From the NCBI RefSeq assembly GCF_014284305.1, contig NZ_JACOFW010000013.1, positions 1-64,000 of the forward strand: a stretch of 64,000 nt of DNA, read 5' to 3'. Below are positions 1 to 64,000 of the stretch, one piece after another. Position 1 is the first letter of the stretch. Each line of letters opens with the position of its first letter. The translations under genes were made by a program, and so were the position numbers. The notes beneath the pieces are model-generated. The model made no database searches. It had not been told where the DNA came from and saw nothing but the letters and a program-made list of their open reading frames with translations. Source of the DNA: Affinundibacterium seohonense (GTDB lineage Bacteria; Pseudomonadota; Gammaproteobacteria; Burkholderiales; Burkholderiaceae_D).

Positions 1-111
1 TGGATGAACGATTACAACGAGCAATGCCCACATGATTCACTCAACGGGATGACCCCTGTTGAATTCCGGTTGTTTCACCAACCTCAAAACTCTAGTAATA
101 CCTGGCACTGA
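1..111 (+). CDS. IS3-family transposase (OrfB), C-terminal fragment at window edge
   Basis: The window opens inside a reading frame of 36 codons ending at a TGA at 109-111. It reads as the end of a DDE integrase-core transposase: the segment YNEQCPHDSLNGMTPVEF matches the typical IS3-family ending in which a YN-x-x-x-PH-x-SL stretch precedes TP-x-E-F. The rest of the protein and the left end of the element lie outside the window, so whether the element is intact cannot be judged. The following bases to about 333 would hold the right inverted repeat and the gdhA upstream region, but the repeat cannot be recognised without the other end. Confidence 0.75.
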   Translation, partial: WMNDYNEQCPHDSLNGMTPVEFRLFHQPQNSSNTWH

Positions 112-333
112 TTAAGGGAGGTTTACAAACTTATCTTCGTGTTTTGCATAAAAATGTGGTTATGCATTTCATGCATAGTTAGATGCAAACAAAGCATTGG
201 AGCGCTGGCAAGCACTTGCCTTAAGATGCGCTGCCTTTGATCAGATCGAGAAAAAGCGATGTGATCAAGTCAGAACAAATGCTAATTCAAGCTTATTTTG
301 AGCCACATTATTCAATACGAATCGAGACTTACC

Positions 334-1620
334 ATGTCGAGTAATCACCAAATCCCGTCCTACCTGACCCCACATGCGACTGGCCCATGGAATGTATACC
401 TGGAGCAAATTGACCGCGTGACGCCTTACCTAGGCAGCTTGTCTCGCTGGGTTGAAACCTTAAAGCGTCCTAAGCGTATTTTGATCGTTGATGTCCCTAT
501 CGAGCGTGATGATGGCACCATTGCCCATTTCGAAGGCTATCGCGTTCAACACAATACCTCACGCGGTCCAGGTAAAGGTGGCGTACGTTTCCATCAAGAT
601 GTGACCTTGTCCGAAGTGATGGCCTTATCTGCGTGGATGACGATTAAGAACTCCGCAGTCAATGTGCCTTACGGTGGTGCTAAAGGCGGTATTCGTGTTG
701 ATCCTAAGACTTTGTCACGTGGCGAATTGATGCGTATGACGCGTCGTTACACCTCCGAAATCGGCATCATCATCGGCCCAGATAAAGACATTCCAGCACC
801 AGACGTCAATACCAATGAACAAACGATGGCGTGGATGATGGACACCTATTCCATGAATGAAGGTCGCACGGCGACAGGCGTGGTCACAGGTAAGCCAATT
901 TCCCTCGGTGGTAGTTTAGGTCGTCGTGAAGCGACAGGTCGTGGTGTGTTCGTCGTTGGTTGCGAAGCTGCTGCAAAAAAAGGCGTGACGATTGCCGGTG
1001 CAAAAATTGCGGTGCAAGGTTTTGGTAACGTCGGCGGTATCGCGGCACGTTTGTTCGCTGAGGCCGGTTCTAAAATTGTTGCGGTACAAGATCACGGTGG
1101 CACGATTTTCCACTCGAATGGTTTTGATGTGCCAAAGCTGTTAGATCATGTCGCAGCGCATGGCAGCGTGGCTGGTTTTGATGGCATAGAAGCGGTATTG
1201 CCTAACAATGAATTCTGGTCAGTCAATTGCGACATCATGATCCCAGCGGCATTGGAACAGCAAATCACCGAAGCCAACGCAAACGAGATCAAGGCTAAGA
1301 TTATTCTTGAAGGTGCGAACGGCCCAACCACGCCAGAAGCTGATGACATCTTGCGTGATCGTGGTGTTTTGGTTGTGCCAGACGTTATCGCGAATGCCGG
1401 TGGCGTGACAGTTTCTTACTTTGAATGGGTACAGGATTTCTCTAGTTATTTCTGGACTGAAGATGAGATCAATAATCGTTTGACACGCATTATGAAAGAA
1501 GCTTTCAGCTCTGTTTGGCAAGTCACAGAAGACAAGAAAGTTTCTTTGCGTACGGCTGCATTTATTATTGGTTGCACACGCGTACTACAAGCGCGTGAAG
1601 TCAGAGGTCTCTACCCTTAA
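334..1620 (+). CDS. gdhA: Glutamate dehydrogenase
   Basis: Catalyses reversible oxidative deamination of glutamate to 2-oxoglutarate and ammonia in the cytoplasm. The 428-residue protein has the Glu/Leu/Phe/Val dehydrogenase layout: an N-terminal substrate domain with the catalytic-lysine motif PYGGAKGGI (near residue 112), the [11 protein letters not shown] segment, and a C-terminal Rossmann domain with GFGNVGG near residue 230. The ATG at 334 is chosen because from there the sequence matches the family start ([11 protein letters not shown]); a TTG 36 bases upstream would add a tail not typical of the family. It lies just after the IS fragment and reads away from it. Cofactor specificity (NAD or NADP) cannot be settled by eye. 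Confidence 0.95.
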
Positions 1621-1744
1621 TTGAGCGCGGCGATAAATTCGATTTTCGGGCGCTGTGCGGCGTTGTCTGTCCTCGCAATATTGACATATTGCTGCGGGCG
1701 ACGCCTTGCTCTGCATCCCGAGAATCAAATTTCTCTTGGCTCAA
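1621..1744. repeat. Long imperfect hairpin immediately after gdhA
   Basis: The 124 bases after the gdhA stop fold on themselves. The outermost arms are TTGAG (1621-1625) and CTCAA (1740-1744). Inside, a 16-base arm beginning AAATTCGATT pairs with one ending AATCAAATTT with two mismatches, and the centre is a perfect GCAATAT / ATATTGC stem around a four-base loop near 1675-1692. There is no T-tract, so it is not a classical intrinsic terminator. It could be a Rho-independent-like structure, an mRNA 3'-end protector or a degenerate mobile palindrome. Confidence 0.6.
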
Positions 1745-2205
1745 TGCGTTCAGTGAGGATTTACGGTTGACTTGTCAGGCGGCGATTTTTCCGCTTCTGG
1801 CGATGCCAATTGTGCAGGGCAGAAAATGGATAAAGAAAGCGTTGTTGTTTGAGGTTTAGCAGGGGTTTTGATGTGCATGCACATCGCCTGAGTTACGGTC
1901 TCCGCTTGCAAGCGGAGATGCGCCCTGCAAGGGAAGCGAGTTTCAACGCTTTCCCATTTTTTGCCCTGCATAATTGGGAACCCGAAGGGCAGCGACAGCG
2001 CGGTCGCCTTCTTTTGCTTACTTTTCTTGGCGAAGCAAGAAAAGTGAGTGGCCGCCGGGCCACACCCGGCCAGAGGTCGCGAAATAATCATCACAAAGTT
2101 GAAACTCGAAGAAAACCAAACCAAATCAAACATACACCCTCCACAACACACAAATCTCTCAAAGTGTAAAATACCACGGCAATCATTCCCCCAAAAAGGA
2201 ACACC
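1745..2205. other. Gene-free, palindrome-rich gap
   Basis: No convincing gene is seen; open frames on both strands look like chance translations of repeats. The stretch holds perfect palindromes ATGTGCATGCACAT (1871-1884) and TCCGCTTGCAAGCGGA (1901-1916), and a stem-loop with arms ACTTTTCTTG (2020-2029) and CAAGAAAAGT (2036-2045), followed by the GC-rich inverted segment GTGGCCGCCGGGCCAC. The stem-loop region resembles an intergenic repeat often seen in Burkholderiales genomes (from memory, not checked). The bases just before 2206 hold an AAAAGGAAC ribosome-binding site for the next gene. Confidence 0.6.
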
Positions 2206-3084
2206 GTGTTCAAGCTGTTAAGTTTTGTCTTAGTTTTGTTAATTGCCACAGAAGCCAACGCCGCCGACACTCTGGCGCGTATCAAAGAACGCAAGACCAT
2301 CGTCATCGCGCATCGCGAAGCCAGTGTTCCCATCTCCTATTTATCCGAAGACAGCAAGCCCATAGGCTATGCGATGGATATCTGTGCCAATGTGATAGAG
2401 CGCATCAAACGCGAACTAAAACTGCCGCAACTAGCTATCAGCTATTTATTGGTTAACCCATCGAATCGACTGTTAGCGATACAAGAAGGCAAGGCGGATA
2501 TGGAATGTGGCACCACTGCTAATACCGCCGAGCGACGCAAACAAATGGCGTTTTCCATTCCTTACTTTTTTTCGGCAACACGCTTGTTAGTAAATGCCAA
2601 TGCCAACATAAAAAACTGGATCGACCTATCGCAAAAGCGCGTGGTCGTAGTACGCGGTAGTACCGCATCGAGTTTGCTGAGACAGCAAACTCAATTCACA
2701 TTTTCAGAATTAAAAATCATAGAAACCAGCACGTCACGCGCCGCCTTTGAATCACTGAAAGCTGGGCAAGCTGATGCTATGGTTGGTGAAGAAGTGGTTC
2801 TAGCCGGATTACGCGCAAGTGCAGAAGCAGCATCACAATGGAAAATTATCGGGGACGGCATCGGCATAGAAGCCCAAACGATTATGTTAGCCAAAGATGA
2901 TCCCGTTTTGAAATCACTGATCGATAAAGAAATCGCCAGAATGATGAATGAAGGTGAACTCAATAAACTCTATGAAAAATGGTTCATGCAGCCGTTGCCG
3001 ACGAGAGGTGTGAACTATGCTTTGCCTATGAGTTTTTTACTGCGCGATAGTATGCGGTTTCCGTCGGATAAGGTGTTCAATTAA
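2206..3084 (+). CDS. Periplasmic amino-acid-binding protein (SBP family 3, GltI-like)
   Basis: The 292-residue protein begins with GTG preceded by AAAAGGAAC and has a clear signal peptide (MFKLLSFVLVLLIATEANA, cleavage near residue 20). The mature part follows the bacterial extracellular solute-binding family 3 pattern: ARIKERKTIVIAHREASVPISY at the start, a YAMDICANVIERIK segment, EGKADMECGTTANTAERR for ligand contacts, and VVVRGSTASSLL in the second lobe. GltI-type proteins of this kind bind glutamate, aspartate or similar polar amino acids for ABC uptake. No permease or ATPase is adjacent, so it is either an orphan binding protein or serves a transporter elsewhere; the substrate is inferred only from family resemblance. 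Confidence 0.85.
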   Translation: MFKLLSFVLVLLIATEANAADTLARIKERKTIVIAHREASVPISYLSEDSKPIGYAMDICANVIERIKRELKLPQLAISYLLVNPSNRLLAIQEGKADMECGTTANTAERRKQMAFSIPYFFSATRLLVNANANIKNWIDLSQKRVVVVRGSTASSLLRQQTQFTFSELKIIETSTSRAAFESLKAGQADAMVGEEVVLAGLRASAEAASQWKIIGDGIGIEAQTIMLAKDDPVLKSLIDKEIARMMNEGELNKLYEKWFMQPLPTRGVNYALPMSFLLRDSMRFPSDKVFN

Positions 3085-3102
3085 GATCGGTGACACAGCA
3101 AA

Positions 3103-3298
3103 GTAGGTGCGATTAGCATCGCGTAATCGCACGAATGATCAATTTTTGTCAGATGGAAGTGCCATCTTCAAGTCTGTGAAAGAGAATTTTTAAGTAATCT
3201 TTATTTAAATCTAAACGAAGATATTCATCTGAATTCCATTCATGTGTTTAAAACTGACGGTGACATACGTGCGATTACGCAATGCTAATCGCACCTAC
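3103..3298. repeat. REP/BIME-like pair of inverted 30-bp palindromic units
   Basis: A 30-base unit at 3103-3132 (starting GTAGGTGCGATTAGC) recurs as its reverse complement at 3269-3298 with a single mismatch, 136 bases apart. Each unit is itself a small palindrome, GTGCGATTA - 8 bases - TAATCGCAC. This is the layout of paired REP elements (BIMEs). They fill the gap between the binding protein gene and pyrC. In RNA the pair could form one long 30-base stem or two separate hairpins. Confidence 0.8.
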
Positions 3299-3377
3299 TG
3301 CACTAAAACGGTAAAATAGAGGCTAATTTGATGTTTTCAGAACAATCATTGCCTCCTCATCGTTTTAGCGAGCTTTT

Positions 3378-4427
3378 ATGACTACCTCTTCCATCCAACA
3401 AATCACCATCACCCGCCCTGACGATTGGCATCTCCACTTACGTGACGGCGATGCCCTAAAAACTGTCTTGCCACACACCGCAGCGCAATTTGCGCGCGCC
3501 ATTGTGATGCCGAATTTGAAGCCACCGGTGACCACCACCGCATTGGCTGGAGCGTATCGCCAGCGTATTTTGGCGGCCTTGCCAGAAGGCATGTCGTTCG
3601 AGCCATTGATGACTTTGTATTTGACCGATAACACGCCGCCAGATGAAATTCGTCGTGCCAAAGATAGTGGTTTTGTGCACGCGGTGAAATTGTATCCAGC
3701 GGGTGCAACGACCAATTCCGATGCTGGTGTCACGGATTTGCGCAAATGCTATAAGACTTTGGAAGTCATGCAAGAAGTTGGCATGCCGTTCTTGGTACAT
3801 GGTGAAGTGACGAGTCCTGAAATTGATTTGTTTGACCGCGAAGCGGTGTTCATTGATACCGTCATGAAGCCCTTGCGTGCCGATATGCCAGAACTCAAAG
3901 TCGTGTTTGAACACATCACTACCAGCGAGGCCGCAGCGTATGTAGCCGAAGCGAGTGGCCCGATTGCAGCGACGATTACTGCGCATCATTTGCTGTACAA
4001 CCGCAATGAAATTTTCAAAGGCGGCATTCGTCCGCACTATTACTGTTTGCCAGTGTTGAAGCGCGAGACCCATCGCCAAGCTTTGGTGAAAGCGGCAACG
4101 TCGGGTAATCCCCGTTTCTTCCTCGGCACGGATTCTGCACCTCACGCTAAGGGTGTGAAAGAGCACGCCTGTGGTTGCGCTGGTTGCTACACCGCTTTGC
4201 ATGCGATGGAATTATATGCGCAGGCCTTCGATCAGGTTGGTGCATTAGATAAGTTGGAAGGCTTTGCCAGTTTCTTTGGCCCTGATTTTTATCAATTGCC
4301 ACGCAACGCTGGCAGCATGACCTTGAAACGTGAAAGCTGGACATTGCCGAGCGAGTTGAGCTATCTCGATGGCAGCCTGGTGCCTTTGAATGCTGGTGAA
4401 ATCATCAATTGGAAAGTCTCAGAGTAA
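3378..4427 (+). CDS. pyrC: Dihydroorotase
   Basis: Converts carbamoyl aspartate to dihydroorotate in pyrimidine synthesis. The 349-residue length is normal for the class II (PyrC) enzymes. Visible metal and active-site features are the HxH motif in [10 protein letters not shown] (residues 14-23), the lysine that becomes carboxylated in [12 protein letters not shown] (near residue 100), histidines in LVHGE and FEHITT, and the aspartate in FLGTDSAPH near residue 250. The ATG at 3378 gives the standard N-terminus. The next gene starts only 8 bases after the stop, suggesting co-transcription. Confidence 0.97.
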
Positions 4428-4434
4428 TCCTAGA

Positions 4435-5235
4435 ATGACTAAGTTTTATTCCGTCATTGATTGGTCGCGTCCTTGGTTGACATCTATCCTTCCTGCCGCT
4501 CAACATATTCTTGCGCAGGAAGATTGGCGTGCTGCCTTAAACCATATCGCGCAGACCCTTGATTTGCGTAATCACCGAGATTTGCCTTTGCAATTTATCC
4601 CACAAGAGGCATTGCCTGACGGTGTCGCTTACGAAAGTCATATCAGCCAAGCCGGTAAAGTACCGACACGTGAAAATCTGCATGACTTTTTTAATGCCTT
4701 AGTATGGTTAAGCTTTCCGCTCATTAAACGTCAGCTCAATGCCTTACAGTCAGCGCAAATTGATAGCCTTGGCATAGGGAAATCACGTGGGCCAGCCCGT
4801 GATGCAGCAACGATCTTCGATGAAAATGCAGCGCTTTTGGTGCTAGAAAATTCTGAACGAGGCCATCGGCTTTTGGCTTGTTTACGTGAGCATCAATGGC
4901 AACAGGCTTTCCTCGATCATCGCGATGATTTTGGTGCTGTGGCACAGGTCTGGAGCTTTGGACACGCATTGATGGAAAAGCTGGTGCAGCCGTATAAAGG
5001 TATCACCGCGCACACTTGGGCGGTGTGGGTTGATCCTCACTTTTTCAAGCAAGATTTTGCCTTGCAGGTGCAACAACTTGATAGGCAGGTGAGCGCACAA
5101 TTGCAATCCCATGCATTGACGACCGCAGACTACACACCGTTGCCGGTACTTGGCGTACCGGGTTGGTGGCCAGGGCAAGATCACGCATTTTATGCAGATC
5201 AATCTGTATTTCGTGCGAAACGCAAAACCAGTTAA
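4435..5235 (+). CDS. DUF3025 family protein
   Basis: A 266-residue protein of the DUF3025 family, recognised by PTRENLHDFFNALVWLSFP and by RGPARDAATIFDENAALL in the middle of the protein, and GHALMEKL...PYKGITAHTW in the C-terminal half. No biochemical role is established that I can name. The ATG at 4435 is chosen because the family N-terminus begins with a short lead to the IDWSRPWL segment; an upstream in-frame ATG lies inside pyrC. It probably forms a two-gene transcript with pyrC. It is soluble, with no signal peptide or membrane segment. Confidence 0.85.
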   Translation: MTKFYSVIDWSRPWLTSILPAAQHILAQEDWRAALNHIAQTLDLRNHRDLPLQFIPQEALPDGVAYESHISQAGKVPTRENLHDFFNALVWLSFPLIKRQLNALQSAQIDSLGIGKSRGPARDAATIFDENAALLVLENSERGHRLLACLREHQWQQAFLDHRDDFGAVAQVWSFGHALMEKLVQPYKGITAHTWAVWVDPHFFKQDFALQVQQLDRQVSAQLQSHALTTADYTPLPVLGVPGWWPGQDHAFYADQSVFRAKRKTS

Positions 5236-5251
5236 GTTCTCTTGTCGACAT

Positions 5252-5276
5252 AAAAAAAGGCGAACCGAAGTTCGCC
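5252..5276 (-). terminator. Intrinsic terminator of the YdcH-like gene
   Basis: On the minus strand GGCGAAC (5276-5270) - TTCG loop - GTTCGCC (5265-5259) is followed by seven T residues (5258-5252). It lies downstream of the small gene at 5330-5575 and faces the convergent DUF3025 gene. Confidence 0.85.
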
Positions 5277-5329
5277 AAAATTTGCCCTACCAACTCAGTG
5301 ACTGTTGTACTCAACAGTGTTGTAACTAA

Positions 5330-5575
5330 TTACGCAACGTGGTTCTGCAATAAATGGAACAACTGATCTTTCAAATGCATACGAACTTTTTTCAATGTTT
5401 CTAAAGCTGCGTCGGCTAAATGTTCTACGCCGTTTTCTGCGCGGTTAATTGCCTTGTCAGTATCGGTGTATTCATCGAATAATTTGGCAAAATGCGCGTT
5501 AGCTAATTTTAAAGTATGAATCGTGTCTTTGAATTCTGGGAATTCGAGAGCTAATGGATGATGTTCAACTTGCAT
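5330..5575 (-). CDS. YdcH / DUF465 family small protein
   Basis: An 81-residue, largely helical acidic protein. The pattern HHPLALEFPEFKDTIHTLK..NAHFAKLFDEYTDTDKAINRAE matches the DUF465 (YdcH) family, whose members are short coiled-coil proteins of unknown function. Start at 5575 fits the family N-terminus and is preceded by AAAGGAG on the minus strand (5587-5593 region), a strong ribosome-binding site. It has its own terminator at 5252-5276, so it is likely a single-gene unit. Confidence 0.85.
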   Translation of the reverse strand: MQVEHHPLALEFPEFKDTIHTLKLANAHFAKLFDEYTDTDKAINRAENGVEHLADAALETLKKVRMHLKDQLFHLLQNHVA

Positions 5576-5673
5576 GGGTAAAACTCCTTTAGAAAATAGT
5601 TGCTACCGAATCGTATGACATCGATGATAGAGCTATTTCACTAAAGGAGAGCTGATCTAGATCAAGATAGTCT

Positions 5674-6552
5674 TTACTTTTTACCGTGGTGTAACCACGG
5701 GAGCATTAATTCTGTGGTTTCAGCTGCGATATCGACTGAGGACTCAGATTGATTTGCCACCGCTGCACAGATTGCTTCAATCAGGCATAACACGATACCT
5801 TCTGAATTAAATTGTGGTTTCGTTTGGGCGTATAAAGTGACATCAGCGATCGAAGCGACTGGTGAGCTGGGCCTGTCGGTCAGCGCCAGAATCGGCACTT
5901 GTCGCTTCTTTGTTTGACTCAGTAGGGTGATCACATCGCTGGAATAGCGCGGAAATGAAATGGCAATCACCAGATCCCGTTCCGTGTACTTGTATAGCGT
6001 CCGTGAGACTTGGGCTGGTCCGCCAGTGCCGATGTTGGTTTGCACTGAGTTGCAGTAGTTGGTCAGTGCATGGCACATAATGCCGCCTAAGTAAGCGCTA
6101 GCGCCATAACCAATAATGTAGATATGTTCCGCTTCCAAAATCATGTTAACTGCACGATCACAAACATCGGGGCGGAATTCGCGGCGGGTAATTTCCAGAT
6201 TCGCGATGTCGTCGGAGAGTGAACGACTAATGACTTCTGAACTGCTAGAGGCACGGCTGATTTCGGAACGTAATTCTTCAATCGGTGCCAGCATGGTTTC
6301 AAAACCAGAAACCAGCTCAGCACGAAACTGTGGATAACCGTCAAAGCCTAAGGCACGGGCAAAACGATTGGCGGTCGCATTCGAGATCCCAACGGCATCA
6401 GCTAGTTCATCAATCGACATGGTGGCAGCTCTAAACGCATTGCCAACGACATAATCTGCGGTAATTTTGTGTGACTTCGACAATGAGCCATAAATGTGAC
6501 CTATGCGCTCATTAATTGACCCCCCCTGGGTCTTGCTCTTTTTTGGACTCAT
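5674..6552 (-). CDS. MurR/RpiR-family transcriptional regulator
   Basis: The 292-residue protein has the two-part RpiR architecture. An N-terminal helix-turn-helix is visible at about residues 45-75 (TMSIDELADAVGISNATANR), and a C-terminal SIS sugar-phosphate-binding domain at about 130-270 (YIIGYGASAYLGGIM, then AISFPRYSSDVITL and ILALTDRPSSPVA). Such regulators sense phosphosugars and control sugar catabolism or cell-wall recycling. No sugar-metabolism genes are adjacent, so its target is unknown. The start at 6552 gives the basic leader MSPKKSKTQGG. Confidence 0.9.
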   Translation of the reverse strand: MSPKKSKTQGGSINERIGHIYGSLSKSHKITADYVVGNAFRAATMSIDELADAVGISNATANRFARALGFDGYPQFRAELVSGFETMLAPIEELRSEISRASSSSEVISRSLSDDIANLEITRREFRPDVCDRAVNMILEAEHIYIIGYGASAYLGGIMCHALTNYCNSVQTNIGTGGPAQVSRTLYKYTERDLVIAISFPRYSSDVITLLSQTKKRQVPILALTDRPSSPVASIADVTLYAQTKPQFNSEGIVLCLIEAICAAVANQSESSVDIAAETTELMLPWLHHGKK

Positions 6553-6933
6553 TATAATTTTCTTGGTATTGCCAGTGATTGCTTACCTATGAGCGAACAT
6601 AGACATGCACAGGATTTAAGATAGTTCTTGATTTGACTATTTAATAACTCCGAAAATACCACAGGACGCTTGCGCTATCAATCATTGCTCTGAATTCTTC
6701 ATCCTTAATTGCTATTTTTATGATGTTTTTTATGCATTGGCATCGACGGCACTTAAATTCTTGAATGGGTGAGACATTTGCCCAGCCATCGCGAATAGTC
6801 GATGTTTGACCGGATAGGTGCAGCCGTGCGAGAGCACTTTCTCCAATCAAAGACTCAAAATCCGGTCGCGCAGAGATCTCTGATTACCTATAAAAAATGG
6901 CAGCCGAAGCTGCCATGGTGAAGGGGAGATAGA
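6553..6933. other. Gap with one doubtful small reading frame
   Basis: Between the RpiR and DUF2147 genes no confident gene is seen. A minus-strand frame at 6641-6850 (69 codons from a TTG) contains CRRCQC and a charged, protein-like run (IKDEEFRAMID), but it has no clear ribosome-binding site and sits behind the terminator at 6892-6916. It may be a small zinc-binding-type protein or the remnant of a longer one; I keep it only as a possibility. Confidence 0.3.
6892..6916 (-). terminator. Intrinsic terminator of the DUF2147 gene
   Basis: Minus strand: ATGGCAGC (6916-6909), TTCG loop, GCTGCCAT (6904-6897), then a T run (6897-6892). It follows the DUF2147 stop codon by about 17 bases. Confidence 0.85.
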
Positions 6934-7386
6934 TTATTCTTCGCGTATCCAGATTTGCGTGCGTCCAAACATCGGCATGCCAACGTAGCCACGCACTTCC
7001 AGTTTTTTGTTGTTTTCTATCAATTTGAGTTTACTGCTGTAGAGCTTGCCATTGGCAGGATCAAGGATTTTGCCACCACTGTATTCGTCGCCATCTTTTT
7101 TGATATTAAAAAGTATGGTCAGGCCGATTAATGGTTGATCTTTATTGCTGCCCTCGCATTTGTCGCATTTCGGGTTTTGATCCTGATCGGCTTCGCGGAA
7201 TAATTTTTCGATTTTGCCTTGAAATTCGCCTCCAGTTTCATTAATGCGCACCAGCGATTTTACCTTGCCAGTTTTGTCGTCTATGGTTTTCCACAGACCT
7301 GTTGGCGAGCTTTGGGCAGCGGCCATTTGCGCTGCAAGTAGGCTCAGTATGGCAAAACTAGATTTGATCATTCCAGATTTATTCAT
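6934..7386 (-). CDS. DUF2147 family exported protein
   Basis: A 150-residue protein with a signal peptide (MNKSGMIKSSFAILSLLAAQ, cleavage after about residue 24, AAAQ) and the DUF2147 core SPTGLWKTIDDKTGKVKSLV, where the family commonly begins G-x-W-x-T-x-D. A KCDKCEG segment gives two closely spaced cysteines. The family is periplasmic and its function is not established. I choose the internal ATG at 7386, directly before the signal peptide; a longer frame from 7458 adds an unlikely cysteine-rich leader. Single-gene unit with its own terminator. Confidence 0.85.
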   Translation of the reverse strand: MNKSGMIKSSFAILSLLAAQMAAAQSSPTGLWKTIDDKTGKVKSLVRINETGGEFQGKIEKLFREADQDQNPKCDKCEGSNKDQPLIGLTILFNIKKDGDEYSGGKILDPANGKLYSSKLKLIENNKKLEVRGYVGMPMFGRTQIWIREE

Positions 7387-7722
7387 GTTGTCTCCGATTT
7401 TTATAAAGAGGGCAAAAACTGCCAAAGAATTGTACGTGCAGTTCTTGAAGCAGCACACGAATTTACTAGAGTTAGAACTTTAAACTACCAAATTACAACA
7501 ATAATGTGCCGGCATTCTTTATTTGTTGATGGCGTGCAATGCCGATAACGTCGTGCACACAAGTGTGATTCCGCAATTCGGATTTTACCTCCCACAAACA
7601 GTAGAAGGTTTAGCGATGAGTTGGTCGTAAAACTAAAGAATTACGTGTACGATTTAATTCTCACTTCGACATACTGCACATGTAATTGCATCAGTATTTC
7701 GCCAGGCAGAACTCTCCTCATC
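7387..7722. other. Intergenic gap, nothing recognised
   Basis: This stretch is upstream of the DUF2147 gene and downstream of the SRPBCC gene, both on the minus strand. It must contain the DUF2147 promoter on the minus strand, but I see no clear promoter, hairpin or reading frame. Confidence 0.4.
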
Positions 7723-8703
7723 TCAAGCAGTTTCTAGCTGGGCTTCCAACTTGTCAAAGGAACCCGTCCATCCCATCGTCATGCCACCGCGTGCTTGCAT
7801 AAATACTTCTAATTCCTCAGCGGTCACCGCGCCGTGCGGTTCCCATGTCACCGTCACGCGGGTACGATCGTCTGCCTCCTCAGTGAACAGCACGGTGGTC
7901 AACATCGTCTCCGGCCAGGTTGGTGCCATCGGATGACGCGAGATGTTTTCATGCGCATCGCAAAATTGTTGCGCGTAGACTAGACGATTCGGTCGATCCA
8001 TTTCCAGATACGCGGCGCGGCCGTACATGGTCACATTATTCTCGCTACTGCCATTCGTCATCAAATAGAACGAACTACCACCGACGCGAATATCGGCGCG
8101 ATTAAACGACATCGTAAATCCAGTTGGTGGCAACCATGTTGATATGTGCTCGGCTTGTGTCCACATGTCATACATGACATCGATCGGTGCTGCAAAGCTG
8201 CGATTGATAACGAAGCGTTCTTTGTGGTCGATTTGCTCTGCGAGATATTCTGCAAAACGATCCCAAGTGGAGTCACCACCAGCTTGCTTGATGAACTTGC
8301 GTGTTTCTGCTGCAGCTTCTGCGGTCGCCAAGGCCATCGTCATTTCCATCTGCGTTTTCTTGCCAACGGTGGAAAACAAAACAGTCACGCGAAACAGTGG
8401 TGGCGTGAGTTCCGTCGCGCCGTGGTCATACACGAGTTTTTTGTATTGTTCGATTTCGTGGTAAGTCGCGATATTTGGATAATCAGTGCCATCAGGCCCA
8501 TGCATGGTGTAACGCCAGGTGCCACCGACACTCAAATCTTTGCTGTGCGTAGTCAGTGTAAATCCGCGCGGCCCCCACCACTGCGCCGCTTGTGCAGGAT
8601 CGGTCCAAGCGTCCCACACCATCTCCACGGGGGCGTCATATAGACGCACGAGGTGGATTTCATTCGCTTTTGGCTGTACTTGTGCTTTTGGATTTGCGGA
8701 CAT
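7723..8703 (-). CDS. Tandem SRPBCC (AHSA1-like) domain protein
   Basis: The 326-residue protein contains two START-like/AHSA1 domains in series. The first (about 15-150) has VRLYDAPVEMVWDAWTDP and WWGPRGFT; the second (about 165-320) has VINRSFAAPIDVMYDMWTQ and STWLPPTGFTMSF. Each domain forms a hydrophobic pocket in known relatives; a ligand cannot be named. The ATG at 8703, preceded by AAAGGT on the minus strand, overlaps the end of the upstream ArsR gene by 44 bases, so the two are translated from one message. ArsR-SRPBCC pairs are a common arrangement. Two fused domains rather than one is the less usual form. Confidence 0.85.
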   Translation of the reverse strand: MSANPKAQVQPKANEIHLVRLYDAPVEMVWDAWTDPAQAAQWWGPRGFTLTTHSKDLSVGGTWRYTMHGPDGTDYPNIATYHEIEQYKKLVYDHGATELTPPLFRVTVLFSTVGKKTQMEMTMALATAEAAAETRKFIKQAGGDSTWDRFAEYLAEQIDHKERFVINRSFAAPIDVMYDMWTQAEHISTWLPPTGFTMSFNRADIRVGGSSFYLMTNGSSENNVTMYGRAAYLEMDRPNRLVYAQQFCDAHENISRHPMAPTWPETMLTTVLFTEEADDRTRVTVTWEPHGAVTAEELEVFMQARGGMTMGWTGSFDKLEAQLETA

Positions 8704-9046
8704 TCTTTTTACCTTTCTTTTCAGCAGTGATAGTTTGTAGATAGAGATCAAGGCGATCAAAACTTTGTTCCCAAAACACGCGATATTGATCCACCCAGTC
8801 CGCCGCCAGTTTCAGGTTTTCACCATTGAGCTTACAAGGACGACACTGCGCATCGCGCGTTTTGGTAATTAGACCAGCAGTCTCGAGAACCTTGAGATGT
8901 TTGGTAACAGCAGGTAGGCTCATATCATTTAGAAATGGCCGCGCCAAATCAGACACATTCGCCTCGCCGTGCGAAAGCTGCGCCAAGATAGCCCGGCGTG
9001 TTGGATCGGCAAGTGCCGAAAACGTTAAACTCAGTTGATCTTGCAT
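8660..9046 (-). CDS. ArsR-family transcriptional regulator
   Basis: A 128-residue winged-helix repressor. The motif FSALADPTRRAILAQL at residues 10-25 and the recognition helix region MSLPAVTKHLKVLETAGLI near 42-60 are typical of the ArsR subgroup linked to SRPBCC genes. No metal-binding ELCVCD motif is present, so metal sensing is unlikely. The C-terminus is lysine-rich (KKGKKNVRKSK) and its gene overlaps the downstream SRPBCC gene. It likely represses its own operon through the two AACC-N4-GGTT sites at 9051-9078 next to its start codon. Confidence 0.9.
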   Translation of the reverse strand: MQDQLSLTFSALADPTRRAILAQLSHGEANVSDLARPFLNDMSLPAVTKHLKVLETAGLITKTRDAQCRPCKLNGENLKLAADWVDQYRVFWEQSFDRLDLYLQTITAEKKGKKNVRKSKSTSTAKSE

Positions 9047-9050
9047 AATG

Positions 9051-9078
9051 TACCGATTGGTTAATTAACCGAATGGTT
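9051..9078 (-). promoter_or_regulatory. Predicted ArsR operator, two AACC-N4-GGTT-type sites
   Basis: Directly upstream of the ArsR start codon (9046) lie TACCGATTGGTTA (9051-9063) and AACCGAATGGTT (9067-9078), two similar inverted-repeat units about 15 bases apart centre to centre. The join makes a perfect GGTTAATTAACC palindrome at 9059-9070. The position between start codon and promoter suits autorepression. Binding is inferred. Confidence 0.6.
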
Positions 9079-9442
9079 TAATAGTAGTTTGAGTTTTGGG
9101 AGGCGTCAAGAAATTTTGGTGGCTCGGTTATCGATGTGGAGCGGACGGATCAATGAATACGCCGTTCTGCTTCGTCGAAACGCGGCCTGCCTTGGTTTGT
9201 ATTGGTTTGACGGCTTATCTAGCAAAGCGATATTGAAAACAACTTCCTCGTTTTCGTTTTGGTTATCGTGAATATTTCTCAACGTCTGGTTTTATGTATT
9301 TGATTTACTTAGACTTTCCTTTATGATCCTTGTTGTTGATAAATCAAGTCGGTCAGGTTAATTTTCAATCTTGTCCTTTTGAATTAAAGTTAGGCGAAAT
9401 GCCCACCATCCGAAGCAACATGGACAAAATTTAGAGGCTGCT
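9079..9442. other. Intergenic gap, nothing recognised
   Basis: This is the divergent interval between the ArsR operon and the hypothetical gene at 9443. It should contain promoters for both. I see only a TTAGAGG ribosome-binding site just before 9443 and no supported gene or repeat. Confidence 0.4.
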
Positions 9443-10726
9443 GTGAATACCATTCTGTTGATTGCAATTATAATTTTAGTGGCCGCGTTTATTTCATTTA
9501 TTCTACTTCTTCAAAGAAGGACGAATAGTTCCGCCAGCATGATCGCGCCGGAACGGATTGACCTTAAACCAGATGATGCCTTAGAAATAATAAGTGACTC
9601 TGGATACAATCTCGCAATATTCGATGACAACGGACTCAAAGTGCTTGAGTCAAGAGAAATAGAAAAAATACCTGTCGGGGCTCATATGGTTGAGTCATCC
9701 AGCAGTGCAATTAGTCGTGTCAAACACCTTGCAGCCGACCTATTTAAAGGCGCCGCAGGCATTCCGAACAACACTGTAGAGGTGCTTTTCAAGCCCGAAA
9801 TCCATCAAGGCTTAATTGATGGAACGTACACCTTGATGAAAACAAAATCAGGAGAAATCCTGGCAGATGCGGTTGATGCCTCAAATAAAGTGGTCGGGAA
9901 GGCTCGATTAATTCAAGGAGGAAAAGCGAAACAACTTGCCGGAGGTGCCTTTCAGCTTGTAAGTATTGCGGTTGCTCAATCACATTTGGCAGATATTGAA
10001 AGAAGTCTAAGCGCAATCAAAGACTCAATCTCCGAGGTGCTTGAAAGGCAAGAGAACGAAGACAAGGCAAGAATTACTGGAGCCTTTGACTATTTACGCG
10101 AAATCTCCACACACATGAAGGAGCTTCGTTGTCCTGATGAGCTCCCCCAACAAAAGAGGAACGCGATTGAAGGGATCATCAAGGACTCCTACTCTTGGCG
10201 CAACAAGTTAGAAGAAGACATGACCTCATTAATCAATACAATATCAAAGCTCACCGATCGAGACACTTTCGGGACAGGCGATACATTTGAAGAATTAAAA
10301 AATCTCATAGACAAAGTAAGGCCACTCTTAAAGCGGCGCGAGCTTTTCCTCAACCTTGCCTCAGCTATAAATTTTGTTACAGCTTATCTTGATCCTGCAA
10401 AACGCGAATATTCAAAGATTGATGTAAACGAAGATCGTTGGGCAGACCTTATCAACCAGTTCAAAAAATCCGCTTTAGAGCGAGAATCTACGCTCTTGGA
10501 AAAATCTTTTTGGAATTCGAATGAAACTTTGCACTTACGCAAAGATAAGCTTAGGTCATTGTCTTCTGACTATCACCGATCTGGGAATGATCAGCAAGCC
10601 GAGTACTTCGCGTTACGGAGTTCACTTGCAGAGAGCATGTCTCGCCTTATTGATCCAAGCGGCAATGTGCGCATTGCAATCTCATATGACGATCAGGGTA
10701 ACGTTTGTGGTGCAGCAATACTTTAG
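9443..10726 (+). CDS. Membrane-anchored protein of unknown function
   Basis: The 427-residue protein is not recognised by name. From a GTG start (preceded by TAGAGG) it has one N-terminal membrane helix (about residues 3-23, NTILLIAIIILVAAFISFIL) and then a large soluble part. A conserved-looking segment at about 100-170 (KGAAGIPNNTVEVLF, then ILADAVDASNKVVGKARLI, then LAGGAFQLVSIAVAQSHL) is followed by a long charged helical region (about 180-400) that may be coiled coil. Its codon use is more AT-rich than the flanking housekeeping genes. It stands alone; a 90-bp repeat begins at the base directly after its stop codon. Accessory gene, function open. Confidence 0.7.
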   Translation: MNTILLIAIIILVAAFISFILLLQRRTNSSASMIAPERIDLKPDDALEIISDSGYNLAIFDDNGLKVLESREIEKIPVGAHMVESSSSAISRVKHLAADLFKGAAGIPNNTVEVLFKPEIHQGLIDGTYTLMKTKSGEILADAVDASNKVVGKARLIQGGKAKQLAGGAFQLVSIAVAQSHLADIERSLSAIKDSISEVLERQENEDKARITGAFDYLREISTHMKELRCPDELPQQKRNAIEGIIKDSYSWRNKLEEDMTSLINTISKLTDRDTFGTGDTFEELKNLIDKVRPLLKRRELFLNLASAINFVTAYLDPAKREYSKIDVNEDRWADLINQFKKSALERESTLLEKSFWNSNETLHLRKDKLRSLSSDYHRSGNDQQAEYFALRSSLAESMSRLIDPSGNVRIAISYDDQGNVCGAAIL

Positions 10727-10816
10727 CCATGCAGGGCGGGTGCAACCCGCGCGGTATATCTGTCGATCAAGTTTGCACATAGTTCAGGCGGCGCGGATTC
10801 CACCCGCCCTACATGG
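10727..10816. repeat. 90-bp palindromic repeat, copy A
   Basis: Ends are near-perfect inverted repeats: CCATGCAGGGCGGGTG (10727-10742) against CACCCGCCCTACATGG (10801-10816), 15 of 16 bases complementary. The centre contains GTCGATCAA and TTTGCACATAG. It matches copy C (15136-15225) at 73 of 90 positions and copy B (14222-14311) at about 60 of 90 by hand count. Size and end structure resemble a small non-autonomous palindromic element (MITE/REP-like). Confidence 0.75.
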
Positions 10817-10910
10817 CGTTGAAGATTGGATGAAGTTGAGCAAACATACAGTCAATTTTAACGATGTTCGCCCATTTAATTGTTTTTGATTTGCAGTTGG
10901 CGTCAAACTT

Positions 10911-11447
10911 CTACCAAGTAAAGTCATCCGGAATCTGGTAGGCGGCATACGGATCATCTTCGTCAACTTCGGTTGATGTTTTCTTTACTCGCACCACCAG
11001 CGACGCATCGCGTTCTTCTATTTTTTCCGCGATAACTCGGGGAAGCAATTCGGTTTTTCCATCCACGCACACGATCATGAGCCGGCCAGCAATCAGATGT
11101 TTTTGTACTTCGGCCGATACGTAGATCTTATCGATCTTGGTGCCATGGGTGTAGTAATAAGCGATGTCGCCATTACCTTTACTTTGTCGATTGTTTTGCA
11201 CCATCTGTACGATTTGCGCAAACACGGCCTTTTGAGCTGCCGCTGCATCGCGTTGTGCATTGAGTTCACGTGCGCGTTCGGCATTTTTTCGTTGCACTTC
11301 AAGCGCAGCCAAACGTGCCTCATCGACACTCTCGCTGCCAGTACGGCGCTCGACCTTTTTTTGTTTGACCTTGTCCTGGTGAACCAGTTTGGCCTTGTTT
11401 TTATCGACTAAACCCGCTTTTAAAAATTGATCTTGCAATGATGCCAT
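10911..11447 (-). CDS. DUF2058 family protein (YaiL-like)
   Basis: A 178-residue soluble protein. MASLQDQFLKAGLVDKNKAKLV at the start, then a highly charged helical stretch with many K, R, E and A residues, then DIAYYYTHGTKIDKIYVS and the C-terminal PYAAYQIPDDFTW match the DUF2058 (YaiL) family. The family is described as nucleoprotein/polynucleotide-associated in annotation, but its function is not established. The ATG at 11447 is the family start; the longer frame from 11474 adds an untypical leader. Confidence 0.88.
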   Translation of the reverse strand: MASLQDQFLKAGLVDKNKAKLVHQDKVKQKKVERRTGSESVDEARLAALEVQRKNAERARELNAQRDAAAAQKAVFAQIVQMVQNNRQSKGNGDIAYYYTHGTKIDKIYVSAEVQKHLIAGRLMIVCVDGKTELLPRVIAEKIEERDASLVVRVKKTSTEVDEDDPYAAYQIPDDFTW

Positions 11448-11822
11448 AGTGCATTCCCATAAAATAAGTGCCACTGATTCAAGTCAACGCTGTTGACTGA
11501 TCGCAGGCCGCCAGCATATCAAAATTTCCGATTCTGCGCCCCTGCAAAGTGTCAGCCGAGCTCTCATTACTAAAATTTATTGGCGTGGCGAACCCACTTT
11601 CGGTGCGCTTTTTGAGTTCACTCGGATTTGTACATGACCACAACCACCTTTTCCGCTGATTGAATGTTTTCGTTTTGTCTTACTCAAGCTTGTCGCGCCA
11701 CCATGTCATATCCTCGTCATCAAAGCTTGCCAGAATTCGCCGTTTGATTGCGACGCCCTAAATGCGTGGCCATTTTCTGCGCTCACTTTTCACGCTTTTC
11801 ACTTTTTAGACGAGAGACATCC
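11448..11822. other. Divergent intergenic gap, nothing recognised
   Basis: The stretch separates the divergent DUF2058 gene and the lipoprotein gene. It must hold two promoters. I see no convincing -35/-10 pair, repeat or small gene. Confidence 0.4.
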
Positions 11823-13475
11823 ATGTTGACATCCAGCCGACGCCATCTATTGGCCTCATTTATTCTTCCCATCACACTCCTGAGTGGCTGCGGTGGAAGT
11901 AGCAACGACACCAAGGAAACGCCTATTCCAGTCGCTCCGACGCCAGTTAGTATGACTTTAGAAAAAATCGGCAGCTACGACGGCCTTGTGCTTGGTGCTG
12001 CTGAGATTACTGCGTTTGACCCAGCGAGCAAACGTTTGTTTGTTGTCAATGGTGCCAATGGTTCTGTTGATGTACTCGATTTAACTACACCAGCAACACC
12101 GAAATTAATTAGTGCCATCAATGTCAGTAGCCTCGGTGGTGGTGTGAATAGCGTGGCGGTCTATGATGGCTTGGTCGCCTTGGCAATCGAAGGCAAAGCA
12201 AAAACTTCTCCTGGTGTAGTGGCGTTTTATAATGCAGCTGACCTCAAATTGTTGCACTCAGTTGCCGTGGGCGCATTGCCGGATATGGTGACTTTTACGT
12301 CTGACGGTAAGCAATTGTTAGTTGCCAATGAAGGTGAGCCAAATAGCTATGGCTTAGCCGACTCTGTTGATCCTGAAGGTTCTATTAGTGTGATTACAGT
12401 GAACCGTACTGGAACATCGACGGTCGCTACAGCCGACTTTAAAGCGTACATCGGCAAAGAGGCAGAACTCCGTGCTAGCGGTGTGCGTATTTATGGTCCA
12501 GGTGCCAATGCAGCACAAGATCTCGAACCAGAATACATTGCGATTAGCGCCGACAATAAAACAGCCTATGTCACGCTACAAGAGAATAATGCCATCGCGA
12601 TAGTCGACATCGCGACAGCAAAAGTGACAGCCATCAAACCATTGGGCTTTAAAAATCACAATGTCGCAGGTGCGGGTTTAGACGCGAGTGACGAAGATGG
12701 CGGCACGAACACCAATAGCGGAACACCTGCGATCAAGATTGCTCCACAGCCGGTCAAAGGCATGTATCTGCCTGACGCTATTGCACGTTACACAGTCAAC
12801 GGTAGCACTTATCTGATCACGGCAAATGAAGGTGACGCACGTGCAGATTGGCCAGGATTTAATGAAGAGACGCGGGTGGCTACGCATTGCAAATTGGGTT
12901 TAGATCCAGCAGTGTTTGGCAGTGAAGCGACAAACCTATTGTTTGATTCCAACCTCGGACGCTTACGCATCACGACCACACCAAATGGTGGTAGTGCTGG
13001 TAAGAATGCGGCAGGATTGTGTACTGAATTATTCTCATTTGGCGCACGTTCCTTCTCGATCTGGTCGACTGATATCGTTCGAGTGTTTGACTCTGGTGAC
13101 GATTTAGAACAACGTACTAAAGCGCTCAGCAATGTCGCTTTCAACGCCAGTCACGACAACAACACGCTCGATGGACGTAGCGCCAGCAAAGGCCCTGAAC
13201 CAGAAGGCGTCGTCGTCGGCACATTCGGCAACAAGACTTTCGCCTTCATTGGTATGGAACGCGTTGGTGGCGTGATTGTGTATGACGTCACCAATCCAAC
13301 TGCGCCGATCTATGTCACTTATCTCAATACGCGTAATGCCTTAACAGGTGATCGCGGGCCAGAAGGCTTAGCATTGATCACCGCAGACAAGTCACCAAAT
13401 GGCAAACCATTATTGATCGTTGGTAATGAAGTCAGTGGTACGACGGCAGTCTTTCAATTGAATTTGACCTACTAA
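11823..13475 (+). CDS. Choice-of-anchor I family lipoprotein (beta-propeller)
   Basis: The 550-residue protein is a predicted lipoprotein: the leader MLTSSRRHLLASFILPITLL ends in the lipobox LSGC with cysteine near residue 23, followed by a GGSSNDT linker. The body matches the choice-of-anchor I family, a beta-propeller-like extracellular domain also found in proteins annotated as alkaline phosphatase or esterase-like: VGALPDMVTFTSDGKQLLVA, NEGEPNSY, DLEPEYIAIS, VTLQENNAIAIVDIA, GLDASDEDGG and ITANEGDARADWPGF. Function beyond surface location is not established. The ATG at 11823 is chosen because it directly precedes the signal peptide. A strong terminator follows at 13533. Confidence 0.85.
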   Translation: MLTSSRRHLLASFILPITLLSGCGGSSNDTKETPIPVAPTPVSMTLEKIGSYDGLVLGAAEITAFDPASKRLFVVNGANGSVDVLDLTTPATPKLISAINVSSLGGGVNSVAVYDGLVALAIEGKAKTSPGVVAFYNAADLKLLHSVAVGALPDMVTFTSDGKQLLVANEGEPNSYGLADSVDPEGSISVITVNRTGTSTVATADFKAYIGKEAELRASGVRIYGPGANAAQDLEPEYIAISADNKTAYVTLQENNAIAIVDIATAKVTAIKPLGFKNHNVAGAGLDASDEDGGTNTNSGTPAIKIAPQPVKGMYLPDAIARYTVNGSTYLITANEGDARADWPGFNEETRVATHCKLGLDPAVFGSEATNLLFDSNLGRLRITTTPNGGSAGKNAAGLCTELFSFGARSFSIWSTDIVRVFDSGDDLEQRTKALSNVAFNASHDNNTLDGRSASKGPEPEGVVVGTFGNKTFAFIGMERVGGVIVYDVTNPTAPIYVTYLNTRNALTGDRGPEGLALITADKSPNGKPLLIVGNEVSGTTAVFQLNLTY

Positions 13476-13532
13476 AATGTCGATGACATCCGTCTGAATT
13501 GAGCAAGTATTCAGACGCGGATTTGCAAGTCA

Positions 13533-13558
13533 AAAAGCCTCCTTCGCGGGAGGCTTTT
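13533..13558 (+). terminator. Intrinsic terminator of the lipoprotein gene
   Basis: AAAAGCCTCC (13533-13542), loop TTCGCG, GGAGGCTTTT (13549-13558): a perfect 10-base stem with A and T flanks, so it may act in both directions. Confidence 0.85.
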
Positions 13559-13708
13559 GTATTTTGGCGAACCCATTCTGAGCGATGAATTCTAATTTGA
13601 AGATCTACTAGTTGATGGTGATGGATGTTAATAAGTTGCCTTTTACTGAACTCTAGTTCAAGCTTGTTACCCGAAATCTTCCAACCCATTCCTTAAAGGA
13701 GTATCGCC

Positions 13709-14176
13709 ATGAGCAATGCCATTCGCACCTGTCTTTGGTTTCGTGACGGACGAGGCCAAGAGGCTGCTGAGTATTACTGTTCTTTGATTCTCAATAGCAA
13801 AGTTGAAAGTGCCTATGTAGGTGACAACGGCTATGGCGTATTCTCCGTGATCGACTTCACGTTAGGCGGTGTCCCTTACCAAATTCTCGATGCGGGGCCG
13901 ATGTTCACATTGAGCGAAGCTGTGTCGATTGCGGTCGCGACCGACGATCAAGCTGAGACCGATCGACTATGGGCAGCCTTCACCAGCAACGGCGGGGAAG
14001 AAAGTGTCTGCGGTTGGCTGAAAGATCGTTTCGGTGTGTCTTGGCAAATTTATCCAAAGCGTTTGCTTGAATTGACCATGAATGTCGACAAAGCAGTATC
14101 GAGCAAAGCAATGGCCGCGATGATGAAGCAAAAGAAGATTGATATTGCTGAGATCGAGGCGGCGGTTCGCGGGTAG
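13709..14176 (+). CDS. VOC superfamily protein (PhnB/3-demethylubiquinone methyltransferase-like)
   Basis: A 155-residue protein of the PhnB-like branch of the vicinal oxygen chelate superfamily: WFRDGRGQEAAEYYCSLI near the N-terminus, YQILDAGPMFTLSEAVSIAV in the middle, and the WAAFTSNGGEES-CGWLKDRFGVSWQIYP signature at about residues 90-118. Members are often annotated as 3-demethylubiquinone-9 3-methyltransferase, but that name is not supported by activity data I know of. The ATG at 13709 has TAAAGGAG upstream. No obvious operon partner. Confidence 0.85.
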   Translation: MSNAIRTCLWFRDGRGQEAAEYYCSLILNSKVESAYVGDNGYGVFSVIDFTLGGVPYQILDAGPMFTLSEAVSIAVATDDQAETDRLWAAFTSNGGEESVCGWLKDRFGVSWQIYPKRLLELTMNVDKAVSSKAMAAMMKQKKIDIAEIEAAVRG

Positions 14177-14221
14177 GAACTAGCGGTGTGAAACTTCGTT
14201 GAACATGGTTGCTTCGCTAAA

Positions 14222-14311
14222 ATTGGTAGGGCTGGTGCAAACCGTGCGGTTTATAAACCGATCAACTATGCACATTGGCGAGGACGTGCGGGTCGTACCC
14301 ATCCTAGAAGG
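14222..14311. repeat. 90-bp palindromic repeat, copy B (degenerate)
   Basis: Same length and order of motifs as copies A and C (GTAGGGCTGGTGCAA, ACCGATCAACTATGCACAT, CGTACCCATCCTAGAAGG), but more diverged: about 60 of 90 positions match copy A by hand count, and the terminal inverted repeat is eroded. It lies between the VOC gene and the SEL1 gene. Confidence 0.6.
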
Positions 14312-14413
14312 CTGCGAAAAACGGATGGCTGAACAAGTTTAGTTTATGATGAAAGTCAGAATTGAACGATTTTTCGAACGAAACAATATTGAGTCAAAGA
14401 GCAAGGGTCGAAT

Positions 14414-15088
14414 ATGAAATTATTTTTGGAGACATCGCTGATTGTGGTTTTTAGCACCTTGAGTTTACTTGCTCAAGCCGATGATTTTTCGGATGGCGTT
14501 GCTTTGTATGGTCAGCGTGATTTTCCGGCCGCTGCTGCTGCATTCAAAAAAGCTGCTGAACTAGGAAAGTCTGATGCCCAGTTTAATCTTGGCCTAATGT
14601 ACTTAAAGGGTGAAGGCGTCGCGCAGAATTACGTAGAAGCGAAAGCCCTGTTTGAAAAGGCAGCGGAGCAGAATAATATCCGCGCGCAAGTCAATCTCGC
14701 CCGAATGTACGCAAAAGCCAAGGGCGTCGCGCCTAATTACGGAATGGCGGTCTATTGGTTCAAGAAGGCAGTGGAGCTCGGATATGCCGACGCGCAATAT
14801 AGTTTGGGAGTTTTATATGTGAATGGGATTGGCGTTTCACGCAACTATGATAAAGCGCACGATCTTTTTGTAAAGGCGGCGCAACAAAAGGACGCTAGTG
14901 CGCAATATCAACTAGGGCTAATGTACTTCAAAGGAAAAGGTGTTGCGATCGATAAAGTCGAGGCTATGAAATGGCTTATTCTTGCTGGCGATTATGATGA
15001 TGCTGTGACGTATCGTAAGTATGCAGAGTCGCAAATGAGTCCGAAAGAAATCGAGGAAGCCAAGGTAGAGGCGGCAAAATCGCAGTGA
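14414..15088 (+). CDS. SEL1-repeat (TPR-like) exported protein
   Basis: The 224-residue protein has a signal peptide (cleavage after LLAQA, about residue 22) followed by five SEL1-type repeats of about 36 residues. The repeat pattern A-x-x-x-F-x-K-A-A-E-x-G-x-x-x-A-Q-x-x-L-G-x-M-Y is visible at NLGLMYLKGEGVAQNY, NLARMYAKAKGVAPNY, SLGVLYVNGIGVSRNY and QLGLMYFKGKGVAID. SEL1 proteins mediate protein-protein contacts, here in the periplasm; a partner cannot be named. The gene is bracketed by repeat copies B and C. Confidence 0.88.
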   Translation: MKLFLETSLIVVFSTLSLLAQADDFSDGVALYGQRDFPAAAAAFKKAAELGKSDAQFNLGLMYLKGEGVAQNYVEAKALFEKAAEQNNIRAQVNLARMYAKAKGVAPNYGMAVYWFKKAVELGYADAQYSLGVLYVNGIGVSRNYDKAHDLFVKAAQQKDASAQYQLGLMYFKGKGVAIDKVEAMKWLILAGDYDDAVTYRKYAESQMSPKEIEEAKVEAAKSQ

Positions 15089-15135
15089 GTATCCATCATT
15101 TGTCGCCACTATATGGGTTACTTGAAGTGGGATAA

Positions 15136-15225
15136 CAATGTAGGTCGGGTGCAACCCGCGCGGTAGATCGGTCGATCAACTTTGTACATAGCCTGAGCGG
15201 CGCGGGTTTTATCCGCCCTACAAGG
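15136..15225. repeat. 90-bp palindromic repeat, copy C
   Basis: Begins CAATGTAGGTCGGGTG and ends CCGCCCTACAAGG. It shares 73 of 90 positions with copy A, including the identical 20-base run from 15146 to 15165. Terminal inverted repeats are still recognisable. It lies between the SEL1 gene and the hypothetical gene at 15261. Confidence 0.75.
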
Positions 15226-15260
15226 CTGGATTCAGAATTTCAAAAATAGAAGGAGATCAA

Positions 15261-15953
15261 ATGATAAATCAAGGAAGTAGTGATTTGAAAAACACGGCAT
15301 GGATCGATTCAAAGCAATCTGCAAAGTGTCGAAGTCGATTTGGATTTTTAATCATGAGCATGACTTTACTTTTTACAAATATCTTGATGCTTGAATCAGT
15401 CGCAAATGAAATTCTTGCGCAGAAGAGCATGAAAAATAGATCTGATCAGGTAAAAGACGCAAAAACAGAACTTGAACAAACAAGGGAATTCTTGCCGCCT
15501 TTCTCTTTTACGAAAGACGATTTTCTCCAAAATGTTGGAAAAGTTTTGTTGAGTGAAGATGGTCGAACCAAAAGGGAAACGGTGGAACGTGCATTTAACG
15601 TGAAATTTCCCGAGACACCGTCGATAGATTTTCAGACATCATATCCAAATATGAGAGTGGATTATTTGAGACCAAGATTAGATTGGTACTTTGCAATGTC
15701 AGTTAAGAATGGAAACAATTATTCAAGTTTTGATTTAGGATTAGACTCCACAATGTGTATTCATTACCAAGAATTTCGAGAAGTCGCGAAGATCGCAGGA
15801 TGGACGCTCGTAGGTGAAGCACAATTTCTTAATCATCGACCAATTTTTCGTGAAACTTACAATAAAGATGTGAAAGGTGCGACTCTATTTGTGAGTTTGT
15901 CTAGAGGCGATGTGAACTGCGTCACTAGTATTCACATGTTTAATCGTTCTTAA
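15261..15953 (+). CDS. Hypothetical membrane-anchored or exported protein
   Basis: The 230-residue protein is not recognised. The ATG has a good ribosome-binding site (AGAAGGAGATC). Residues about 28-50 (GFLIMSMTLLFTNILMLESV) form one hydrophobic helix preceded by a basic stretch, so it is anchored in the inner membrane or has a long signal sequence. The rest is polar and contains two cysteines (in STMCIH and DVNCVT). Base composition is AT-rich (many AAA, ATT and TTT codons) compared with the flanking housekeeping genes. It is the last gene before the duplicated valS tail. Confidence 0.6.
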   Translation: MINQGSSDLKNTAWIDSKQSAKCRSRFGFLIMSMTLLFTNILMLESVANEILAQKSMKNRSDQVKDAKTELEQTREFLPPFSFTKDDFLQNVGKVLLSEDGRTKRETVERAFNVKFPETPSIDFQTSYPNMRVDYLRPRLDWYFAMSVKNGNNYSSFDLGLDSTMCIHYQEFREVAKIAGWTLVGEAQFLNHRPIFRETYNKDVKGATLFVSLSRGDVNCVTSIHMFNRS

Positions 15954-16054
15954 TTTTTCATCTTTTATTTTTTCCCTTCGAGGCATATGTGGCCACGTTT
16001 TTTGTGTCCACGCAGATTTTGAAAACCTAGTGAGTGATTTCCTTGTCAAAACAA

Positions 16055-16084
16055 AAAAGCGCTTCAAAACATAGAAGCGCTTTT
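16055..16084 (-). terminator. Terminator of the duplicated valS tail
   Basis: GCGCTTC and GAAGCGC arms with AAAA/TTTT flanks (16055-16065 and 16074-16084), separated by eight bases. It corresponds in position and sequence to the valS terminator at 17755-17786, with a slightly shorter stem. Confidence 0.75.
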
Positions 16085-16112
16085 CGCATTTACAACTCAA
16101 TCAAAAACCAAA

Positions 16113-16355
16113 TCACCCCAACTTAGCAAACGACTCCTGCATCTTACTCAGAGTCGCAGAGAAGCCCGCGACGCGTTCTTTCTCTTGTTCGACAACAACT
16201 ACCGGAGCACGTGCAACAAAACTCTCATTGCTGAGTTTGGCTTGAACCGTATTGATTTCGGCTTCCAGTTTCGCCATCTCTTTTGAGAGGCGTTCGCGTT
16301 CTGCGGCGACGTCGATTTCTACTTTTAATATCAGCTTGGTTTCGTCGACAATGGA
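16113..16355 (-). pseudogene. Duplicated 3' end of valS (last 80 codons)
   Basis: On the minus strand the frame reads from [16 protein letters not shown] to MQESFAKLG and the TGA at 16115-16113. It matches the last 80 residues of the intact ValS (17815-18057) at 74 of 80 positions (G to D, M to I, KA to TV and AA to VV changes), while many third positions differ. There is no frameshift or stop. Homology ends abruptly at 16355 and extends downstream through the terminator to about 16048. There is no start codon or ribosome-binding site, so it is a gene fragment, not a working gene. It encodes only the C-terminal tRNA-binding coiled coil. Confidence 0.9.
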
Positions 16356-16482
16356 TCGCGTGGACGTAGCACAGCTAATACTCCCATAATGCGTATTCTT
16401 TATCTCTTAGGTATCCACTTGGCTTGACACTTGTGATCGAAATGAGAAACATAGATACTCTGACTGTGTTCGTGCAATTCAA

Positions 16483-17142
16483 ATGTCTATGTCAAATTTA
16501 AATATCCCAAATGCAGTACTTGAAACATGGTCTGCTCAAGTGACGACAGCAGAACTTACTTGGGTTCTTCCCGATGGTTGTCAAGACTTGATATGGTGTG
16601 GCTCCGCCCAAGGTGTGGGCGAGTGGTTCGTAACTGATTTAGCGGATAGTGCTTACGCAGTGCAATGCAATCCGAGTGATTACTTTATCGGTTTTCGATG
16701 CAAACCTGGAGTCCGGTTTGCTACCGAAACTTTATTGCAAGCGATGCAGCATTGCCATCTCGACGACACCAGTAAAATATTGAGCTATTTGGAGGAGTGT
16801 ACTTCCATAAATCAAGATGTGATTGACGCTTTAATTGTGCTTGCAAAAACGAGCAGCGTCGCTGACTCTGCCCGTTTATTGGGAATATCTGAACGAAGTT
16901 TAGAGCGTCACTTGCAACGTCATACGGATCGATCCCCTTGCTATTGGCGTAATCTGGCAAGAGTAAGGCGCGCAGGTGCAGAACTTGCACATACGACTTC
17001 TTTAAGTACCCTAGCGGCGAATCATGGCTATGCCGACCAATCGCACATGAATCGTGCATTTAAACAATGGTTCGGTCATAGTCCAAATGTACTCAGAAAC
17101 GACCCTAAGTTGCTCGCTGCATTATCAATCTCAGGCTATTGA
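16483..17142 (+). CDS. AraC-family transcriptional regulator
   Basis: The 219-residue protein has an N-terminal AraC-associated domain (about 1-110; VLPDGCQDLIWCGS and YFIGFRCKPGVRF are typical of the DUF6597-type sensor part) and a C-terminal AraC DNA-binding domain (about 125-205) with two helix-turn-helix units: ADSARLLGISERSLERHLQR and LAANHGYADQSHMNRAFKQW. It is convergent with the small VOC gene, only three bases between stop codons, and both sit inside the segment bracketed by valS and its duplicated tail. It may control that VOC gene; this is inferred from position only. Confidence 0.88.
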   Translation: MSMSNLNIPNAVLETWSAQVTTAELTWVLPDGCQDLIWCGSAQGVGEWFVTDLADSAYAVQCNPSDYFIGFRCKPGVRFATETLLQAMQHCHLDDTSKILSYLEECTSINQDVIDALIVLAKTSSVADSARLLGISERSLERHLQRHTDRSPCYWRNLARVRRAGAELAHTTSLSTLAANHGYADQSHMNRAFKQWFGHSPNVLRNDPKLLAALSISGY

Positions 17143-17145
17143 CGG

Positions 17146-17532
17146 CTATGACGGAGTCATCGGCGTACATAGTTCCACCAAAAATCCATTGATATCAGCT
17201 ACATACGCCACCGTTTGCCCCCAAGGCATTTGTTCTGGTTCTTGAATCATGACAGCACCTGCATCCAAAGCGTGTTGCATGGCGGTTGCGACATTTTCAG
17301 TTACTAATGCGATTTCAAAACACGGCGTTTTGGGATCAGGTGTTTGCGTTGTTTTGCCGATTTGCTTTAGCAGTGAATAAGAGCAAAATGAAAGGCAAGT
17401 CTCACCCGTTTCCAGTTCCCCCCAATCTCCACCTTCGTGCAGAAATCGAGCTTGAAAACCAAATGCCGCTTGATAAAATGCCAGCGTCTTCGGCACATCG
17501 TGTACATATAAAATGGTGTAGCCTAATTTCAT
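17146..17532 (-). CDS. VOC family protein (glyoxalase/bleomycin-resistance fold)
   Basis: A 128-residue single-domain VOC protein: MKLGYTILYVHDVPKTLAFY at the start with the usual beta-strand then YHVxD-type pattern, GETCLSFCSY, and EPEQMPWGQTVAYVADINGFLVEL at the end. The ATG at 17532 is the family start; a longer frame to 17607 adds an unrelated leader. Such proteins bind metals and act in glyoxalase, dioxygenase or antibiotic-binding roles; the substrate is not predictable. It is convergent with the AraC-type gene and lies within the cargo between the two valS tails. Confidence 0.85.
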   Translation of the reverse strand: MKLGYTILYVHDVPKTLAFYQAAFGFQARFLHEGGDWGELETGETCLSFCSYSLLKQIGKTTQTPDPKTPCFEIALVTENVATAMQHALDAGAVMIQEPEQMPWGQTVAYVADINGFLVELCTPMTPS

Positions 17533-17754
17533 CGCGATTCTCCGTATCGTTAATTGAACAAGGAAGATACGATATTGATCTCTAGCCGTCTTGAAGAAAT
17601 CCGACAAATTGTAAATGCGCGTAAGACACTAATTTTGCCATCGCGGAATTGCTTATCGTCGCAAATGATATTTTTACTTTTTTTTCATCTTAATCGACCG
17701 TTATGCGTGGGTACGAAGAGGCTGGGTCCACCCCACATTCAATCTCCAAAAACA

Positions 17755-17786
17755 AAAAAGCGCTTCGAAACCTCGAAGCGCTTTTT
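17755..17786 (-). terminator. valS intrinsic terminator
   Basis: AAAAAGCGCTTCGA (17755-17768), four-base loop, TCGAAGCGCTTTTT (17773-17786): a perfect 14-base stem with A/T tracts on both sides, 28 bases after the valS stop. It can work in both directions. Confidence 0.9.
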
Positions 17787-17814
17787 GCATTTACAGCCCA
17801 ATCAAAAAACCAAA

Positions 17815-20634
17815 TCACCCCAACTTAGCAAAAGACTCCTGCATCTTGCTCAAAGTCGCAGAGAAGCCCGCTACGCGTTCTTTCTCTTGTTCGACAACCG
17901 CTGCAGGCGCACGTGCCACAAAACTTTCGTTGCTGAGTTTGGCTTGTGCTTTATTGATTTCGGCTTCGAGTTTTGCCATTTCTTTCGAGAGGCGTTCGCG
18001 TTCTGCGGCGACGTCGATTTCTACTTTTAACATCAGCTTGGTTTCACCGACGATGGAGACGGGTGCTGGTGAGTCGGGTAAAACATCGACAATCTGCACT
18101 TCAGACAATTTCGCCAAGGCTGCCATGTAAGGTGCGTAGCTTTCCATGCGGGCTTTGTCGGCAGCGTTCGCTGGTTGCAATAACAGTGGTACGCGGACTG
18201 CTGGTGATAATTGCATTTCACCGCGCAAGTTACGGCATGCATCGATGGCGGCTTTGAGGCCTGTCATCCAGTGTTCTGCTGCTTCGTCTATCGCTTCTGC
18301 ATTTACCAATGGGTAGGCTTGCATCATGATGGAATCGCCCGCTGGGTTCAGCGTTTTGCCTGCCAATGGTGCTACTGTTTGCCACAAGGCTTCTGTGACG
18401 AAAGGAATGACTGGGTGTGCCATGCGCAGCGTGACTTCTAACACGCGTAACAAAGTACGACGCGTTGCACGTTGCTGCGCTGGCGTACCTTGTTGTACTT
18501 GCACCTTTGCTACTTCCAAATACCAATCGCAGTATTCATCCCAAACGAATTTGTAGATGGCGGAGGCGATATTGTCGAAGCGGTAGTCGGCAAAGCCTTT
18601 TTCTAGCTCTGCTTCTGTACGTTGCAAAGTGGAGATGATCCATTTGTCAGCTTGTGAATAATCGAGATCATTGTCTGTTGCTGTACCTGTGAAACCGCAA
18701 TCCTGACCTTCGGTGTTCATCAATACAAAGCGCGTCGCATTCCACAATTTGTTGCAGAAATTACGATAGCCATCGCAGCGACCTAAGTCGAAATTGATGT
18801 TGCGACCTAAGGATGCATAGCTCGCCATTGTGAAGCGCAAAGCATCTGTACCGTAAGCAGGAATGCCATCAGCGAATTCTTTGCGCGTGGCTTTGTCGAT
18901 GCTCGCCGCTTGTTTTGGGTTCATCAAGCCGACAGTGCGTTTTGCCGCGAGTTCGTCAACCGTGATACCGTCGATCAAGTCGATAGGATCAAGTGTATTG
19001 CCTTTGGATTTGGACATTTTTTGGCCGCTAGAATCGCGCACCAAGCCGTGTACATAGACGGTATGGAATGGCACTTTGCCAGTGAAGTGCGCGGTCATCA
19101 TGACCATACGCGCTACCCAGAAGAAGATGATATCAAAGCCAGTGACCAATACAGAGGATGGCAAGAACAGTTTGCTATCAACCGTCAACTCCGGCCAGCC
19201 CATGGTGGAGAATGGAACCAAGGCAGAAGAGAACCAAGTATCGAGCACGTCATTGTCGCGGTTCAATGCGCCTGTGTAACCAGCCGCTGCTGCTTTTGCT
19301 TTGGCTTCGGCTTCATCGCGTGCAACGAAGATTTCACCATTGTCGCCATACCATGCTGGGATTTGATGACCCCACCACAATTGGCGTGAGATACACCAAT
19401 CTTGAATATTGTTCAGCCATTGGTTGTATGTCGTGCTCCAGTTTTCTGGTACGAATTTCACTTCACCATTCGCCACTTTTTCTAGTGCGACTTCGGCAAT
19501 CGATTTGCCTGGGAAGTGGGTGCCCTCTGGCGCAGCTTTGCTCATCGCCATGAACCATTGATCGGTCAACATCGGTTCGATGACGACGTTAGTACGGTCG
19601 CCACGTGGCACCATCAATTTGTGTGGCTTTACAGACTCGAGCAAACCTTGTGCATCGAGGTCAGCGACCATTTGTTTACGTGCTACGAATCTATCCATGC
19701 CTTGGTAAACAGCTGGGCCGTTTTCATTGATCTTGGCATCTAAAGTTAAGATGCTGATCAATGCCAAATTGTGACGTTGGCCAACTGCGTAATCGTTGAA
19801 ATCATGTGCTGGTGTAATCTTCACGCAGCCTGTACCGAACTCTTTGTCGACATAGCTATCGGCGATGACGGGAATTTCACGATCCGTCAAAGGCAATTTG
19901 AGCATCTTGCCAACGAAAGCGGTGTAGCGTTCGTCAGTTGGATCTACCGCAACGGCGACGTCACCGAGCAATGTTTCTGGGCGTGTGGTTGCTACTGTGA
20001 GGTGGCCGCTTCCATCCGCGAATGGATAGCGGATATGCCACATTGAGCCGTCTTCTTCTTCCGATACGACTTCCAAATCAGATACGGCGGTGCCCAATAC
20101 TGGGTCCCAGTTCACCAAACGTTTGCCGCGATAGATCAAACCTTGTTCTACTAAACGGACGAAGACTTCGGTAACCACTTTGGAGCGTTCTGCATCCATT
20201 GTGAAGTATTCACGATTCCAATCAGCAGAAGCACCCATACGGCGCATTTGGCCAGTGATGGTGGAGCCGGATTTTTCTTTCCACTCCCAGACTTTTTCTA
20301 AGAACTTTTCACGGCCTAAATCGTGGCGAGAAATCTTTTGTGCATCGAGCTGGCGTTCCACCACGATTTGCGTTGCGATACCAGCGTGATCCGTGCCTGG
20401 TACCCATGCCGTGTTATGGCCACGCATACGGTAGTAACGTGTCAAACCATCCATAATCGTTTGGTTGAAGGCATGACCCATGTGCAAAGTGCCAGTGACG
20501 TTGGGTGGTGGCAGTTGAATACTGAACGATGGTTTGGACTCATCGGTCGTGGCGGTGAAGTATCCGCGCTTTTCCCATTCGGTGCGCCAAAACGATTCAA
20601 TATTGGCGGGTTCAAAAGATTTGGCTAATTCCAT
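17815..20634 (-). CDS. valS: Valine-tRNA ligase
   Basis: Charges tRNA-Val with valine and edits misactivated threonine; cytoplasmic class I synthetase. The 939-residue length is normal. The HIGH-type signature is [13 protein letters not shown] (near residue 45), the KMSKS loop is QKMSKSKGN (near residue 550), and the C-terminus (about 870-939) is the coiled-coil tRNA-binding arm with [20 protein letters not shown]. The start at 20634 gives [13 protein letters not shown], the usual N-terminus. Its last 80 codons and terminator exist as a diverged second copy 1.7 kb downstream, so this tail may come from a recombination event. Confidence 0.98.
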
Positions 20635-21107
20635 GATGTGTATACAAACTTTAAGTTAGTGAGAACCCATGCAGAATTGATCTTGCGTAAGTTCGATAAG
20701 TTGATTGGCGAAACCTTTGATTATAAATGAGTGCGATGTATTACTTAAAATATTCAAGGTGTTTTTTCTCATTTGGTGCTATGTGGATCGTTAAATGATG
20801 CGTTTGTGCTTGATGTTCGTTCAGAATGATGACACACGTGGTGCTGTGTATGGCACTGAAGTTCGCTTCGTCGATGGCTTCAAAATTAAGTAATGTTTTT
20901 ATAAAAAAAGAGCTTTAATTGTTTGTGACGAGTGAGAATCTGTTGATTCTGTAGCTTATTTGGACGTGATGCAAAAAAAAGCAAAGATGCTTTTAGGAAA
21001 GTGCTAGCATATCTAAGTCTGCACAAAACAAAGAAAAAAGAAGCGCAAGGCACCGGATCTTGGTAACAAGCAGTCAGGCGAGGCAATGTGAACTAGGTGA
21101 TGAATAC
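20635..21107. other. Divergent gap between valS and the GGDEF gene
   Basis: No gene or repeat is supported. Promoters for valS (minus) and the diguanylate cyclase (plus) must lie here. An AGGTGA ribosome-binding site just before 21108 supports the chosen start of the plus-strand gene. Confidence 0.4.
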
Positions 21108-23252
21108 ATGAGACACTTTTTATATCGATCTGCTCTACCAAGCGTTGAGAAATTGAGTGTTTATGATGATGGAAAATTCTACTTTTTGTTGCAAAAAATT
21201 GTATTGCTAGTACTTTTAAGTCTCTCTTTCCCCAGCCTGGCAGATGACAAGTTGATCATGTCCCAGCTAGATGCGATTCAATCTCTTTCCGATAGAAATA
21301 ACGAAGAAGGCTTACAACAACTTCTTGAGTTCAAAAAGAATTTACCCGCGGATACGTCACCAGCAATCCGATTAGAAGTGTTGTCGGTGTTAGGTGGCTT
21401 GTATTTTGATGCAGGTAACCGAAAACTTAGCACGCAAACGCTGGAAGAATTTGATCAGCTCGCTAAGCAAATGCAAGATCAGGATGCCTTGCTGTATCTG
21501 GAAATATTTGAAACCTATAGTATTTTCGAAAAATCAGGTTATGCCGTCGCGGTGGCTCACCTCGAAAAATTAGGTAATGCCGTTGCGACATCGAAAAATA
21601 CGAATGTGCAATTTCGATATCTTGCGACTTTGGGCGCGTTCTATAGCAGTAATCTCAAATTTGACCTTGCATTGAAGCAGTACTTGGATATGCTCAAATT
21701 ATCCGAGCAATTGCCTCGTCGGCAATTGCAAGCAAAGATGGCGACATGGAGTCAAATATCTGGTCTTTATTTGCAAATGAAAGATCCGCAAAAAGCACTG
21801 TCAGCGACCACTGAGGCTTTGGCAATTTCTTCTGCGAGCTTGGCACCAAAATCCTTCATCGATATCTCTGTATCACGAGGTGTTGCACTCAGCACCTTAA
21901 AGCGGAATGACGAGGCATTGAAGGAGTATGAAAACGCATTAAAAACTGCCAAAGTGGAGAAATTACCTTATTGGGCAGCATTGGCGCTGTTTAATATAGC
22001 AGATCAATATTTGATAAAAAAGGACTATAAGCGTGCCGAGTCCTATGCTCGTGAAGCGATGGCAAGATCCGAAGGATTGGAAGACCAGTGGGGCATCGCC
22101 AGTGCGCGTGTCAACTTGGGTTTAGCCTTGGGTTATCAGGGTAAACTCAAACAAGGCGGTGATCTGGTCAAAGAAAGTATCGCCTTCTTTGAAAAGGCAA
22201 ACGCCAAATCGGATGTGGAAACCATCATAGGCGAACTATCGCAGATGTATGAAGCGGCTGGTTTGTACAAAGAAGCACTAGAGCAGGTGCGGGCACAACA
22301 AAAATTGAGCGATGAAATTTTTCAGTCAGATCGCGCTAAGTCAGTTGCTGCTTTGCAGGAAGGATTTGATGCGGAGCAGAGAAAACGTCAGATTGAAATT
22401 TTAGCCAAAGACAATGCACTCAAAGATGCCGATATCAAAAATCACCGCTTGCAGCAAATGGTGGCTTTATTGGCGTCGCTTGTCGGGGTATTAGCTGGAT
22501 GTTTTATCTATACCCAGTACCGCCGCAGCAAAAAACTCAACGAGCAATTGAAGGAAGTGAATCTACAATTAGAGTTTCATGCTATTCGCGATGCGTTGAC
22601 AGGGCTGCACAATCGACGTTCATTCATCAGTCTGATGGCCAATCGAAATCAACGGGTAGAAACCGAGCGGCGTGAGGGTAGTTATCGTAATCCTGATTGT
22701 ATGATTTTGATGGATATCGATCACTTCAAAAATATCAATGACACCTGGGGGCACGCCGTCGGTGACGTTGTCTTAAAAGAAGTTGCTGCCCGTCTAAAGG
22801 CCGTGGTGCGTGATGACGACATGGTGATGCGCTGGGGTGGTGAAGAATTCTTGATTTACTCGCCAAAATCCAACCCCGAACAAATTACTAGTCTGGTTGA
22901 TCGGGTGTTGCGTACCATTGGTGACACTGCGTTTGCTCATGGTAACTTGGCAATTCCAGTGACAGTCACTGCAGGGTTTATTGCGGTGCCTTTTTCTGAT
23001 GTTCCTGAAGAGTTCTGTGATTGGGAGCGTGCCTTGCAAATCGCGGATATGGCGCTTTATCTGGGAAAAACACATGGCAGAAATCGTGCCTATGGCCTAT
23101 CTCGTTTATTAGTTCCGCATGAGTTGGCGCTTCCTATTTTGACGCATGATCTGGCTGAGGCCATCACGCAAAATATGGTGGAAATGATCGAGGTACTGGG
23201 ACCGGAACAAGCACATCCTCATCAATCAACGCCACTGAGTGAATTGAAATAA
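21108..23252 (+). CDS. TPR-containing diguanylate cyclase (GGDEF)
   Basis: The 714-residue protein should make cyclic di-GMP. It has an N-terminal hydrophobic export segment (about residues 30-48, IVLLVLLSLSFPSLAD), a periplasmic region of tetratricopeptide-like helices (about 50-430), a membrane helix (about 460-480, MVALLASLVGVLAGCFIY), and a C-terminal GGDEF domain (about 500-670). Active-site sequence is GGEEF, and RDDD five residues before it fits the RxxD inhibitory site. DALTGLHNRRSF begins the domain. The ATG at 21108 is preferred over a TTG at 21060 because of its AGGTGA site. The signal sensed by the TPR part is unknown. Confidence 0.9.
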   Translation: MRHFLYRSALPSVEKLSVYDDGKFYFLLQKIVLLVLLSLSFPSLADDKLIMSQLDAIQSLSDRNNEEGLQQLLEFKKNLPADTSPAIRLEVLSVLGGLYFDAGNRKLSTQTLEEFDQLAKQMQDQDALLYLEIFETYSIFEKSGYAVAVAHLEKLGNAVATSKNTNVQFRYLATLGAFYSSNLKFDLALKQYLDMLKLSEQLPRRQLQAKMATWSQISGLYLQMKDPQKALSATTEALAISSASLAPKSFIDISVSRGVALSTLKRNDEALKEYENALKTAKVEKLPYWAALALFNIADQYLIKKDYKRAESYAREAMARSEGLEDQWGIASARVNLGLALGYQGKLKQGGDLVKESIAFFEKANAKSDVETIIGELSQMYEAAGLYKEALEQVRAQQKLSDEIFQSDRAKSVAALQEGFDAEQRKRQIEILAKDNALKDADIKNHRLQQMVALLASLVGVLAGCFIYTQYRRSKKLNEQLKEVNLQLEFHAIRDALTGLHNRRSFISLMANRNQRVETERREGSYRNPDCMILMDIDHFKNINDTWGHAVGDVVLKEVAARLKAVVRDDDMVMRWGGEEFLIYSPKSNPEQITSLVDRVLRTIGDTAFAHGNLAIPVTVTAGFIAVPFSDVPEEFCDWERALQIADMALYLGKTHGRNRAYGLSRLLVPHELALPILTHDLAEAITQNMVEMIEVLGPEQAHPHQSTPLSELK

Positions 23253-23260
23253 AAGCTTAT

Positions 23261-23290
23261 TTGTCGTTTTATTTAAAACACGGCTATAAT
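23261..23290 (+). promoter_or_regulatory. Promoter of the thi operon
   Basis: TTGTCG (23261-23266) and a perfect TATAAT (23285-23290) are separated by 18 bases, about 45 bases before the riboswitch aptamer. This places transcription start near 23297. Confidence 0.65.
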
Positions 23291-23335
23291 GCGCCGACAA
23301 TTTTTGTTATTGTAATTTTGTAGTTAATTTTAAAA

Positions 23336-23421
23336 ACGCTAGGGGTCCTGACAAGCTTGTATCTGTCGGGTGAGAAATACCCTTGAACCTGATCTGGATA
23401 ATGCCAGCGAAGGGAAGCAGC
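23336..23421 (+). promoter_or_regulatory. TPP riboswitch (THI element)
   Basis: The conserved aptamer pieces are present in order: AGGGGTCC at the start, GGGTGAGAAATACCC (23378-23392), and then TTGAACCTGATCTGGATAAT and GCCAGCGAAGGGAAG. These match the TPP-binding core of thiamine pyrophosphate riboswitches. It precedes thiC by about 95 bases and should reduce expression of the operon when TPP is plentiful. Confidence 0.95.
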
Positions 23422-23464
23422 CAAAGCCGTGATGCCACCTCAGTTAGGGTGTGCTGTCGCCTAA

Positions 23465-25429
<1,965 letters not shown>

Positions 25430-25437
25430 GTGCAGCG

Positions 25438-25638
25438 ATGGAAATTCAACTCAATGGTGAGCTACGTTCTTTGCCGCCTGAAACCGATTTGCATAGTTTG
25501 ATTGCGGAACTGCAGTTAGGCAATCAAGCAATTGCGGTCGCTGTCAATCGTCAAGTGATACGCCGTACGCAGTGGCAGCAACACATGCTTCAGGCGGGCG
25601 ATCAGGTTGATGTGGTGCGGGCGATCGGTGGTGGATGA
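25438..25638 (+). CDS. thiS: Thiamine biosynthesis sulfur carrier protein
   Basis: A 66-residue ubiquitin-like protein ending in the required Gly-Gly (VDVVRAIGGG), whose C-terminus is adenylated and then thiocarboxylated to donate sulfur for thiazole formation. It begins MEIQLNGE, starts 8 bases after thiC and is in the usual thiC-thiS-thiG order. No thiF adenylyltransferase gene is in this window, so activation must be done by an enzyme encoded elsewhere. Confidence 0.95.
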   Translation: MEIQLNGELRSLPPETDLHSLIAELQLGNQAIAVAVNRQVIRRTQWQQHMLQAGDQVDVVRAIGGG

Positions 25639-25652
25639 ATTTTAAATATTTC

Positions 25653-25719
25653 GCCGCAGAGGCGCAGAGTACGCAGAGTTTTTCAATGATTTGCTCTGCG
25701 ATCTCTGCGCCTCTGCGGC
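25653..25719. repeat. 26-base inverted repeat between thiS and thiG
   Basis: Arms at 25653-25678 (starting GCCGCAGAGGCGCAGAG) and 25694-25719 are complementary at 24 of 26 positions, with a 15-base loop. It lies inside the operon where only a short spacer is usual and forms a strong RNA hairpin. Sequences of this type (repeated CGCAGAG units) occur as dispersed intergenic repeats in many Proteobacteria, from memory. Confidence 0.75.
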
Positions 25720-25764
25720 TCAAGACTTTGACTGCGATTCTTTTGAAAAACACGGAAGAAAAAA

Positions 25765-26562
25765 ATGACAACACAAACAAAACCAAACAGCCTGACCATA
25801 GCAGGCAAGACCTATAACTCGCGTCTCTTAGTCGGTAGTGGCAAATATAAAGACCTAGACCAAACCAAACTGGCTACCGAAGCCAGCGGTGCAGAAATTA
25901 TCACCGTCGCCATCCGGCGTGTGAACATAGGTCAAGATCCCAACGCACCGAGTTTGCTTGACGTGGTACCGATGTCCAAATATACAATCTTGCCCAACAC
26001 AGCGGGTTGCTACAACGCCAAAGACGCGATTTACACCTTGCAATTAGGCCGCGAATTACTTGGGGGGCACAAATTGTGCAAGCTTGAAGTTTTGGGTGAC
26101 GAAAAAACATTGTTCCCCAATATGCCCGAGACTTTGGAGGCCGCCAAAGTCTTGGTCAAAGATGGCTTTGATGTGATGGTGTATTGCAGCGATGATCCGA
26201 TTCAGGCTCGTATGTTGGAAGACATAGGCTGTGTCGCCGTAATGCCGCTCGCATCTTTGATTGGTTCTGGCATGGGAATTTTGAATCCGTGGAATCTTTC
26301 GCTCATTATTGAGCAAGCGAATGTGCCTATCATTGTTGATGCAGGCGTTGGCACCGCTTCGGATGCAGCGATCGCGATGGAACTTGGTTGCGATGGTGTT
26401 TTGATGAATACTGCAATCGCTGATGCACGCGACCCAATCCGTATGGCACGAGCAATGAGCTTAGCCGTTGAGGCAGGACGTGAAGCATTTTTGGCAGGGC
26501 GGATTCCTAAAAAATTTGCAGCGTCGCCTTCATCACCGATTGCAGGACGTGTGACCGAATGA
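25765..26562 (+). CDS. thiG: Thiazole synthase
   Basis: Builds the thiazole phosphate ring from deoxyxylulose phosphate, dehydroglycine and ThiS thiocarboxylate. The 265-residue TIM-barrel protein shows [13 protein letters not shown] near the start, the Schiff-base lysine region [15 protein letters not shown] (near residue 110), and the phosphate-binding end [20 protein letters not shown]. The ATG follows GGAAGAAAAA. Its stop overlaps the thiD start by four bases. The dehydroglycine source is unclear because neither thiO nor thiH is next to it. Confidence 0.97.
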
Positions 26563-27392
26563 ACGAACGTCATCAACGCCCCTGTGTACTAGTCTTCGCG
26601 GGACATGATCCCAGTGGCGGTGCTGGCATACAAGCCGACATTGAAGCGATTGCAGCGCAGGGCGCGCATGCAGTGCCTATCATCACGGCGCTGACGGTGC
26701 AAGACAATAATCGGGTGCATGCGGTTTATCCGGTGTCGACAACAATTTTGCGTGAGCAATTTGATGCTGTGTTCGCGCAGTTACCGATTGCGGCGATAAA
26801 ATTGGGCATCGTTGGCTCCTACGACAATGCCATCTTGATTGCCGACTGTATTTCCAAAATACGGCAAAGGCAACCTGATCTTTGTGTGGTGCTAGATCCT
26901 GTTCTCGCCAGTGGGCATGGTGATGCTTTGTCGGTTCAAGATCCTTTGTACGCGTTGCGGCCGGTGTTGGCTTGTGCGACTTTGCTTACACCTAATTTGC
27001 CAGAATTAGCGCGCTTAGTCCCTAATGAGGCTAGTGATAGCAATGAGTATCAGAGAGCCGAAACCCTGTGCCATCAATTTTCGTGCGATGTGCTACTAAA
27101 AGGTGGTCACGCCCATGGCGATGTGGTCAGCAATCATTGGTTCCAGAGGCAGTTTGCACCAACATTATCTATTCAGAAAACGAGTTGGCATTGGCCACGC
27201 TTAGATGGTGAATTTCACGGAAGTGGTTGTACCTTAGCAGCGGCGATTGCAGGACGATTCGCTCTCGGTCATAATGCGCCGCACGCTTTATCACTCGCGC
27301 AAGATTATGTACAACAGTGCTTGCGGAAAGCGTATGCGATTGCACCCGGGCAAGCGATTCCCTCTCGATCATTATTTCAAGGAGCAGTATGA
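26559..27392 (+). CDS. thiD: Hydroxymethylpyrimidine/phosphomethylpyrimidine kinase
   Basis: Phosphorylates HMP and HMP phosphate to HMP pyrophosphate. The 277-residue ribokinase-fold protein has [20 protein letters not shown] at residues 15-34, ITALTVQDN, the [12 protein letters not shown] segment and the ATP/anion-hole motif [16 protein letters not shown] near residue 217. ATG overlaps the thiG stop (ATGA), and its own stop overlaps the thiE start, indicating tight translational coupling. Confidence 0.95.
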
Positions 27393-28027
27393 GGTCTGGT
27401 AAAAATTGGCAGCAAACTTTATGCGGCTTGTATTTGGTCACGCCAGATTGGAATGATACTGGGCGGTTATTGGAGGTGACAGAGGAGGCATTAGCCGCTG
27501 GAGTAAGCCTGCTGCAATACCGACACAAAACCGCGCAAATAGAATTGCGCTATGCACAAGCCAGCGCCTTGCAAAGTCTATGTCAGAAGTATGCAGTGCC
27601 TTTTATTGTGAATGATTTTGTGACTTTGGCATTAGAGCTTAATGCCGATGGCGTGCACGTCGGTGGGCGGGATGTCTCCGTCGCGCAAGCCCGTTCATCG
27701 GTAGGGCCTGACAAAATTGTCGGTGCTTCTTGTTATGGCGATTTGAGTCTGGCGCATTTGGCTCAACTGCAAGGCGCCAGTTATATGGCATTTGGCGGAT
27801 TTTATCCTTCTGCAGTGAAGCAGTACTCTTTCACGACCTGTCCAAGTATTGTGGAAACCGCTAAAGTTGAATTAAGCCTGCCGCAAGTGGTGATTGGCGG
27901 CATGACGGTCGATTTGGCACGACCCTTAGTCGCTCGTGGAGCGGATATGGTGGCGGCAATCAGTAGTGTGTACAACGCAGCTAAGCCAGCACAAGTGGTG
28001 AAAGATTTCATTGCGCTGTTTCGATAG
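27389..28027 (+). CDS. thiE: Thiamine-phosphate synthase
   Basis: Joins HMP pyrophosphate and thiazole phosphate to make thiamine phosphate. The 212-residue TIM-barrel protein shows GLYLVTPD at the start, LLQYRHK (near 45), VNDFVTLALELNADGVHVGG (near 80) and VIGGMTVDLARPLVARGADM near the C-terminus. The ATG at 27389 overlaps the thiD stop by four bases and follows AAGGAGC. The last 17 codons plus 49 downstream bases are repeated with 79% identity after the following two-component system. Confidence 0.95.
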   Translation: MRSGKNWQQTLCGLYLVTPDWNDTGRLLEVTEEALAAGVSLLQYRHKTAQIELRYAQASALQSLCQKYAVPFIVNDFVTLALELNADGVHVGGRDVSVAQARSSVGPDKIVGASCYGDLSLAHLAQLQGASYMAFGGFYPSAVKQYSFTTCPSIVETAKVELSLPQVVIGGMTVDLARPLVARGADMVAAISSVYNAAKPAQVVKDFIALFR

Positions 28028-28076
28028 TTGACTATATCCAAGGCGATAGTTTGTCGTGTAAATTTCTAAAATATGT
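27977..28076 (+). repeat. Direct repeat, upstream copy (thiE 3' end and flank)
   Basis: One hundred bases covering the last 17 codons of thiE and 49 bases beyond. They align without gaps to 30320-30419 at 79 of 100 positions by hand count. The two copies are in the same orientation and 2343 bases apart, bracketing the two-component system. Confidence 0.85.
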
Positions 28077-28149
28077 ACATCAGCAATTGAATGAACTACG
28101 CGCCTTAAAATTAAAACAAATCCACCACATTCCATTCAAATCAGACCTC

Positions 28150-29424
28150 ATGCGAGTAAATGCACCAGTTAAAATCGAGACCGTAGCATCGTCCTCAGCT
28201 ATGGCTGACAAAGACGTTACTGGTATTTGCGCGACCAAACCTGCTCGCTTTGAAAAAACTACCGCGCATGAACCCGCATGGTGGCGTGTGTTTAGCACCG
28301 CCTTTGACGATCTCTGGAATATCGGCGCTCCTCGTCGCCTGCCTTGGTATGCCCACTGGCCCCTAATTTTCCTTATCGGGGCCAGCGTGGGTGCGTCGAT
28401 TGTCCTCCTGTCAGCCCTGTTCAGCGGCAATCTGCTGCGCATGGAGTGGTGGTCGCACAATATAGCTTGGTCGATGCTAACGGGCGTGATTATCATGCTG
28501 TTCTTGGAGGGGGCCTTTAGGGCTTTGAGCCGGATCATCTCGGCTGAGCGACTTTTGCAATGGCGTGAAGGTGTAGGGCGGTCGCGCTGGTTGGCCTATA
28601 TCGGCGTGCCAGCACTGTGTAGCGTATTGGGGCTAATTACGCTGGATATTCTGATGCGTTCAGTGGACGCAGGCAGTTTGGCTAGCCCGCGACTGCCCAG
28701 CTACGGGCTGCTGACTACCTTCCTAGTCAGCGGCATCCTGTTGGCCGGCCTGAGTTGGTGGCGGCTGCGCCTTCAGTTGCAAGCCCACAAGGTTCGTCAG
28801 CAGATGGCCGAGGCGCAGCTGCGTCTTCTGCAAGCCCAAATCGAGCCGCACTTTTTGTTCAACACCTTAGCCAATGTGCAGGGGCTGATTGACTATGAGC
28901 CGGACTTAGCCAAGCGCATGCTTGATGCCTTTACCGACTACCTACGCGCCAGCCTAGTGCAGATGCGCGCCCAGGACGTGAGCTTGGCCGAAGAGCTGGA
29001 TCTAGTGCAAAGTTACTTGATCGTGATGCAATGCCGTATGGGGGAGCGCTTGCGTTGGCAGCTGGACATGCCGGCTGAGTTGCGCACCGCCCGCATTCCA
29101 CCTTTGCTGTTACAGCCCTTGATCGAAAATGCCATCCACCACGGTTTGGAACCGCAGATTGAAGGTGGCTTGCTTGTCCTGCGTGCCCGCATTGTCGATC
29201 AAGGCCTGTGCATTGAGATTGATGACGACGGTATTGGCTTGACCGCCGCGCAGCTGCGCCCCCGTCGAGGCAACGGTGTGGCGCTGAAGAATATTCGGGA
29301 GCGCCTGCGGGCAGCCTATGGCCCCGAAGCTCGCTTGGAATTGCACGCGCGAGCGAACGAACAGGGCACCCGCGTGCGCCTAATCTTGCCGCGACTGTAC
29401 CCACAAGCGACAGCCTCCATTTGA
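28150..29424 (+). CDS. LytS-type sensor histidine kinase
   Basis: From the ATG at 28150 the protein has 424 residues (a later ATG at 28201 is also possible; the TTG at 28051 lies in the repeated thiE flank and is rejected). Four hydrophobic segments are seen in residues about 65-220 (for example WPLIFLIGASVGASIVLLSA). The cytoplasmic part has the His_kinase motif QIEPHFLFNTLANVQ with the phospho-accepting histidine, PLIENAIHHGLEP (N box) and NGVALKNIRERL (G box). It is GC-richer than the surroundings (41 of 60 bases in 29041-29100, against 30 of 60 in thiE at 27541-27600). Stop and the next start overlap (TGATG). Confidence 0.9.
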   Translation: MRVNAPVKIETVASSSAMADKDVTGICATKPARFEKTTAHEPAWWRVFSTAFDDLWNIGAPRRLPWYAHWPLIFLIGASVGASIVLLSALFSGNLLRMEWWSHNIAWSMLTGVIIMLFLEGAFRALSRIISAERLLQWREGVGRSRWLAYIGVPALCSVLGLITLDILMRSVDAGSLASPRLPSYGLLTTFLVSGILLAGLSWWRLRLQLQAHKVRQQMAEAQLRLLQAQIEPHFLFNTLANVQGLIDYEPDLAKRMLDAFTDYLRASLVQMRAQDVSLAEELDLVQSYLIVMQCRMGERLRWQLDMPAELRTARIPPLLLQPLIENAIHHGLEPQIEGGLLVLRARIVDQGLCIEIDDDGIGLTAAQLRPRRGNGVALKNIRERLRAAYGPEARLELHARANEQGTRVRLILPRLYPQATASI

Positions 29425-30278
29425 TGAATCCCGAGATTGAGTTAAACCGAATGAGTACCCACTCCATACCCCGTCCCCGCGCTTTGTTGGCTGATGATGA
29501 ACCCCATCTATTGCGCGTGCTGCAAGACCGATTACACGAACTTTGGCCGGAGCTAGAAATCGTAGCCACAGCACCGCATGGCATCGCGGCGGCTGAGCAG
29601 ATTGAACGCTTGCAGCCAGATATCGCTTTTTTGGATATACAAATGCCCGGCTTGACCGGTCTTGAGGTGGCTCAAGGCATCGAAGGTGCGACCCGCGTTG
29701 TGTTTGTAACGGCCTATGATGAACATGCCTTAAGTGCTTTTGAGCACGAGGCCGTTGACTATGTGCTCAAACCGATTCGCGCGGAACGGCTGCAACTCAC
29801 AGTGGATCGTTTGCGCCGTGTCTTCGCCGACTGTTTCGAAGCCTCTTCGCAAATAGAAGATGAGCCTAGCGCAGTGGTTCCGTCTTTGCCAGATGCTGCA
29901 CAGCTGGCCAAGGTGCTGGCGCAACTGATGCCGCACGCCGCAAGCGCTCAACCCATGTTGCGCCACCTGCGCGCTAGTCGTGGCAACACCACCCACATCA
30001 TTCCAATCGAGGACATTCTTTACCTGCAGTCCGACGAAAAATACACTATGGTCCGCACTGCAGAACATGAGTACCTGATTCGCAGTGGCATCATGGAGTT
30101 GGCCAGTCAACTGGACCCGCAACGCTTTTGGCAGGTGCATCGCGGCACCATGATTAATGTGGATCAGCTGCTATCTACCCGCCGCGATGATAATGCGCGA
30201 CTTTTCTTACAAATGCGGGGGCATGAGCGCGAACTGCCCGTGAGTCGCGCCTATGTCCATCTGTTTAAGGCGATGTAA
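29424..30278 (+). CDS. LytTR-family response regulator
   Basis: A 284-residue regulator with an N-terminal receiver domain (about 12-130): acidic pocket ALLADDEPHLL, phospho-acceptor in FLDIQMPGLTG, and the lysine in DYVLKPIRAERL. The C-terminal LytTR DNA-binding domain (about 180-280) shows THIIPIEDILYLQSDEKYTM and FWQVHRGTMINVDQL. Start overlaps the kinase stop; an alternative ATG is at 29451. LytTR proteins bind paired direct repeats upstream of target genes. Same high GC content as the kinase. Targets unknown. Confidence 0.92.
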   Translation: MNPEIELNRMSTHSIPRPRALLADDEPHLLRVLQDRLHELWPELEIVATAPHGIAAAEQIERLQPDIAFLDIQMPGLTGLEVAQGIEGATRVVFVTAYDEHALSAFEHEAVDYVLKPIRAERLQLTVDRLRRVFADCFEASSQIEDEPSAVVPSLPDAAQLAKVLAQLMPHAASAQPMLRHLRASRGNTTHIIPIEDILYLQSDEKYTMVRTAEHEYLIRSGIMELASQLDPQRFWQVHRGTMINVDQLLSTRRDDNARLFLQMRGHERELPVSRAYVHLFKAM

Positions 30279-30319
30279 CTGCAATCAAAATCTCACTGGA
30301 GACCGATATAAAATTCGGC

Positions 30320-30419
30320 GCAGCTACGCCCCCTCGATTGGTGAAGGACTTCATTGCTCTATTTCAATAATTAAATATATCCAAAGCGATTGAATGTTGT
30401 GTAAATTTCTTAAATGTGT
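30320..30419 (+). pseudogene. Duplicated thiE 3' end and flank (downstream direct repeat)
   Basis: The frame from 30320 reads AATPPRLVKDFIALFQ and stops at TAA 30368-30370, against AAKPAQVVKDFIALFR in the real ThiE end. The similarity continues 49 bases past the stop codon, including the identical 10-base run TGTAAATTTC. Total 79 of 100 identical without gaps. There is no start codon or ribosome-binding site, so this is a remnant left beyond the inserted two-component cassette. Confidence 0.85.
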
Positions 30420-30536
30420 CCTGCTTGCTGCATTCGTGCTGTAAACAACGTGATTGACTTGGCTTTTGAGCTAATTTTAGGAGCTTTATTGTATGATCCA
30501 TACAATGCTAGTCAAAAATTACATTTAGGTTAAGCA

Positions 30537-31412
30537 ATGACATTATCCCCATCCATGGTGGCGGCTCCAAATGCCAGCCGCCGTTTTGTTTTAGAAATGC
30601 GTGGATTTTCAGATGCGGAAAAAAGCATGCTGACTTCTACGTTTCGCCTGACCAGCCGTCGTGAGATGAGTTACGTTGAGGCCGGCGAGGGCGACACGCG
30701 TGCTGATATTTATTTAATTAACGCGGATAATCCAGATGCCATAGACGAATTACGTAAACGTGATATCGGGGCGCCAAACGCGCATTCGCCAGCAGTCGTG
30801 ATAGGCAGAACGCCAGTAGAAACGCCATGGCCTTTCGTCGCCAAGCCGATTCATTGGATGCGCCTTTTCGAAAATCTAGATCAAGAAATGTTACGCGCTC
30901 TGCGTGAGCGTAGCACCCGTGTTGCGGTGAATGATAATTGGGATGGCGCGACTATGCGTCGTTCTAGCGATCAAAAAATAGGCGCTGCACCATTCGCCAT
31001 AGAGCAACCGGCGCGTGAAACGGTCTTAGTTGTGGATGACAGCGCCACCGTAAGAGCCTTTATGCGGATTAAATTGTCCCCATTTCAGTTCGACGTTGAT
31101 TTTGCGGAAACCGGCGAACAAGCCATAGAAAAAGTTATTGCGAAGGCCGATAGCAAAGCTTATAACTGCATTTTCCTCGACATCATGATGCCTGGCATCG
31201 ATGGCTATGAAGTGTGTAAAAAGATTAAATCCAATAGCAAGACAAAGTCGTCGGCAGTGGTAATGTTGACGAGTAAGTCCTCGATTATCGATAAGCTACG
31301 GGCGAATTGGTCGGGCTGCGATGCGTTTTTGAGTAAGCCAGTGTCAGAAGATGATTTGCTCGCGACTATTGCAAAATTTTTACCGAGTGCTCGCGAATCC
31401 GTGAAGATTTAA
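30537..31412 (+). CDS. Response regulator with degenerate N-terminal receiver-like domain
   Basis: The 291-residue protein ends in an intact receiver domain (about 158-285): VLVVDDSATVRAF, phospho-acceptor in FLDIMMPGIDGYEV, threonine in VMLTSKSS and lysine in FLSKPVSE. The first 130 residues look like a second, degenerate receiver: DIYLINADNPDAI in place of the phosphorylation strand and FVAKPIHWMRLFENL retaining the KP ending, but without the acidic pocket. No output domain is present, so it acts through partners. There is no adjacent kinase of its own; the LytTR cassette just upstream appears to be an insertion and not its natural partner. Confidence 0.8.
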   Translation: MTLSPSMVAAPNASRRFVLEMRGFSDAEKSMLTSTFRLTSRREMSYVEAGEGDTRADIYLINADNPDAIDELRKRDIGAPNAHSPAVVIGRTPVETPWPFVAKPIHWMRLFENLDQEMLRALRERSTRVAVNDNWDGATMRRSSDQKIGAAPFAIEQPARETVLVVDDSATVRAFMRIKLSPFQFDVDFAETGEQAIEKVIAKADSKAYNCIFLDIMMPGIDGYEVCKKIKSNSKTKSSAVVMLTSKSSIIDKLRANWSGCDAFLSKPVSEDDLLATIAKFLPSARESVKI

Positions 31413-31755
31413 GAAGCCTAAATGGTCGCTATTCCTTTGCGCTAAAGTTGCGTGCCGATATTTTGAGCTTGTTTCGGCATGCTTTTTTAATCTCTCATTC
31501 CATTTATTGGTCAGGTAATTGCGCATTTGTTTTTCTTGATACCAGAAACTCAAAGCCTTTATTGAAGTAAATCTTAAGCAAAACAAGACCTTAGAAAGGC
31601 TTTCGGGTATAATCTCGCGTTCTGTCCAAAATTTCCTCATCAAGTGCCTATTGTTGTCTCTTGTTTGAATTTTCGACGCTGCATGATCGCTCGAAAAAAG
31701 GTATTTGTGGATTCTTTCTCTCTTAGGTTGGTGCAAATTAATTTGGGGGGTGGGG
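31413..31755. other. Intergenic gap with possible Rieske-gene promoter
   Basis: No gene is supported. A perfect TATAAT at 31608-31613 preceded by GGG could be an extended -10 for the Rieske gene, but a matching -35 is not seen and the leader would be about 140 bases. A very strong GGGGGGTGGGG run lies just before the ATG at 31756. Confidence 0.35.
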
Positions 31756-32871
31756 ATGTCCGATCTGGCTTCTTTGTCTACATTAGCGCGTTCTGACGCG
31801 CAACTTCCGGTTCATGTGTATTTTGATCAAGCCTTGTTAGCACGCGAGATCAAACAGTTATTTCAATCTGGCCCACGCTATGTTGGTCACGAATTGATGG
31901 TTCCTAACGTCGGCGATTATGCGACGCTCGCTTCTGAGAACGAAGGGCGTATGCTGGTGCGCGGCAAAGATGGAATCGAATTACTCTCGAATGTCTGTCG
32001 TCATCGCCAAGCCTTAATGTTCGGCGGCCCTGGCACGACGGGTCGCGGCAATGCAAATCATATTGTTTGTCCTTTACATCGCTGGACTTATGATTTGAAA
32101 GGCGAGTTGATTGGCGCGCCGCATTTCAAAGATACGCCTTGTCTAAATCTGTCACGTACACCTATTCAAAATTGGAACGGTTTGCTGTTTGAACAAAACG
32201 GTTACAACGTGATGGAAAAAATGTCGACCTTGTCCGTGACCAAGGATTTAGATTTCACTGGCTATATGCTCGATCATGTGGAAGTCCATGAATGCGATTA
32301 CAACTGGAAAACTTTTATCGAAGTCTATCTGGAAGATTATCACGTCGAGCCTTTCCATCCTGGCCTTGGTAGCTTCGTCACTTGTGATGATTTGCGCTGG
32401 GAATTCGGTGACGACTACAGCGTGCAAACCGTTGGTGTGCATAAAGGTTTGTTGAAATCCGGTTCAGCAAAATATCAGGCATGGCAAGAGCAGGTCTTGA
32501 AATTCCGTGGTGGTGAGCCGCCGAAATATGGCGCAATCTGGCTGACTTTGTATCCAAACATTATGGTGGAATGGTATCCACATGTGTTGGTGGTATCGAC
32601 GCTATGGCCAACCGCCACCGGTAAGACTAAAAACGTCGTTGAATTTTACTATCCCGAAGAAATCGTGTTATTTGAACGCGAATTTATTGAAGCCGAACGT
32701 GCTGCGTACATGGAAACCTGTATCGAGGATGACGAGATCGGTGCGCGCATGGATGCCGGTCGTAAGATTTTGCTCGATCGTGGCGAGAATGAAGTCGGTC
32801 CTTACCAGTCACCGATGGAAGACGGCATGCAGCACTTTCATGAATGGTATCGACGTAAGATGACGTTCTAA
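31756..32871 (+). CDS. Rieske non-heme iron oxygenase, alpha subunit
   Basis: The 371-residue protein has a Rieske [2Fe-2S] domain (about 40-150) with the ligand pattern CRHR and CPLHRW (Cys-x-His ... Cys-x2-His), and a C-terminal catalytic domain with the mononuclear-iron motif EDYHVEPFHPGL, where two histidines and a later acidic residue bind iron. Such enzymes hydroxylate aromatic or quaternary-amine substrates; no beta subunit or reductase is adjacent, as in the carnitine/choline monooxygenase-like branch. The substrate is unknown. The start at 31756 is chosen for its purine-rich site and normal N-terminus. A terminator follows immediately. Confidence 0.88.
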   Translation: MSDLASLSTLARSDAQLPVHVYFDQALLAREIKQLFQSGPRYVGHELMVPNVGDYATLASENEGRMLVRGKDGIELLSNVCRHRQALMFGGPGTTGRGNANHIVCPLHRWTYDLKGELIGAPHFKDTPCLNLSRTPIQNWNGLLFEQNGYNVMEKMSTLSVTKDLDFTGYMLDHVEVHECDYNWKTFIEVYLEDYHVEPFHPGLGSFVTCDDLRWEFGDDYSVQTVGVHKGLLKSGSAKYQAWQEQVLKFRGGEPPKYGAIWLTLYPNIMVEWYPHVLVVSTLWPTATGKTKNVVEFYYPEEIVLFEREFIEAERAAYMETCIEDDEIGARMDAGRKILLDRGENEVGPYQSPMEDGMQHFHEWYRRKMTF

Positions 32872-32881
32872 GTAATGTAAA

Positions 32882-32913
32882 TATGGGGAAGCAATGCTTC
32901 CCCATACTTTTTT
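32882..32913 (+). terminator. Intrinsic terminator of the Rieske gene
   Basis: TATGGGGAAGC (32882-32892), three-base loop AAT, GCTTCCCCATA (32896-32906), then C and six T residues. Perfect 11-base stem 10 bases after the stop codon. Confidence 0.92.
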
Positions 32914-32949
32914 CTGTTTCGTATTTTGTTGTGAAATCTTAAGAATATT

Positions 32950-33885
32950 ATGCAAGCACTCTGGATGTTGGTCGCCACCTTTTTGTTTTCTCTCATGGGT
33001 GTCTGCGTTAAGCTCGCCTCAGAAACTTACAACACGGCAGAGATCGTCACTTATCGCGGTGCGATTGGTGTGATAGGGATCTATTTACTGATGCGCTGGC
33101 AAAACGGCACATTGCGCAGCTCCATGATTAAAGGTCATGTTTGGCGCGGAATCTTCGGCGTGACGTCTTTATGGTTGTGGTTCTACTCGATTTCAAAACT
33201 CCCCCTGTCCTTGTCAGTCACGCTGAGCTACATGTCTTCGATCTGGGTCGCTGTTATTTTATTCGCGACTTCTTGGTGGAATAATCGAGGCAAAGATGTC
33301 GTGCATCTCCCTCCGCATTTGGTGTGGTCTATCTTATTAGGATTTATCGGCGTCGTGATGTTGCTGCGCCCGACCATCCAGCTTGAACAATTACCGGACA
33401 GTTTGATCGCTCTGTGCTCCGGGTTCATTGCTGCTTTGGCTTACATTCAGGTGCGTCAAATGGGCGTGGCTGGTGAGCCCGAATATCGGGTGGTCTTTTA
33501 TTTCTCGCTGGTCTGCACAGTGATGGGTGTCTTGGGTCAACTTTGGCATGTGAATACCTTCTCAGAATCGCAATTAGCTGCGCATGTGAATCATCAATTA
33601 CTAGACTTTAAAGGGATCGCACTTTTGCTCGGCGTTGGTATCTTTGCCATGATTGCGCAATTAGCGATGACACGTTCGTATCGACTCGGGAATCCCTTAG
33701 TGGCAGCGAATTTACAATACGTGGGCATTGTGTTCACGAGTGCGCTTGATGTCATGATTTGGAAGCTTAATTTGAGCTGGATTAGCTGGCTAGGAATTGC
33801 AGTAATTTTGGCTAGCGGTATGATAGCGTCTTCATTCAATAGTAATACTGGCACCAAGTCAGTGGACACTGATCACGCCAGCTAA
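32950..33885 (+). CDS. EamA-family (DMT superfamily) membrane transporter
   Basis: A 311-residue inner-membrane protein with about ten hydrophobic helices in two EamA repeats (about 1-135 and 145-295). The first starts with ATFLFSLMGVCVKLASE and contains the YRGAIG and WFYSISKLPLSLSVTL segments typical of the drug/metabolite transporter superfamily; the second contains AALAYIQVRQMG and SYRLGNPLVAANLQY. Substrates of this superfamily vary (metabolites, amino acids, S-adenosylmethionine) and cannot be read from sequence. The sulfurtransferase gene follows after 18 bases, so they may be co-transcribed. Confidence 0.85.
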   Translation: MQALWMLVATFLFSLMGVCVKLASETYNTAEIVTYRGAIGVIGIYLLMRWQNGTLRSSMIKGHVWRGIFGVTSLWLWFYSISKLPLSLSVTLSYMSSIWVAVILFATSWWNNRGKDVVHLPPHLVWSILLGFIGVVMLLRPTIQLEQLPDSLIALCSGFIAALAYIQVRQMGVAGEPEYRVVFYFSLVCTVMGVLGQLWHVNTFSESQLAAHVNHQLLDFKGIALLLGVGIFAMIAQLAMTRSYRLGNPLVAANLQYVGIVFTSALDVMIWKLNLSWISWLGIAVILASGMIASSFNSNTGTKSVDTDHAS

Positions 33886-33903
33886 GCCCTCTAAGGAAAA
33901 TTC

Positions 33904-34764
33904 ATGTATGCGACTTTGATTAGTGCACAACAACTCGCAGCGTTAAGCGATAAAACGACGGTCGTGGTTGATTGTCGCCATGACTTGATGGATGGCCAAG
34001 CAGGCAAAAATGCTTATGATGCAGGGCACATTCCGGGTGCCGTGTTTGCCAATTTGGATACCGATTTGTCTGGTAGCAAGCATAATGCTGACGGAGTTTT
34101 TGCTGGCCGTCACCCGCTGCCAAACACTGATGATTTGCTCGCGGTGTTACGCCGCCTTGGAATCAATCAGGATACGCAGGTGATCGCTTACGATGCCCAT
34201 GGTGGGATGTTTGCGGCACGCTTATGGTGGCTGTTGCGCTCGATTGGTCATGCATCTGTAGCGGTGTTAGATGGCGGTATTGCGGCTTGGATTAGTGCGG
34301 GGCAAACGCTGCAAACCGAGGTGGCTAGCCATGTGGTGGGCAATATTCAAGTCAAAGACAGCTTAACGACACAAGTCAATGTGCAAACCGTGTTGCAAAA
34401 TCTGCAGGCGACAGCGGATGTGCAATTACAAGTAATCGATGCGCGTGCGGCTGATCGTTTTCGTGGTGAAAATGAAACCATCGATCCGGTCGGAGGCCAT
34501 ATCCCAGGTGCAAAAAATCGCTTCTTTAAAGATAATTTGCAAGCCGATGGACGTTTTAAATCTGCACAAGAATTGCGTCAAGAATGGCAAGCGTTGTTTA
34601 CTGACCCAACTAAAGCCATCATGCAATGCGGCTCAGGCGTAACTGCTTGCCATAATTTGCTGGCATTGGAAGTTGCTGGTTTAGGTGGTGCCGCTTTATA
34701 TCCAGGATCGTGGAGTGAGTGGTGTTCAGATGCTTCGCGCCCTGTGGCAACTGGCACCGTTTAG
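33904..34764 (+). CDS. sseA: Thiosulfate/3-mercaptopyruvate sulfurtransferase
   Basis: The 286-residue protein has two rhodanese domains (about 8-135 and 165-280). The second holds the catalytic cysteine in MQCGSGVTACHNL; CGSGVTA is the active-site loop typical of 3-mercaptopyruvate sulfurtransferases of the SseA type. DAGHIPGAVF and GGHIPGAKNRFF are the matching structural motifs of the two domains. It moves sulfane sulfur to cyanide or thiols. AAGGAAA lies upstream of the ATG. Convergent with the ZIP gene with eight bases between stops. Confidence 0.9.
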   Translation: MYATLISAQQLAALSDKTTVVVDCRHDLMDGQAGKNAYDAGHIPGAVFANLDTDLSGSKHNADGVFAGRHPLPNTDDLLAVLRRLGINQDTQVIAYDAHGGMFAARLWWLLRSIGHASVAVLDGGIAAWISAGQTLQTEVASHVVGNIQVKDSLTTQVNVQTVLQNLQATADVQLQVIDARAADRFRGENETIDPVGGHIPGAKNRFFKDNLQADGRFKSAQELRQEWQALFTDPTKAIMQCGSGVTACHNLLALEVAGLGGAALYPGSWSEWCSDASRPVATGTV

Positions 34765-34772
34765 TTTTGGGT

Positions 34773-35600
34773 TTAGTGCTGATGCTTGATCATCAACAAG
34801 ACCAGTATCACGCCGCAGCCAACCAAAATAACCTGCGGTATGGTTTCTCTCAAGGTCGCGCGGCGCTGCATTTGTGGCATCAAATCGCTGACGGCGATGT
34901 AGATGAACCCGGACGACGCTAGTACCAAAACATAAGGAATTAAGGAGCTCGCTTTGTCTAGGGTGTAGTAGCCCAATACACCACCTAATACTGACATCAA
35001 GCTACATATTAGGTTGTAAAAATAGGCACGGGTTCGGCTAAATCCTGCATTTAATAAAACGATGAAATCGCCGATTTCTTGTGGAATTTCATGAGCAATA
35101 ATTGCCAGTGCAGTGACTACACCTAGGCCCGGATCTGCTAGAAACGCCGCGGCGATCAGAATCCCGTCGGTGAAGTTATGCATGCCGTCGCCTATCAAAA
35201 TCATCCATCCAGCTTTGCCTGCCTCATGCGCATCATGGCCATGCTCATGGTGGTGACCATCACCCTCGTGGTGATGAGAGTGGCGCAAGATCGCAAATTT
35301 TTCTAACAGGAAAAAAGCCAGTAATCCGCCCAACAAACAGGCAAATAAAGAACGAGGATCCGTACCAGATTCAAATGCACGTGGGAGGGCATGTAGCAAA
35401 GACGTTGACAACATCACACCCACCGAGAAGCTGACCATACGTTCCACTAGCTTCGATAGCAAAGAGAACGAAAAGATGGCAGCAAAACTGATGCTCAACA
35501 CACCAGCAATTGTGGTCGTGAAAATAATGGAAGTCAGGGTGGAATGAATTTTAGGCCTCGGCGCGGGGGGATCTGCAACTATGTTGCAATTAGACCACAA
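34773..35600 (-). CDS. ZIP-family metal transporter
   Basis: A 275-residue inner-membrane protein of the ZIP (zinc/iron permease) family. It has about eight hydrophobic helices, a histidine-rich cytoplasmic loop (HSHHHEGDGHHHEHGHDAHE, about residues 107-127) and the metal-path motifs GDGMHNFTDGILIA (helix 4) and AHEIPQEIGDF (helix 5). It likely imports zinc or other divalent metals. The start is uncertain; 35600 gives a 16-residue polar leader before the first helix. No Zur box was recognised upstream. Confidence 0.9.
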   Translation of the reverse strand: MWSNCNIVADPPAPRPKIHSTLTSIIFTTTIAGVLSISFAAIFSFSLLSKLVERMVSFSVGVMLSTSLLHALPRAFESGTDPRSLFACLLGGLLAFFLLEKFAILRHSHHHEGDGHHHEHGHDAHEAGKAGWMILIGDGMHNFTDGILIAAAFLADPGLGVVTALAIIAHEIPQEIGDFIVLLNAGFSRTRAYFYNLICSLMSVLGGVLGYYTLDKASSLIPYVLVLASSGFIYIAVSDLMPQMQRRATLRETIPQVILVGCGVILVLLMIKHQH

Positions 35601-35664
35601 ATCCCTTGTTTCTGCAATTCAAATTCGGGCGCGGCGCTTGTTGTGACAAACCATGCCGGGTAGA

Positions 35665-36144
35665 TCAGCCTTGTTCTTCTTTGCAATTTTTCATTTTGTC
35701 GGTGACTTTTTTGATCTCTTCTAGACGGTCAGCATCTTCCATGTAGGTCGGCTCACCTTTGGCGTTTTCACCGGTAATGAGCGGCAATCCATTGTTCAAT
35801 GTCGCCAGTCGTTTTTTATTTTGGTAGCATTTTTCTTCATCCTGACGCACTTTGTCACGCGCCAAGTCTTCCTGTTCCTTGCGTAGCTTTTGTCTTTCCT
35901 TGAATTCGATTTCTTTTGCCCATAAAGCTTTTTCAGGAGGTTTATTGGTAGCGGCTTGTCCATGACCACTCGCAACCGGCGTGATCTCGACTTCTTTGAC
36001 TATGGTGCTGCCGAGAGGACAGCGACTTGCCATAATTTTACGACCTTGCGCATCTTTACATTCAAAGATTTGAGCTGGCGTGAGTTGTGTCATCCCTAAT
36101 AAAATGGCAGCTATAGTAAGATTTTTTTTATACATGAGGTACAT
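35665..36144 (-). CDS. DUF4124 domain-containing exported protein
   Basis: From the ATG at 36144 the protein has 159 residues: a signal peptide (MYLMYKKNLTIAAILLGMTQ, cleavage after TPA), a DUF4124-type start (QIFECKDAQGRKIMASRCPL, with two cysteines that probably pair), and a charged helical C-terminal half rich in K, E and R. The function of DUF4124 proteins is unknown; they are periplasmic and common in Burkholderiales. A longer frame reaching 36378 is rejected as it overlaps the promoter region of the divergent gene. Confidence 0.8.
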   Translation of the reverse strand: MYLMYKKNLTIAAILLGMTQLTPAQIFECKDAQGRKIMASRCPLGSTIVKEVEITPVASGHGQAATNKPPEKALWAKEIEFKERQKLRKEQEDLARDKVRQDEEKCYQNKKRLATLNNGLPLITGENAKGEPTYMEDADRLEEIKKVTDKMKNCKEEQG

Positions 36145-36295
36145 AGGGTATTCTTTCGACGAGTGCGAGGTGCAGAGTGAAAACCTCAGTTTGCATAGGA
36201 ATGCCTTTACGCTAAGTTGTAGTATGTGCATTCGCTTTATAAAGGATAGATTCTCATGTTTTATGCGGATACGTCCAGTTTTTTTGCCATGGAAA

Positions 36296-36805
36296 ATGAA
36301 TATGCGTGATAGTGCAGCATTGAAACAAACGATGTGTGATTTTATCGAGAGTCTGGGAATCTCTATCATTCCTCGCAAATTGGAACATGTTACGTTTTTG
36401 CCTGGTTTAGATCTTGGCCCAAATTGTATTTATGTCGATGCCGAAAAACTCTTGTATCCCGGAGATCTATTGCACGAAGCGGGGCATTTGGCGGTGACGA
36501 CTGCTGCGCAAAGATCCGCGGTAGGTAGTGAGGCTTTAGAGTTACCGTGGCCAACTGATGGTGAAGAAATCGCTGCAGTCCTTTGGTCTTTTGCTGCCGC
36601 CCAGCATCTTCAGATTCCATTGGAAGTGGTGTTTCACAGCGATGGTTACAAAAATGAATCCCAGTGGTTGATCGAAAACTTTCAACAAGGCCAGTACATA
36701 GGCTTGCCATTTTTGCAGTGGGCTGGATTATGTTTTGATGAAAATCAGGCCGCTTTGCACCAAGCGCAGCCATTTCCAGTGATGCAGAAATGGATGCGTG
36801 ATTAG
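36296..36805 (+). CDS. Small HEAGH-motif protein, putative metallopeptidase-like
   Basis: The 169-residue protein (ATG at 36296 or 36302) is not recognised by name. It contains DLLHEAGHLAV at about residues 60-70, an HExxH pattern typical of zinc peptidases, followed about 30 residues later by a DGEEIAAVLWSFAAA segment whose glutamates could be the third ligand. There is no signal peptide or membrane helix, so it should be cytoplasmic. Much longer frames from 36080 are rejected because they run through the promoter region of the divergent DUF4124 gene. Peptidase activity is inferred from the motif alone. Confidence 0.65.
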   Translation: MNMRDSAALKQTMCDFIESLGISIIPRKLEHVTFLPGLDLGPNCIYVDAEKLLYPGDLLHEAGHLAVTTAAQRSAVGSEALELPWPTDGEEIAAVLWSFAAAQHLQIPLEVVFHSDGYKNESQWLIENFQQGQYIGLPFLQWAGLCFDENQAALHQAQPFPVMQKWMRD

Positions 36806-36830
36806 GGCGACAATGAAGATACAGCGACGA

Positions 36831-37319
36831 TTACTTTGGTTGTGCCAACAAAGTGATCACATCTTCGCGAATGTCAGCTGGGGTGGTCTGTGGTGCATAG
36901 CGTTTATAGACGCTGCCGTCACGATGCAAAAGAAATTTGGTGAAATTCCACTTGATCATTTCCGTTCCTAGAACTCCCGGTGCATGCGCCTTAAGATATT
37001 GAAAGAGTGGATGGGCATCTTCGCCATTGACATCGACTTTTTCGAACATCGGGAAGCTCACCCCATAGTTTTTTTCGCAAAAGCTGCCGATTTCATTGGC
37101 ATCACCAGGCTCTTGATGGCCAAACTGATTACATGGAAAACCCAATACGGTGAAACCCTGTCCCTGAAATTCTTGGAACAGTGCTTCCAACCCTTTGTAC
37201 TGCGGTGTATAGCCACAGTTGCTCGCCGTATTCACAATTAACACAACTTGTCCTGCATAGTCGTTCAATTCGGTGTCGTCGCCATTGAGGCGTTTGGCTT
37301 GGAAATTTAATGCGCTCAT
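36831..37319 (-). CDS. Glutathione peroxidase (thiol peroxidase of the GPx family)
   Basis: A 162-residue GPx-fold enzyme that reduces hydroperoxides. The catalytic cysteine is in TASNCGYTPQ (near residue 36), the glutamine-containing motif is GFPCNQFGHQEPG, and the tryptophan motif is KWNFTKFLL. It uses cysteine, not selenocysteine, so the reductant is probably thioredoxin. Its ATG overlaps the end of pilU by four bases, an unusual partner for a pilus ATPase gene. Confidence 0.92.
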   Translation of the reverse strand: MSALNFQAKRLNGDDTELNDYAGQVVLIVNTASNCGYTPQYKGLEALFQEFQGQGFTVLGFPCNQFGHQEPGDANEIGSFCEKNYGVSFPMFEKVDVNGEDAHPLFQYLKAHAPGVLGTEMIKWNFTKFLLHRDGSVYKRYAPQTTPADIREDVITLLAQPK

Positions 37320-38452
37320 ACGATGCCCAAATGTTGTGTGCCAGCAGAAAGATCACGATTGCTGGCATCTTTGCCACGCAGCTTAATTGCCAAACGTAAT
37401 TCGTTAACTGAGTCCGCATTACGCAGAGCATCTTCGTAAGTGATTAAATCAGCTTCGTGTAGATCAAACAGGGATTTATCAAAAGTAATCATGCCTAGCT
37501 CTTCGGATTTCTTCATGATCTCTTTAATCTCATGCACATCGCCTTTGAAAATCAAATCGGAGATCAATGGGGTGTTGAGCATGATTTCGATTGCCGCAAT
37601 TCGGCCTTTTTTACCGCGCAAAGGTACCAAGCGTTGCGAGATAACAGCCTTTAAATTCAAGGACAGATCCATCAGTAATTGCGCACGACGTTCTTCTGGG
37701 AAGAAGTTAATCATGCGATCTAATGCCTGATTCGCACTATTTGCATGTAGAGTCGCTAAGCACAAGTGACCAGTTTCAGCAAAGGCAATCGCCAGATCCA
37801 TGGTTTCGCGAGAGCGAATCTCGCCGATCTGGATCACATCAGGCGCCTGACGCAAGGTATTTTTTAAAGCGATTTCCCAGTCATCGGTATCGATACCAAT
37901 TTCACGTTGCGTGATAATGCAATTGCCATGCGGGTGGACATATTCAATTGGGTCTTCAATCGTAATGATGTGACCATAACTATTCGCGTTGCGGTGCCCA
38001 ACCATCGCCGCTAACGTGGTGGATTTACCTGAACCGGTCGCGCCGACCATGATGACAAGACCACGTTTTGTCATGCCAATTTCTTTGAGCTGATTTGGTA
38101 GGCCTAACTCTTCAAAAGTCGGAATTGCCGAGGTAATGGTACGCAACACCATGCCAACTCGACCTTGCTGCAAAAATGCAGAAACGCGGAAACGGCCTAA
38201 GCCCGGTGGATTGATCGCAAAATTACATTCTTTGGTCGATTCAAATTCGGATGCTTGTCTATCATTCATGATAGCGCGCGCTAAATCGACAGTGTGCGCT
38301 GGGGTTAATACTTGATTGGATACCGGTGTGACCTTGCCGTCGATTTTGAAGGCAGGTGGGAATTCAGCGGTGATAAATAGATCGGAACCATTTTTGCTTA
38401 ACATCAGTTTGAGCAAATCATTCATAAATTTGGTGGCCTGATCGCGTTCCAT
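37316..38452 (-). CDS. pilU: Type IV pilus retraction-associated ATPase
   Basis: The 378-residue hexameric secretion ATPase shows the Walker A GATGSGKSTTLAAM (near residue 132), the Asp box IITIEDPIEY, the Walker B-type VIQIGEIRSRETMD and the His box HLCLATLHANSA. The N-terminal start and the longer C-terminal tail (ending GTQHLGIV) favour PilU over PilT, which is encoded just upstream. PilU assists PilT in pulling in type IV pili for twitching and DNA uptake. It follows pilT after 54 bases on the same strand. Confidence 0.93.
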   Translation of the reverse strand: MERDQATKFMNDLLKLMLSKNGSDLFITAEFPPAFKIDGKVTPVSNQVLTPAHTVDLARAIMNDRQASEFESTKECNFAINPPGLGRFRVSAFLQQGRVGMVLRTITSAIPTFEELGLPNQLKEIGMTKRGLVIMVGATGSGKSTTLAAMVGHRNANSYGHIITIEDPIEYVHPHGNCIITQREIGIDTDDWEIALKNTLRQAPDVIQIGEIRSRETMDLAIAFAETGHLCLATLHANSANQALDRMINFFPEERRAQLLMDLSLNLKAVISQRLVPLRGKKGRIAAIEIMLNTPLISDLIFKGDVHEIKEIMKKSEELGMITFDKSLFDLHEADLITYEDALRNADSVNELRLAIKLRGKDASNRDLSAGTQHLGIV

Positions 38453-38506
38453 GAAATTCTCTCTTTTCTTTGTTCTGTGTAATTTTGATCGATAAAGTTT
38501 CTAGGA

Positions 38507-39550
38507 TTAGCCTGGGAAATTTTCTGGAATCTTTGCGGCGGCTCTCGCAGTTGCTGATGAGATCACATTCCGACGAACCAAATCGGCTAAATTTTGATCT
38601 AGCGTCTGCATACCGACATTGCTACCAGTTTGAATCGCAGAATACATCTGCGCAATTTTTGCTTCACGAATCAAGTTTCGAATCGCTGGTGTGCCGACCA
38701 TAATTTCATGCGCTGCGACGCGGCCAGTGCCATCCTTAGTTTTCAATAAAGTCTGTGAAATAACGGCCTGTAAAGATTCGGATAACATCGAACGCACCAT
38801 TTCTTTTTCTTCGGCCGGGAACACGTCAACAATACGGTCAATGGTTTTTGCCGCGGAAGACGTATGCAGTGTACCGAACACTAAGTGGCCAGTTTCTGCA
38901 GCGGTCAGCGCCAAGCGGATGGTTTCCAAATCACGCAACTCACCGACCAGAATGACATCAGGATCTTCACGCAATGCGGAGCGTAGCGCATTGGAGAACG
39001 AGTGGGTATGCGGGCCGACTTCACGTTGATTGATTAAGCATTTTTTTGAGTCATGCACAAATTCGATCGGGTCTTCAACAGTAAGGATATGACCGTATTC
39101 ACTTTCGTTGACGTGATTCACCATGCCAGCCAGTGTGGTCGATTTACCGGAACCAGTTGGGCCAGTAACTAATACCAAACCGCGCGCTTTGAGAGAAAAT
39201 TCGGCAAAACACTTTGGAGCATTGAGCTGTTCTAGCGATAGAATCTTAGACGGAATGGTACGCATAACGGCGGCGGCACCACGTTCCTGATTAAACGCAT
39301 TGACACGGAAACGCGCCAATCCAGGAATCGCAAAGGAAAAGTCACATTCCAAATTTTCTTCAAAGTGTTTACGCTGACCATCGTTCATAATGTCGTAAAT
39401 CAGTGCATGCACGTCTTTGTGTTCTAATGGCGGTAGATTAATACGTCGCACATCACCATGCACGCGTATCATCGGTGGCAAACCGGACGATAGGTGCAAA
39501 TCGGAGGCGTTGTTCTTGACCGAGAATGCGAGAAGTTCTGAGATATCCAT
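38507..39550 (-). CDS. pilT: Type IV pilus retraction ATPase
   Basis: The 347-residue protein has the PilT start MDISELLAFSVKNNASDLHL, the Walker A GPTGSGKSTTLAGM, the ILTVEDPIEFVHDSKKCLIN Asp box and the AIRNLIRE element that is characteristic of PilT, with the retraction-related C-terminal segment. It drives pilus retraction at the inner membrane. First gene of a pilT-pilU-gpx unit; divergent from yggS, with a 112-base space in between. Confidence 0.97.
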   Translation of the reverse strand: MDISELLAFSVKNNASDLHLSSGLPPMIRVHGDVRRINLPPLEHKDVHALIYDIMNDGQRKHFEENLECDFSFAIPGLARFRVNAFNQERGAAAVMRTIPSKILSLEQLNAPKCFAEFSLKARGLVLVTGPTGSGKSTTLAGMVNHVNESEYGHILTVEDPIEFVHDSKKCLINQREVGPHTHSFSNALRSALREDPDVILVGELRDLETIRLALTAAETGHLVFGTLHTSSAAKTIDRIVDVFPAEEKEMVRSMLSESLQAVISQTLLKTKDGTGRVAAHEIMVGTPAIRNLIREAKIAQMYSAIQTGSNVGMQTLDQNLADLVRRNVISSATARAAAKIPENFPG

Positions 39551-39662
39551 TTATAATCCGATACGAAATAATTGATGGTCGTTAGCGTTGTTGAACTGCT
39601 ACGTCCGTGAGTGATAAATTTGAATGCGCTTGAATTTTTCTTTAGCTGGTTAATCCTGTTCC

Positions 39663-40391
39663 ATGGCCTTGATTATGTCCTTAATTTCTCAAAACTTGCA
39701 AGCCGTGCATGAGGCAATCGCACTAAGTGCCATGCGCTATGACAGGAATCCAACTGAAATTGCCTTATTAGCAGTATCTAAAACCTTTGGCCCCGAGCAA
39801 GTTGTCGACGCATGGCATGCTGGTCAACGTGCCTTCGGTGAAAATTATTTGCAGGAAGGCGTCGATAAAATTGCTGCGGTTAAGTGTCTACTTGCTGACC
39901 AGGCGGCAAGTGAACAGCCAGTCTGGCATTTTATTGGTCCAATACAGAGCAATAAGACCCGTCCTATTGCCGAACATTTTTCTTGGGTGCATTCCGTCGA
40001 TAGAGAGAAAATCGCCAGTCGTTTGTCTGAACAACGACCGCATGAATTAGGACCGTTGAATATTTGTTTGCAAGTGAATATCAGCGGAGAAAATAGTAAA
40101 AGTGGCGTGCATCCGGATGAGGTCTTGGCCTTGGCGAAACAGGTGGTGCAATTACCAAACCTACGCTTGCGCGGCTTGATGAGTGTGCCGGAAGCGAGTG
40201 ATGACGAAGTCGTGCAAAGACAGGCTTTTCGTCGTTTAGCAGAGTTACAGCAACAACTACAATTACAGGGTTTCGTGCTCGATACGCTGTCTATGGGCAT
40301 GAGTGCTGATATGCCAGCGGCCATTGCAGAAGGTAGCACCCTAGTGAGAATTGGTAGTGCCATTTTTGGAAAGAGACATTATGCAGTCTAG
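39663..40391 (+). CDS. yggS: Pyridoxal phosphate homeostasis protein (YggS family)
   Basis: The 242-residue (or 238 from the second ATG at 39675) TIM-barrel protein binds PLP through the lysine in ALLAVSKTFGPEQV. Other family marks are AFGENYLQEG, WHFIGPIQSNKTR, and SMGMSADMPAAIAEGSTLVRIGS at the end. It balances cellular B6 and amino acids and has no known catalytic reaction. It lies directly before proC with an 11-base overlap, the classic yggS-proC arrangement, and diverges from pilT as in many Proteobacteria. Confidence 0.96.
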   Translation: MALIMSLISQNLQAVHEAIALSAMRYDRNPTEIALLAVSKTFGPEQVVDAWHAGQRAFGENYLQEGVDKIAAVKCLLADQAASEQPVWHFIGPIQSNKTRPIAEHFSWVHSVDREKIASRLSEQRPHELGPLNICLQVNISGENSKSGVHPDEVLALAKQVVQLPNLRLRGLMSVPEASDDEVVQRQAFRRLAELQQQLQLQGFVLDTLSMGMSADMPAAIAEGSTLVRIGSAIFGKRHYAV

Positions 40392-41223
40392 CGCAGTGAA
40401 TTTACGAAGCATCAAGATTGGCTTTATCGGCGGCGGCAACATGGCAGGCGCCTTAATTAGTGGCCTAGTCAAACAGCTAGATAGTGCAAAGCAATTGCAT
40501 GTGGTGGACCTGAATCAAGATAATTTGCAAAACTTGGAAAGTCGTTTTGGCGTGAGCACGGCGACCGAGATGGATGCTAAGTTGAGAGAACTGGACATCA
40601 TTGTGTTGGCTGTAAAGCCGCAACAAATGCAGGCAGTGGCAGCGAGTCTTGTACCGCATATTTCTACGCAATTACTGTTGTCAGTGGCGGCTGGTATCCG
40701 TGCTGCAGACTTATCACGTTGGTTAGACGGACATCAGAAAATTGTACGCGCCATGCCGAATACACCAGCCATGATTTCTTTGGGGATGAGTGGTTTGTAT
40801 GCAATGGATGCCGTAACAGCATCGGAGCGTGAGTTAGCCCAAGCCATTATGCACGCGGTTGGCGATACCATGTGGGTGCAAGACGAAGCGATGATTGATG
40901 CAGTCACTGCGATCTCTGGTAGTGGGCCGGCTTATGTGTTTTACTTTATCGAAGCGATGCAAGAAGCAGCGATGCAATTAGGTTTTGATGCAGCGCAAGC
41001 ACGTCAATTATCCTTGGCGACTTTTAACGGTGCAGCGCAATTGGCGAACCAATCGGATGAAAGCGTAGACATCTTGCGTCAACGTGTCACTTCAAAAGGT
41101 GGTACGACCTACGCGGCTTTATGCAGTATGGACGACAGTGCAGTTAAACCAGCGATCCATCGTGCCATACAGGCAGCAGCTCAACGTGGCAAAGAATTAG
41201 GTGATGAATTTGGACAAGATTAA
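40381..41223 (+). CDS. proC: Pyrroline-5-carboxylate reductase
   Basis: Last step of proline synthesis, NAD(P)H-dependent. The 280-residue protein has the Rossmann motif IGFIGGGNMAGALISGL, AVKPQQM, RAMPNTPAMI and the family signature SGSGPAYVFYFIEAMQEAAM near residue 170, with TSKGGTTYAAL near the C-terminus. The ATG at 40381 lies inside the end of yggS, preceded by GGAAAGAGA, so the two are translationally coupled. Confidence 0.97.
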   Translation: MQSSAVNLRSIKIGFIGGGNMAGALISGLVKQLDSAKQLHVVDLNQDNLQNLESRFGVSTATEMDAKLRELDIIVLAVKPQQMQAVAASLVPHISTQLLLSVAAGIRAADLSRWLDGHQKIVRAMPNTPAMISLGMSGLYAMDAVTASERELAQAIMHAVGDTMWVQDEAMIDAVTAISGSGPAYVFYFIEAMQEAAMQLGFDAAQARQLSLATFNGAAQLANQSDESVDILRQRVTSKGGTTYAALCSMDDSAVKPAIHRAIQAAAQRGKELGDEFGQD

Positions 41224-41274
41224 TTGGCGCATGTCGTTGCTTCCTTCAATATGGATATCAAGGAGCGCTAGCAT

Positions 41275-42129
41275 ATGAAAACACCAAAGCGCTTACAACC
41301 CCTAGTCGATGAAGGCATGATTGATGAGGTCTTACGTCAATTGATGAGTGGTAAAGAAGCGACCGTATTCGTAGTGCGTTGTGGCGATCAAATCCGCTGC
41401 GCCAAGATGTACAAAGAAGCAGGGCAGCGTAGCTTCAAACAAGCCGCCGCTTATCAAGAAGGCCGCACCGTTAAGAATAGTCGGCAGGCGCGTGCCATGC
41501 AAAAAGGCTCGAAGTATGGCCGCAAGATGCAGGAAGAAGTTTGGCAGAATGCTGAAGTCGATGCGCTATATAAATTAGCCGATGCCGGTGTGCGAGTGCC
41601 GACGCCGTATATCTGTTTTGAAGGTGTGTTGCTGATGGATTTGGTCAGCACTGCCGATGGTCAGGTTGCACCGCGTTTGAATGACGTTAGCCTCAGTTAC
41701 GCACAAGCTTTGGTGTATCACGAAGAGCTAATCCAGCAAGTGGTGTTAATGCTGTGTGCTGGCATTATTCATGGGGACTTATCTGAATTTAATATCCTCT
41801 TAAATGAACAAGGCCCCGTGATTATCGACTTGCCACAAGCGATTAATGCTGCTGGCAATATGGGCGCGGCAGCTATGCTTTACCGTGACGTCGATAACCT
41901 CAAAACCTATTTCAGTCAGTTCGCTCCAGAGCTAGCAAAGACGCAGTATGGCAAAGAAATTTGGCAATTATATGTCGCTGGTTTGTTGCGTCCAGATACG
42001 GTATTGACTGGCGTTGTGGCAGAAGACAAACGCCCGGTAGATGTTGGTGCTGTGATAGAAGAAATCGAATTGGCGCGTATGGAAGCCGAAGAAGAAGCGC
42101 AGCGGCGTTTGATGAATTCTGCGATGTAG
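41275..42129 (+). CDS. RIO-type serine protein kinase
   Basis: The 284-residue protein carries a RIO1-like kinase fold: EVLRQLMSGKEATVFVVRCG for the nucleotide loop, the catalytic loop IIHGDLSEFNILL (near residue 165) and the metal-binding DLPQA in IIDLPQAINA. RIO kinases act as atypical Ser kinases or ATPases; the bacterial branch (PA4780-like) is found in Proteobacteria and its targets are mostly unknown. It follows proC after 51 bases and converges with the yqjK-like gene. Ends in a glutamate-rich helix. Confidence 0.88.
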   Translation: MKTPKRLQPLVDEGMIDEVLRQLMSGKEATVFVVRCGDQIRCAKMYKEAGQRSFKQAAAYQEGRTVKNSRQARAMQKGSKYGRKMQEEVWQNAEVDALYKLADAGVRVPTPYICFEGVLLMDLVSTADGQVAPRLNDVSLSYAQALVYHEELIQQVVLMLCAGIIHGDLSEFNILLNEQGPVIIDLPQAINAAGNMGAAAMLYRDVDNLKTYFSQFAPELAKTQYGKEIWQLYVAGLLRPDTVLTGVVAEDKRPVDVGAVIEEIELARMEAEEEAQRRLMNSAM

Positions 42130-42135
42130 ATTTCT

Positions 42136-42474
42136 TTATTGCGACTCTCGAGAGCCTAACCTCCACCGTCGTAACAGTGGAATCAAAGGCATCAACATTG
42201 GTGCAAATTTTAACCACAAACGCCAGCTAGACAATCCCGTTTTCAACATCCACATCACCCGGCGTGGTTTGATAATCATGAGTGCTCCAGCGATGGCTGC
42301 GACGATGACGGGCGATGCACGTAGCACTTGCGCTGTACGCAAGCCGAGTTCCACAAAGCGCAATTCATGCTGTAGCTGGGAGCTTTGCCAGATCAGGTCT
42401 TGCCGTTGTTGTTGACAGCGTGCCATCAAGATTAGGCGTCGGGCTTGTCGTTGTTGTTGGCGCTCGCTTAGCAT
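42136..42474 (-). CDS. YqjK-like small membrane protein
   Basis: A 112-residue protein starting with a glutamine/arginine-rich helix (MLSERQQQRQARRLIL) and holding one or two hydrophobic helices (about 52-68, PVIVAAIAGALMII, and 82-100). Last gene of a three-gene cluster with the DUF883 and YqjE-like genes, as in the yqjDEK locus of enterobacteria. Identification rests on the cluster more than on sequence. The start lies three bases after the stop of the upstream gene. Confidence 0.7.
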   Translation of the reverse strand: MLSERQQQRQARRLILMARCQQQRQDLIWQSSQLQHELRFVELGLRTAQVLRASPVIVAAIAGALMIIKPRRVMWMLKTGLSSWRLWLKFAPMLMPLIPLLRRWRLGSRESQ

Positions 42475-42477
42475 GAC

Positions 42478-42915
42478 TTAAAAGCCTTCGCTATCTTGAT
42501 CAGCTTCACTGTTTTTACCAGATTTTGCTGTGGTACTTTGTGCCGGGTTTGCATTCGTTGGACGCAATGCCTGCAAATCACTTTGCAACTCACCCAGAGT
42601 AGCGGCCAGCAAGCGAGGTTTGTTTTTGATCATTGTTTTGAGATACAACAGGATGCCTACGGTAGCCAGGCCAAATGTTGAAATCAATCCAAATAGAGCC
42701 AATTCGCGGTGGCTATCCCAAAACAAAATTAACACCAGCAAAATCAGGAGCAAAATCGTCACCACGCCACAAAATAGTCCAAGTAGGGACCAGATGAAAT
42801 AGCTGCCATAGCGACCAAACTCCTCTTCGATTTCAAGCGAAGCGAGCTCTAGCCGCGTATGGATAGTTTCGATCAGGCTGGCACCTAGCCTGACAATGGA
42901 ATCAGTGATTGCCAT
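42478..42915 (-). CDS. YqjE / phage-holin-like inner-membrane protein
   Basis: The 145-residue protein has two adjacent membrane helices (about 38-62, FIWSLLGLFCGVVTILLLIL, and 76-97, FGLISTFGLATVGILLYL), preceded by the amphipathic segment IHTRLELASLEIEEEF and followed by a polar tail. This matches the phage_holin_3_6/YqjE family. It is the middle gene of the DUF883-YqjE-YqjK set, with 6-base and 2-base spacings, so an operon is very likely. Confidence 0.8.
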   Translation of the reverse strand: MAITDSIVRLGASLIETIHTRLELASLEIEEEFGRYGSYFIWSLLGLFCGVVTILLLILLVLILFWDSHRELALFGLISTFGLATVGILLYLKTMIKNKPRLLAATLGELQSDLQALRPTNANPAQSTTAKSGKNSEADQDSEGF

Positions 42916-42921
42916 TGGAAC

Positions 42922-43233
42922 TTATTTGTTTCTGGCAATGAGTAAGCCCACCAATAAACCAACGCCCGCGGCGATACCGGCCGTTTTCCATGGGTTATCG
43001 TGGACATAGGTGTCAGTGGCATGCGCTGCGTCTTTAGTTTTTTGTACCACGACTTCTTCGATGCGGTGGATTTCTTGCTTGGCGTTTTTCAGCGTTGCTT
43101 CCAATTTATCTTTGGCACTCTGAAAGCCATCACCCGCTTGTTGTTCTGAATTTTTAATTAGTTCTTCGGCATCTTTCAAAACTTGATTGAGTTCGCGCAT
43201 CAGATTGGCTTTATGTTGATCTACAGAATTCAT
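42922..43233 (-). CDS. DUF883 family protein (YqjD/ElaB-like)
   Basis: A 103-residue protein: an amphipathic coiled-coil body (NQVLKDAEELIKNSEQQ, DKLEATLKNAKQEI) and a C-terminal membrane helix rich in glycine (PWKTAGIAAGVGLLVGLLIARNK). This is the DUF883 pattern of YqjD/ElaB proteins, tail-anchored inner-membrane proteins reported to bind ribosomes in stationary phase in E. coli. The ATG at 43233 is preceded by GGGAAAT; the upstream frame to 43263 is rejected. First gene of the yqjDEK-like operon. Confidence 0.85.
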   Translation of the reverse strand: MNSVDQHKANLMRELNQVLKDAEELIKNSEQQAGDGFQSAKDKLEATLKNAKQEIHRIEEVVVQKTKDAAHATDTYVHDNPWKTAGIAAGVGLLVGLLIARNK

Positions 43234-43365
43234 GATATTTCCCTTTGTGAAAATCGCTAACAACGAACATAGAACTTCTACAAATAGTCTAAGACGAAAA
43301 GTGGATTTTGTTTTGCGTTAGCGCAAAATATTGCCATCTAGCCGAATAAGAATCAAGCAGGCAAA

Positions 43366-44232
43366 TCAGCGCATCAAGTAATCAATCGCAATCCCAAAAA
43401 ACACTGCAGCGCCTAGCCAGTTATTGTGGCGAAAAGCAGCGAAACACCGCATCCGGTCTCTATCTTTAATGAGGGTGTAATGATATGCCGCGATGAAGCC
43501 TGCGGCGATGATGCCAATGACAAAAGGCCAGCCTAAGCCTAATTGTAAACCGCATGCCAGAATTAGTAACAATGAGATCAGGTAGCTCAGCATGATGGCG
43601 CTAACATCCCATCTGCCAAAGGTGATCGCCGAAGTCTTGATTCCTATTTTTAAATCATCTTCTCTATCGACCATCGCATATTCCGTGTCGTAGGCAATCG
43701 CCCAAAACACATTTGCGAGTAGTAGCCACCAAGCTTGCGCGGGAATGGCATCGTTCACCGCCGCAAATGCCATGGGGATGCCAAAGCCAAAGGCGATTCC
43801 CAGATATGCTTGTGGTATCGCGAAAAAGCGTTTGAAATAGGGATAAGAGCCTGCCACGATGACGGCAACCACCGACAATTGCTTCGTCAGTGTATTGAGT
43901 GGCAAAATCAGGATGAAAGACACTAAAGCCAGGACCACGGCTACCATGATCGCTTCCCATGATTTGATCTTGCCGCTGGTCAGTGGACGTTCGGCTGTAC
44001 GTTGTACATGCTTATCAAAATCGCGGTCAGCATAATCATTAATCGCACAACCAGCCGAGCGCATCAAGGCAGTTCCTAAGCAAAAAATCAGTAGATGTTG
44101 CCACGATGGTTTGCCTTCTGAGGCTATCCACAACGCACTTAGGGTAGGCCACAGTAACAGCAAAATACCGATAGGTTTATCAAGGCGGATTAGTTTGAAA
44201 TACAGAGCCAGTCGAGTCAGGAGAAAATTCAT
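43366..44232 (-). CDS. ubiA: 4-hydroxybenzoate octaprenyltransferase
   Basis: Attaches the polyprenyl tail to 4-hydroxybenzoate in ubiquinone synthesis, in the inner membrane. The 288-residue protein has eight to nine helices and both aspartate-rich prenyl-diphosphate motifs: [18 protein letters not shown] (near 70) and [18 protein letters not shown] (near 185). The N-terminal [18 protein letters not shown] is diagnostic of UbiA. The ATG at 44232 is chosen over a frame reaching 44286. No ubiC is adjacent. Confidence 0.95.
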
Positions 44233-44390
44233 GAGATGCGTTAAGTCATAGGCTTGTGAAGAACACGCATTATAAAGGGCACCCATAAAAATCCAAACTT
44301 CGTCATGATGTATCGTCGTGAGAAGAATTTTGAATTGTTAGAGGCACCCTAAAGATAATCTAAGCGGACTGGTGCGTCTCGGCAATGGCA

Positions 44391-45335
44391 TTATTGCGCG
44401 ACAGCGATCTCGTCAAGCATGGTGACGCCAGATAAATCGCAGCTCAATACTGCCTGACGTATTGCTTCAATAGCAGCATGGCGGGTAAAGCTTTTGCGCC
44501 AAGCAAGCACTACACGTCGATCTGGTGCACGATTACTAAACGGGACATAGCGCAGCATACTGTCTTTGGTATGTAAGTCTGGCACCGATGCCATCGGTAA
44601 TACGGTAATGCCAATGCCGGAGGCTACCATGTGGCGTATGGTCTCTAAAGAAGAGCCTTCAAAGGTACGGGCAATGCCATCACTAGCAGTGGAAAAGCGC
44701 GCCATTTCGGGACAGACTTCTAAAACTTGATCGCGGAAACAATGACCGCTGCCGAGCAAGAGCATGGTTTCGGATTTCAATTCTTCTGCAGAGACGGATG
44801 CACGGTTTGCCCAAGGATGGTCTTTTGGCATAGCAACCACAAAAGGCTCGTCATATAAGGGTTGCACCATCATGCCGTGATCTGGTAGCGGCAACGCCAT
44901 GATCGCTGCATCGAGTTCACCTTGACGCAGCAATTCCATCAGTTTCACAGTGAAATTTTCTTGCAAGATGAGTGGCATCTGCGGCACGGTATTGATCATA
45001 GTCTTGACCAGGCCAGGCAATAAATAGGGGCCTATGGTGTAGATAATGCCGAGACGGAAAGGGCCGTTTAGTGGGTCTTTGTTTTGTTTGGCAATCTCTT
45101 TAATGACTGCAGTTTGTTCTAAGACACGTTCGGCTTGCGCTACGATCTGTGCACCAAGTGGTGTGGTAGAGACTTCTGTACCACCGCGTTCAAATATAGT
45201 CACGCCTAATTCGTCTTCTAGTTTTTTGATGGCGACTGAGAGCGTCGGTTGTGCGACAAAACAAGCCTCTGCCGCGTGACCAAAATGCTTTTGGCGGGCA
45301 ACTGCAACGATGTATTTTAATTCTGTGAGAGTCAT
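44391..45335 (-). CDS. oxyR: Hydrogen peroxide-sensing LysR-type regulator
   Basis: The 314-residue LysR-family activator has an N-terminal winged helix (MTLTELKYIVAVARQKHFGHAAEACFVAQP) and a sensing domain in which the two redox cysteines stand nine residues apart in GSGHCFRDQVLEVC, the OxyR signature. Oxidation to a disulfide turns on peroxide defence genes. No catalase or ahpC gene lies next to it here; the glutathione peroxidase gene is 7 kb away. Confidence 0.95.
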   Translation of the reverse strand: MTLTELKYIVAVARQKHFGHAAEACFVAQPTLSVAIKKLEDELGVTIFERGGTEVSTTPLGAQIVAQAERVLEQTAVIKEIAKQNKDPLNGPFRLGIIYTIGPYLLPGLVKTMINTVPQMPLILQENFTVKLMELLRQGELDAAIMALPLPDHGMMVQPLYDEPFVVAMPKDHPWANRASVSAEELKSETMLLLGSGHCFRDQVLEVCPEMARFSTASDGIARTFEGSSLETIRHMVASGIGITVLPMASVPDLHTKDSMLRYVPFSNRAPDRRVVLAWRKSFTRHAAIEAIRQAVLSCDLSGVTMLDEIAVAQ

Positions 45336-45653
45336 GCGTTTAGTGTGGCACAGACTGCGCTACAAGTCAGCAGGCATTTTGGAATTTTCTCAATTCTATG
45401 GGTAAATTTTGGCGATGTTTAGGTTGGAAGAATGTCGACATTCGGTTTATTGGGAATAGCTCCACGGCGTGAGAGCGACTCACTACTATTATGTTATTAA
45501 TTTTTAATAAGTGTAGTGATGACGTTTGCACAGTCGTATTTTATTTGCCTAGCTTCTTTATCTCTTAAACAAAAAGAATCATTGCTTAAAATTTGATGCC
45601 ATAATGATTAAGTATTTTTACGACATCATTTTTAGTTTTGCTGAGCTAATGAC
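45336..45653. other. Divergent gap between oxyR and the ECF sigma gene
   Basis: No gene or repeat is supported. It is AT-rich after about 45480. It must hold the oxyR promoter (minus) and the sigma-factor promoter (plus); I could not assign either. Confidence 0.4.
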
Positions 45654-46184
45654 ATGCTACATCTGAACACGACTCCCACTGACCTCCAAGTGCATGCCGT
45701 CTACGCCGAATTGCAGAAACTTGCTTCATCGCAGATGCGCAAGGAGAGAAGCGATCACACCTTATCTGCAACGGCATTGGTGCACGAAGCCTATATTCGA
45801 TTAGCCAAATCGAATCCACAATGGGAAACACGAGGACATTTTTTTGGCATCGCGGCAAATGTGATGCGCCAAGTATTGATCGATCACGCGCGTGCTCGTC
45901 AGGCGGAAAAGCGGGATGGTGATTGGATCAAACTAACACTCACTTCCGCGATTCCAGAAATCGAAAGCCAGGTTGAGGAAGGTCTGGATGTCCTACAGTT
46001 GAATACCGCTTTGCAAGCGCTGGAAGCCATCGATGCGCGACAAGCAAAAATCGTCGAGTTACGTTATTTCGGCGGCCTATCGATTGAAGAAACTGCCGAT
46101 ATCATGAATCTTTCTATCGCGACCATCAAACGCGAATGGTCCACCGCTAAACTATTTTTGAAACGGTTACTACATGATGAATAA
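45654..46184 (+). CDS. ECF sigma factor of the kinase-linked type
   Basis: The 176-residue protein has the two ECF regions: sigma-2 (about 20-85, with ALVHEAYIRLA and FFGIAANVMRQVLIDHAR) and sigma-4 (about 120-172, with ELRYFGGLSIEETADIMNLS and a helix-turn-helix). FFGIAANVMRQVLIDHARAR is typical of the TIGR02999-type ECF subfamily, whose genes usually sit beside a Ser/Thr kinase gene, as here. No anti-sigma factor gene is seen. It overlaps the kinase gene by 11 bases, so the kinase may regulate it or be its target. Confidence 0.9.
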   Translation: MLHLNTTPTDLQVHAVYAELQKLASSQMRKERSDHTLSATALVHEAYIRLAKSNPQWETRGHFFGIAANVMRQVLIDHARARQAEKRDGDWIKLTLTSAIPEIESQVEEGLDVLQLNTALQALEAIDARQAKIVELRYFGGLSIEETADIMNLSIATIKREWSTAKLFLKRLLHDE

Positions 46185-48672
46185 TGCGAATTTATGGACG
46201 CGCGCTAAAGACATCCTTGCGGATGCTTTAAGCTTACCCGAACAAAGTCGTAACGCCTTTGTGATAGAAAAATGTGGCGATGATCATTTTCTCCGCGATG
46301 AAATTTTCGCCTTATTAAAACACGCTGAAAATCTAACCAATTTTATCGAAACGCCAGCGGCCCTTCTGACGGGGGATGCCTCTATTACTGCCGCATCCGA
46401 TCTTGATCATGGCATTTCTTCGCTCAAAGGAACGCGTGTCGCTGCCTATGCGCTTACTGAGGAAATCGGGCGTGGCGGCATGGGTGTTGTGTATGCGGCC
46501 GATCGGGTTGATGGCGCTTATCAGCAAAAAGTGGCCATTAAGTTGATTCGCGGTGCCACCCAAAGCGTGGCCGATGTCAGACGAATGCAAATTGAACGGC
46601 AATCCTTAGCAGAATTAAGTCATCCAAACATTGCCCGCTTACTCGATGGCGGCACCACCGCGGATGGGATGTCCTATTTAGTGATGGAATTCATTGATGG
46701 GGTTAGCATCGATCGATATTGCACGCAACATCATTTGGATTTGCGAGCGAGAGTGAGTTTGATTCGCCAGCTTTGCGATGCTGTGCAAAGTGCACATCAG
46801 CATTTGATTATTCATCGCGATATTAAACCATCGAATATTTTGGTGAACATGCAAGGCGAACCAAAATTGCTCGACTTTGGCATTGCCCGTATGCTCACTG
46901 CGAGTAACGATGATGCTAGCCAGACACAAGATGTGAGCCATTTGTTCAGTCCTCGTTATGCCAGTCCAGAGCAAGTGCGCGGTTTGCCAGTGAGCGTGAC
47001 GACCGACGTGTATAGCCTTGGCTTGTTGATGTACGAATTGTTGGCGGGTGATAGTCCTTATCAGCGTATTGCCTCGAACGAAGCGAGTAATGCAGCCGCC
47101 GCAATGCAGGTGATATTGGAAGATGCGCCGAGAGCCGCAAGCGTTGTGGCGCGTGAGAAACAGAGTCAATTTGCAGACAGTTTGCGCGGCGACCTCGATT
47201 GCATTTTACTGAAAGCCTGTGCCAAAAAAAGTAGCGAACGCTATGCAACCGTAGCGCAACTCGATGATGATTTGCAGAGCTGGCTAGAGAAGCGACCCAT
47301 CTTGGCAAGACGCCCCTCCTGGCATTATGTAGTCGGTAAATTTATTCTCCGCAATCGTGCTGTCACGGCGATGGGCGTCGTCGCTTTGTCTGCGGCCATG
47401 ATCGGTGGATTGAGTACCCTACAACAGCAACAAAAAACGCAGGCTCGCTATACCGAAGTACGTCAACTGGCAAATAGTCTGATCTTCAAATATTACGAAA
47501 GAATTGAATCAATGGGAGGGTCGACTCCCGTTCTCAAAGAACTCGCTGCTGATGGTATTCGTTTTTTAGACAGTTTGGCAAAAGACGCTGACGCCGACCT
47601 GACTTTGTCAGTGGAGATTGCACGTGGTTATCGACAATTAATGAATGTCATGTTCAATGGTCGTAATCTCCCTAATCTGGGAGATAAAGTGGGTGCCGAT
47701 CTGACCGGGAAAAAGGCTTACGCCATATTAGAAAACGTGTTGAAGAAAGACCCCAATCATCTAGCCGCCAATCAAGAAATGGCGGAGTTAGAAACCGCAA
47801 TCGGCTCTATCTTGTCGCAAGAAGGTAATAGTCAGGCGGCAATTCAATCGATGGAAAACGCCGCTAAGCGCTACGAAACAATCTTACAAGTTACGCCTGA
47901 TAATAAAGAAGTCGCATTTTCCGTGACACGCACGTATATCGCGACAGCGCAGGCAGCGATCAATGCCAATTTGCCTGCGGAACAATACTTGGATCGTGGT
48001 GAAAAGGCACTGAAACGCTGGTCCATCGGATTGGAAAATGATAAGAACTTGCCCAACATGGAAATGTTCTTAGTCCGTACCCGATATCGGGTTGCCTATG
48101 CGGCAAAAGACTATCCAAATGCGCTGCGTTTAGCCGAGGAAGAAATCGTCGGCGTGAAAAAAATGCTGCTACGTGATATCGATCAGGAAAACATGGTCTT
48201 GCTCGGACATTTACAATCTGCGATGGCGGCCAAAGGTACAATTTATATTGACTTGAATCGGCTTGATGAGGCCGTGGTGGCGCTACATGAGAGTCGTGAC
48301 ATCGCCCAAAAGATCATGAGTAAAGATCTAAACAATATTTCGGCACGCGTCCGACTCGCGCGTATTTATACCCATATTGGTAGAGCTGAATATTTGCGTA
48401 AGGCATTGCAGCCCGCAGCGATCGCCTTTACCACGGCGATTGAAGAATATGCAAAGGGCAATCAACAAACCATGCCAGCGTTCGCTTATCAACAAAACGC
48501 TGAGGCTTTATGGCGTGCCGCGACCACCTATCAACAATTAGGCGAGACCAAAACCGCACGACGATTTGCCAATGAATTGCTGGCCTTTGCGAAAGTCAAC
48601 ACAGCACTATTTCAAAAAGCACCGGCACAAGGATGGTTGGCGGAAGCAAATGCGATTGTGACGACGAAGTAG
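46174..48672 (+). CDS. Transmembrane Ser/Thr protein kinase with TPR-like C-terminus
   Basis: The 832-residue protein has a PknB-type kinase domain (about 92-370): glycine loop GRGGMGVVYAADR, lysine in VAIKLIRGA, catalytic loop IIHRDIKPSNILV and DFG motif LLDFGIARM, then SPEQVRGLPVSVTTDVYSLG. A membrane helix follows (about 393-412, AVTAMGVVALSAAMIGGL), and the outer C-terminal half (about 430-830) is built from tetratricopeptide-like helices. The N-terminal 60 residues resemble the short helical region seen before such kinases. Cotranscribed with the ECF sigma gene by overlap. Confidence 0.92.
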   Translation: MMNNANLWTRAKDILADALSLPEQSRNAFVIEKCGDDHFLRDEIFALLKHAENLTNFIETPAALLTGDASITAASDLDHGISSLKGTRVAAYALTEEIGRGGMGVVYAADRVDGAYQQKVAIKLIRGATQSVADVRRMQIERQSLAELSHPNIARLLDGGTTADGMSYLVMEFIDGVSIDRYCTQHHLDLRARVSLIRQLCDAVQSAHQHLIIHRDIKPSNILVNMQGEPKLLDFGIARMLTASNDDASQTQDVSHLFSPRYASPEQVRGLPVSVTTDVYSLGLLMYELLAGDSPYQRIASNEASNAAAAMQVILEDAPRAASVVAREKQSQFADSLRGDLDCILLKACAKKSSERYATVAQLDDDLQSWLEKRPILARRPSWHYVVGKFILRNRAVTAMGVVALSAAMIGGLSTLQQQQKTQARYTEVRQLANSLIFKYYERIESMGGSTPVLKELAADGIRFLDSLAKDADADLTLSVEIARGYRQLMNVMFNGRNLPNLGDKVGADLTGKKAYAILENVLKKDPNHLAANQEMAELETAIGSILSQEGNSQAAIQSMENAAKRYETILQVTPDNKEVAFSVTRTYIATAQAAINANLPAEQYLDRGEKALKRWSIGLENDKNLPNMEMFLVRTRYRVAYAAKDYPNALRLAEEEIVGVKKMLLRDIDQENMVLLGHLQSAMAAKGTIYIDLNRLDEAVVALHESRDIAQKIMSKDLNNISARVRLARIYTHIGRAEYLRKALQPAAIAFTTAIEEYAKGNQQTMPAFAYQQNAEALWRAATTYQQLGETKTARRFANELLAFAKVNTALFQKAPAQGWLAEANAIVTTK

Positions 48673-48737
48673 TCGAGGATGATGCTAACGAACGAAGCCC
48701 AAGGGCTTCAAACTTACATTTTGTACCCGCCGGATGA

Positions 48738-48771
48738 AACGAGCCAAGGACATTGACGTTGTTGGCTCGTT
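48738..48771. terminator. Possible terminator between the kinase and MORN genes
   Basis: AACGAGCCA (48738-48746) and TGGCTCGTT (48763-48771) form a perfect nine-base stem with a 16-base loop between convergent genes. There is only a short T run after it, so termination is plausible but not certain. Confidence 0.45.
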
Positions 48772-48805
48772 TAATCGACTTATCGGCAATGCTGGCTCGC
48801 TTGCG

Positions 48806-50461
48806 CTATTGTTTCATCGCAGCTTCATACTCCGCGCGTCCTTGCGCCAGGGCCTCAGTGGTGGCATTGAAAATTTGCATGACATTCTCGCGCTCTGATT
48901 CCGGTAGGGTGATCCATTTACCACCGCTTGTCAGCGCGCCCAAAGACATTTTGTTGTTCGAACTTTTTACTAAACCATAGAGTTGATACGGCGCCTGTGC
49001 TGTAGTGCCGATCAATAAATCACCGTTGCTATTAGTGAATTTAATCGGCCCGGTATTTTTATCATCGAGATAGAGGGCTTCATTAATGCCTTGTTTTGCG
49101 GTGTAATCAATTCGGTACCCATGTTTTTGACCTGCGGCATTAAGAAAACTTTCGGACATGGTTTTGTTGATTTTGTCGACGGTTTGTCCGACCAACAGGG
49201 TTTTTCCATCGGCATGAAAGGTTCCTTCAAAAGAGACTTTTTCATCGCTGTAAATGCCACGGTATTCGATACCATTTTTAAATTCGCCTGTGAAACGACC
49301 TCCTTTAGCATAAATCAGCGTGCCTTTCTTCATTACACCTTGCTCATCAAATGTGCCAGTGAACTTCGTGCCTTCTGCCCACATTAGCTTTGACTGTGTT
49401 GGATCACTATAGTTGATGATTTTTTTGAACCCGCTTGGAAATTCAATCAGCCGTTCTCCTCTGGTCTCGGCCACACCATCTTTATAAAAACCAGTGATGT
49501 TGTATTTTTTTCTGAATAGTTTTGCTAAGCCATTCAATTTATTGTTTTTAAAAGTTCCCTCATCAACATCTCCATTCGTCCACTTAAACTTTCCTTGTCC
49601 GAAAAATTCAGTGCGGTAGAAGCCACCCTCATATACATTTCCATCCGCAAAGCGCAAGACGATATCGCCTTGTAAAGTGCCTTCGACAAAAGTACCGATA
49701 AATTGATCGCCATTCGATAGCGTTAACACGCCTTTACCGTGCGGCCTGCCGCCTTCCGTATTGCCGAGGTAGCGCCCAGATTTATCTTTGTAGTAGAGGG
49801 TTTCTTTGCATTCGCCATCACATTTACTTTTGCTGCTACCTTCAAACAGACTGGAGGCTTTAGGATTTTTGCTGGCTTGGCGATCCAGCATCGCTTGGTA
49901 TTCATCGGCGTCGAAACCCAGCATTCTGCCTGCCGTATATTGATCCAAACCTGCATCTATCGCACAAGTAAACAGCGCTTGATAATTTTCTTTACTCTTA
50001 GTTAGATTCCTTTGTTTGATGAGCTTTTCCATTCTCTCTAGCTTGGCTTCAAAGGCCGAAACCAGAGCATCATTTCTGGCACCTGCTTCCCTTTGTCGAT
50101 TGATGTGGCTAGTGTCTGCCCAGCTAAAATTCTCTGAGCCAGTATCAAAACTTGACGCACTATTATTGCCGCTGCTATTACTTTGCTTGCTGCTCGAGTT
50201 TGCGTTACCCGTCGCCTTATTGGTGTAGTTAATTACTGGCGCAGGACGATTTGGAATCGCAAAAGCTCTTTGGGTTGCTTCGCTCAGTCGCTTGTATTCC
50301 GCAGTTTGCCTTTTTTGTTGTTCGGTTTGTGCGTTTGAATAAGGTGTGTAAATCAAGCTTGATGCTAATAACAAGCAACTGACTAAGGGTAGCGTTTGCC
50401 TAGCTTTGTAGCTGCTTGGTTCGGGTATCGTAGCGCATATCAACGTGGCGTTTTGTGGCAT
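48806..50461 (-). CDS. MORN-repeat exported protein
   Basis: The 551-residue protein has a hydrophobic signal segment (about 24-44, LPLVSCLLLASSLIYTPYSNAQ), a serine/asparagine-rich linker (NSSSKQSNSSGNNSASS, about 87-105), a helical part with a DAGLDQYTAGRMLGFDADEY segment, and from about 235 a series of six or more MORN repeats (PHGKGVLTLSNGDQFIGTF, LQGDIVLRFADGNVYEGGF, GQGKFKWTNGDVDEGTF). MORN repeats form extended beta-structures that bind lipids or proteins; here they would be in the periplasm or on the surface. Partner unknown; the next upstream gene on the strand is also exported. Confidence 0.85.
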   Translation of the reverse strand: MPQNATLICATIPEPSSYKARQTLPLVSCLLLASSLIYTPYSNAQTEQQKRQTAEYKRLSEATQRAFAIPNRPAPVINYTNKATGNANSSSKQSNSSGNNSASSFDTGSENFSWADTSHINRQREAGARNDALVSAFEAKLERMEKLIKQRNLTKSKENYQALFTCAIDAGLDQYTAGRMLGFDADEYQAMLDRQASKNPKASSLFEGSSKSKCDGECKETLYYKDKSGRYLGNTEGGRPHGKGVLTLSNGDQFIGTFVEGTLQGDIVLRFADGNVYEGGFYRTEFFGQGKFKWTNGDVDEGTFKNNKLNGLAKLFRKKYNITGFYKDGVAETRGERLIEFPSGFKKIINYSDPTQSKLMWAEGTKFTGTFDEQGVMKKGTLIYAKGGRFTGEFKNGIEYRGIYSDEKVSFEGTFHADGKTLLVGQTVDKINKTMSESFLNAAGQKHGYRIDYTAKQGINEALYLDDKNTGPIKFTNSNGDLLIGTTAQAPYQLYGLVKSSNNKMSLGALTSGGKWITLPESERENVMQIFNATTEALAQGRAEYEAAMKQ

Positions 50462-50525
50462 GATCGTTCCTAATTGGATAAGTCAAACAGTTGAGAAAAG
50501 TGAAGGATGTGAGAAATAGTGCGCA

Positions 50526-51590
50526 TCATTTTCCAACGCGCAGACGCTCCATAAACATTTCTCTTACTGCACCGACACCCGCACTGACGAGCGTCCGATA
50601 TTTTTCAGGATCCGCAATGGCGTCTTTAGAAACCGCCGTCGCGCTGTTGCCACCGCCGATGGCGAGTGAGAGTAAAGCGAGTCCCACATTGCCAGCCACC
50701 GATGTTGTATCTTTAATTTCTTTAAAAGCGCTACCATCGATGAGAAGCGGCGCTTGTAAAGTCATCGTCATATTCTGCGTTGGGCTACTAATACTCATCG
50801 TAGATTCACCCGCTGCGACCGAAGGACCGAATTCCCAGGAAACTTTTGCCTCACCTGAACTGCGACTAAACCAGCTGCTATCGCTGCTTTTGGTATCGAC
50901 GAAGTTCACGACCAAACGTACCGTGACGAGATTGGCGTCTAGTTCCTTTGCCAGTTCCAAATTGCCGGACATGGTATTCATCACGTCACTCATTGCAGTA
51001 AAACCTGCTAGTAGGGAAATCGCCGTGCTGCTTGAGCCTACGCCATACACGGCCAAGCCAGCTGGGGCATACACGCTAGACCAGGTATCTTTGGTTCTGG
51101 TTTCTGTGGGTGAAGGTTTGCCACTGGCGGCCATTTTTTGATAGGCTTGCGCCGCCAGAACTTGTTCATGAGGAACGACGTCGATCTTCATCGCACTCAG
51201 ATCTCGCATAAATTGTGCATGCAGTTGGTCAGTGATTGCTTGAAAGTCGGTGGGTTCCAACCCCACTAACTTGATCATCGAACTCACACTAGCGCGCCCG
51301 GGTTTGCCAATTTCATAAGAGCTGGCACTGGCTGCACCAGAGGTCACGAACTGCACTTGAAATGAGCTAATGGCCGCACGTTTAATATCGCCCAAGCCAG
51401 TGCCATGTGAATTGACAAGCTTCAACATGGAACTGGCGCGTTCAGCTGGTTTGAAATTGGCATCGAAGGCCACGCCTGGAATCTTCTCGGCAAAAGCGGA
51501 TGTGTTCATGCTTAAGACGCATATAGCGATAAACATACCGCGCAAAAGAGAATGATGTAATGATGAGTTGATCAGTTTCATTGGTTTCAT
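50526..51590 (-). CDS. Exported protein of unknown function
   Basis: From the ATG at 51590 the protein has 354 residues, with a signal peptide ending in NTSAFA before EKIPGVAFD (about residue 35). I do not recognise the family. The mature part has a VQFVTSGAASASSYEI segment, a helix with QLHAQFMRDLSAMKIDVVPHEQV, and alternating polar strands (LVTVRLVVNFVDTK) that suggest an alpha/beta domain vaguely like lipoprotein CsgG or TolB-N-type folds; that is a guess. It lies 64 bases upstream of the MORN gene on the same strand, so both may form an envelope operon. Confidence 0.7.
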   Translation of the reverse strand: MKPMKLINSSLHHSLLRGMFIAICVLSMNTSAFAEKIPGVAFDANFKPAERASSMLKLVNSHGTGLGDIKRAAISSFQVQFVTSGAASASSYEIGKPGRASVSSMIKLVGLEPTDFQAITDQLHAQFMRDLSAMKIDVVPHEQVLAAQAYQKMAASGKPSPTETRTKDTWSSVYAPAGLAVYGVGSSSTAISLLAGFTAMSDVMNTMSGNLELAKELDANLVTVRLVVNFVDTKSSDSSWFSRSSGEAKVSWEFGPSVAAGESTMSISSPTQNMTMTLQAPLLIDGSAFKEIKDTTSVAGNVGLALLSLAIGGGNSATAVSKDAIADPEKYRTLVSAGVGAVREMFMERLRVGK

Positions 51591-52024
51591 ATAAAGCCCT
51601 CTAAATGGATGCTGTTGTCGATACATTTTGATGGGGGGATAGACCGCCATGCCCCGTGCAAAATGTGCTGGAGATAAAAACAAACTAGTTTTGATCTTCC
51701 CTACTGACTAATGCGGAATAACAACGCAAACTGGCTCATACAAAATTCGAATCGACGCAATATTGTGATTTTTTCGGGGCAATGGTGCTAATGATGTCTG
51801 CGCGATATGGTTTACTTTGAAAGACACGAGAGCTCAGGTCTTTAAAGTGAATTGAAACACTTGCGAACTCAGTTATCGCTTCTAGGGTACTAGGGTAGGA
51901 AGGGCATGTTGATAATGAAAATGATTATTTTGCCCGATCGTAGTGGGATCAGATCCCACGTGCGGGGCAATGAGCCTTGGCAGAATTGAAACAGCAGTGA
52001 AGCAAACCACCGCTTTGAAGAGAT
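51591..52024. other. Gap with an extended palindrome
   Basis: No gene is supported. At 51930-51970 two nested inverted repeats occur: TTGCCC / GGGCAA outside, and GTGGGATC-A-GATCCCAC (51943-51959) inside. It is 55 bases downstream of the LytTR regulator gene stop and about 340 bases upstream of the exported protein gene. It lacks a T-tract, so it may be a mRNA-end structure or a protein-binding site. Confidence 0.55.
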
Positions 52025-52789
52025 TTACATCCCTTTAAAACGCCAAACGTAAGATGGGCTCACCTTAAATATTTCGCTTCGCTTGCGTAGACTGATGATA
52101 ATATTTCCAAGCTCATCTCGTGTCGCCTTGTCGAGTGCGTTGACATTAACGATCACACTGCGGGAAATTTGCCAGAACTGCTCACTGTCGAGGCTCAGTT
52201 GTAACTCCTTGAGTGGCGTTCGAATAATGGCGTCGTCTTTTTCTGTCACGACGCGGATGTACCGCGCATCAGCTTCGAAAAATAGAACTTCTTCAACACG
52301 AATTATTTTGATCGTTTTCCCTATACTGGCGCTGATCCAGCGAATCTGCTCTTTTGCCTTTGATTCTTTCAGGCGCTCTTCCAGTTCGATCATCATGCGT
52401 AAGATATCGCTTTGTGGCAGCGCGCTATTGTTCTCGAATTGTTCGCGTAGTCTGACTATCGTTTGCTCCAAGCGACTTGCTTTGATCGGCTTGAGTAGAT
52501 AGTCAATCGCCCCAAGATTAAATGCCTCAATCGCAAAAGAGTCGAAAGCTGTCGTAAAAATGATGCGGCATTTTCCTGCGGTGATGCGTGCGACATCGAG
52601 GCCGCTCAATGCGGGCATGCGGATATCGAGGAATGCGATATCGGGCTCATGTTTGACTATGGTTTCAATGGCCTCGCCGCCATCGGTGCATTCTGCAACC
52701 ACCTCTAAACTAGGCCAAGCGACCGCTAGTAATTGTTTGAGCTCAAGCAAGGCAAGATCTTCGTCATCAGCAATAATAGCGCGTGGCAT
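52025..52789 (-). CDS. LytTR-family response regulator (second system)
   Basis: The 254-residue protein pairs a receiver domain (about 1-120; AIIADDEDLALLEL, phospho-acceptor in FLDIRMPALSGLDV, YLLKPIKASRL) with a LytTR DNA-binding domain (about 150-252; IKIIRVEEVLFFEADARYI, FWQISRSVIVNVNALD). Its ATG directly follows the kinase stop without spacer. It is clearly paralogous to the regulator at 56345-57103: both end in YxWRFKGM and share long runs such as PDIAFLDIRMP or DIAFLDIRMP, indicating a tandem duplication of the system. Confidence 0.93.
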   Translation of the reverse strand: MPRAIIADDEDLALLELKQLLAVAWPSLEVVAECTDGGEAIETIVKHEPDIAFLDIRMPALSGLDVARITAGKCRIIFTTAFDSFAIEAFNLGAIDYLLKPIKASRLEQTIVRLREQFENNSALPQSDILRMMIELEERLKESKAKEQIRWISASIGKTIKIIRVEEVLFFEADARYIRVVTEKDDAIIRTPLKELQLSLDSEQFWQISRSVIVNVNALDKATRDELGNIIISLRKRSEIFKVSPSYVWRFKGM

Positions 52790-54109
52790 TTACAGTCCTT
52801 CCTTCAGATTCACATGTTCTTGGGGAGTCATCGGAAAACAAATCGTTGCAACCAAGCCATTAATATCACCTGCGCTGATTTGGAGTTCCGCTTGTTCGCC
52901 ATACATTTGTTCAAGACGTTCACGTATGTTACTTAGTCCGATGCCACTTCCTGTGCTCTTCATCCCAAAACCCACGCCATCGTCAGTTACGCTAACCGAC
53001 ATACGATGCTGGTCTTCGTGATGATGTTCTCTCACCTCTATGCGTACATTGACATTACCTTTTTTCGGCTCAATGCCATGTTTAATCGCATTTTCTACCA
53101 AGGAGATCAACATCAATGGCGGCATCTTTGCGTTTCGTAGATGCTCAGGACAGTCAATCGAATAGCTCAGACGTTGTAGCCGTAAGCTCATGACTTCTAA
53201 GTACGCTCTGGCGATCTCTAATTGACTTTCTACGCTAGTGACGCTGCTGGTTCCGTCGGAACGCAAGCGGGGAATGGTTGCGCGTAGATAGTCGACTAGA
53301 TGATCAATCATTTGAAAGCCTCGTTCTGGGTCATTGACCATGGCAGAACGTACACCCGTTAAGGTATTAAACAAAAAATGGGGTTCAACCTGGCTAGCTA
53401 AAACGGATAGTTTTAGTTCTGCTAGATTGCGTTCACTTTTGTAACGCGCTATTTCTTCTTCTCTGAAAGCGAGTTCGATAATCGGCTTTTGTTTGAAGTA
53501 ACGCCAAACATCTAAGACACCCCCCCAATAACACATCAAGAGAAAATAGATGATTGCGCCGAGCGAAGTTGGGTAGAACGGAATTTCCTCAGAGGTATCT
53601 TGTGATTCGATTTTTTCGACTTGCTTTAGTTGAGGTACCTTCGCACGCATCTTTCCATCTCGAAATTCAAGATAGGCTTCTGGCAGGAAGGTCGTTGCTG
53701 GTAGGTAGTAACCCAGGGGATTTGGATGAGGTAGATTGTGTACGATTAAACCACCAAAAATGCCAGCGCAGGTCGTGATAATGATTAATAGGAGTTTAGT
53801 TTTGTCACTAATGGCCGAAAGACAAATCCGAACTGCTATCCAACGAGCAGCAAGTAATTGGATTGCCACTCCCAGAAAAACGAAGTAAGGACGCATATAA
53901 ACTGCTTCAGACTGGGAAAGGAAAACGAGCAGCATAAAGAATCCCAGCACAGCCAGCATGACGGCGTAGCGATAACAACGATAGCGAAACCACGTAGGTG
54001 AATAAATAGGGTAACGATCCGCTTTCGTTATCCAGTTTCCAATTTTGTTAAGTGCTTGGGGTGGAATAGGTTGGTCGAGTTTTTTCATCGTCATCGGTTT
54101 GTGGGTCAT
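52790..54109 (-). CDS. LytS-type sensor histidine kinase (second system)
   Basis: The 439-residue kinase has four to five hydrophobic helices in its first 210 residues (for example AVMLAVLGFFMLLVFLSQ and LLLIIITTCAGIFGGLIV), a periplasmic segment around 130-175, and the cytoplasmic His_kinase/HATPase part with ASQVEPHFLFNTLTGVRSAM (phospho-accepting histidine), SLVENAIKHGIEPKK (N box) and GSGIGLSNIRERL (G box). Same layout as the kinase at 57132-58442; both begin with a similar PTWFRYR / QTWFRYR segment. The signal is unknown. Confidence 0.93.
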   Translation of the reverse strand: MTHKPMTMKKLDQPIPPQALNKIGNWITKADRYPIYSPTWFRYRCYRYAVMLAVLGFFMLLVFLSQSEAVYMRPYFVFLGVAIQLLAARWIAVRICLSAISDKTKLLLIIITTCAGIFGGLIVHNLPHPNPLGYYLPATTFLPEAYLEFRDGKMRAKVPQLKQVEKIESQDTSEEIPFYPTSLGAIIYFLLMCYWGGVLDVWRYFKQKPIIELAFREEEIARYKSERNLAELKLSVLASQVEPHFLFNTLTGVRSAMVNDPERGFQMIDHLVDYLRATIPRLRSDGTSSVTSVESQLEIARAYLEVMSLRLQRLSYSIDCPEHLRNAKMPPLMLISLVENAIKHGIEPKKGNVNVRIEVREHHHEDQHRMSVSVTDDGVGFGMKSTGSGIGLSNIRERLEQMYGEQAELQISAGDINGLVATICFPMTPQEHVNLKEGL

Positions 54110-54286
54110 AAAACAGTAAGCGAACTTGTTTGCTTTGCTTGCTTAAGACAATCGCTCAGATTTATTTTTGGGGGGCTGGTTGATGAAATTATGTTGATAA
54201 AAGCAAATAAAACAGTAAATGTTCGTACCGCGGCAAAGTATACCCTCGCGGCCAGAACGTCATTGGATTATTCACCTTATCTTCAG

Positions 54287-54345
54287 TGCTAGCCCGCATA
54301 TTTTTCCAGCATTCACGAGTGACTAAAGAAATATGCGGGCTAGCA
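54287..54345. repeat. 17-base perfect inverted repeat after the serine hydrolase gene
   Basis: TGCTAGCCCGCATATTT (54287-54303) and its exact complement AAATATGCGGGCTAGCA (54329-54345) flank a 25-base loop, five bases downstream of the serine hydrolase stop. It may stabilise or end the serine hydrolase message, or be a mobile palindrome. Confidence 0.8.
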
Positions 54346-54349
54346 TAGT

Positions 54350-56146
54350 TTATTCTATGCGCTTGGCGACTTGATTAGCGCCACCTTGATGCAAAGTCAA
54401 ACTAATTGCTTTATCCGATGAATCAAGATTGATGGTGATTTTCGCATTCACAGCGGGAAGATCAAAATGTGTTTTATCTTGCGCTGCCATTTCGAATGGA
54501 GGCTGATTCGTCGCTTGTGCAAAGTAACGATCGTCTTGACGATACAAGCTAATAATGAAGCTGGGAGCTAGTTGATATTTTCCGACATATTGATCAAAAG
54601 CCTTACTCGTGATGGGCGCCGAGCTTTCCTTTTTTATGCTTGCTTTTTCAGCACTTGCTAGGAGCTCTTCTACTCGCTTCCCCGGAAAAGTGCCTTGTAC
54701 TACGTGGACTAATAAACTCGGCGATTTTCCGTTGATATCGGCATCAAAACTAATTTGTGCATCCTGAAGTTTGGAGAAAAATTTTCTCGCATCTTCTGCA
54801 AAAATCTGTTCTTTTGGCATATTATCCTGTTGCGCAAACAACGCATCACCTTCTTGGGTGATTTTAATGATAGGACCTACGTCAAGTTGATAATTTCCGA
54901 CAAAGCTTGTGTAGGTTTTGGGATCAATTTTTATTTCTGTGGGTTGACGTGCAGCCTGCGGTTTCTCCATTAATTCGTAGCGCGTGTCGAGGATATGACG
55001 TCCTAAGTCATCCACTCCTTTTTCATCGCCCACATTGGAAAGCACGACGACTGCTGTTTTTGTTTTTGGATTGAATCCCGCGAAACTACGATAGCCACCG
55101 GTGCCTCCATTGTGCCAGACCAGTTTGCTGCCATCTTTGTGTTTAAGAATATGCCAACCCAACGCTATATCCAAATTGGGATTGCCCGTTGTAACAGGCT
55201 TTGCCAGCATCTGCTTCATTGCTGCCTTTAACGGAGATGAAGAGAGTCCAGCATGCGCCGCCATGAAATTAAGCAGGTCATCCATATCGGATCTTAAGCC
55301 ACCTGCACCTGCTAAAGCTTGGGACTTCCAAGTCCAACTTGGTACCGCTTGCAATTTGGCATTGTGACCAACTGCGAGACGTCGCTGCATATCTGTTGTT
55401 GTATTGATGTTGGAACTCGACATTTTCAACACATTGAATATTCGCTCATTTACCAAGCTGGCGTAGTCCTTCCCAGCACGTCGCGCCAAGGCTTCGCCCA
55501 ATAATCCGACACCGAGATTTGAGTACTCATATTGTGAGCCAATTGCTCGCGTTAGTTGGTAGTTAGAGAGAAACTGAAATAGTTGTTCGGTACTGTAGTC
55601 GTTATAGGGATTATTTCCATCTTTGGGTGCTAAATTGGAAGGTAGACGAGGAAGCCCTGAGACCTGTTGGGCAAGATCTCTTAAGGTAATTTTCTTGCCG
55701 TCGCGTTCTGGAACTTTGACATCACTCGGTAAATATTTTGCCACAGGATCGTCCAGCTTTACCTCGCCACGCGCAATCATGTCCGTGAGTAGTAGTGAAG
55801 TAAAGACTTTCGTAATTGAGCCGATTTCAAAGACAGTTTTTTGATCGACAGTGCTTCCATTTTCTTGCCCAGTTTTACCATAGGAAATGATACGCCGACC
55901 TTCCGGACTGACGATGCCGACAACGATACCAACACCGATGTGCCAATCATCAATTCGCTGTACCAGAACTTGTCGAATCTGTTCGTCACTTAAGCGTGGG
56001 GTAGTTGTTGATGATGTCTTACTTGATGCCTTATCTAATGCATGAGTGATTTCCATGGAATGCTCGACGGCAAAACTGCCATTGATACTGACGGATAAGA
56101 GGACAACAATGATAATAATTCCAAATAGAACTTTCTTCGCGAACAT
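54350..56146 (-). CDS. Serine hydrolase, class C beta-lactamase/penicillin-binding-like, with C-terminal DUF3471-like domains
   Basis: The 598-residue exported protein (signal peptide FGIIIIVVLLSVSINGSFA) has a beta-lactamase-type serine hydrolase domain (about 45-390) with the catalytic motifs SITK (in IGSITKVFTS), YSN (YEYSNLGVGLLGEALA) and HNGGTGGYRS. Two C-terminal repeats follow, about 405-495 and 515-598, each starting with a GNYQL or GKYQL strand and resembling the DUF3471/lipocalin-like domain of such hydrolases. It is likely a periplasmic peptidase or esterase; beta-lactam hydrolysis is not implied. It lies between two paralogous LytTR systems, all on the minus strand. Confidence 0.9.
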   Translation of the reverse strand: MFAKKVLFGIIIIVVLLSVSINGSFAVEHSMEITHALDKASSKTSSTTTPRLSDEQIRQVLVQRIDDWHIGVGIVVGIVSPEGRRIISYGKTGQENGSTVDQKTVFEIGSITKVFTSLLLTDMIARGEVKLDDPVAKYLPSDVKVPERDGKKITLRDLAQQVSGLPRLPSNLAPKDGNNPYNDYSTEQLFQFLSNYQLTRAIGSQYEYSNLGVGLLGEALARRAGKDYASLVNERIFNVLKMSSSNINTTTDMQRRLAVGHNAKLQAVPSWTWKSQALAGAGGLRSDMDDLLNFMAAHAGLSSSPLKAAMKQMLAKPVTTGNPNLDIALGWHILKHKDGSKLVWHNGGTGGYRSFAGFNPKTKTAVVVLSNVGDEKGVDDLGRHILDTRYELMEKPQAARQPTEIKIDPKTYTSFVGNYQLDVGPIIKITQEGDALFAQQDNMPKEQIFAEDARKFFSKLQDAQISFDADINGKSPSLLVHVVQGTFPGKRVEELLASAEKASIKKESSAPITSKAFDQYVGKYQLAPSFIISLYRQDDRYFAQATNQPPFEMAAQDKTHFDLPAVNAKITINLDSSDKAISLTLHQGGANQVAKRIE

Positions 56147-56344
56147 AAATATCTCCTAAAATCAACGATGGGGTTGAGATCTGATCTTAGTAGCCAATCC
56201 ATGCTGACACTCCACTATCGGTTGAATGTCAGGAATGAAGGATTGAATCCCCGATTTGGTGATGTGAAATTGGAGGGAATCTTGTTGGCGTTTCTAGAAA
56301 AAATTGTATTGTGATTGCTTGGCACAAGAGATCACATGCTCTCA

Positions 56345-57103
56345 TCACATACCTTTAAAGCGCCAAGCATAGGTCTGACTGACTTTGAGTTGTTCAGGAT
56401 GGTTTTTGAGTTCGACCAGAATATTGCCCATTTCATCCCGGCGTGCGCGGGCAATCGCCCGAGGATTGACCATAGTGCTACGATGGATTTGCCAGAATTG
56501 ATCAGGCGCTAAGCCTTTCTGCAATTCTTTGATCGAGGTGCGTATGTGACCTTCATCTTCAGCGCTGACCACGCGCGTGTAGCGCAAATCAGATTCGAAG
56601 AACAAGATGTCTTCGATAGAAAAAAGCTTAATCGTATTGCCCGAGTTGGCACTGATCCAACGTATTCTTTCCGTTTCTTGTGGCTCACGTAGACGTTGGT
56701 CAAGTGCTGCCATCACTTGCATTAAATCGTTCGGCGTGGTGCCGGCGCTGAGCTGTTCCTTGATACGCGAAACCGTGTGTTGTAAGCGTTCCTCAGTAAT
56801 CGGTTTCAGTAAATAATCAATCGCCCCCAGTTTAAATGCCTCGATCGCATGATTATCGTAAGCGGTGGTAAACACGACTCGGCATTTACCATCACTGGCA
56901 CGTGCAACATCAAGCCCACTTAATTCTGGCATACGGATGTCTAAGAAAGCGATATCGGCTTGGTGTTTAGCGATGGCATCTAAGGCATCGCCACCGTCCT
57001 CACAGGTAGCGACGATCTCTAGTTCTGGCCAAACTAGATGCAACATGCGCTGCAGATCGGAGCGCTGTAAATCTTCGTCGTCGGCGATGATGGCGGTTGG
57101 CAT
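56345..57103 (-). CDS. LytTR-family response regulator (third system)
   Basis: The 252-residue regulator has a receiver domain (AIIADDEDLQRSDL, FLDIRMPELSGLDV with the phospho-acceptor, YLLKPITEERL) and a C-terminal LytTR domain (IKLFSIEDILFFESDLRYT, FWQIHRSTMVNPRAI, ending YAWRFKGM). It is paralogous to the regulator at 52025-52789. It follows its kinase after 28 bases. The serine hydrolase gene comes next on the same strand and is a natural candidate target. Confidence 0.93.
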   Translation of the reverse strand: MPTAIIADDEDLQRSDLQRMLHLVWPELEIVATCEDGGDALDAIAKHQADIAFLDIRMPELSGLDVARASDGKCRVVFTTAYDNHAIEAFKLGAIDYLLKPITEERLQHTVSRIKEQLSAGTTPNDLMQVMAALDQRLREPQETERIRWISANSGNTIKLFSIEDILFFESDLRYTRVVSAEDEGHIRTSIKELQKGLAPDQFWQIHRSTMVNPRAIARARRDEMGNILVELKNHPEQLKVSQTYAWRFKGM

Positions 57104-57131
57104 AGTTATTCCTTTAAAATCAATGGCTAAG

Positions 57132-58442
57132 TTAAGACGAATGTTTGTCGCAGCGTGTCAGTGGTAAAAGTATGCGGGCAACAATACCGCCTTCTTCACG
57201 CATACTTAGTTCAAGACTAGCATCACCGGCATACAAGTGTTTTAGACGTTCGCGGATATTGTTTAGCCCTATGCCAGAGCCAGAAGTACTGTGACCAAAG
57301 CCGACCCCATTGTCTTCCACACTTAAACATAATTGCTCACCATCGGTGTGATCATTCATAGGGATCTTGCTAGCTTTGACGGCAATATGTACTGGCCCTT
57401 TTTTTGGCTCTATCCCGTGTTTCACCGCATTCTCGACGAGGCTGATCAACATCAAAGGTGGTACCGCACAATCCATTAGGTCGGGTGGACATTCGACGCT
57501 AAAGCTTAGACGTGGAATCCGCATATGAATCACGCCCAAATATGCACGTACTGAATTGAATTGATTATCGACACTGCTGAGCATCAAGTTGCCATCACTG
57601 CGCATTTGTGGAATAGTCGAACGTAAATAATCGACCAGATGGTCAATGATCGCCACACCACGGGCTGGATCGCTGAGCATGGCGGCGCGTACACCGGACA
57701 AAGTATTGAATAAAAAATGCGGTTCGACTTGGCTGGCGAGAACCGACAGGCGCATCTGCGCTTGATTGCGTTCGTTTTTGTATTGATCCAGTTTTTCTTG
57801 GATACTGGCCTCTTCGAGCTCTCGTCTTTGCTTAAGATAAGTGCGAAAGTCGAGTACGCCACCCCACCAACTTAATAATACAATCCACAGCATGATATTG
57901 GCGATATTGACATCGCGTTCCTGTTCAGCCGTGATAACTATTCCCATTTTTACCTCATTACTTTTGCTGAGCTCATGAAGTTTTTCCTTGGTTTCAGGAC
58001 TGGTTTTTTTCATTTTTTTGTCGACTAAGCGATCTGCCGACTCGACAATCACGAGTGAAAGGGCGATGCCTAAGATAAGGCCACTGGCAATGCCTAACAT
58101 TTCATTTTTCTTTTGCCATTGTCTCTTTTTGACTTGTGTCGCGAGCCAGCGTCCTCCTAATAAATTCAAGGCGATTCCCAAATAGAGAACAAGAAACATT
58201 AGGAAAGGTCTTTCTGCTTCGGGAGACTGTATTTTCTCGTTCGCAACGATGACCGAAATGATTAGCATGATCAATGCCAATACTCCCAAGGGCGCCGTAA
58301 AACCCAGCGCACGATAGCGGAACCAGGTTTGACTAAAGACTGGGTAATGCTGCGCTTTCACCGACCAACTACCTAGCTTATCGATCAGTTTTCCAGGTAA
58401 AGGCTGGTCTGGCGTGATGGGATTTTTTTCTAAAGTCGACAT
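57132..58442 (-). CDS. LytS-type sensor histidine kinase (third system)
   Basis: From the ATG at 58442 the protein has 436 residues and lines up with the paralogous kinase at 52790-54109; a TTG at 58544 would add 34 untypical residues. Hydrophobic helices lie at about 50-75 (LGVLALIMLIISVIV), 87-105, 130-150 and 195-210. The catalytic part has ASQVEPHFLFNTLSGVRAAM, SLVENAVKHGIEPKKG and GSGIGLNNIRERL. The periplasmic segment between helices 3 and 4 is short and lysine/glutamate-rich, so it may sense the membrane state or a partner protein rather than a large ligand. Confidence 0.92.
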   Translation of the reverse strand: MSTLEKNPITPDQPLPGKLIDKLGSWSVKAQHYPVFSQTWFRYRALGFTAPLGVLALIMLIISVIVANEKIQSPEAERPFLMFLVLYLGIALNLLGGRWLATQVKKRQWQKKNEMLGIASGLILGIALSLVIVESADRLVDKKMKKTSPETKEKLHELSKSNEVKMGIVITAEQERDVNIANIMLWIVLLSWWGGVLDFRTYLKQRRELEEASIQEKLDQYKNERNQAQMRLSVLASQVEPHFLFNTLSGVRAAMLSDPARGVAIIDHLVDYLRSTIPQMRSDGNLMLSSVDNQFNSVRAYLGVIHMRIPRLSFSVECPPDLMDCAVPPLMLISLVENAVKHGIEPKKGPVHIAVKASKIPMNDHTDGEQLCLSVEDNGVGFGHSTSGSGIGLNNIRERLKHLYAGDASLELSMREEGGIVARILLPLTRCDKHSS

Positions 58443-58768
58443 AAGAGTGGGCGCAGTATCTTTCCAAGTTTGGCAAGGTAATTGAATGGCTAGCAGTATT
58501 CCATCATTTTGAAAGGTGCGAAGTTTTTGCGATAGAGCTGACAAAACAAGACATCAGTTTACAGTTTCCCGTCATGAGTGCGGGACGATGCTCTTAATGG
58601 TGATTTCAATTCATGCACGATTTTGGGCTTTGGTGACAGGAATTTGCGGCTTGATCGCATTTAAACTAATTGATTGCATTGTCATGTATATTTTGCATGG
58701 TATGTCATAGCAAAATTTTCATCGCTAAATTGTTAATTGTTGGAGTTTTACACTTAGGAGCTTACCTC
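58443..58768. other. Divergent gap between the third kinase and the ABC ATPase gene
   Basis: No gene is supported. TAGGAGCT just before 58769 is the ribosome-binding site of the ABC gene. A LytTR operator would be expected here if the ABC genes belong to the neighbouring regulon, but I could not pick out a convincing pair of direct repeats. Confidence 0.4.
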
Positions 58769-59662
58769 ATGCTGTCGATTAAAAATTTAAATAAAACTTA
58801 CGCCAATGGCGTGCATGCAACGAATAATGTGAATTTGGAAATTCCGAATGGACTATTTGGTTTGTTAGGACCTAATGGTGCAGGTAAATCTTCCTTGATG
58901 CGCACGATTGCGACTCTGCAGGAGCCAGATAGTGGCTCGATTCACTTTAATGGCTTGGATGTATTGAACAATAAAGAGGAACTGCGCCGTCAATTAGGCT
59001 ATTTGCCGCAAGACTTTGGCGTTTATCCAAAAGTGTCGGCCGAAGATTTACTCAATCACTTTGCGGTCTTGAAAGGCATCACCAATAAAGCTGATCGTAA
59101 ACAATCGGTAGAGGGCTTACTACGTCAAACGAATTTGTGGGAAGCACGTAAACGTGGATTGGGAACCTACTCGGGCGGTATGCGCCAGCGTTTCGGTATT
59201 GCCCAAGCCTTATTGGGTTCGCCCAAATTAGTGATCGTGGATGAACCAACAGCGGGTCTCGATCCCGATGAACGTAATCGTTTTTTGAATTTGCTATCTG
59301 AAATTGGTGAACAAGTTGTCGTCATTCTATCGACGCATATCGTAGAAGACGTGACCGATTTGTGCCCACGCATGGCGATGATCGCCAAAGGACAGGTTTT
59401 GGTTCACGGCGAACCTCAGGCTGCCATTGAGACTTTACAAAACAAAGTCTGGCGTTGCAGTGTCAGCAAAGAAGCACTGCCAGGTTATTTGGAAAAATTC
59501 ACCGTGTTGACGACCCGTCTGGTTGCTGGCAAACCACAAATTAATGTGTATTCAGAAACCCAGCCTGACGATGGTTTCCGTCAAGTGGAAGCGAATTTAG
59601 AGGATGTGTATTTCCTGCAATTGCGCAAATCACAAAATAGCGCCCCAGCGCTCTCAGTTTAA
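58769..59662 (+). CDS. ABC transporter ATP-binding protein
   Basis: The 297-residue ATPase (MLSIKNLNKTYANGV start) has Walker A GPNGAGKSSLMRT, a Q-loop GYLPQDFGVYP, the signature YSGGMRQRFGIAQ, Walker B LVIVDEPTAGLDPDER and the H-loop STHIVEDVTD. The C-terminal 80 residues are the extra domain of ABC-2-type ATPases. It is the nucleotide-binding partner of the next gene, which starts 10 bases after its stop. The ATG at 58769 follows TTAGGAGC; an in-frame upstream frame lacks a site. Confidence 0.95.
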   Translation: MLSIKNLNKTYANGVHATNNVNLEIPNGLFGLLGPNGAGKSSLMRTIATLQEPDSGSIHFNGLDVLNNKEELRRQLGYLPQDFGVYPKVSAEDLLNHFAVLKGITNKADRKQSVEGLLRQTNLWEARKRGLGTYSGGMRQRFGIAQALLGSPKLVIVDEPTAGLDPDERNRFLNLLSEIGEQVVVILSTHIVEDVTDLCPRMAMIAKGQVLVHGEPQAAIETLQNKVWRCSVSKEALPGYLEKFTVLTTRLVAGKPQINVYSETQPDDGFRQVEANLEDVYFLQLRKSQNSAPALSV

Positions 59663-59672
59663 GGAGCTCGCT

Positions 59673-62600
59673 ATGTGGTTTGAATTCTTTAAATTTGATT
59701 TGCGATTTCAACTCAAACAGCCTTTGCTGTGGGTGATCGCCTTGATTTTTGGTGCGCTCGCTTTTGGTGCAGCGAGTAGCGATGCGATCACCGTCGGTGG
59801 TGCGGTCGGGAACGTCAATCGCAATGCCCCAACCGTGATTGCCCAATTTTTGGGTGTCTTCAGTGTGTTGTCGATGTTCGTCGTCACTATCTTTATCGCG
59901 GGTGCGGTCTTGCGTGATGCAGAGATTGGTATCTCCGACATGCTATTCGCGACGCCTATGCGTAAGCGCGACTATTTGATTGGTCGTTTCGTCGCTGGTT
60001 TGGTGGCTTGTTTGGTGATTTTTTTATTCGTGATTTTGGGACTGCTGATTGGTCCCTATATGCCGTGGGTAGATAGCGCTAGAGTCGGGGCATTCACGCT
60101 TCAGCCTTTCGTTTGGGGATTGTTGGTTTTTGTGCTTCCTAATCTCTTGTTTATCGGTGCTTTGCTGATGTTATTGGCAGCAACCACCCGCTCCATGATG
60201 ATGGTGTATGTGGGCGTGATCGGTTTTTTTGTGTTGTGGTTAGTGGCCGGTTCTTTCACGCGCGACATCAGCAATGAGTGGAGTGCAGTTTTGCTAGATC
60301 CATTTGGTCTGCGTGCATATGGCCGTATGGTGCGTTACTTCTCGACCGCGGAATCGAATTCGATTTTGCCTGCACTCGATAGTTATCTGCTAGTGAATCG
60401 ATTGTTGTGGGCGGGTATTGGCTTGGCATTGTTAGCGCTGACATTAGTTCTGTTTAAACCGCAGCGTGCTGGTACTGGTCGCCGTTGGTTTGGTAAGGCG
60501 AAAGCTGAAGCAGCGAGCAGTTTGGCGACACCTCAGTTAGCCAAAGTTAGCTTGCCAAAAGTCCAGCAAGACAGCGGTACTGCAACAGCATGGACGCAAT
60601 TTTGGAATATTCTCAAATTCGATGCGAAAGCCGTGTTTAAGAGTGTGCCTTTTCTGGTCATGCTGCTGTTTGGTATCGTCAATTTTCTTGGTAGCGCCAG
60701 TCAGTCTGGTGCGATGTTCGGCACCACGGTGTATCCCGTGACCACGAATATGCTGTCGGTACTGGCGGGTAGTTTCAATTTTATGTTGATCATCATCATT
60801 ACCTTTTATGCGGGTGAGCTGATATTCAAAGAGCGTCAAGTGAAAATTGCCGATGTGGTAGATGCTATGCCTGTGCCGAACTGGGTGCCTTTGTTAGCCA
60901 AATCGGCTGCTTTGATTGCCGTGATTTTAAGTTTTCTTGGTGCTGGCGCAATCGCTGGCATCTTGATGCAATTAGTTAAAGGTGGCGCACCGATTGAATT
61001 GGCTTTGTATGTGAAAGGTATTTTGCTTGGGGCGAGCGGCTTTATCTTGCTTGGTTTACTTGCCTTGGTTTTGCAGGTGCTGACGAACAATAAATTCATT
61101 GGTTACTTGGTGATGATTCTGGTGTTGATTTCACAAATTGTATTTGGCAGTTTGGATTTGGATCACAATCTTTACAATTTTGCAGGCATGCCAGCGACGC
61201 CTTATTCTGATATGAATGGTTATGGGCATTTCCTCTATGGGTGGTCGTGGTTCACGCTGTATTGGAGTTTGTTTACGGTTGCGTTGCTGATTTTGGCGCA
61301 AGCATTCTGGGTACGCGGCTTGTCGCAGGAATGGAAGGTTCGCGTGCGTTTGGCGTTTGTGAAACTCAATAGCAAAGCTGGTCTTGCATTGGCTCTGACT
61401 TTGACCGCCTTTGTCTTTACTGGTGGCTGGATTTTCTATAACACCAATGTGTTGAATCAGTACCAAACCAAGTCTGCCGGTTTGGATGAAAACGCCGAGT
61501 ACGAGAAAAAGTACAAGCAATATAAGAACTTGCCACATCCACGTTTGACCGATGTGAAAGCGAATGTTGATATTTATCCTGAGCAGCGCAGAGTGGTGAT
61601 CAATGGGCATTATGTATTGCAGAATAAATCTGCTCTACCTCAAGATACTTTGCGTATTCAACTCAATACACGCGTAAAAACCGAATGGGAAAATTTACCT
61701 GCACATGAGTTGGTGTTGGATGACAAAAAACTGGGTTTTAGTATTGTCAAACTCAAACAAGCGCTTGCTGCCGGTGATAGCCTAGCTTTGGATTTCGTCA
61801 CGACAGTTGAAAACCCCGGCTTTACCAATAGTGGTGCGGCGAATACGGTGAATTTGAATGGTAGTTTCTTCAATAATCGTGAGTTCTTCCCACAGTTTGG
61901 GTATGCCTCCGACCTTGAAATGCGTGACCGCAATGAGCGTAGAAAACGTGGTTTGGGCGAGCCTGAACGTATGCCTAAATTGGAAGATGAAGCAGCGCGT
62001 GCGTACCACGCTTTGGGTAGTGAAGCTGATTGGATCAATTTTGAAACCACCATTTCAACTTCCTCAGATCAAATCGCCATGGCGCCAGGGTATCTGCAAA
62101 AAACTTGGGAAGATCAAGGTCGTCGCTATTTCCAATACAAAATGGATAGACCGATGATGCCATTTTTCGCATTTTTGTCGGCGCGTTGGGAAGTTAAAAA
62201 AGGTGATTGGAAAGGCCTGCCGATTGAGATCTATTACGACAAAAAGCATGCTTACAATGTTGATCGCATGATAGAAAGCACGAAAAAATCCTTGGATTAC
62301 TACACGGCCAATTTCACACCTTATCAGCATCAACAAGTGCGGATTTTGGAGTTTCCTCGCTATGCTGGTTTTGCGCAATCCTTTGCGAATACGATTCCTT
62401 ACTCCGAATCCTTGGGCTTCATCGCGGACTTGCGAGATAAAGAGGATATTGACCATGTGTTTTACGTGACGGCGCATGAAATGGCGCATCAGTGGTGGGG
62501 ACATCAGGTCATCGGTGCGAATATGCAAGGGTCGACTGTCTTGATGGAATCACTATCGCAATACTTCGCCTTAATGGTTATGGAAAAAGAATACGGCAAA

Positions 62601-63263
62601 GATAAAATGCGCCGTTTCTTGAAGTATGAGCTCGATGGCTACTTACGCGGTCGTGGTGGTGAATTGATTGAAGAGCAGCCACTAGCACGGGTTGAAGGTC
62701 AGCAGTATATTCATTATCAAAAGGGCAGTCTGATTTTCTATCGTTTGCGCGATGAGATCGGTGAAGATGCTTTGAATCGCGCTTTGAAACGCTTTTTGCA
62801 AGACAAAGCCTATCAACAAGCACCGTACACCACGACCAAAGAATTATTGGCCTACATCAGCGAAGAAGCACCGCAAGAAAAGCACGCTTTGATTGCAGAT
62901 ATGTTTGAAAAAATCGTGTTTTACGATAATCGCGTGACAGAAGCGAAAGCAGTGAAGCGTGCTGATGGACAGTGGGATGTGACGATGAAATTACATCTGG
63001 CAAAAATCGAAGTCGATGGCAAAGGTAAAGAAACGCTGCGTACTTATGACGAAGCCGTCGAGATTGCTATCTTCTCCCGCGCTCCGGGTGCTAAGGAAAA
63101 AGATGAGAAAGTTCTCTTCATCGAAAAACGTGTGTTGCAAGGTAACGCACCGAGCGTCACGATCACGGTGAAAGACAAACCGTTTGAAGTCGGTGTCGAT
63201 CCATACAATAAGATGATTGATCGCGTGTCGAAAGATAATCGTAAGGAAGTGAGTATGGATTAA
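59673..63263 (+). CDS. ABC-2 permease fused to an M1-family aminopeptidase domain
   Basis: The 1196-residue protein has two parts. Residues about 1-580 contain some twelve membrane helices in two ABC-2-type halves, each starting with a similar FFKFDLRFQL / FWNILKFDAKAVF segment. After a last helix (about 590, LALALTLTAFVFTGGWIFY) the remainder is a gluzincin peptidase: the zinc site HEMAHQWWGHQV near residue 935 is followed by a conserved glutamate in LMESLSQYFAL. The peptidase should face the periplasm. Known as a fused type in Proteobacteria and Bacteroidetes. RBS AAGGAGCT precedes the ATG. The substrate is unknown; peptides are the obvious guess. Confidence 0.93.
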   Translation: MWFEFFKFDLRFQLKQPLLWVIALIFGALAFGAASSDAITVGGAVGNVNRNAPTVIAQFLGVFSVLSMFVVTIFIAGAVLRDAEIGISDMLFATPMRKRDYLIGRFVAGLVACLVIFLFVILGLLIGPYMPWVDSARVGAFTLQPFVWGLLVFVLPNLLFIGALLMLLAATTRSMMMVYVGVIGFFVLWLVAGSFTRDISNEWSAVLLDPFGLRAYGRMVRYFSTAESNSILPALDSYLLVNRLLWAGIGLALLALTLVLFKPQRAGTGRRWFGKAKAEAASSLATPQLAKVSLPKVQQDSGTATAWTQFWNILKFDAKAVFKSVPFLVMLLFGIVNFLGSASQSGAMFGTTVYPVTTNMLSVLAGSFNFMLIIIITFYAGELIFKERQVKIADVVDAMPVPNWVPLLAKSAALIAVILSFLGAGAIAGILMQLVKGGAPIELALYVKGILLGASGFILLGLLALVLQVLTNNKFIGYLVMILVLISQIVFGSLDLDHNLYNFAGMPATPYSDMNGYGHFLYGWSWFTLYWSLFTVALLILAQAFWVRGLSQEWKVRVRLAFVKLNSKAGLALALTLTAFVFTGGWIFYNTNVLNQYQTKSAGLDENAEYEKKYKQYKNLPHPRLTDVKANVDIYPEQRRVVINGHYVLQNKSALPQDTLRIQLNTRVKTEWENLPAHELVLDDKKLGFSIVKLKQALAAGDSLALDFVTTVENPGFTNSGAANTVNLNGSFFNNREFFPQFGYASDLEMRDRNERRKRGLGEPERMPKLEDEAARAYHALGSEADWINFETTISTSSDQIAMAPGYLQKTWEDQGRRYFQYKMDRPMMPFFAFLSARWEVKKGDWKGLPIEIYYDKKHAYNVDRMIESTKKSLDYYTANFTPYQHQQVRILEFPRYAGFAQSFANTIPYSESLGFIADLRDKEDIDHVFYVTAHEMAHQWWGHQVIGANMQGSTVLMESLSQYFALMVMEKEYGKDKMRRFLKYELDGYLRGRGGELIEEQPLARVEGQQYIHYQKGSLIFYRLRDEIGEDALNRALKRFLQDKAYQQAPYTTTKELLAYISEEAPQEKHALIADMFEKIVFYDNRVTEAKAVKRADGQWDVTMKLHLAKIEVDGKGKETLRTYDEAVEIAIFSRAPGAKEKDEKVLFIEKRVLQGNAPSVTITVKDKPFEVGVDPYNKMIDRVSKDNRKEVSMD

Positions 63264-63283
63264 GTCGAAAGAGCTTGAAATCA

Positions 63284-63317
63284 AAACCGCTAATCAGAAA
63301 TGTTTGGCGGTTTTTTT
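63284..63317 (+). terminator. Intrinsic terminator of the ABC operon
   Basis: AAACCGC (63284-63290) pairs with GCGGTTT (63307-63313), followed by T residues to 63317, 20 bases after the stop codon. Stem of seven base pairs with a 16-base loop. Confidence 0.7.
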
Positions 63318-63369
63318 ATTGTGCGACGATTTATAATGCCGCCATCAAGATCATCTCAGGAAATAATAA

Positions 63370-64000
63370 ATGACAATATTACCCATCATCATCGCAGGCG
63401 GCGGTGTTTCCGGTCTCTACTGCGCAATGCAATTGGCCGATGCTGGGCATCCAGTTTTGATTTTGGAGGGTTCGGCAGACCGTTGGGGCGGGCGCATCGA
63501 AACGGAGGAGATGGACGGCTTCATCGCTGAATACGGCCCCATGCGTTTTGAGCCGACCTTGCAACCACGCTTCGCCCAATTGTGCGCCAGTCTTGGTGTT
63601 GATTTGGTGGATTTTTCCGGACCCAGCGCGGAAGAAATGGTGATGCCTGATCAAGATTTGTCACCAGAAGAACAAGGACTAAATTCGCTGCAACTTTTGA
63701 AACGCGGCATTATGCTAGTGATGGGACGTGACCCCAATGATCAGGCTTGGATAGATAGTTTGACGGAACAAGATTTCAATCAAATGCGTAAGCACGCGCA
63801 ATTGCGTGGTCAGCCTTTATGGAATATGGGTTTTTGGAATGCCTTGTCGAGTCAGGGTGTATTGAGCCATAGAGCCTTAGTGAAGCTGCGCGATACAGGT
63901 ACTTTTTATCACATGATTCCAGAAAATCTGAATGCGATTGAATGGATTATTTGGTGGCTGCGCGCTTTAAAAACAGTCGGTCAACAACTGGCTAGTATCG
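63370..64000 (+). CDS. FAD-dependent amine oxidase-like protein, N-terminal part
   Basis: The frame starts at ATG 63370 and runs open to the window edge, giving 210 residues. The FAD-binding Rossmann motif is IIAGGGVSGLYCAMQLADAG (residues 7-26), followed by the acidic ribose contact LILEGS and the GGR motif RWGGRIET, and AEYGPMRFEPTLQ typical of flavin amine oxidases and related NAD(P)-binding oxidoreductases. The C-terminal substrate domain is outside the window, so the substrate cannot be judged. It is preceded by the ABC operon terminator and has no clear promoter. Confidence 0.85.
   Translation, partial: MTILPIIIAGGGVSGLYCAMQLADAGHPVLILEGSADRWGGRIETEEMDGFIAEYGPMRFEPTLQPRFAQLCASLGVDLVDFSGPSAEEMVMPDQDLSPEEQGLNSLQLLKRGIMLVMGRDPNDQAWIDSLTEQDFNQMRKHAQLRGQPLWNMGFWNALSSQGVLSHRALVKLRDTGTFYHMIPENLNAIEWIIWWLRALKTVGQQLASI

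Follow-up and report, generated by a model that had tools for sequence, protein, structure and literature searches.

The DNA analysed here, a 64,000-nt stretch from an Undibacterium-like bacterium (referred to as the window), carries a run of thi genes that has a TPP riboswitch upstream of thiC and thiE as its last member, followed on the same strand by a LytS/AlgZ-type sensor histidine kinase gene, a LytTR response regulator gene and a further, native response regulator gene (Table 1). The names thiC and thiE rest on NCBIfam models over their cut-offs; the thiD domain model scored under its cut-off (177.6 vs. 204.95), and thiG is named from its position and our own reading, with no thiG model among the matches. 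A preliminary description of this DNA had placed a LytS kinase and a LytTR regulator between two diverged repeats of the thiE 3′ end, and domain searches bear this out, with PF06580 and HATPase domains in the kinase and Response_reg and LytTR domains in the regulator (83.5, 32.6, 68.1 and 78.9 bits, all over curated cut-offs). The kinase frame is open from 27985 and offers alternative ATG codons at 28150 and 28201, and a possible upstream in-frame ATG of the regulator at 29424 is overlapped by the kinase stop codon. As in known pairs of this type, all domains are present and the two genes are adjacent; unlike the norm, the kinase N-terminus is a truncated DUF3391 piece derived from an HD-GYP protein, and the pair sits behind thiE. 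Comparisons with three homologues indicate protein-level constraint on both the kinase (pN 0.11–0.14 vs. pS 0.46–0.65) and the regulator (pN 0.09–0.13 vs. pS 0.60–0.72).

Table 1 Features of the thiE–regulator region, in window coordinates.
Feature	Position	Strand	Evidence or content
TPP riboswitch upstream of thiC	23331..23432	+	Rfam RF00059, 61.5 bits vs. gathering score 54.3
thiE (thiamine phosphate synthase), at the end of the thi genes	27389..28027	+	TIGR00693, 171.3 bits (cut-off 145.1); PF02581
Repeat copy 1	27976..28076	+	Working thiE tail and first 49 bp of the thiE–regulator spacer
AAGG (28040–28043) and TTG codon (28051)	28040..28053	+	Candidate kinase start, 23 bp behind thiE; read from sequence
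LytS/AlgZ-type sensor histidine kinase	28051..29424	+	PF06580, PF02518; 457 aa from TTG 28051
HD-GYP N-terminal remnant (DUF3391 and linker, codons ~40–104)	28081..28257	+	In-frame fusion to the kinase; approximate borders
LytTR response regulator	29451..30278	+	PF00072, PF04397
Segment between cassette and copy 2	30279..30318	+	40 bp; BLASTN likeness to L003, L004 and L005 ends at the regulator gene end
Repeat copy 2	30319..30419	+	Displaced thiE tail and start of the original spacer; continues into native spacer
Remaining native spacer	30420..30536	+	Holds conserved CTTTATTGTATGAT
Native response regulator gene	30537..31412	+	PF00072; 82–87% aa identity in G030, G023, G032, G002 and G061

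The bracketed genes had also been described as GC-richer than thiE. This holds for the two genes taken whole (GC 0.567 and 0.545 vs. 0.499 for thiE and 0.469 for the window; GC3 0.688 and 0.578 vs. 0.451–0.494 for thiC, thiG, thiD, thiE and the downstream regulator) and fails for the first ~180 bases of the cassette (28081–28257), where GC3 is 0.39. The repeat itself, first reported as a 100-base block recurring with 79 of 100 positions identical, was recovered by a mechanical search as a direct repeat of 101 bases at 79% identity, with a best ungapped score of 59 against a maximum of 18 when the partner sequence was resampled 100 times with a Markov-1 model. Its edges are sharp, since identity drops outside the block on both sides to only 3–8 of 20 positions per step (six steps checked); the left edge lies at CGCAGCTA. 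Read by eye in the thiE frame, copy 2 ends in ...LVKDFIALFQ followed by a stop codon, as had been claimed for it. A search of the whole window genome (G000; 4.87 Mb, 163 contigs, 99% complete) at E 0.001 returned the two copies and no third match, and no junction microhomology is readable after the 21% divergence of the copies. Three observations go beyond the preliminary description: the duplicated block keeps the spacer of the downstream regulator, the two copies group together, and the kinase is a truncated fusion with an HD-GYP piece.

The thiE–regulator junction in related genomes

The native regulator gene at 30537 is the direct neighbour of thiE in the nearest relatives. Among the 43 genomes of the genus (the window genome included), thiE was found in 40 and the regulator, at E 1e-40, in 23. 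Ten of the latter, the window genome and nine others, have the two genes side by side; the remaining 13 have them apart or on separate contigs, or gave no thiE match. The gap between them, computed from match coordinates, spans ~166–313 bp and is free of the cassette in the nine other genomes, vs. 2509 bp in the window. Because the gap served to define adjacency, the independent evidence comes from the kinase search, in which a kinase relative at E 1e-70 or better appeared in only two of the 43 genomes, the window genome and G002, so that none was found in 41 of the 42 others, and the G002 copy stands at another locus. This search was run on 36 genomes, where the matches besides those two are distant paralogues (E 3e-53 or weaker), and on a further seven, which gave 0/7 with a slightly shorter query and no positive control within the set.

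Each of five aligned relatives has a single thiE tail. Downstream of copy 2 the window continues through native spacer with CTTTATTGTATGAT, an element that is aligned in G030, G023 and G061 and takes a variant form in G032 and G002, and then into the regulator gene. Because the thiE–regulator junction is short and cassette-free in nine other genomes, the cassette between these genes was inserted there. Copy 2 represents the old junction and copy 1 the working thiE tail. The original proposal, insertion at the 3′ end of thiE with the gene left whole, is supported by these uninterrupted junctions, with relatives lacking the pair behind thiE and the repeat proving significant.

Beyond the genus, a search of 399 genomes of the order at E 1e-70 showed the kinase in one genome only, the window's own, among the rows shown; this is a weak negative for a wider spread, since at most four candidates were scored per genome. 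A plasmid-borne kinase was considered and rejected, as 72,556 records yielded only two Cupriavidus matches (E 1e-40) at less than 60% identity. No second cassette copy that could have served as a template was found in the window genome, where the other matches are distant paralogues.

Composite structure of the cassette

The 5′ part of the kinase gene is like an HD-GYP gene rather than like the Paucibacter counterparts of the kinase. Positions 28078–28266 match residues 40–104 of an HD-GYP protein that contains HD and DUF3391 domains (E 1.1e-6), and the DNA at 28084–28148 is 77% identical to the HD-GYP gene of G030. From ~28256 onward, the kinase and regulator resemble those of Paucibacter (L003, 79.6% DNA identity) and of a Burkholderiales MAG (L004, 77.1%), where a DUF2306 gene comes next. 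The same fusion is present in U. macrobrachii (L005) at an unrelated locus, there with a full DUF3391 start (PF11871, 52.7 bits, E 8.3e-14), and the fusion point before the kinase, read by eye, is common to the window and L005 (ARFEKTTAHEP vs. HFEKNTAHD). No full DUF3391 start was found in the window, where the piece begins at about codon 40, PF11871 is unmatched at E 0.001, and the cut falls where the thiE repeat ends. On these comparisons, the cassette is a composite of a Paucibacter-like kinase/LytTR pair and a low-GC HD-GYP piece, fused to one another and truncated at the repeat edge.

Four-point sums of dN are lowest for the arrangement that pairs the window with L005 against L003 with L004 (0.248; alternatives 0.278 and 0.287). 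By plain amino acid identity the kinase of the window resembles L003 (80%) more than L005 (77%), which is the most diverged of the four; on its own, this identity gives no hint that the window and L005 descend from one fused ancestor. In the G002 cassette, the HD-GYP piece is closer to the HD-GYP gene of G030 (75% identity) than to that of G002 itself (69%), and the G002 fusion therefore probably did not arise from the present HD-GYP gene of that genome. No flanking repeat was detected at the G002 cassette site. In G032 (90–92% identical to G002 here) this site carries another ORF, of ~200 codons, so the cassette was either gained in G002 or replaced in G032. Presence of the cassette is sporadic. 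We take the fusion to have arisen first, in some Undibacterium, and the first ~40 codons to have been lost later from the window copy at its junction with thiE.

HD-GYP genes of this type (at least 52% identity to a 70-residue query) occur in 24 of the 43 genomes, among the matches listed and with the G002 cassette row excluded. The window genome yielded none, its best matches reaching 40% with the short query and 36% with the full protein, and at the syntenic locus (G000:C79) the HD-GYP gene and the PAS-kinase gene that follows it are gone, leaving degenerate ends (by eye). We considered whether the cassette is this missing gene relocated and rejected the idea: G002 has the same fusion alongside its HD-GYP gene, and the cassette is thus not simply the missing gene moved. 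We found no account of this locus or of a DUF3391–LytS fusion among the literature titles and abstract openings covered.

The occurrence of the cassette at two different loci in two species would be expected to follow from transposition of a cryptic element, the long repeat then being a target-site duplication. Direct target repeats of ~100 bp are outside the usual range of transposition, no repeat was found at the G002 site, no inverted repeat of at least 20 bp links the two ends, and no transposase domain was found among the ORFs scanned. We therefore regard this explanation as very improbable.

Origin of the two copies and of the insertion

Copies 1 and 2 match each other at 79 of 100 positions and match G030 at 78 and 79 of 100, respectively, and so are about equally distant. 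In a tree of 120 columns the two copies are sisters (92/89, a branch not starred by the tool), although this tree includes one long row (G061) and the alternative groupings compared with it were not specified beforehand. Of the three placements of copy 2 with sister species that were tested, two were rejected (with G030 and G023, p 0.0069; with G023, p 0.004), and the third, with G030 alone, was not (p 0.063). Informative sites across four rows divide six for the pairing of the copies vs. one and one for the alternatives, with two of the six at the extreme 3′ edge of the block, where the alignment with the relatives is loose. The tail of copy 2 also carries a V to L change at a place where L occurs in none of the 30 ThiE tails listed, copy 1 included (by eye). 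Duplication within this lineage followed by divergence of the copies is moderately supported by these comparisons and is favoured over an imported tail; no foreign tail has to be invoked, since the copies group together. An identical tree would also result from a donor in a close sister lineage.

An imported tail would imply a donor Undibacterium that already had thiE, kinase and regulator in this order, with homologous recombination in thiE and illegitimate joining at the other end (homology-facilitated illegitimate recombination, HFIR) leaving the recipient's own tail as copy 2. The mutual distance of the copies, as large as that of either from G030, fits such an import, as does the share of third-position differences in the coding part (7 of 12), and the one grouping that escaped rejection is compatible with it. 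HFIR is documented: foreign genes enter through a homologous stretch on one side, with an illegitimate junction on the opposite side, as would be the case here (PMC3240628). That study predicts deletions (PMC3240628), and a donor-type tail would remain, whereas here the copies look like products of a single lineage. Given the grouping of the copies, the rejected placements, the six shared sites and the V to L change of copy 2, we consider import of the tail unlikely.

The anatomy of the locus, a functional gene with one tail, a diverged displaced tail at the far end and a sharp left edge, also fits a remnant integrative element (prophage or island) that entered at the gene 3′ end with its own replacement tail and later lost its integrase. 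The elements e14 and phage 21 target the icd 3′ end of E. coli in this way, bringing a replacement tail; as in the window, the gene is kept whole and a second tail is displaced. Unlike in such elements, neither an integrase nor element genes were found in the window segment: the kinase and regulator genes plus 40 bp are all that lies between the copies, three antisense ORFs in this segment match no Pfam model at E 0.01, and no tRNA gene was found in 20000–36000. The related U. macrobrachii cassette sits at an unrelated spot, where no flanking repeat was found, and the grouping of copies 1 and 2 likewise argues against a tail of separate origin, making a remnant of this kind improbable.

We therefore think it probable, though far from certain, that a composite cassette inserted at the thiE–regulator junction of this lineage and duplicated a 101-bp target. 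A Paucibacter-like kinase/LytTR pair would already have been joined to part of an Undibacterium HD-GYP gene before insertion; the fused cassette would then have entered the junction, and the insertion would have duplicated the target such that one copy came to stand on either side. Neither neighbour was harmed, because the duplication left the last codons of thiE upstream and the leader of the next gene downstream. No integrase, transposase or inverted ends were found for the bracketed segment, and the insertion may have proceeded by a single crossover or by repair with template switching, without dedicated enzymes; we infer both the direction of transfer and this type of event. In one study, a single crossover between a conjugated plasmid and the E. 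coli chromosome gave target duplications that measured 109–950 bp among sequenced clones, and direct partial copies of the lacZ target surrounded the insert with no transposase involved, the same picture as here (PMC3240628). In that case the plasmid carried cloned homology (PMC3240628), whereas here the copies have diverged to 79% and we infer the mechanism. Template switching during repair would, by our own reasoning, leave the same picture. The tandem duplications made by transformation in pneumococcus measure ~100–900 kb (PMC3784515) and are only loosely comparable to the window repeat.

The two copies appear to have degenerated in complementary parts after they were duplicated. Copy 1 has two unique changes in the coding part and five in the spacer, vs. 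four and none for copy 2 (Fisher p 0.061 for this strict set; 0.086 for a wider hand-polarised set, 3/8 vs. 8/3), a pattern that is a hint only, because the classes were chosen after the sites were seen. On the same hint, selection may have preserved copy 1 for its thiE tail and copy 2 for its spacer. Loss of an in-frame stop codon in the copy 1 leader was considered and rejected, as the in-frame TGA of copy 2 is derived (TGC in G030 and G023). A conserved small spacer ORF was also considered, but in copy 2, G030 and G023 the open frame extends over just 7–18 codons (by eye).

Kinase expression and biological meaning

The A to G change at 28042, within the AAGG of the candidate kinase start, occurs in copy 1 alone of the four rows compared. 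A simple consensus scan listed no plus-strand terminator-like site in 27724–29684, and no RNA structure was found at the thiE/kinase junction (z 0.08). Read-through from the thiamine operon is plausible given that the kinase follows thiE by 23 bp in the same direction, that a riboswitch precedes thiC and that no terminator-like site was listed; the kinase would then be read from the TPP-riboswitch thiC–thiE unit, probably starting at TTG 28051. We offer, as a tentative and rather doubtful extension, that a foreign two-component system came under the thiamine riboswitch through the insertion, with copy 1 keeping its thiE codons while its spacer became the leader of a headless kinase, and copy 2 keeping the old regulatory spacer while its codons decayed.

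The locus is a well-preserved and unusually readable gene acquisition, otherwise ordinary, and not a new kind of system. It illustrates how genes may enter a packed bacterial operon by target duplication with their neighbours unbroken, and it would record three joins in one short stretch: the kinase donor, the HD-GYP fusion and the capture behind thiE. If the riboswitch capture is real, it would represent a quick route by which a signalling pair gains a new metabolic input; and if both the capture and the division of roles between the copies hold true, the output of the LytTR regulator would depend on thiamine status.

Spacer motif and an intergenic repeat element

Within the window, a scan allowing up to three mismatches placed the motif TGTTGTGTAAATTTCTCAAAT in the two copies of the direct repeat only; among relatives, it was found again in the thiE-regulator spacers of several members of the genus. 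A separate palindromic element occupies the thiC/thiG interval. Searching the genome with a 165-bp query that takes in this element returned 52 matches, many of which represent both strands of one place, and the element is MITE/REP-like; matches to Rfam microRNA families were weak and fell under the gathering score.

Features in the window and at related loci
Feature	Location	Context
Motif TGTTGTGTAAATTTCTCAAAT	28052-28072; 30395-30415	thiE-regulator spacer, one per repeat copy
Palindromic repeat element	25642-25742	thiC/thiG intergenic
Scar	L126 (G000:C79:46000-55000), about 49848-50269 of C79	place of HD-GYP and PAS-kinase genes in G030, G002
DUF3391 + LytS-type kinase fusion	L005 5899-7320	U. 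macrobrachii
DUF2306 membrane-protein gene	L003 8276-8941	after kinase/LytTR pair
DUF2306 membrane-protein gene	L004 8044-8766	after kinase/LytTR pair
Second LytS/LytTR pair, diverged	L004 8941-10955	Burkholderiales MAG PBB2

HD-GYP genes and DUF3391

The HD-GYP and PAS-kinase genes of two relatives (G030 and G002) have both been lost from the window genome at the C79 scar, where degenerate gene ends, judged by eye, still seem to be present. In the HD-GYP proteins examined here DUF3391 is N-terminal; its fusion to a LytS-type kinase was not found in the titles and abstract openings of five papers on DUF3391 with HD-GYP.

Neighbours of Paucibacter-like pairs

In MAG PBB2 (L004), the DUF2306 gene separates the first LytS/LytTR pair from the second, which lies a short distance on. 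Both Paucibacter-like loci (L003 and L004) carry the kinase/LytTR pair followed by a DUF2306 gene, and the encoded membrane protein is possibly an ancestral partner or target.
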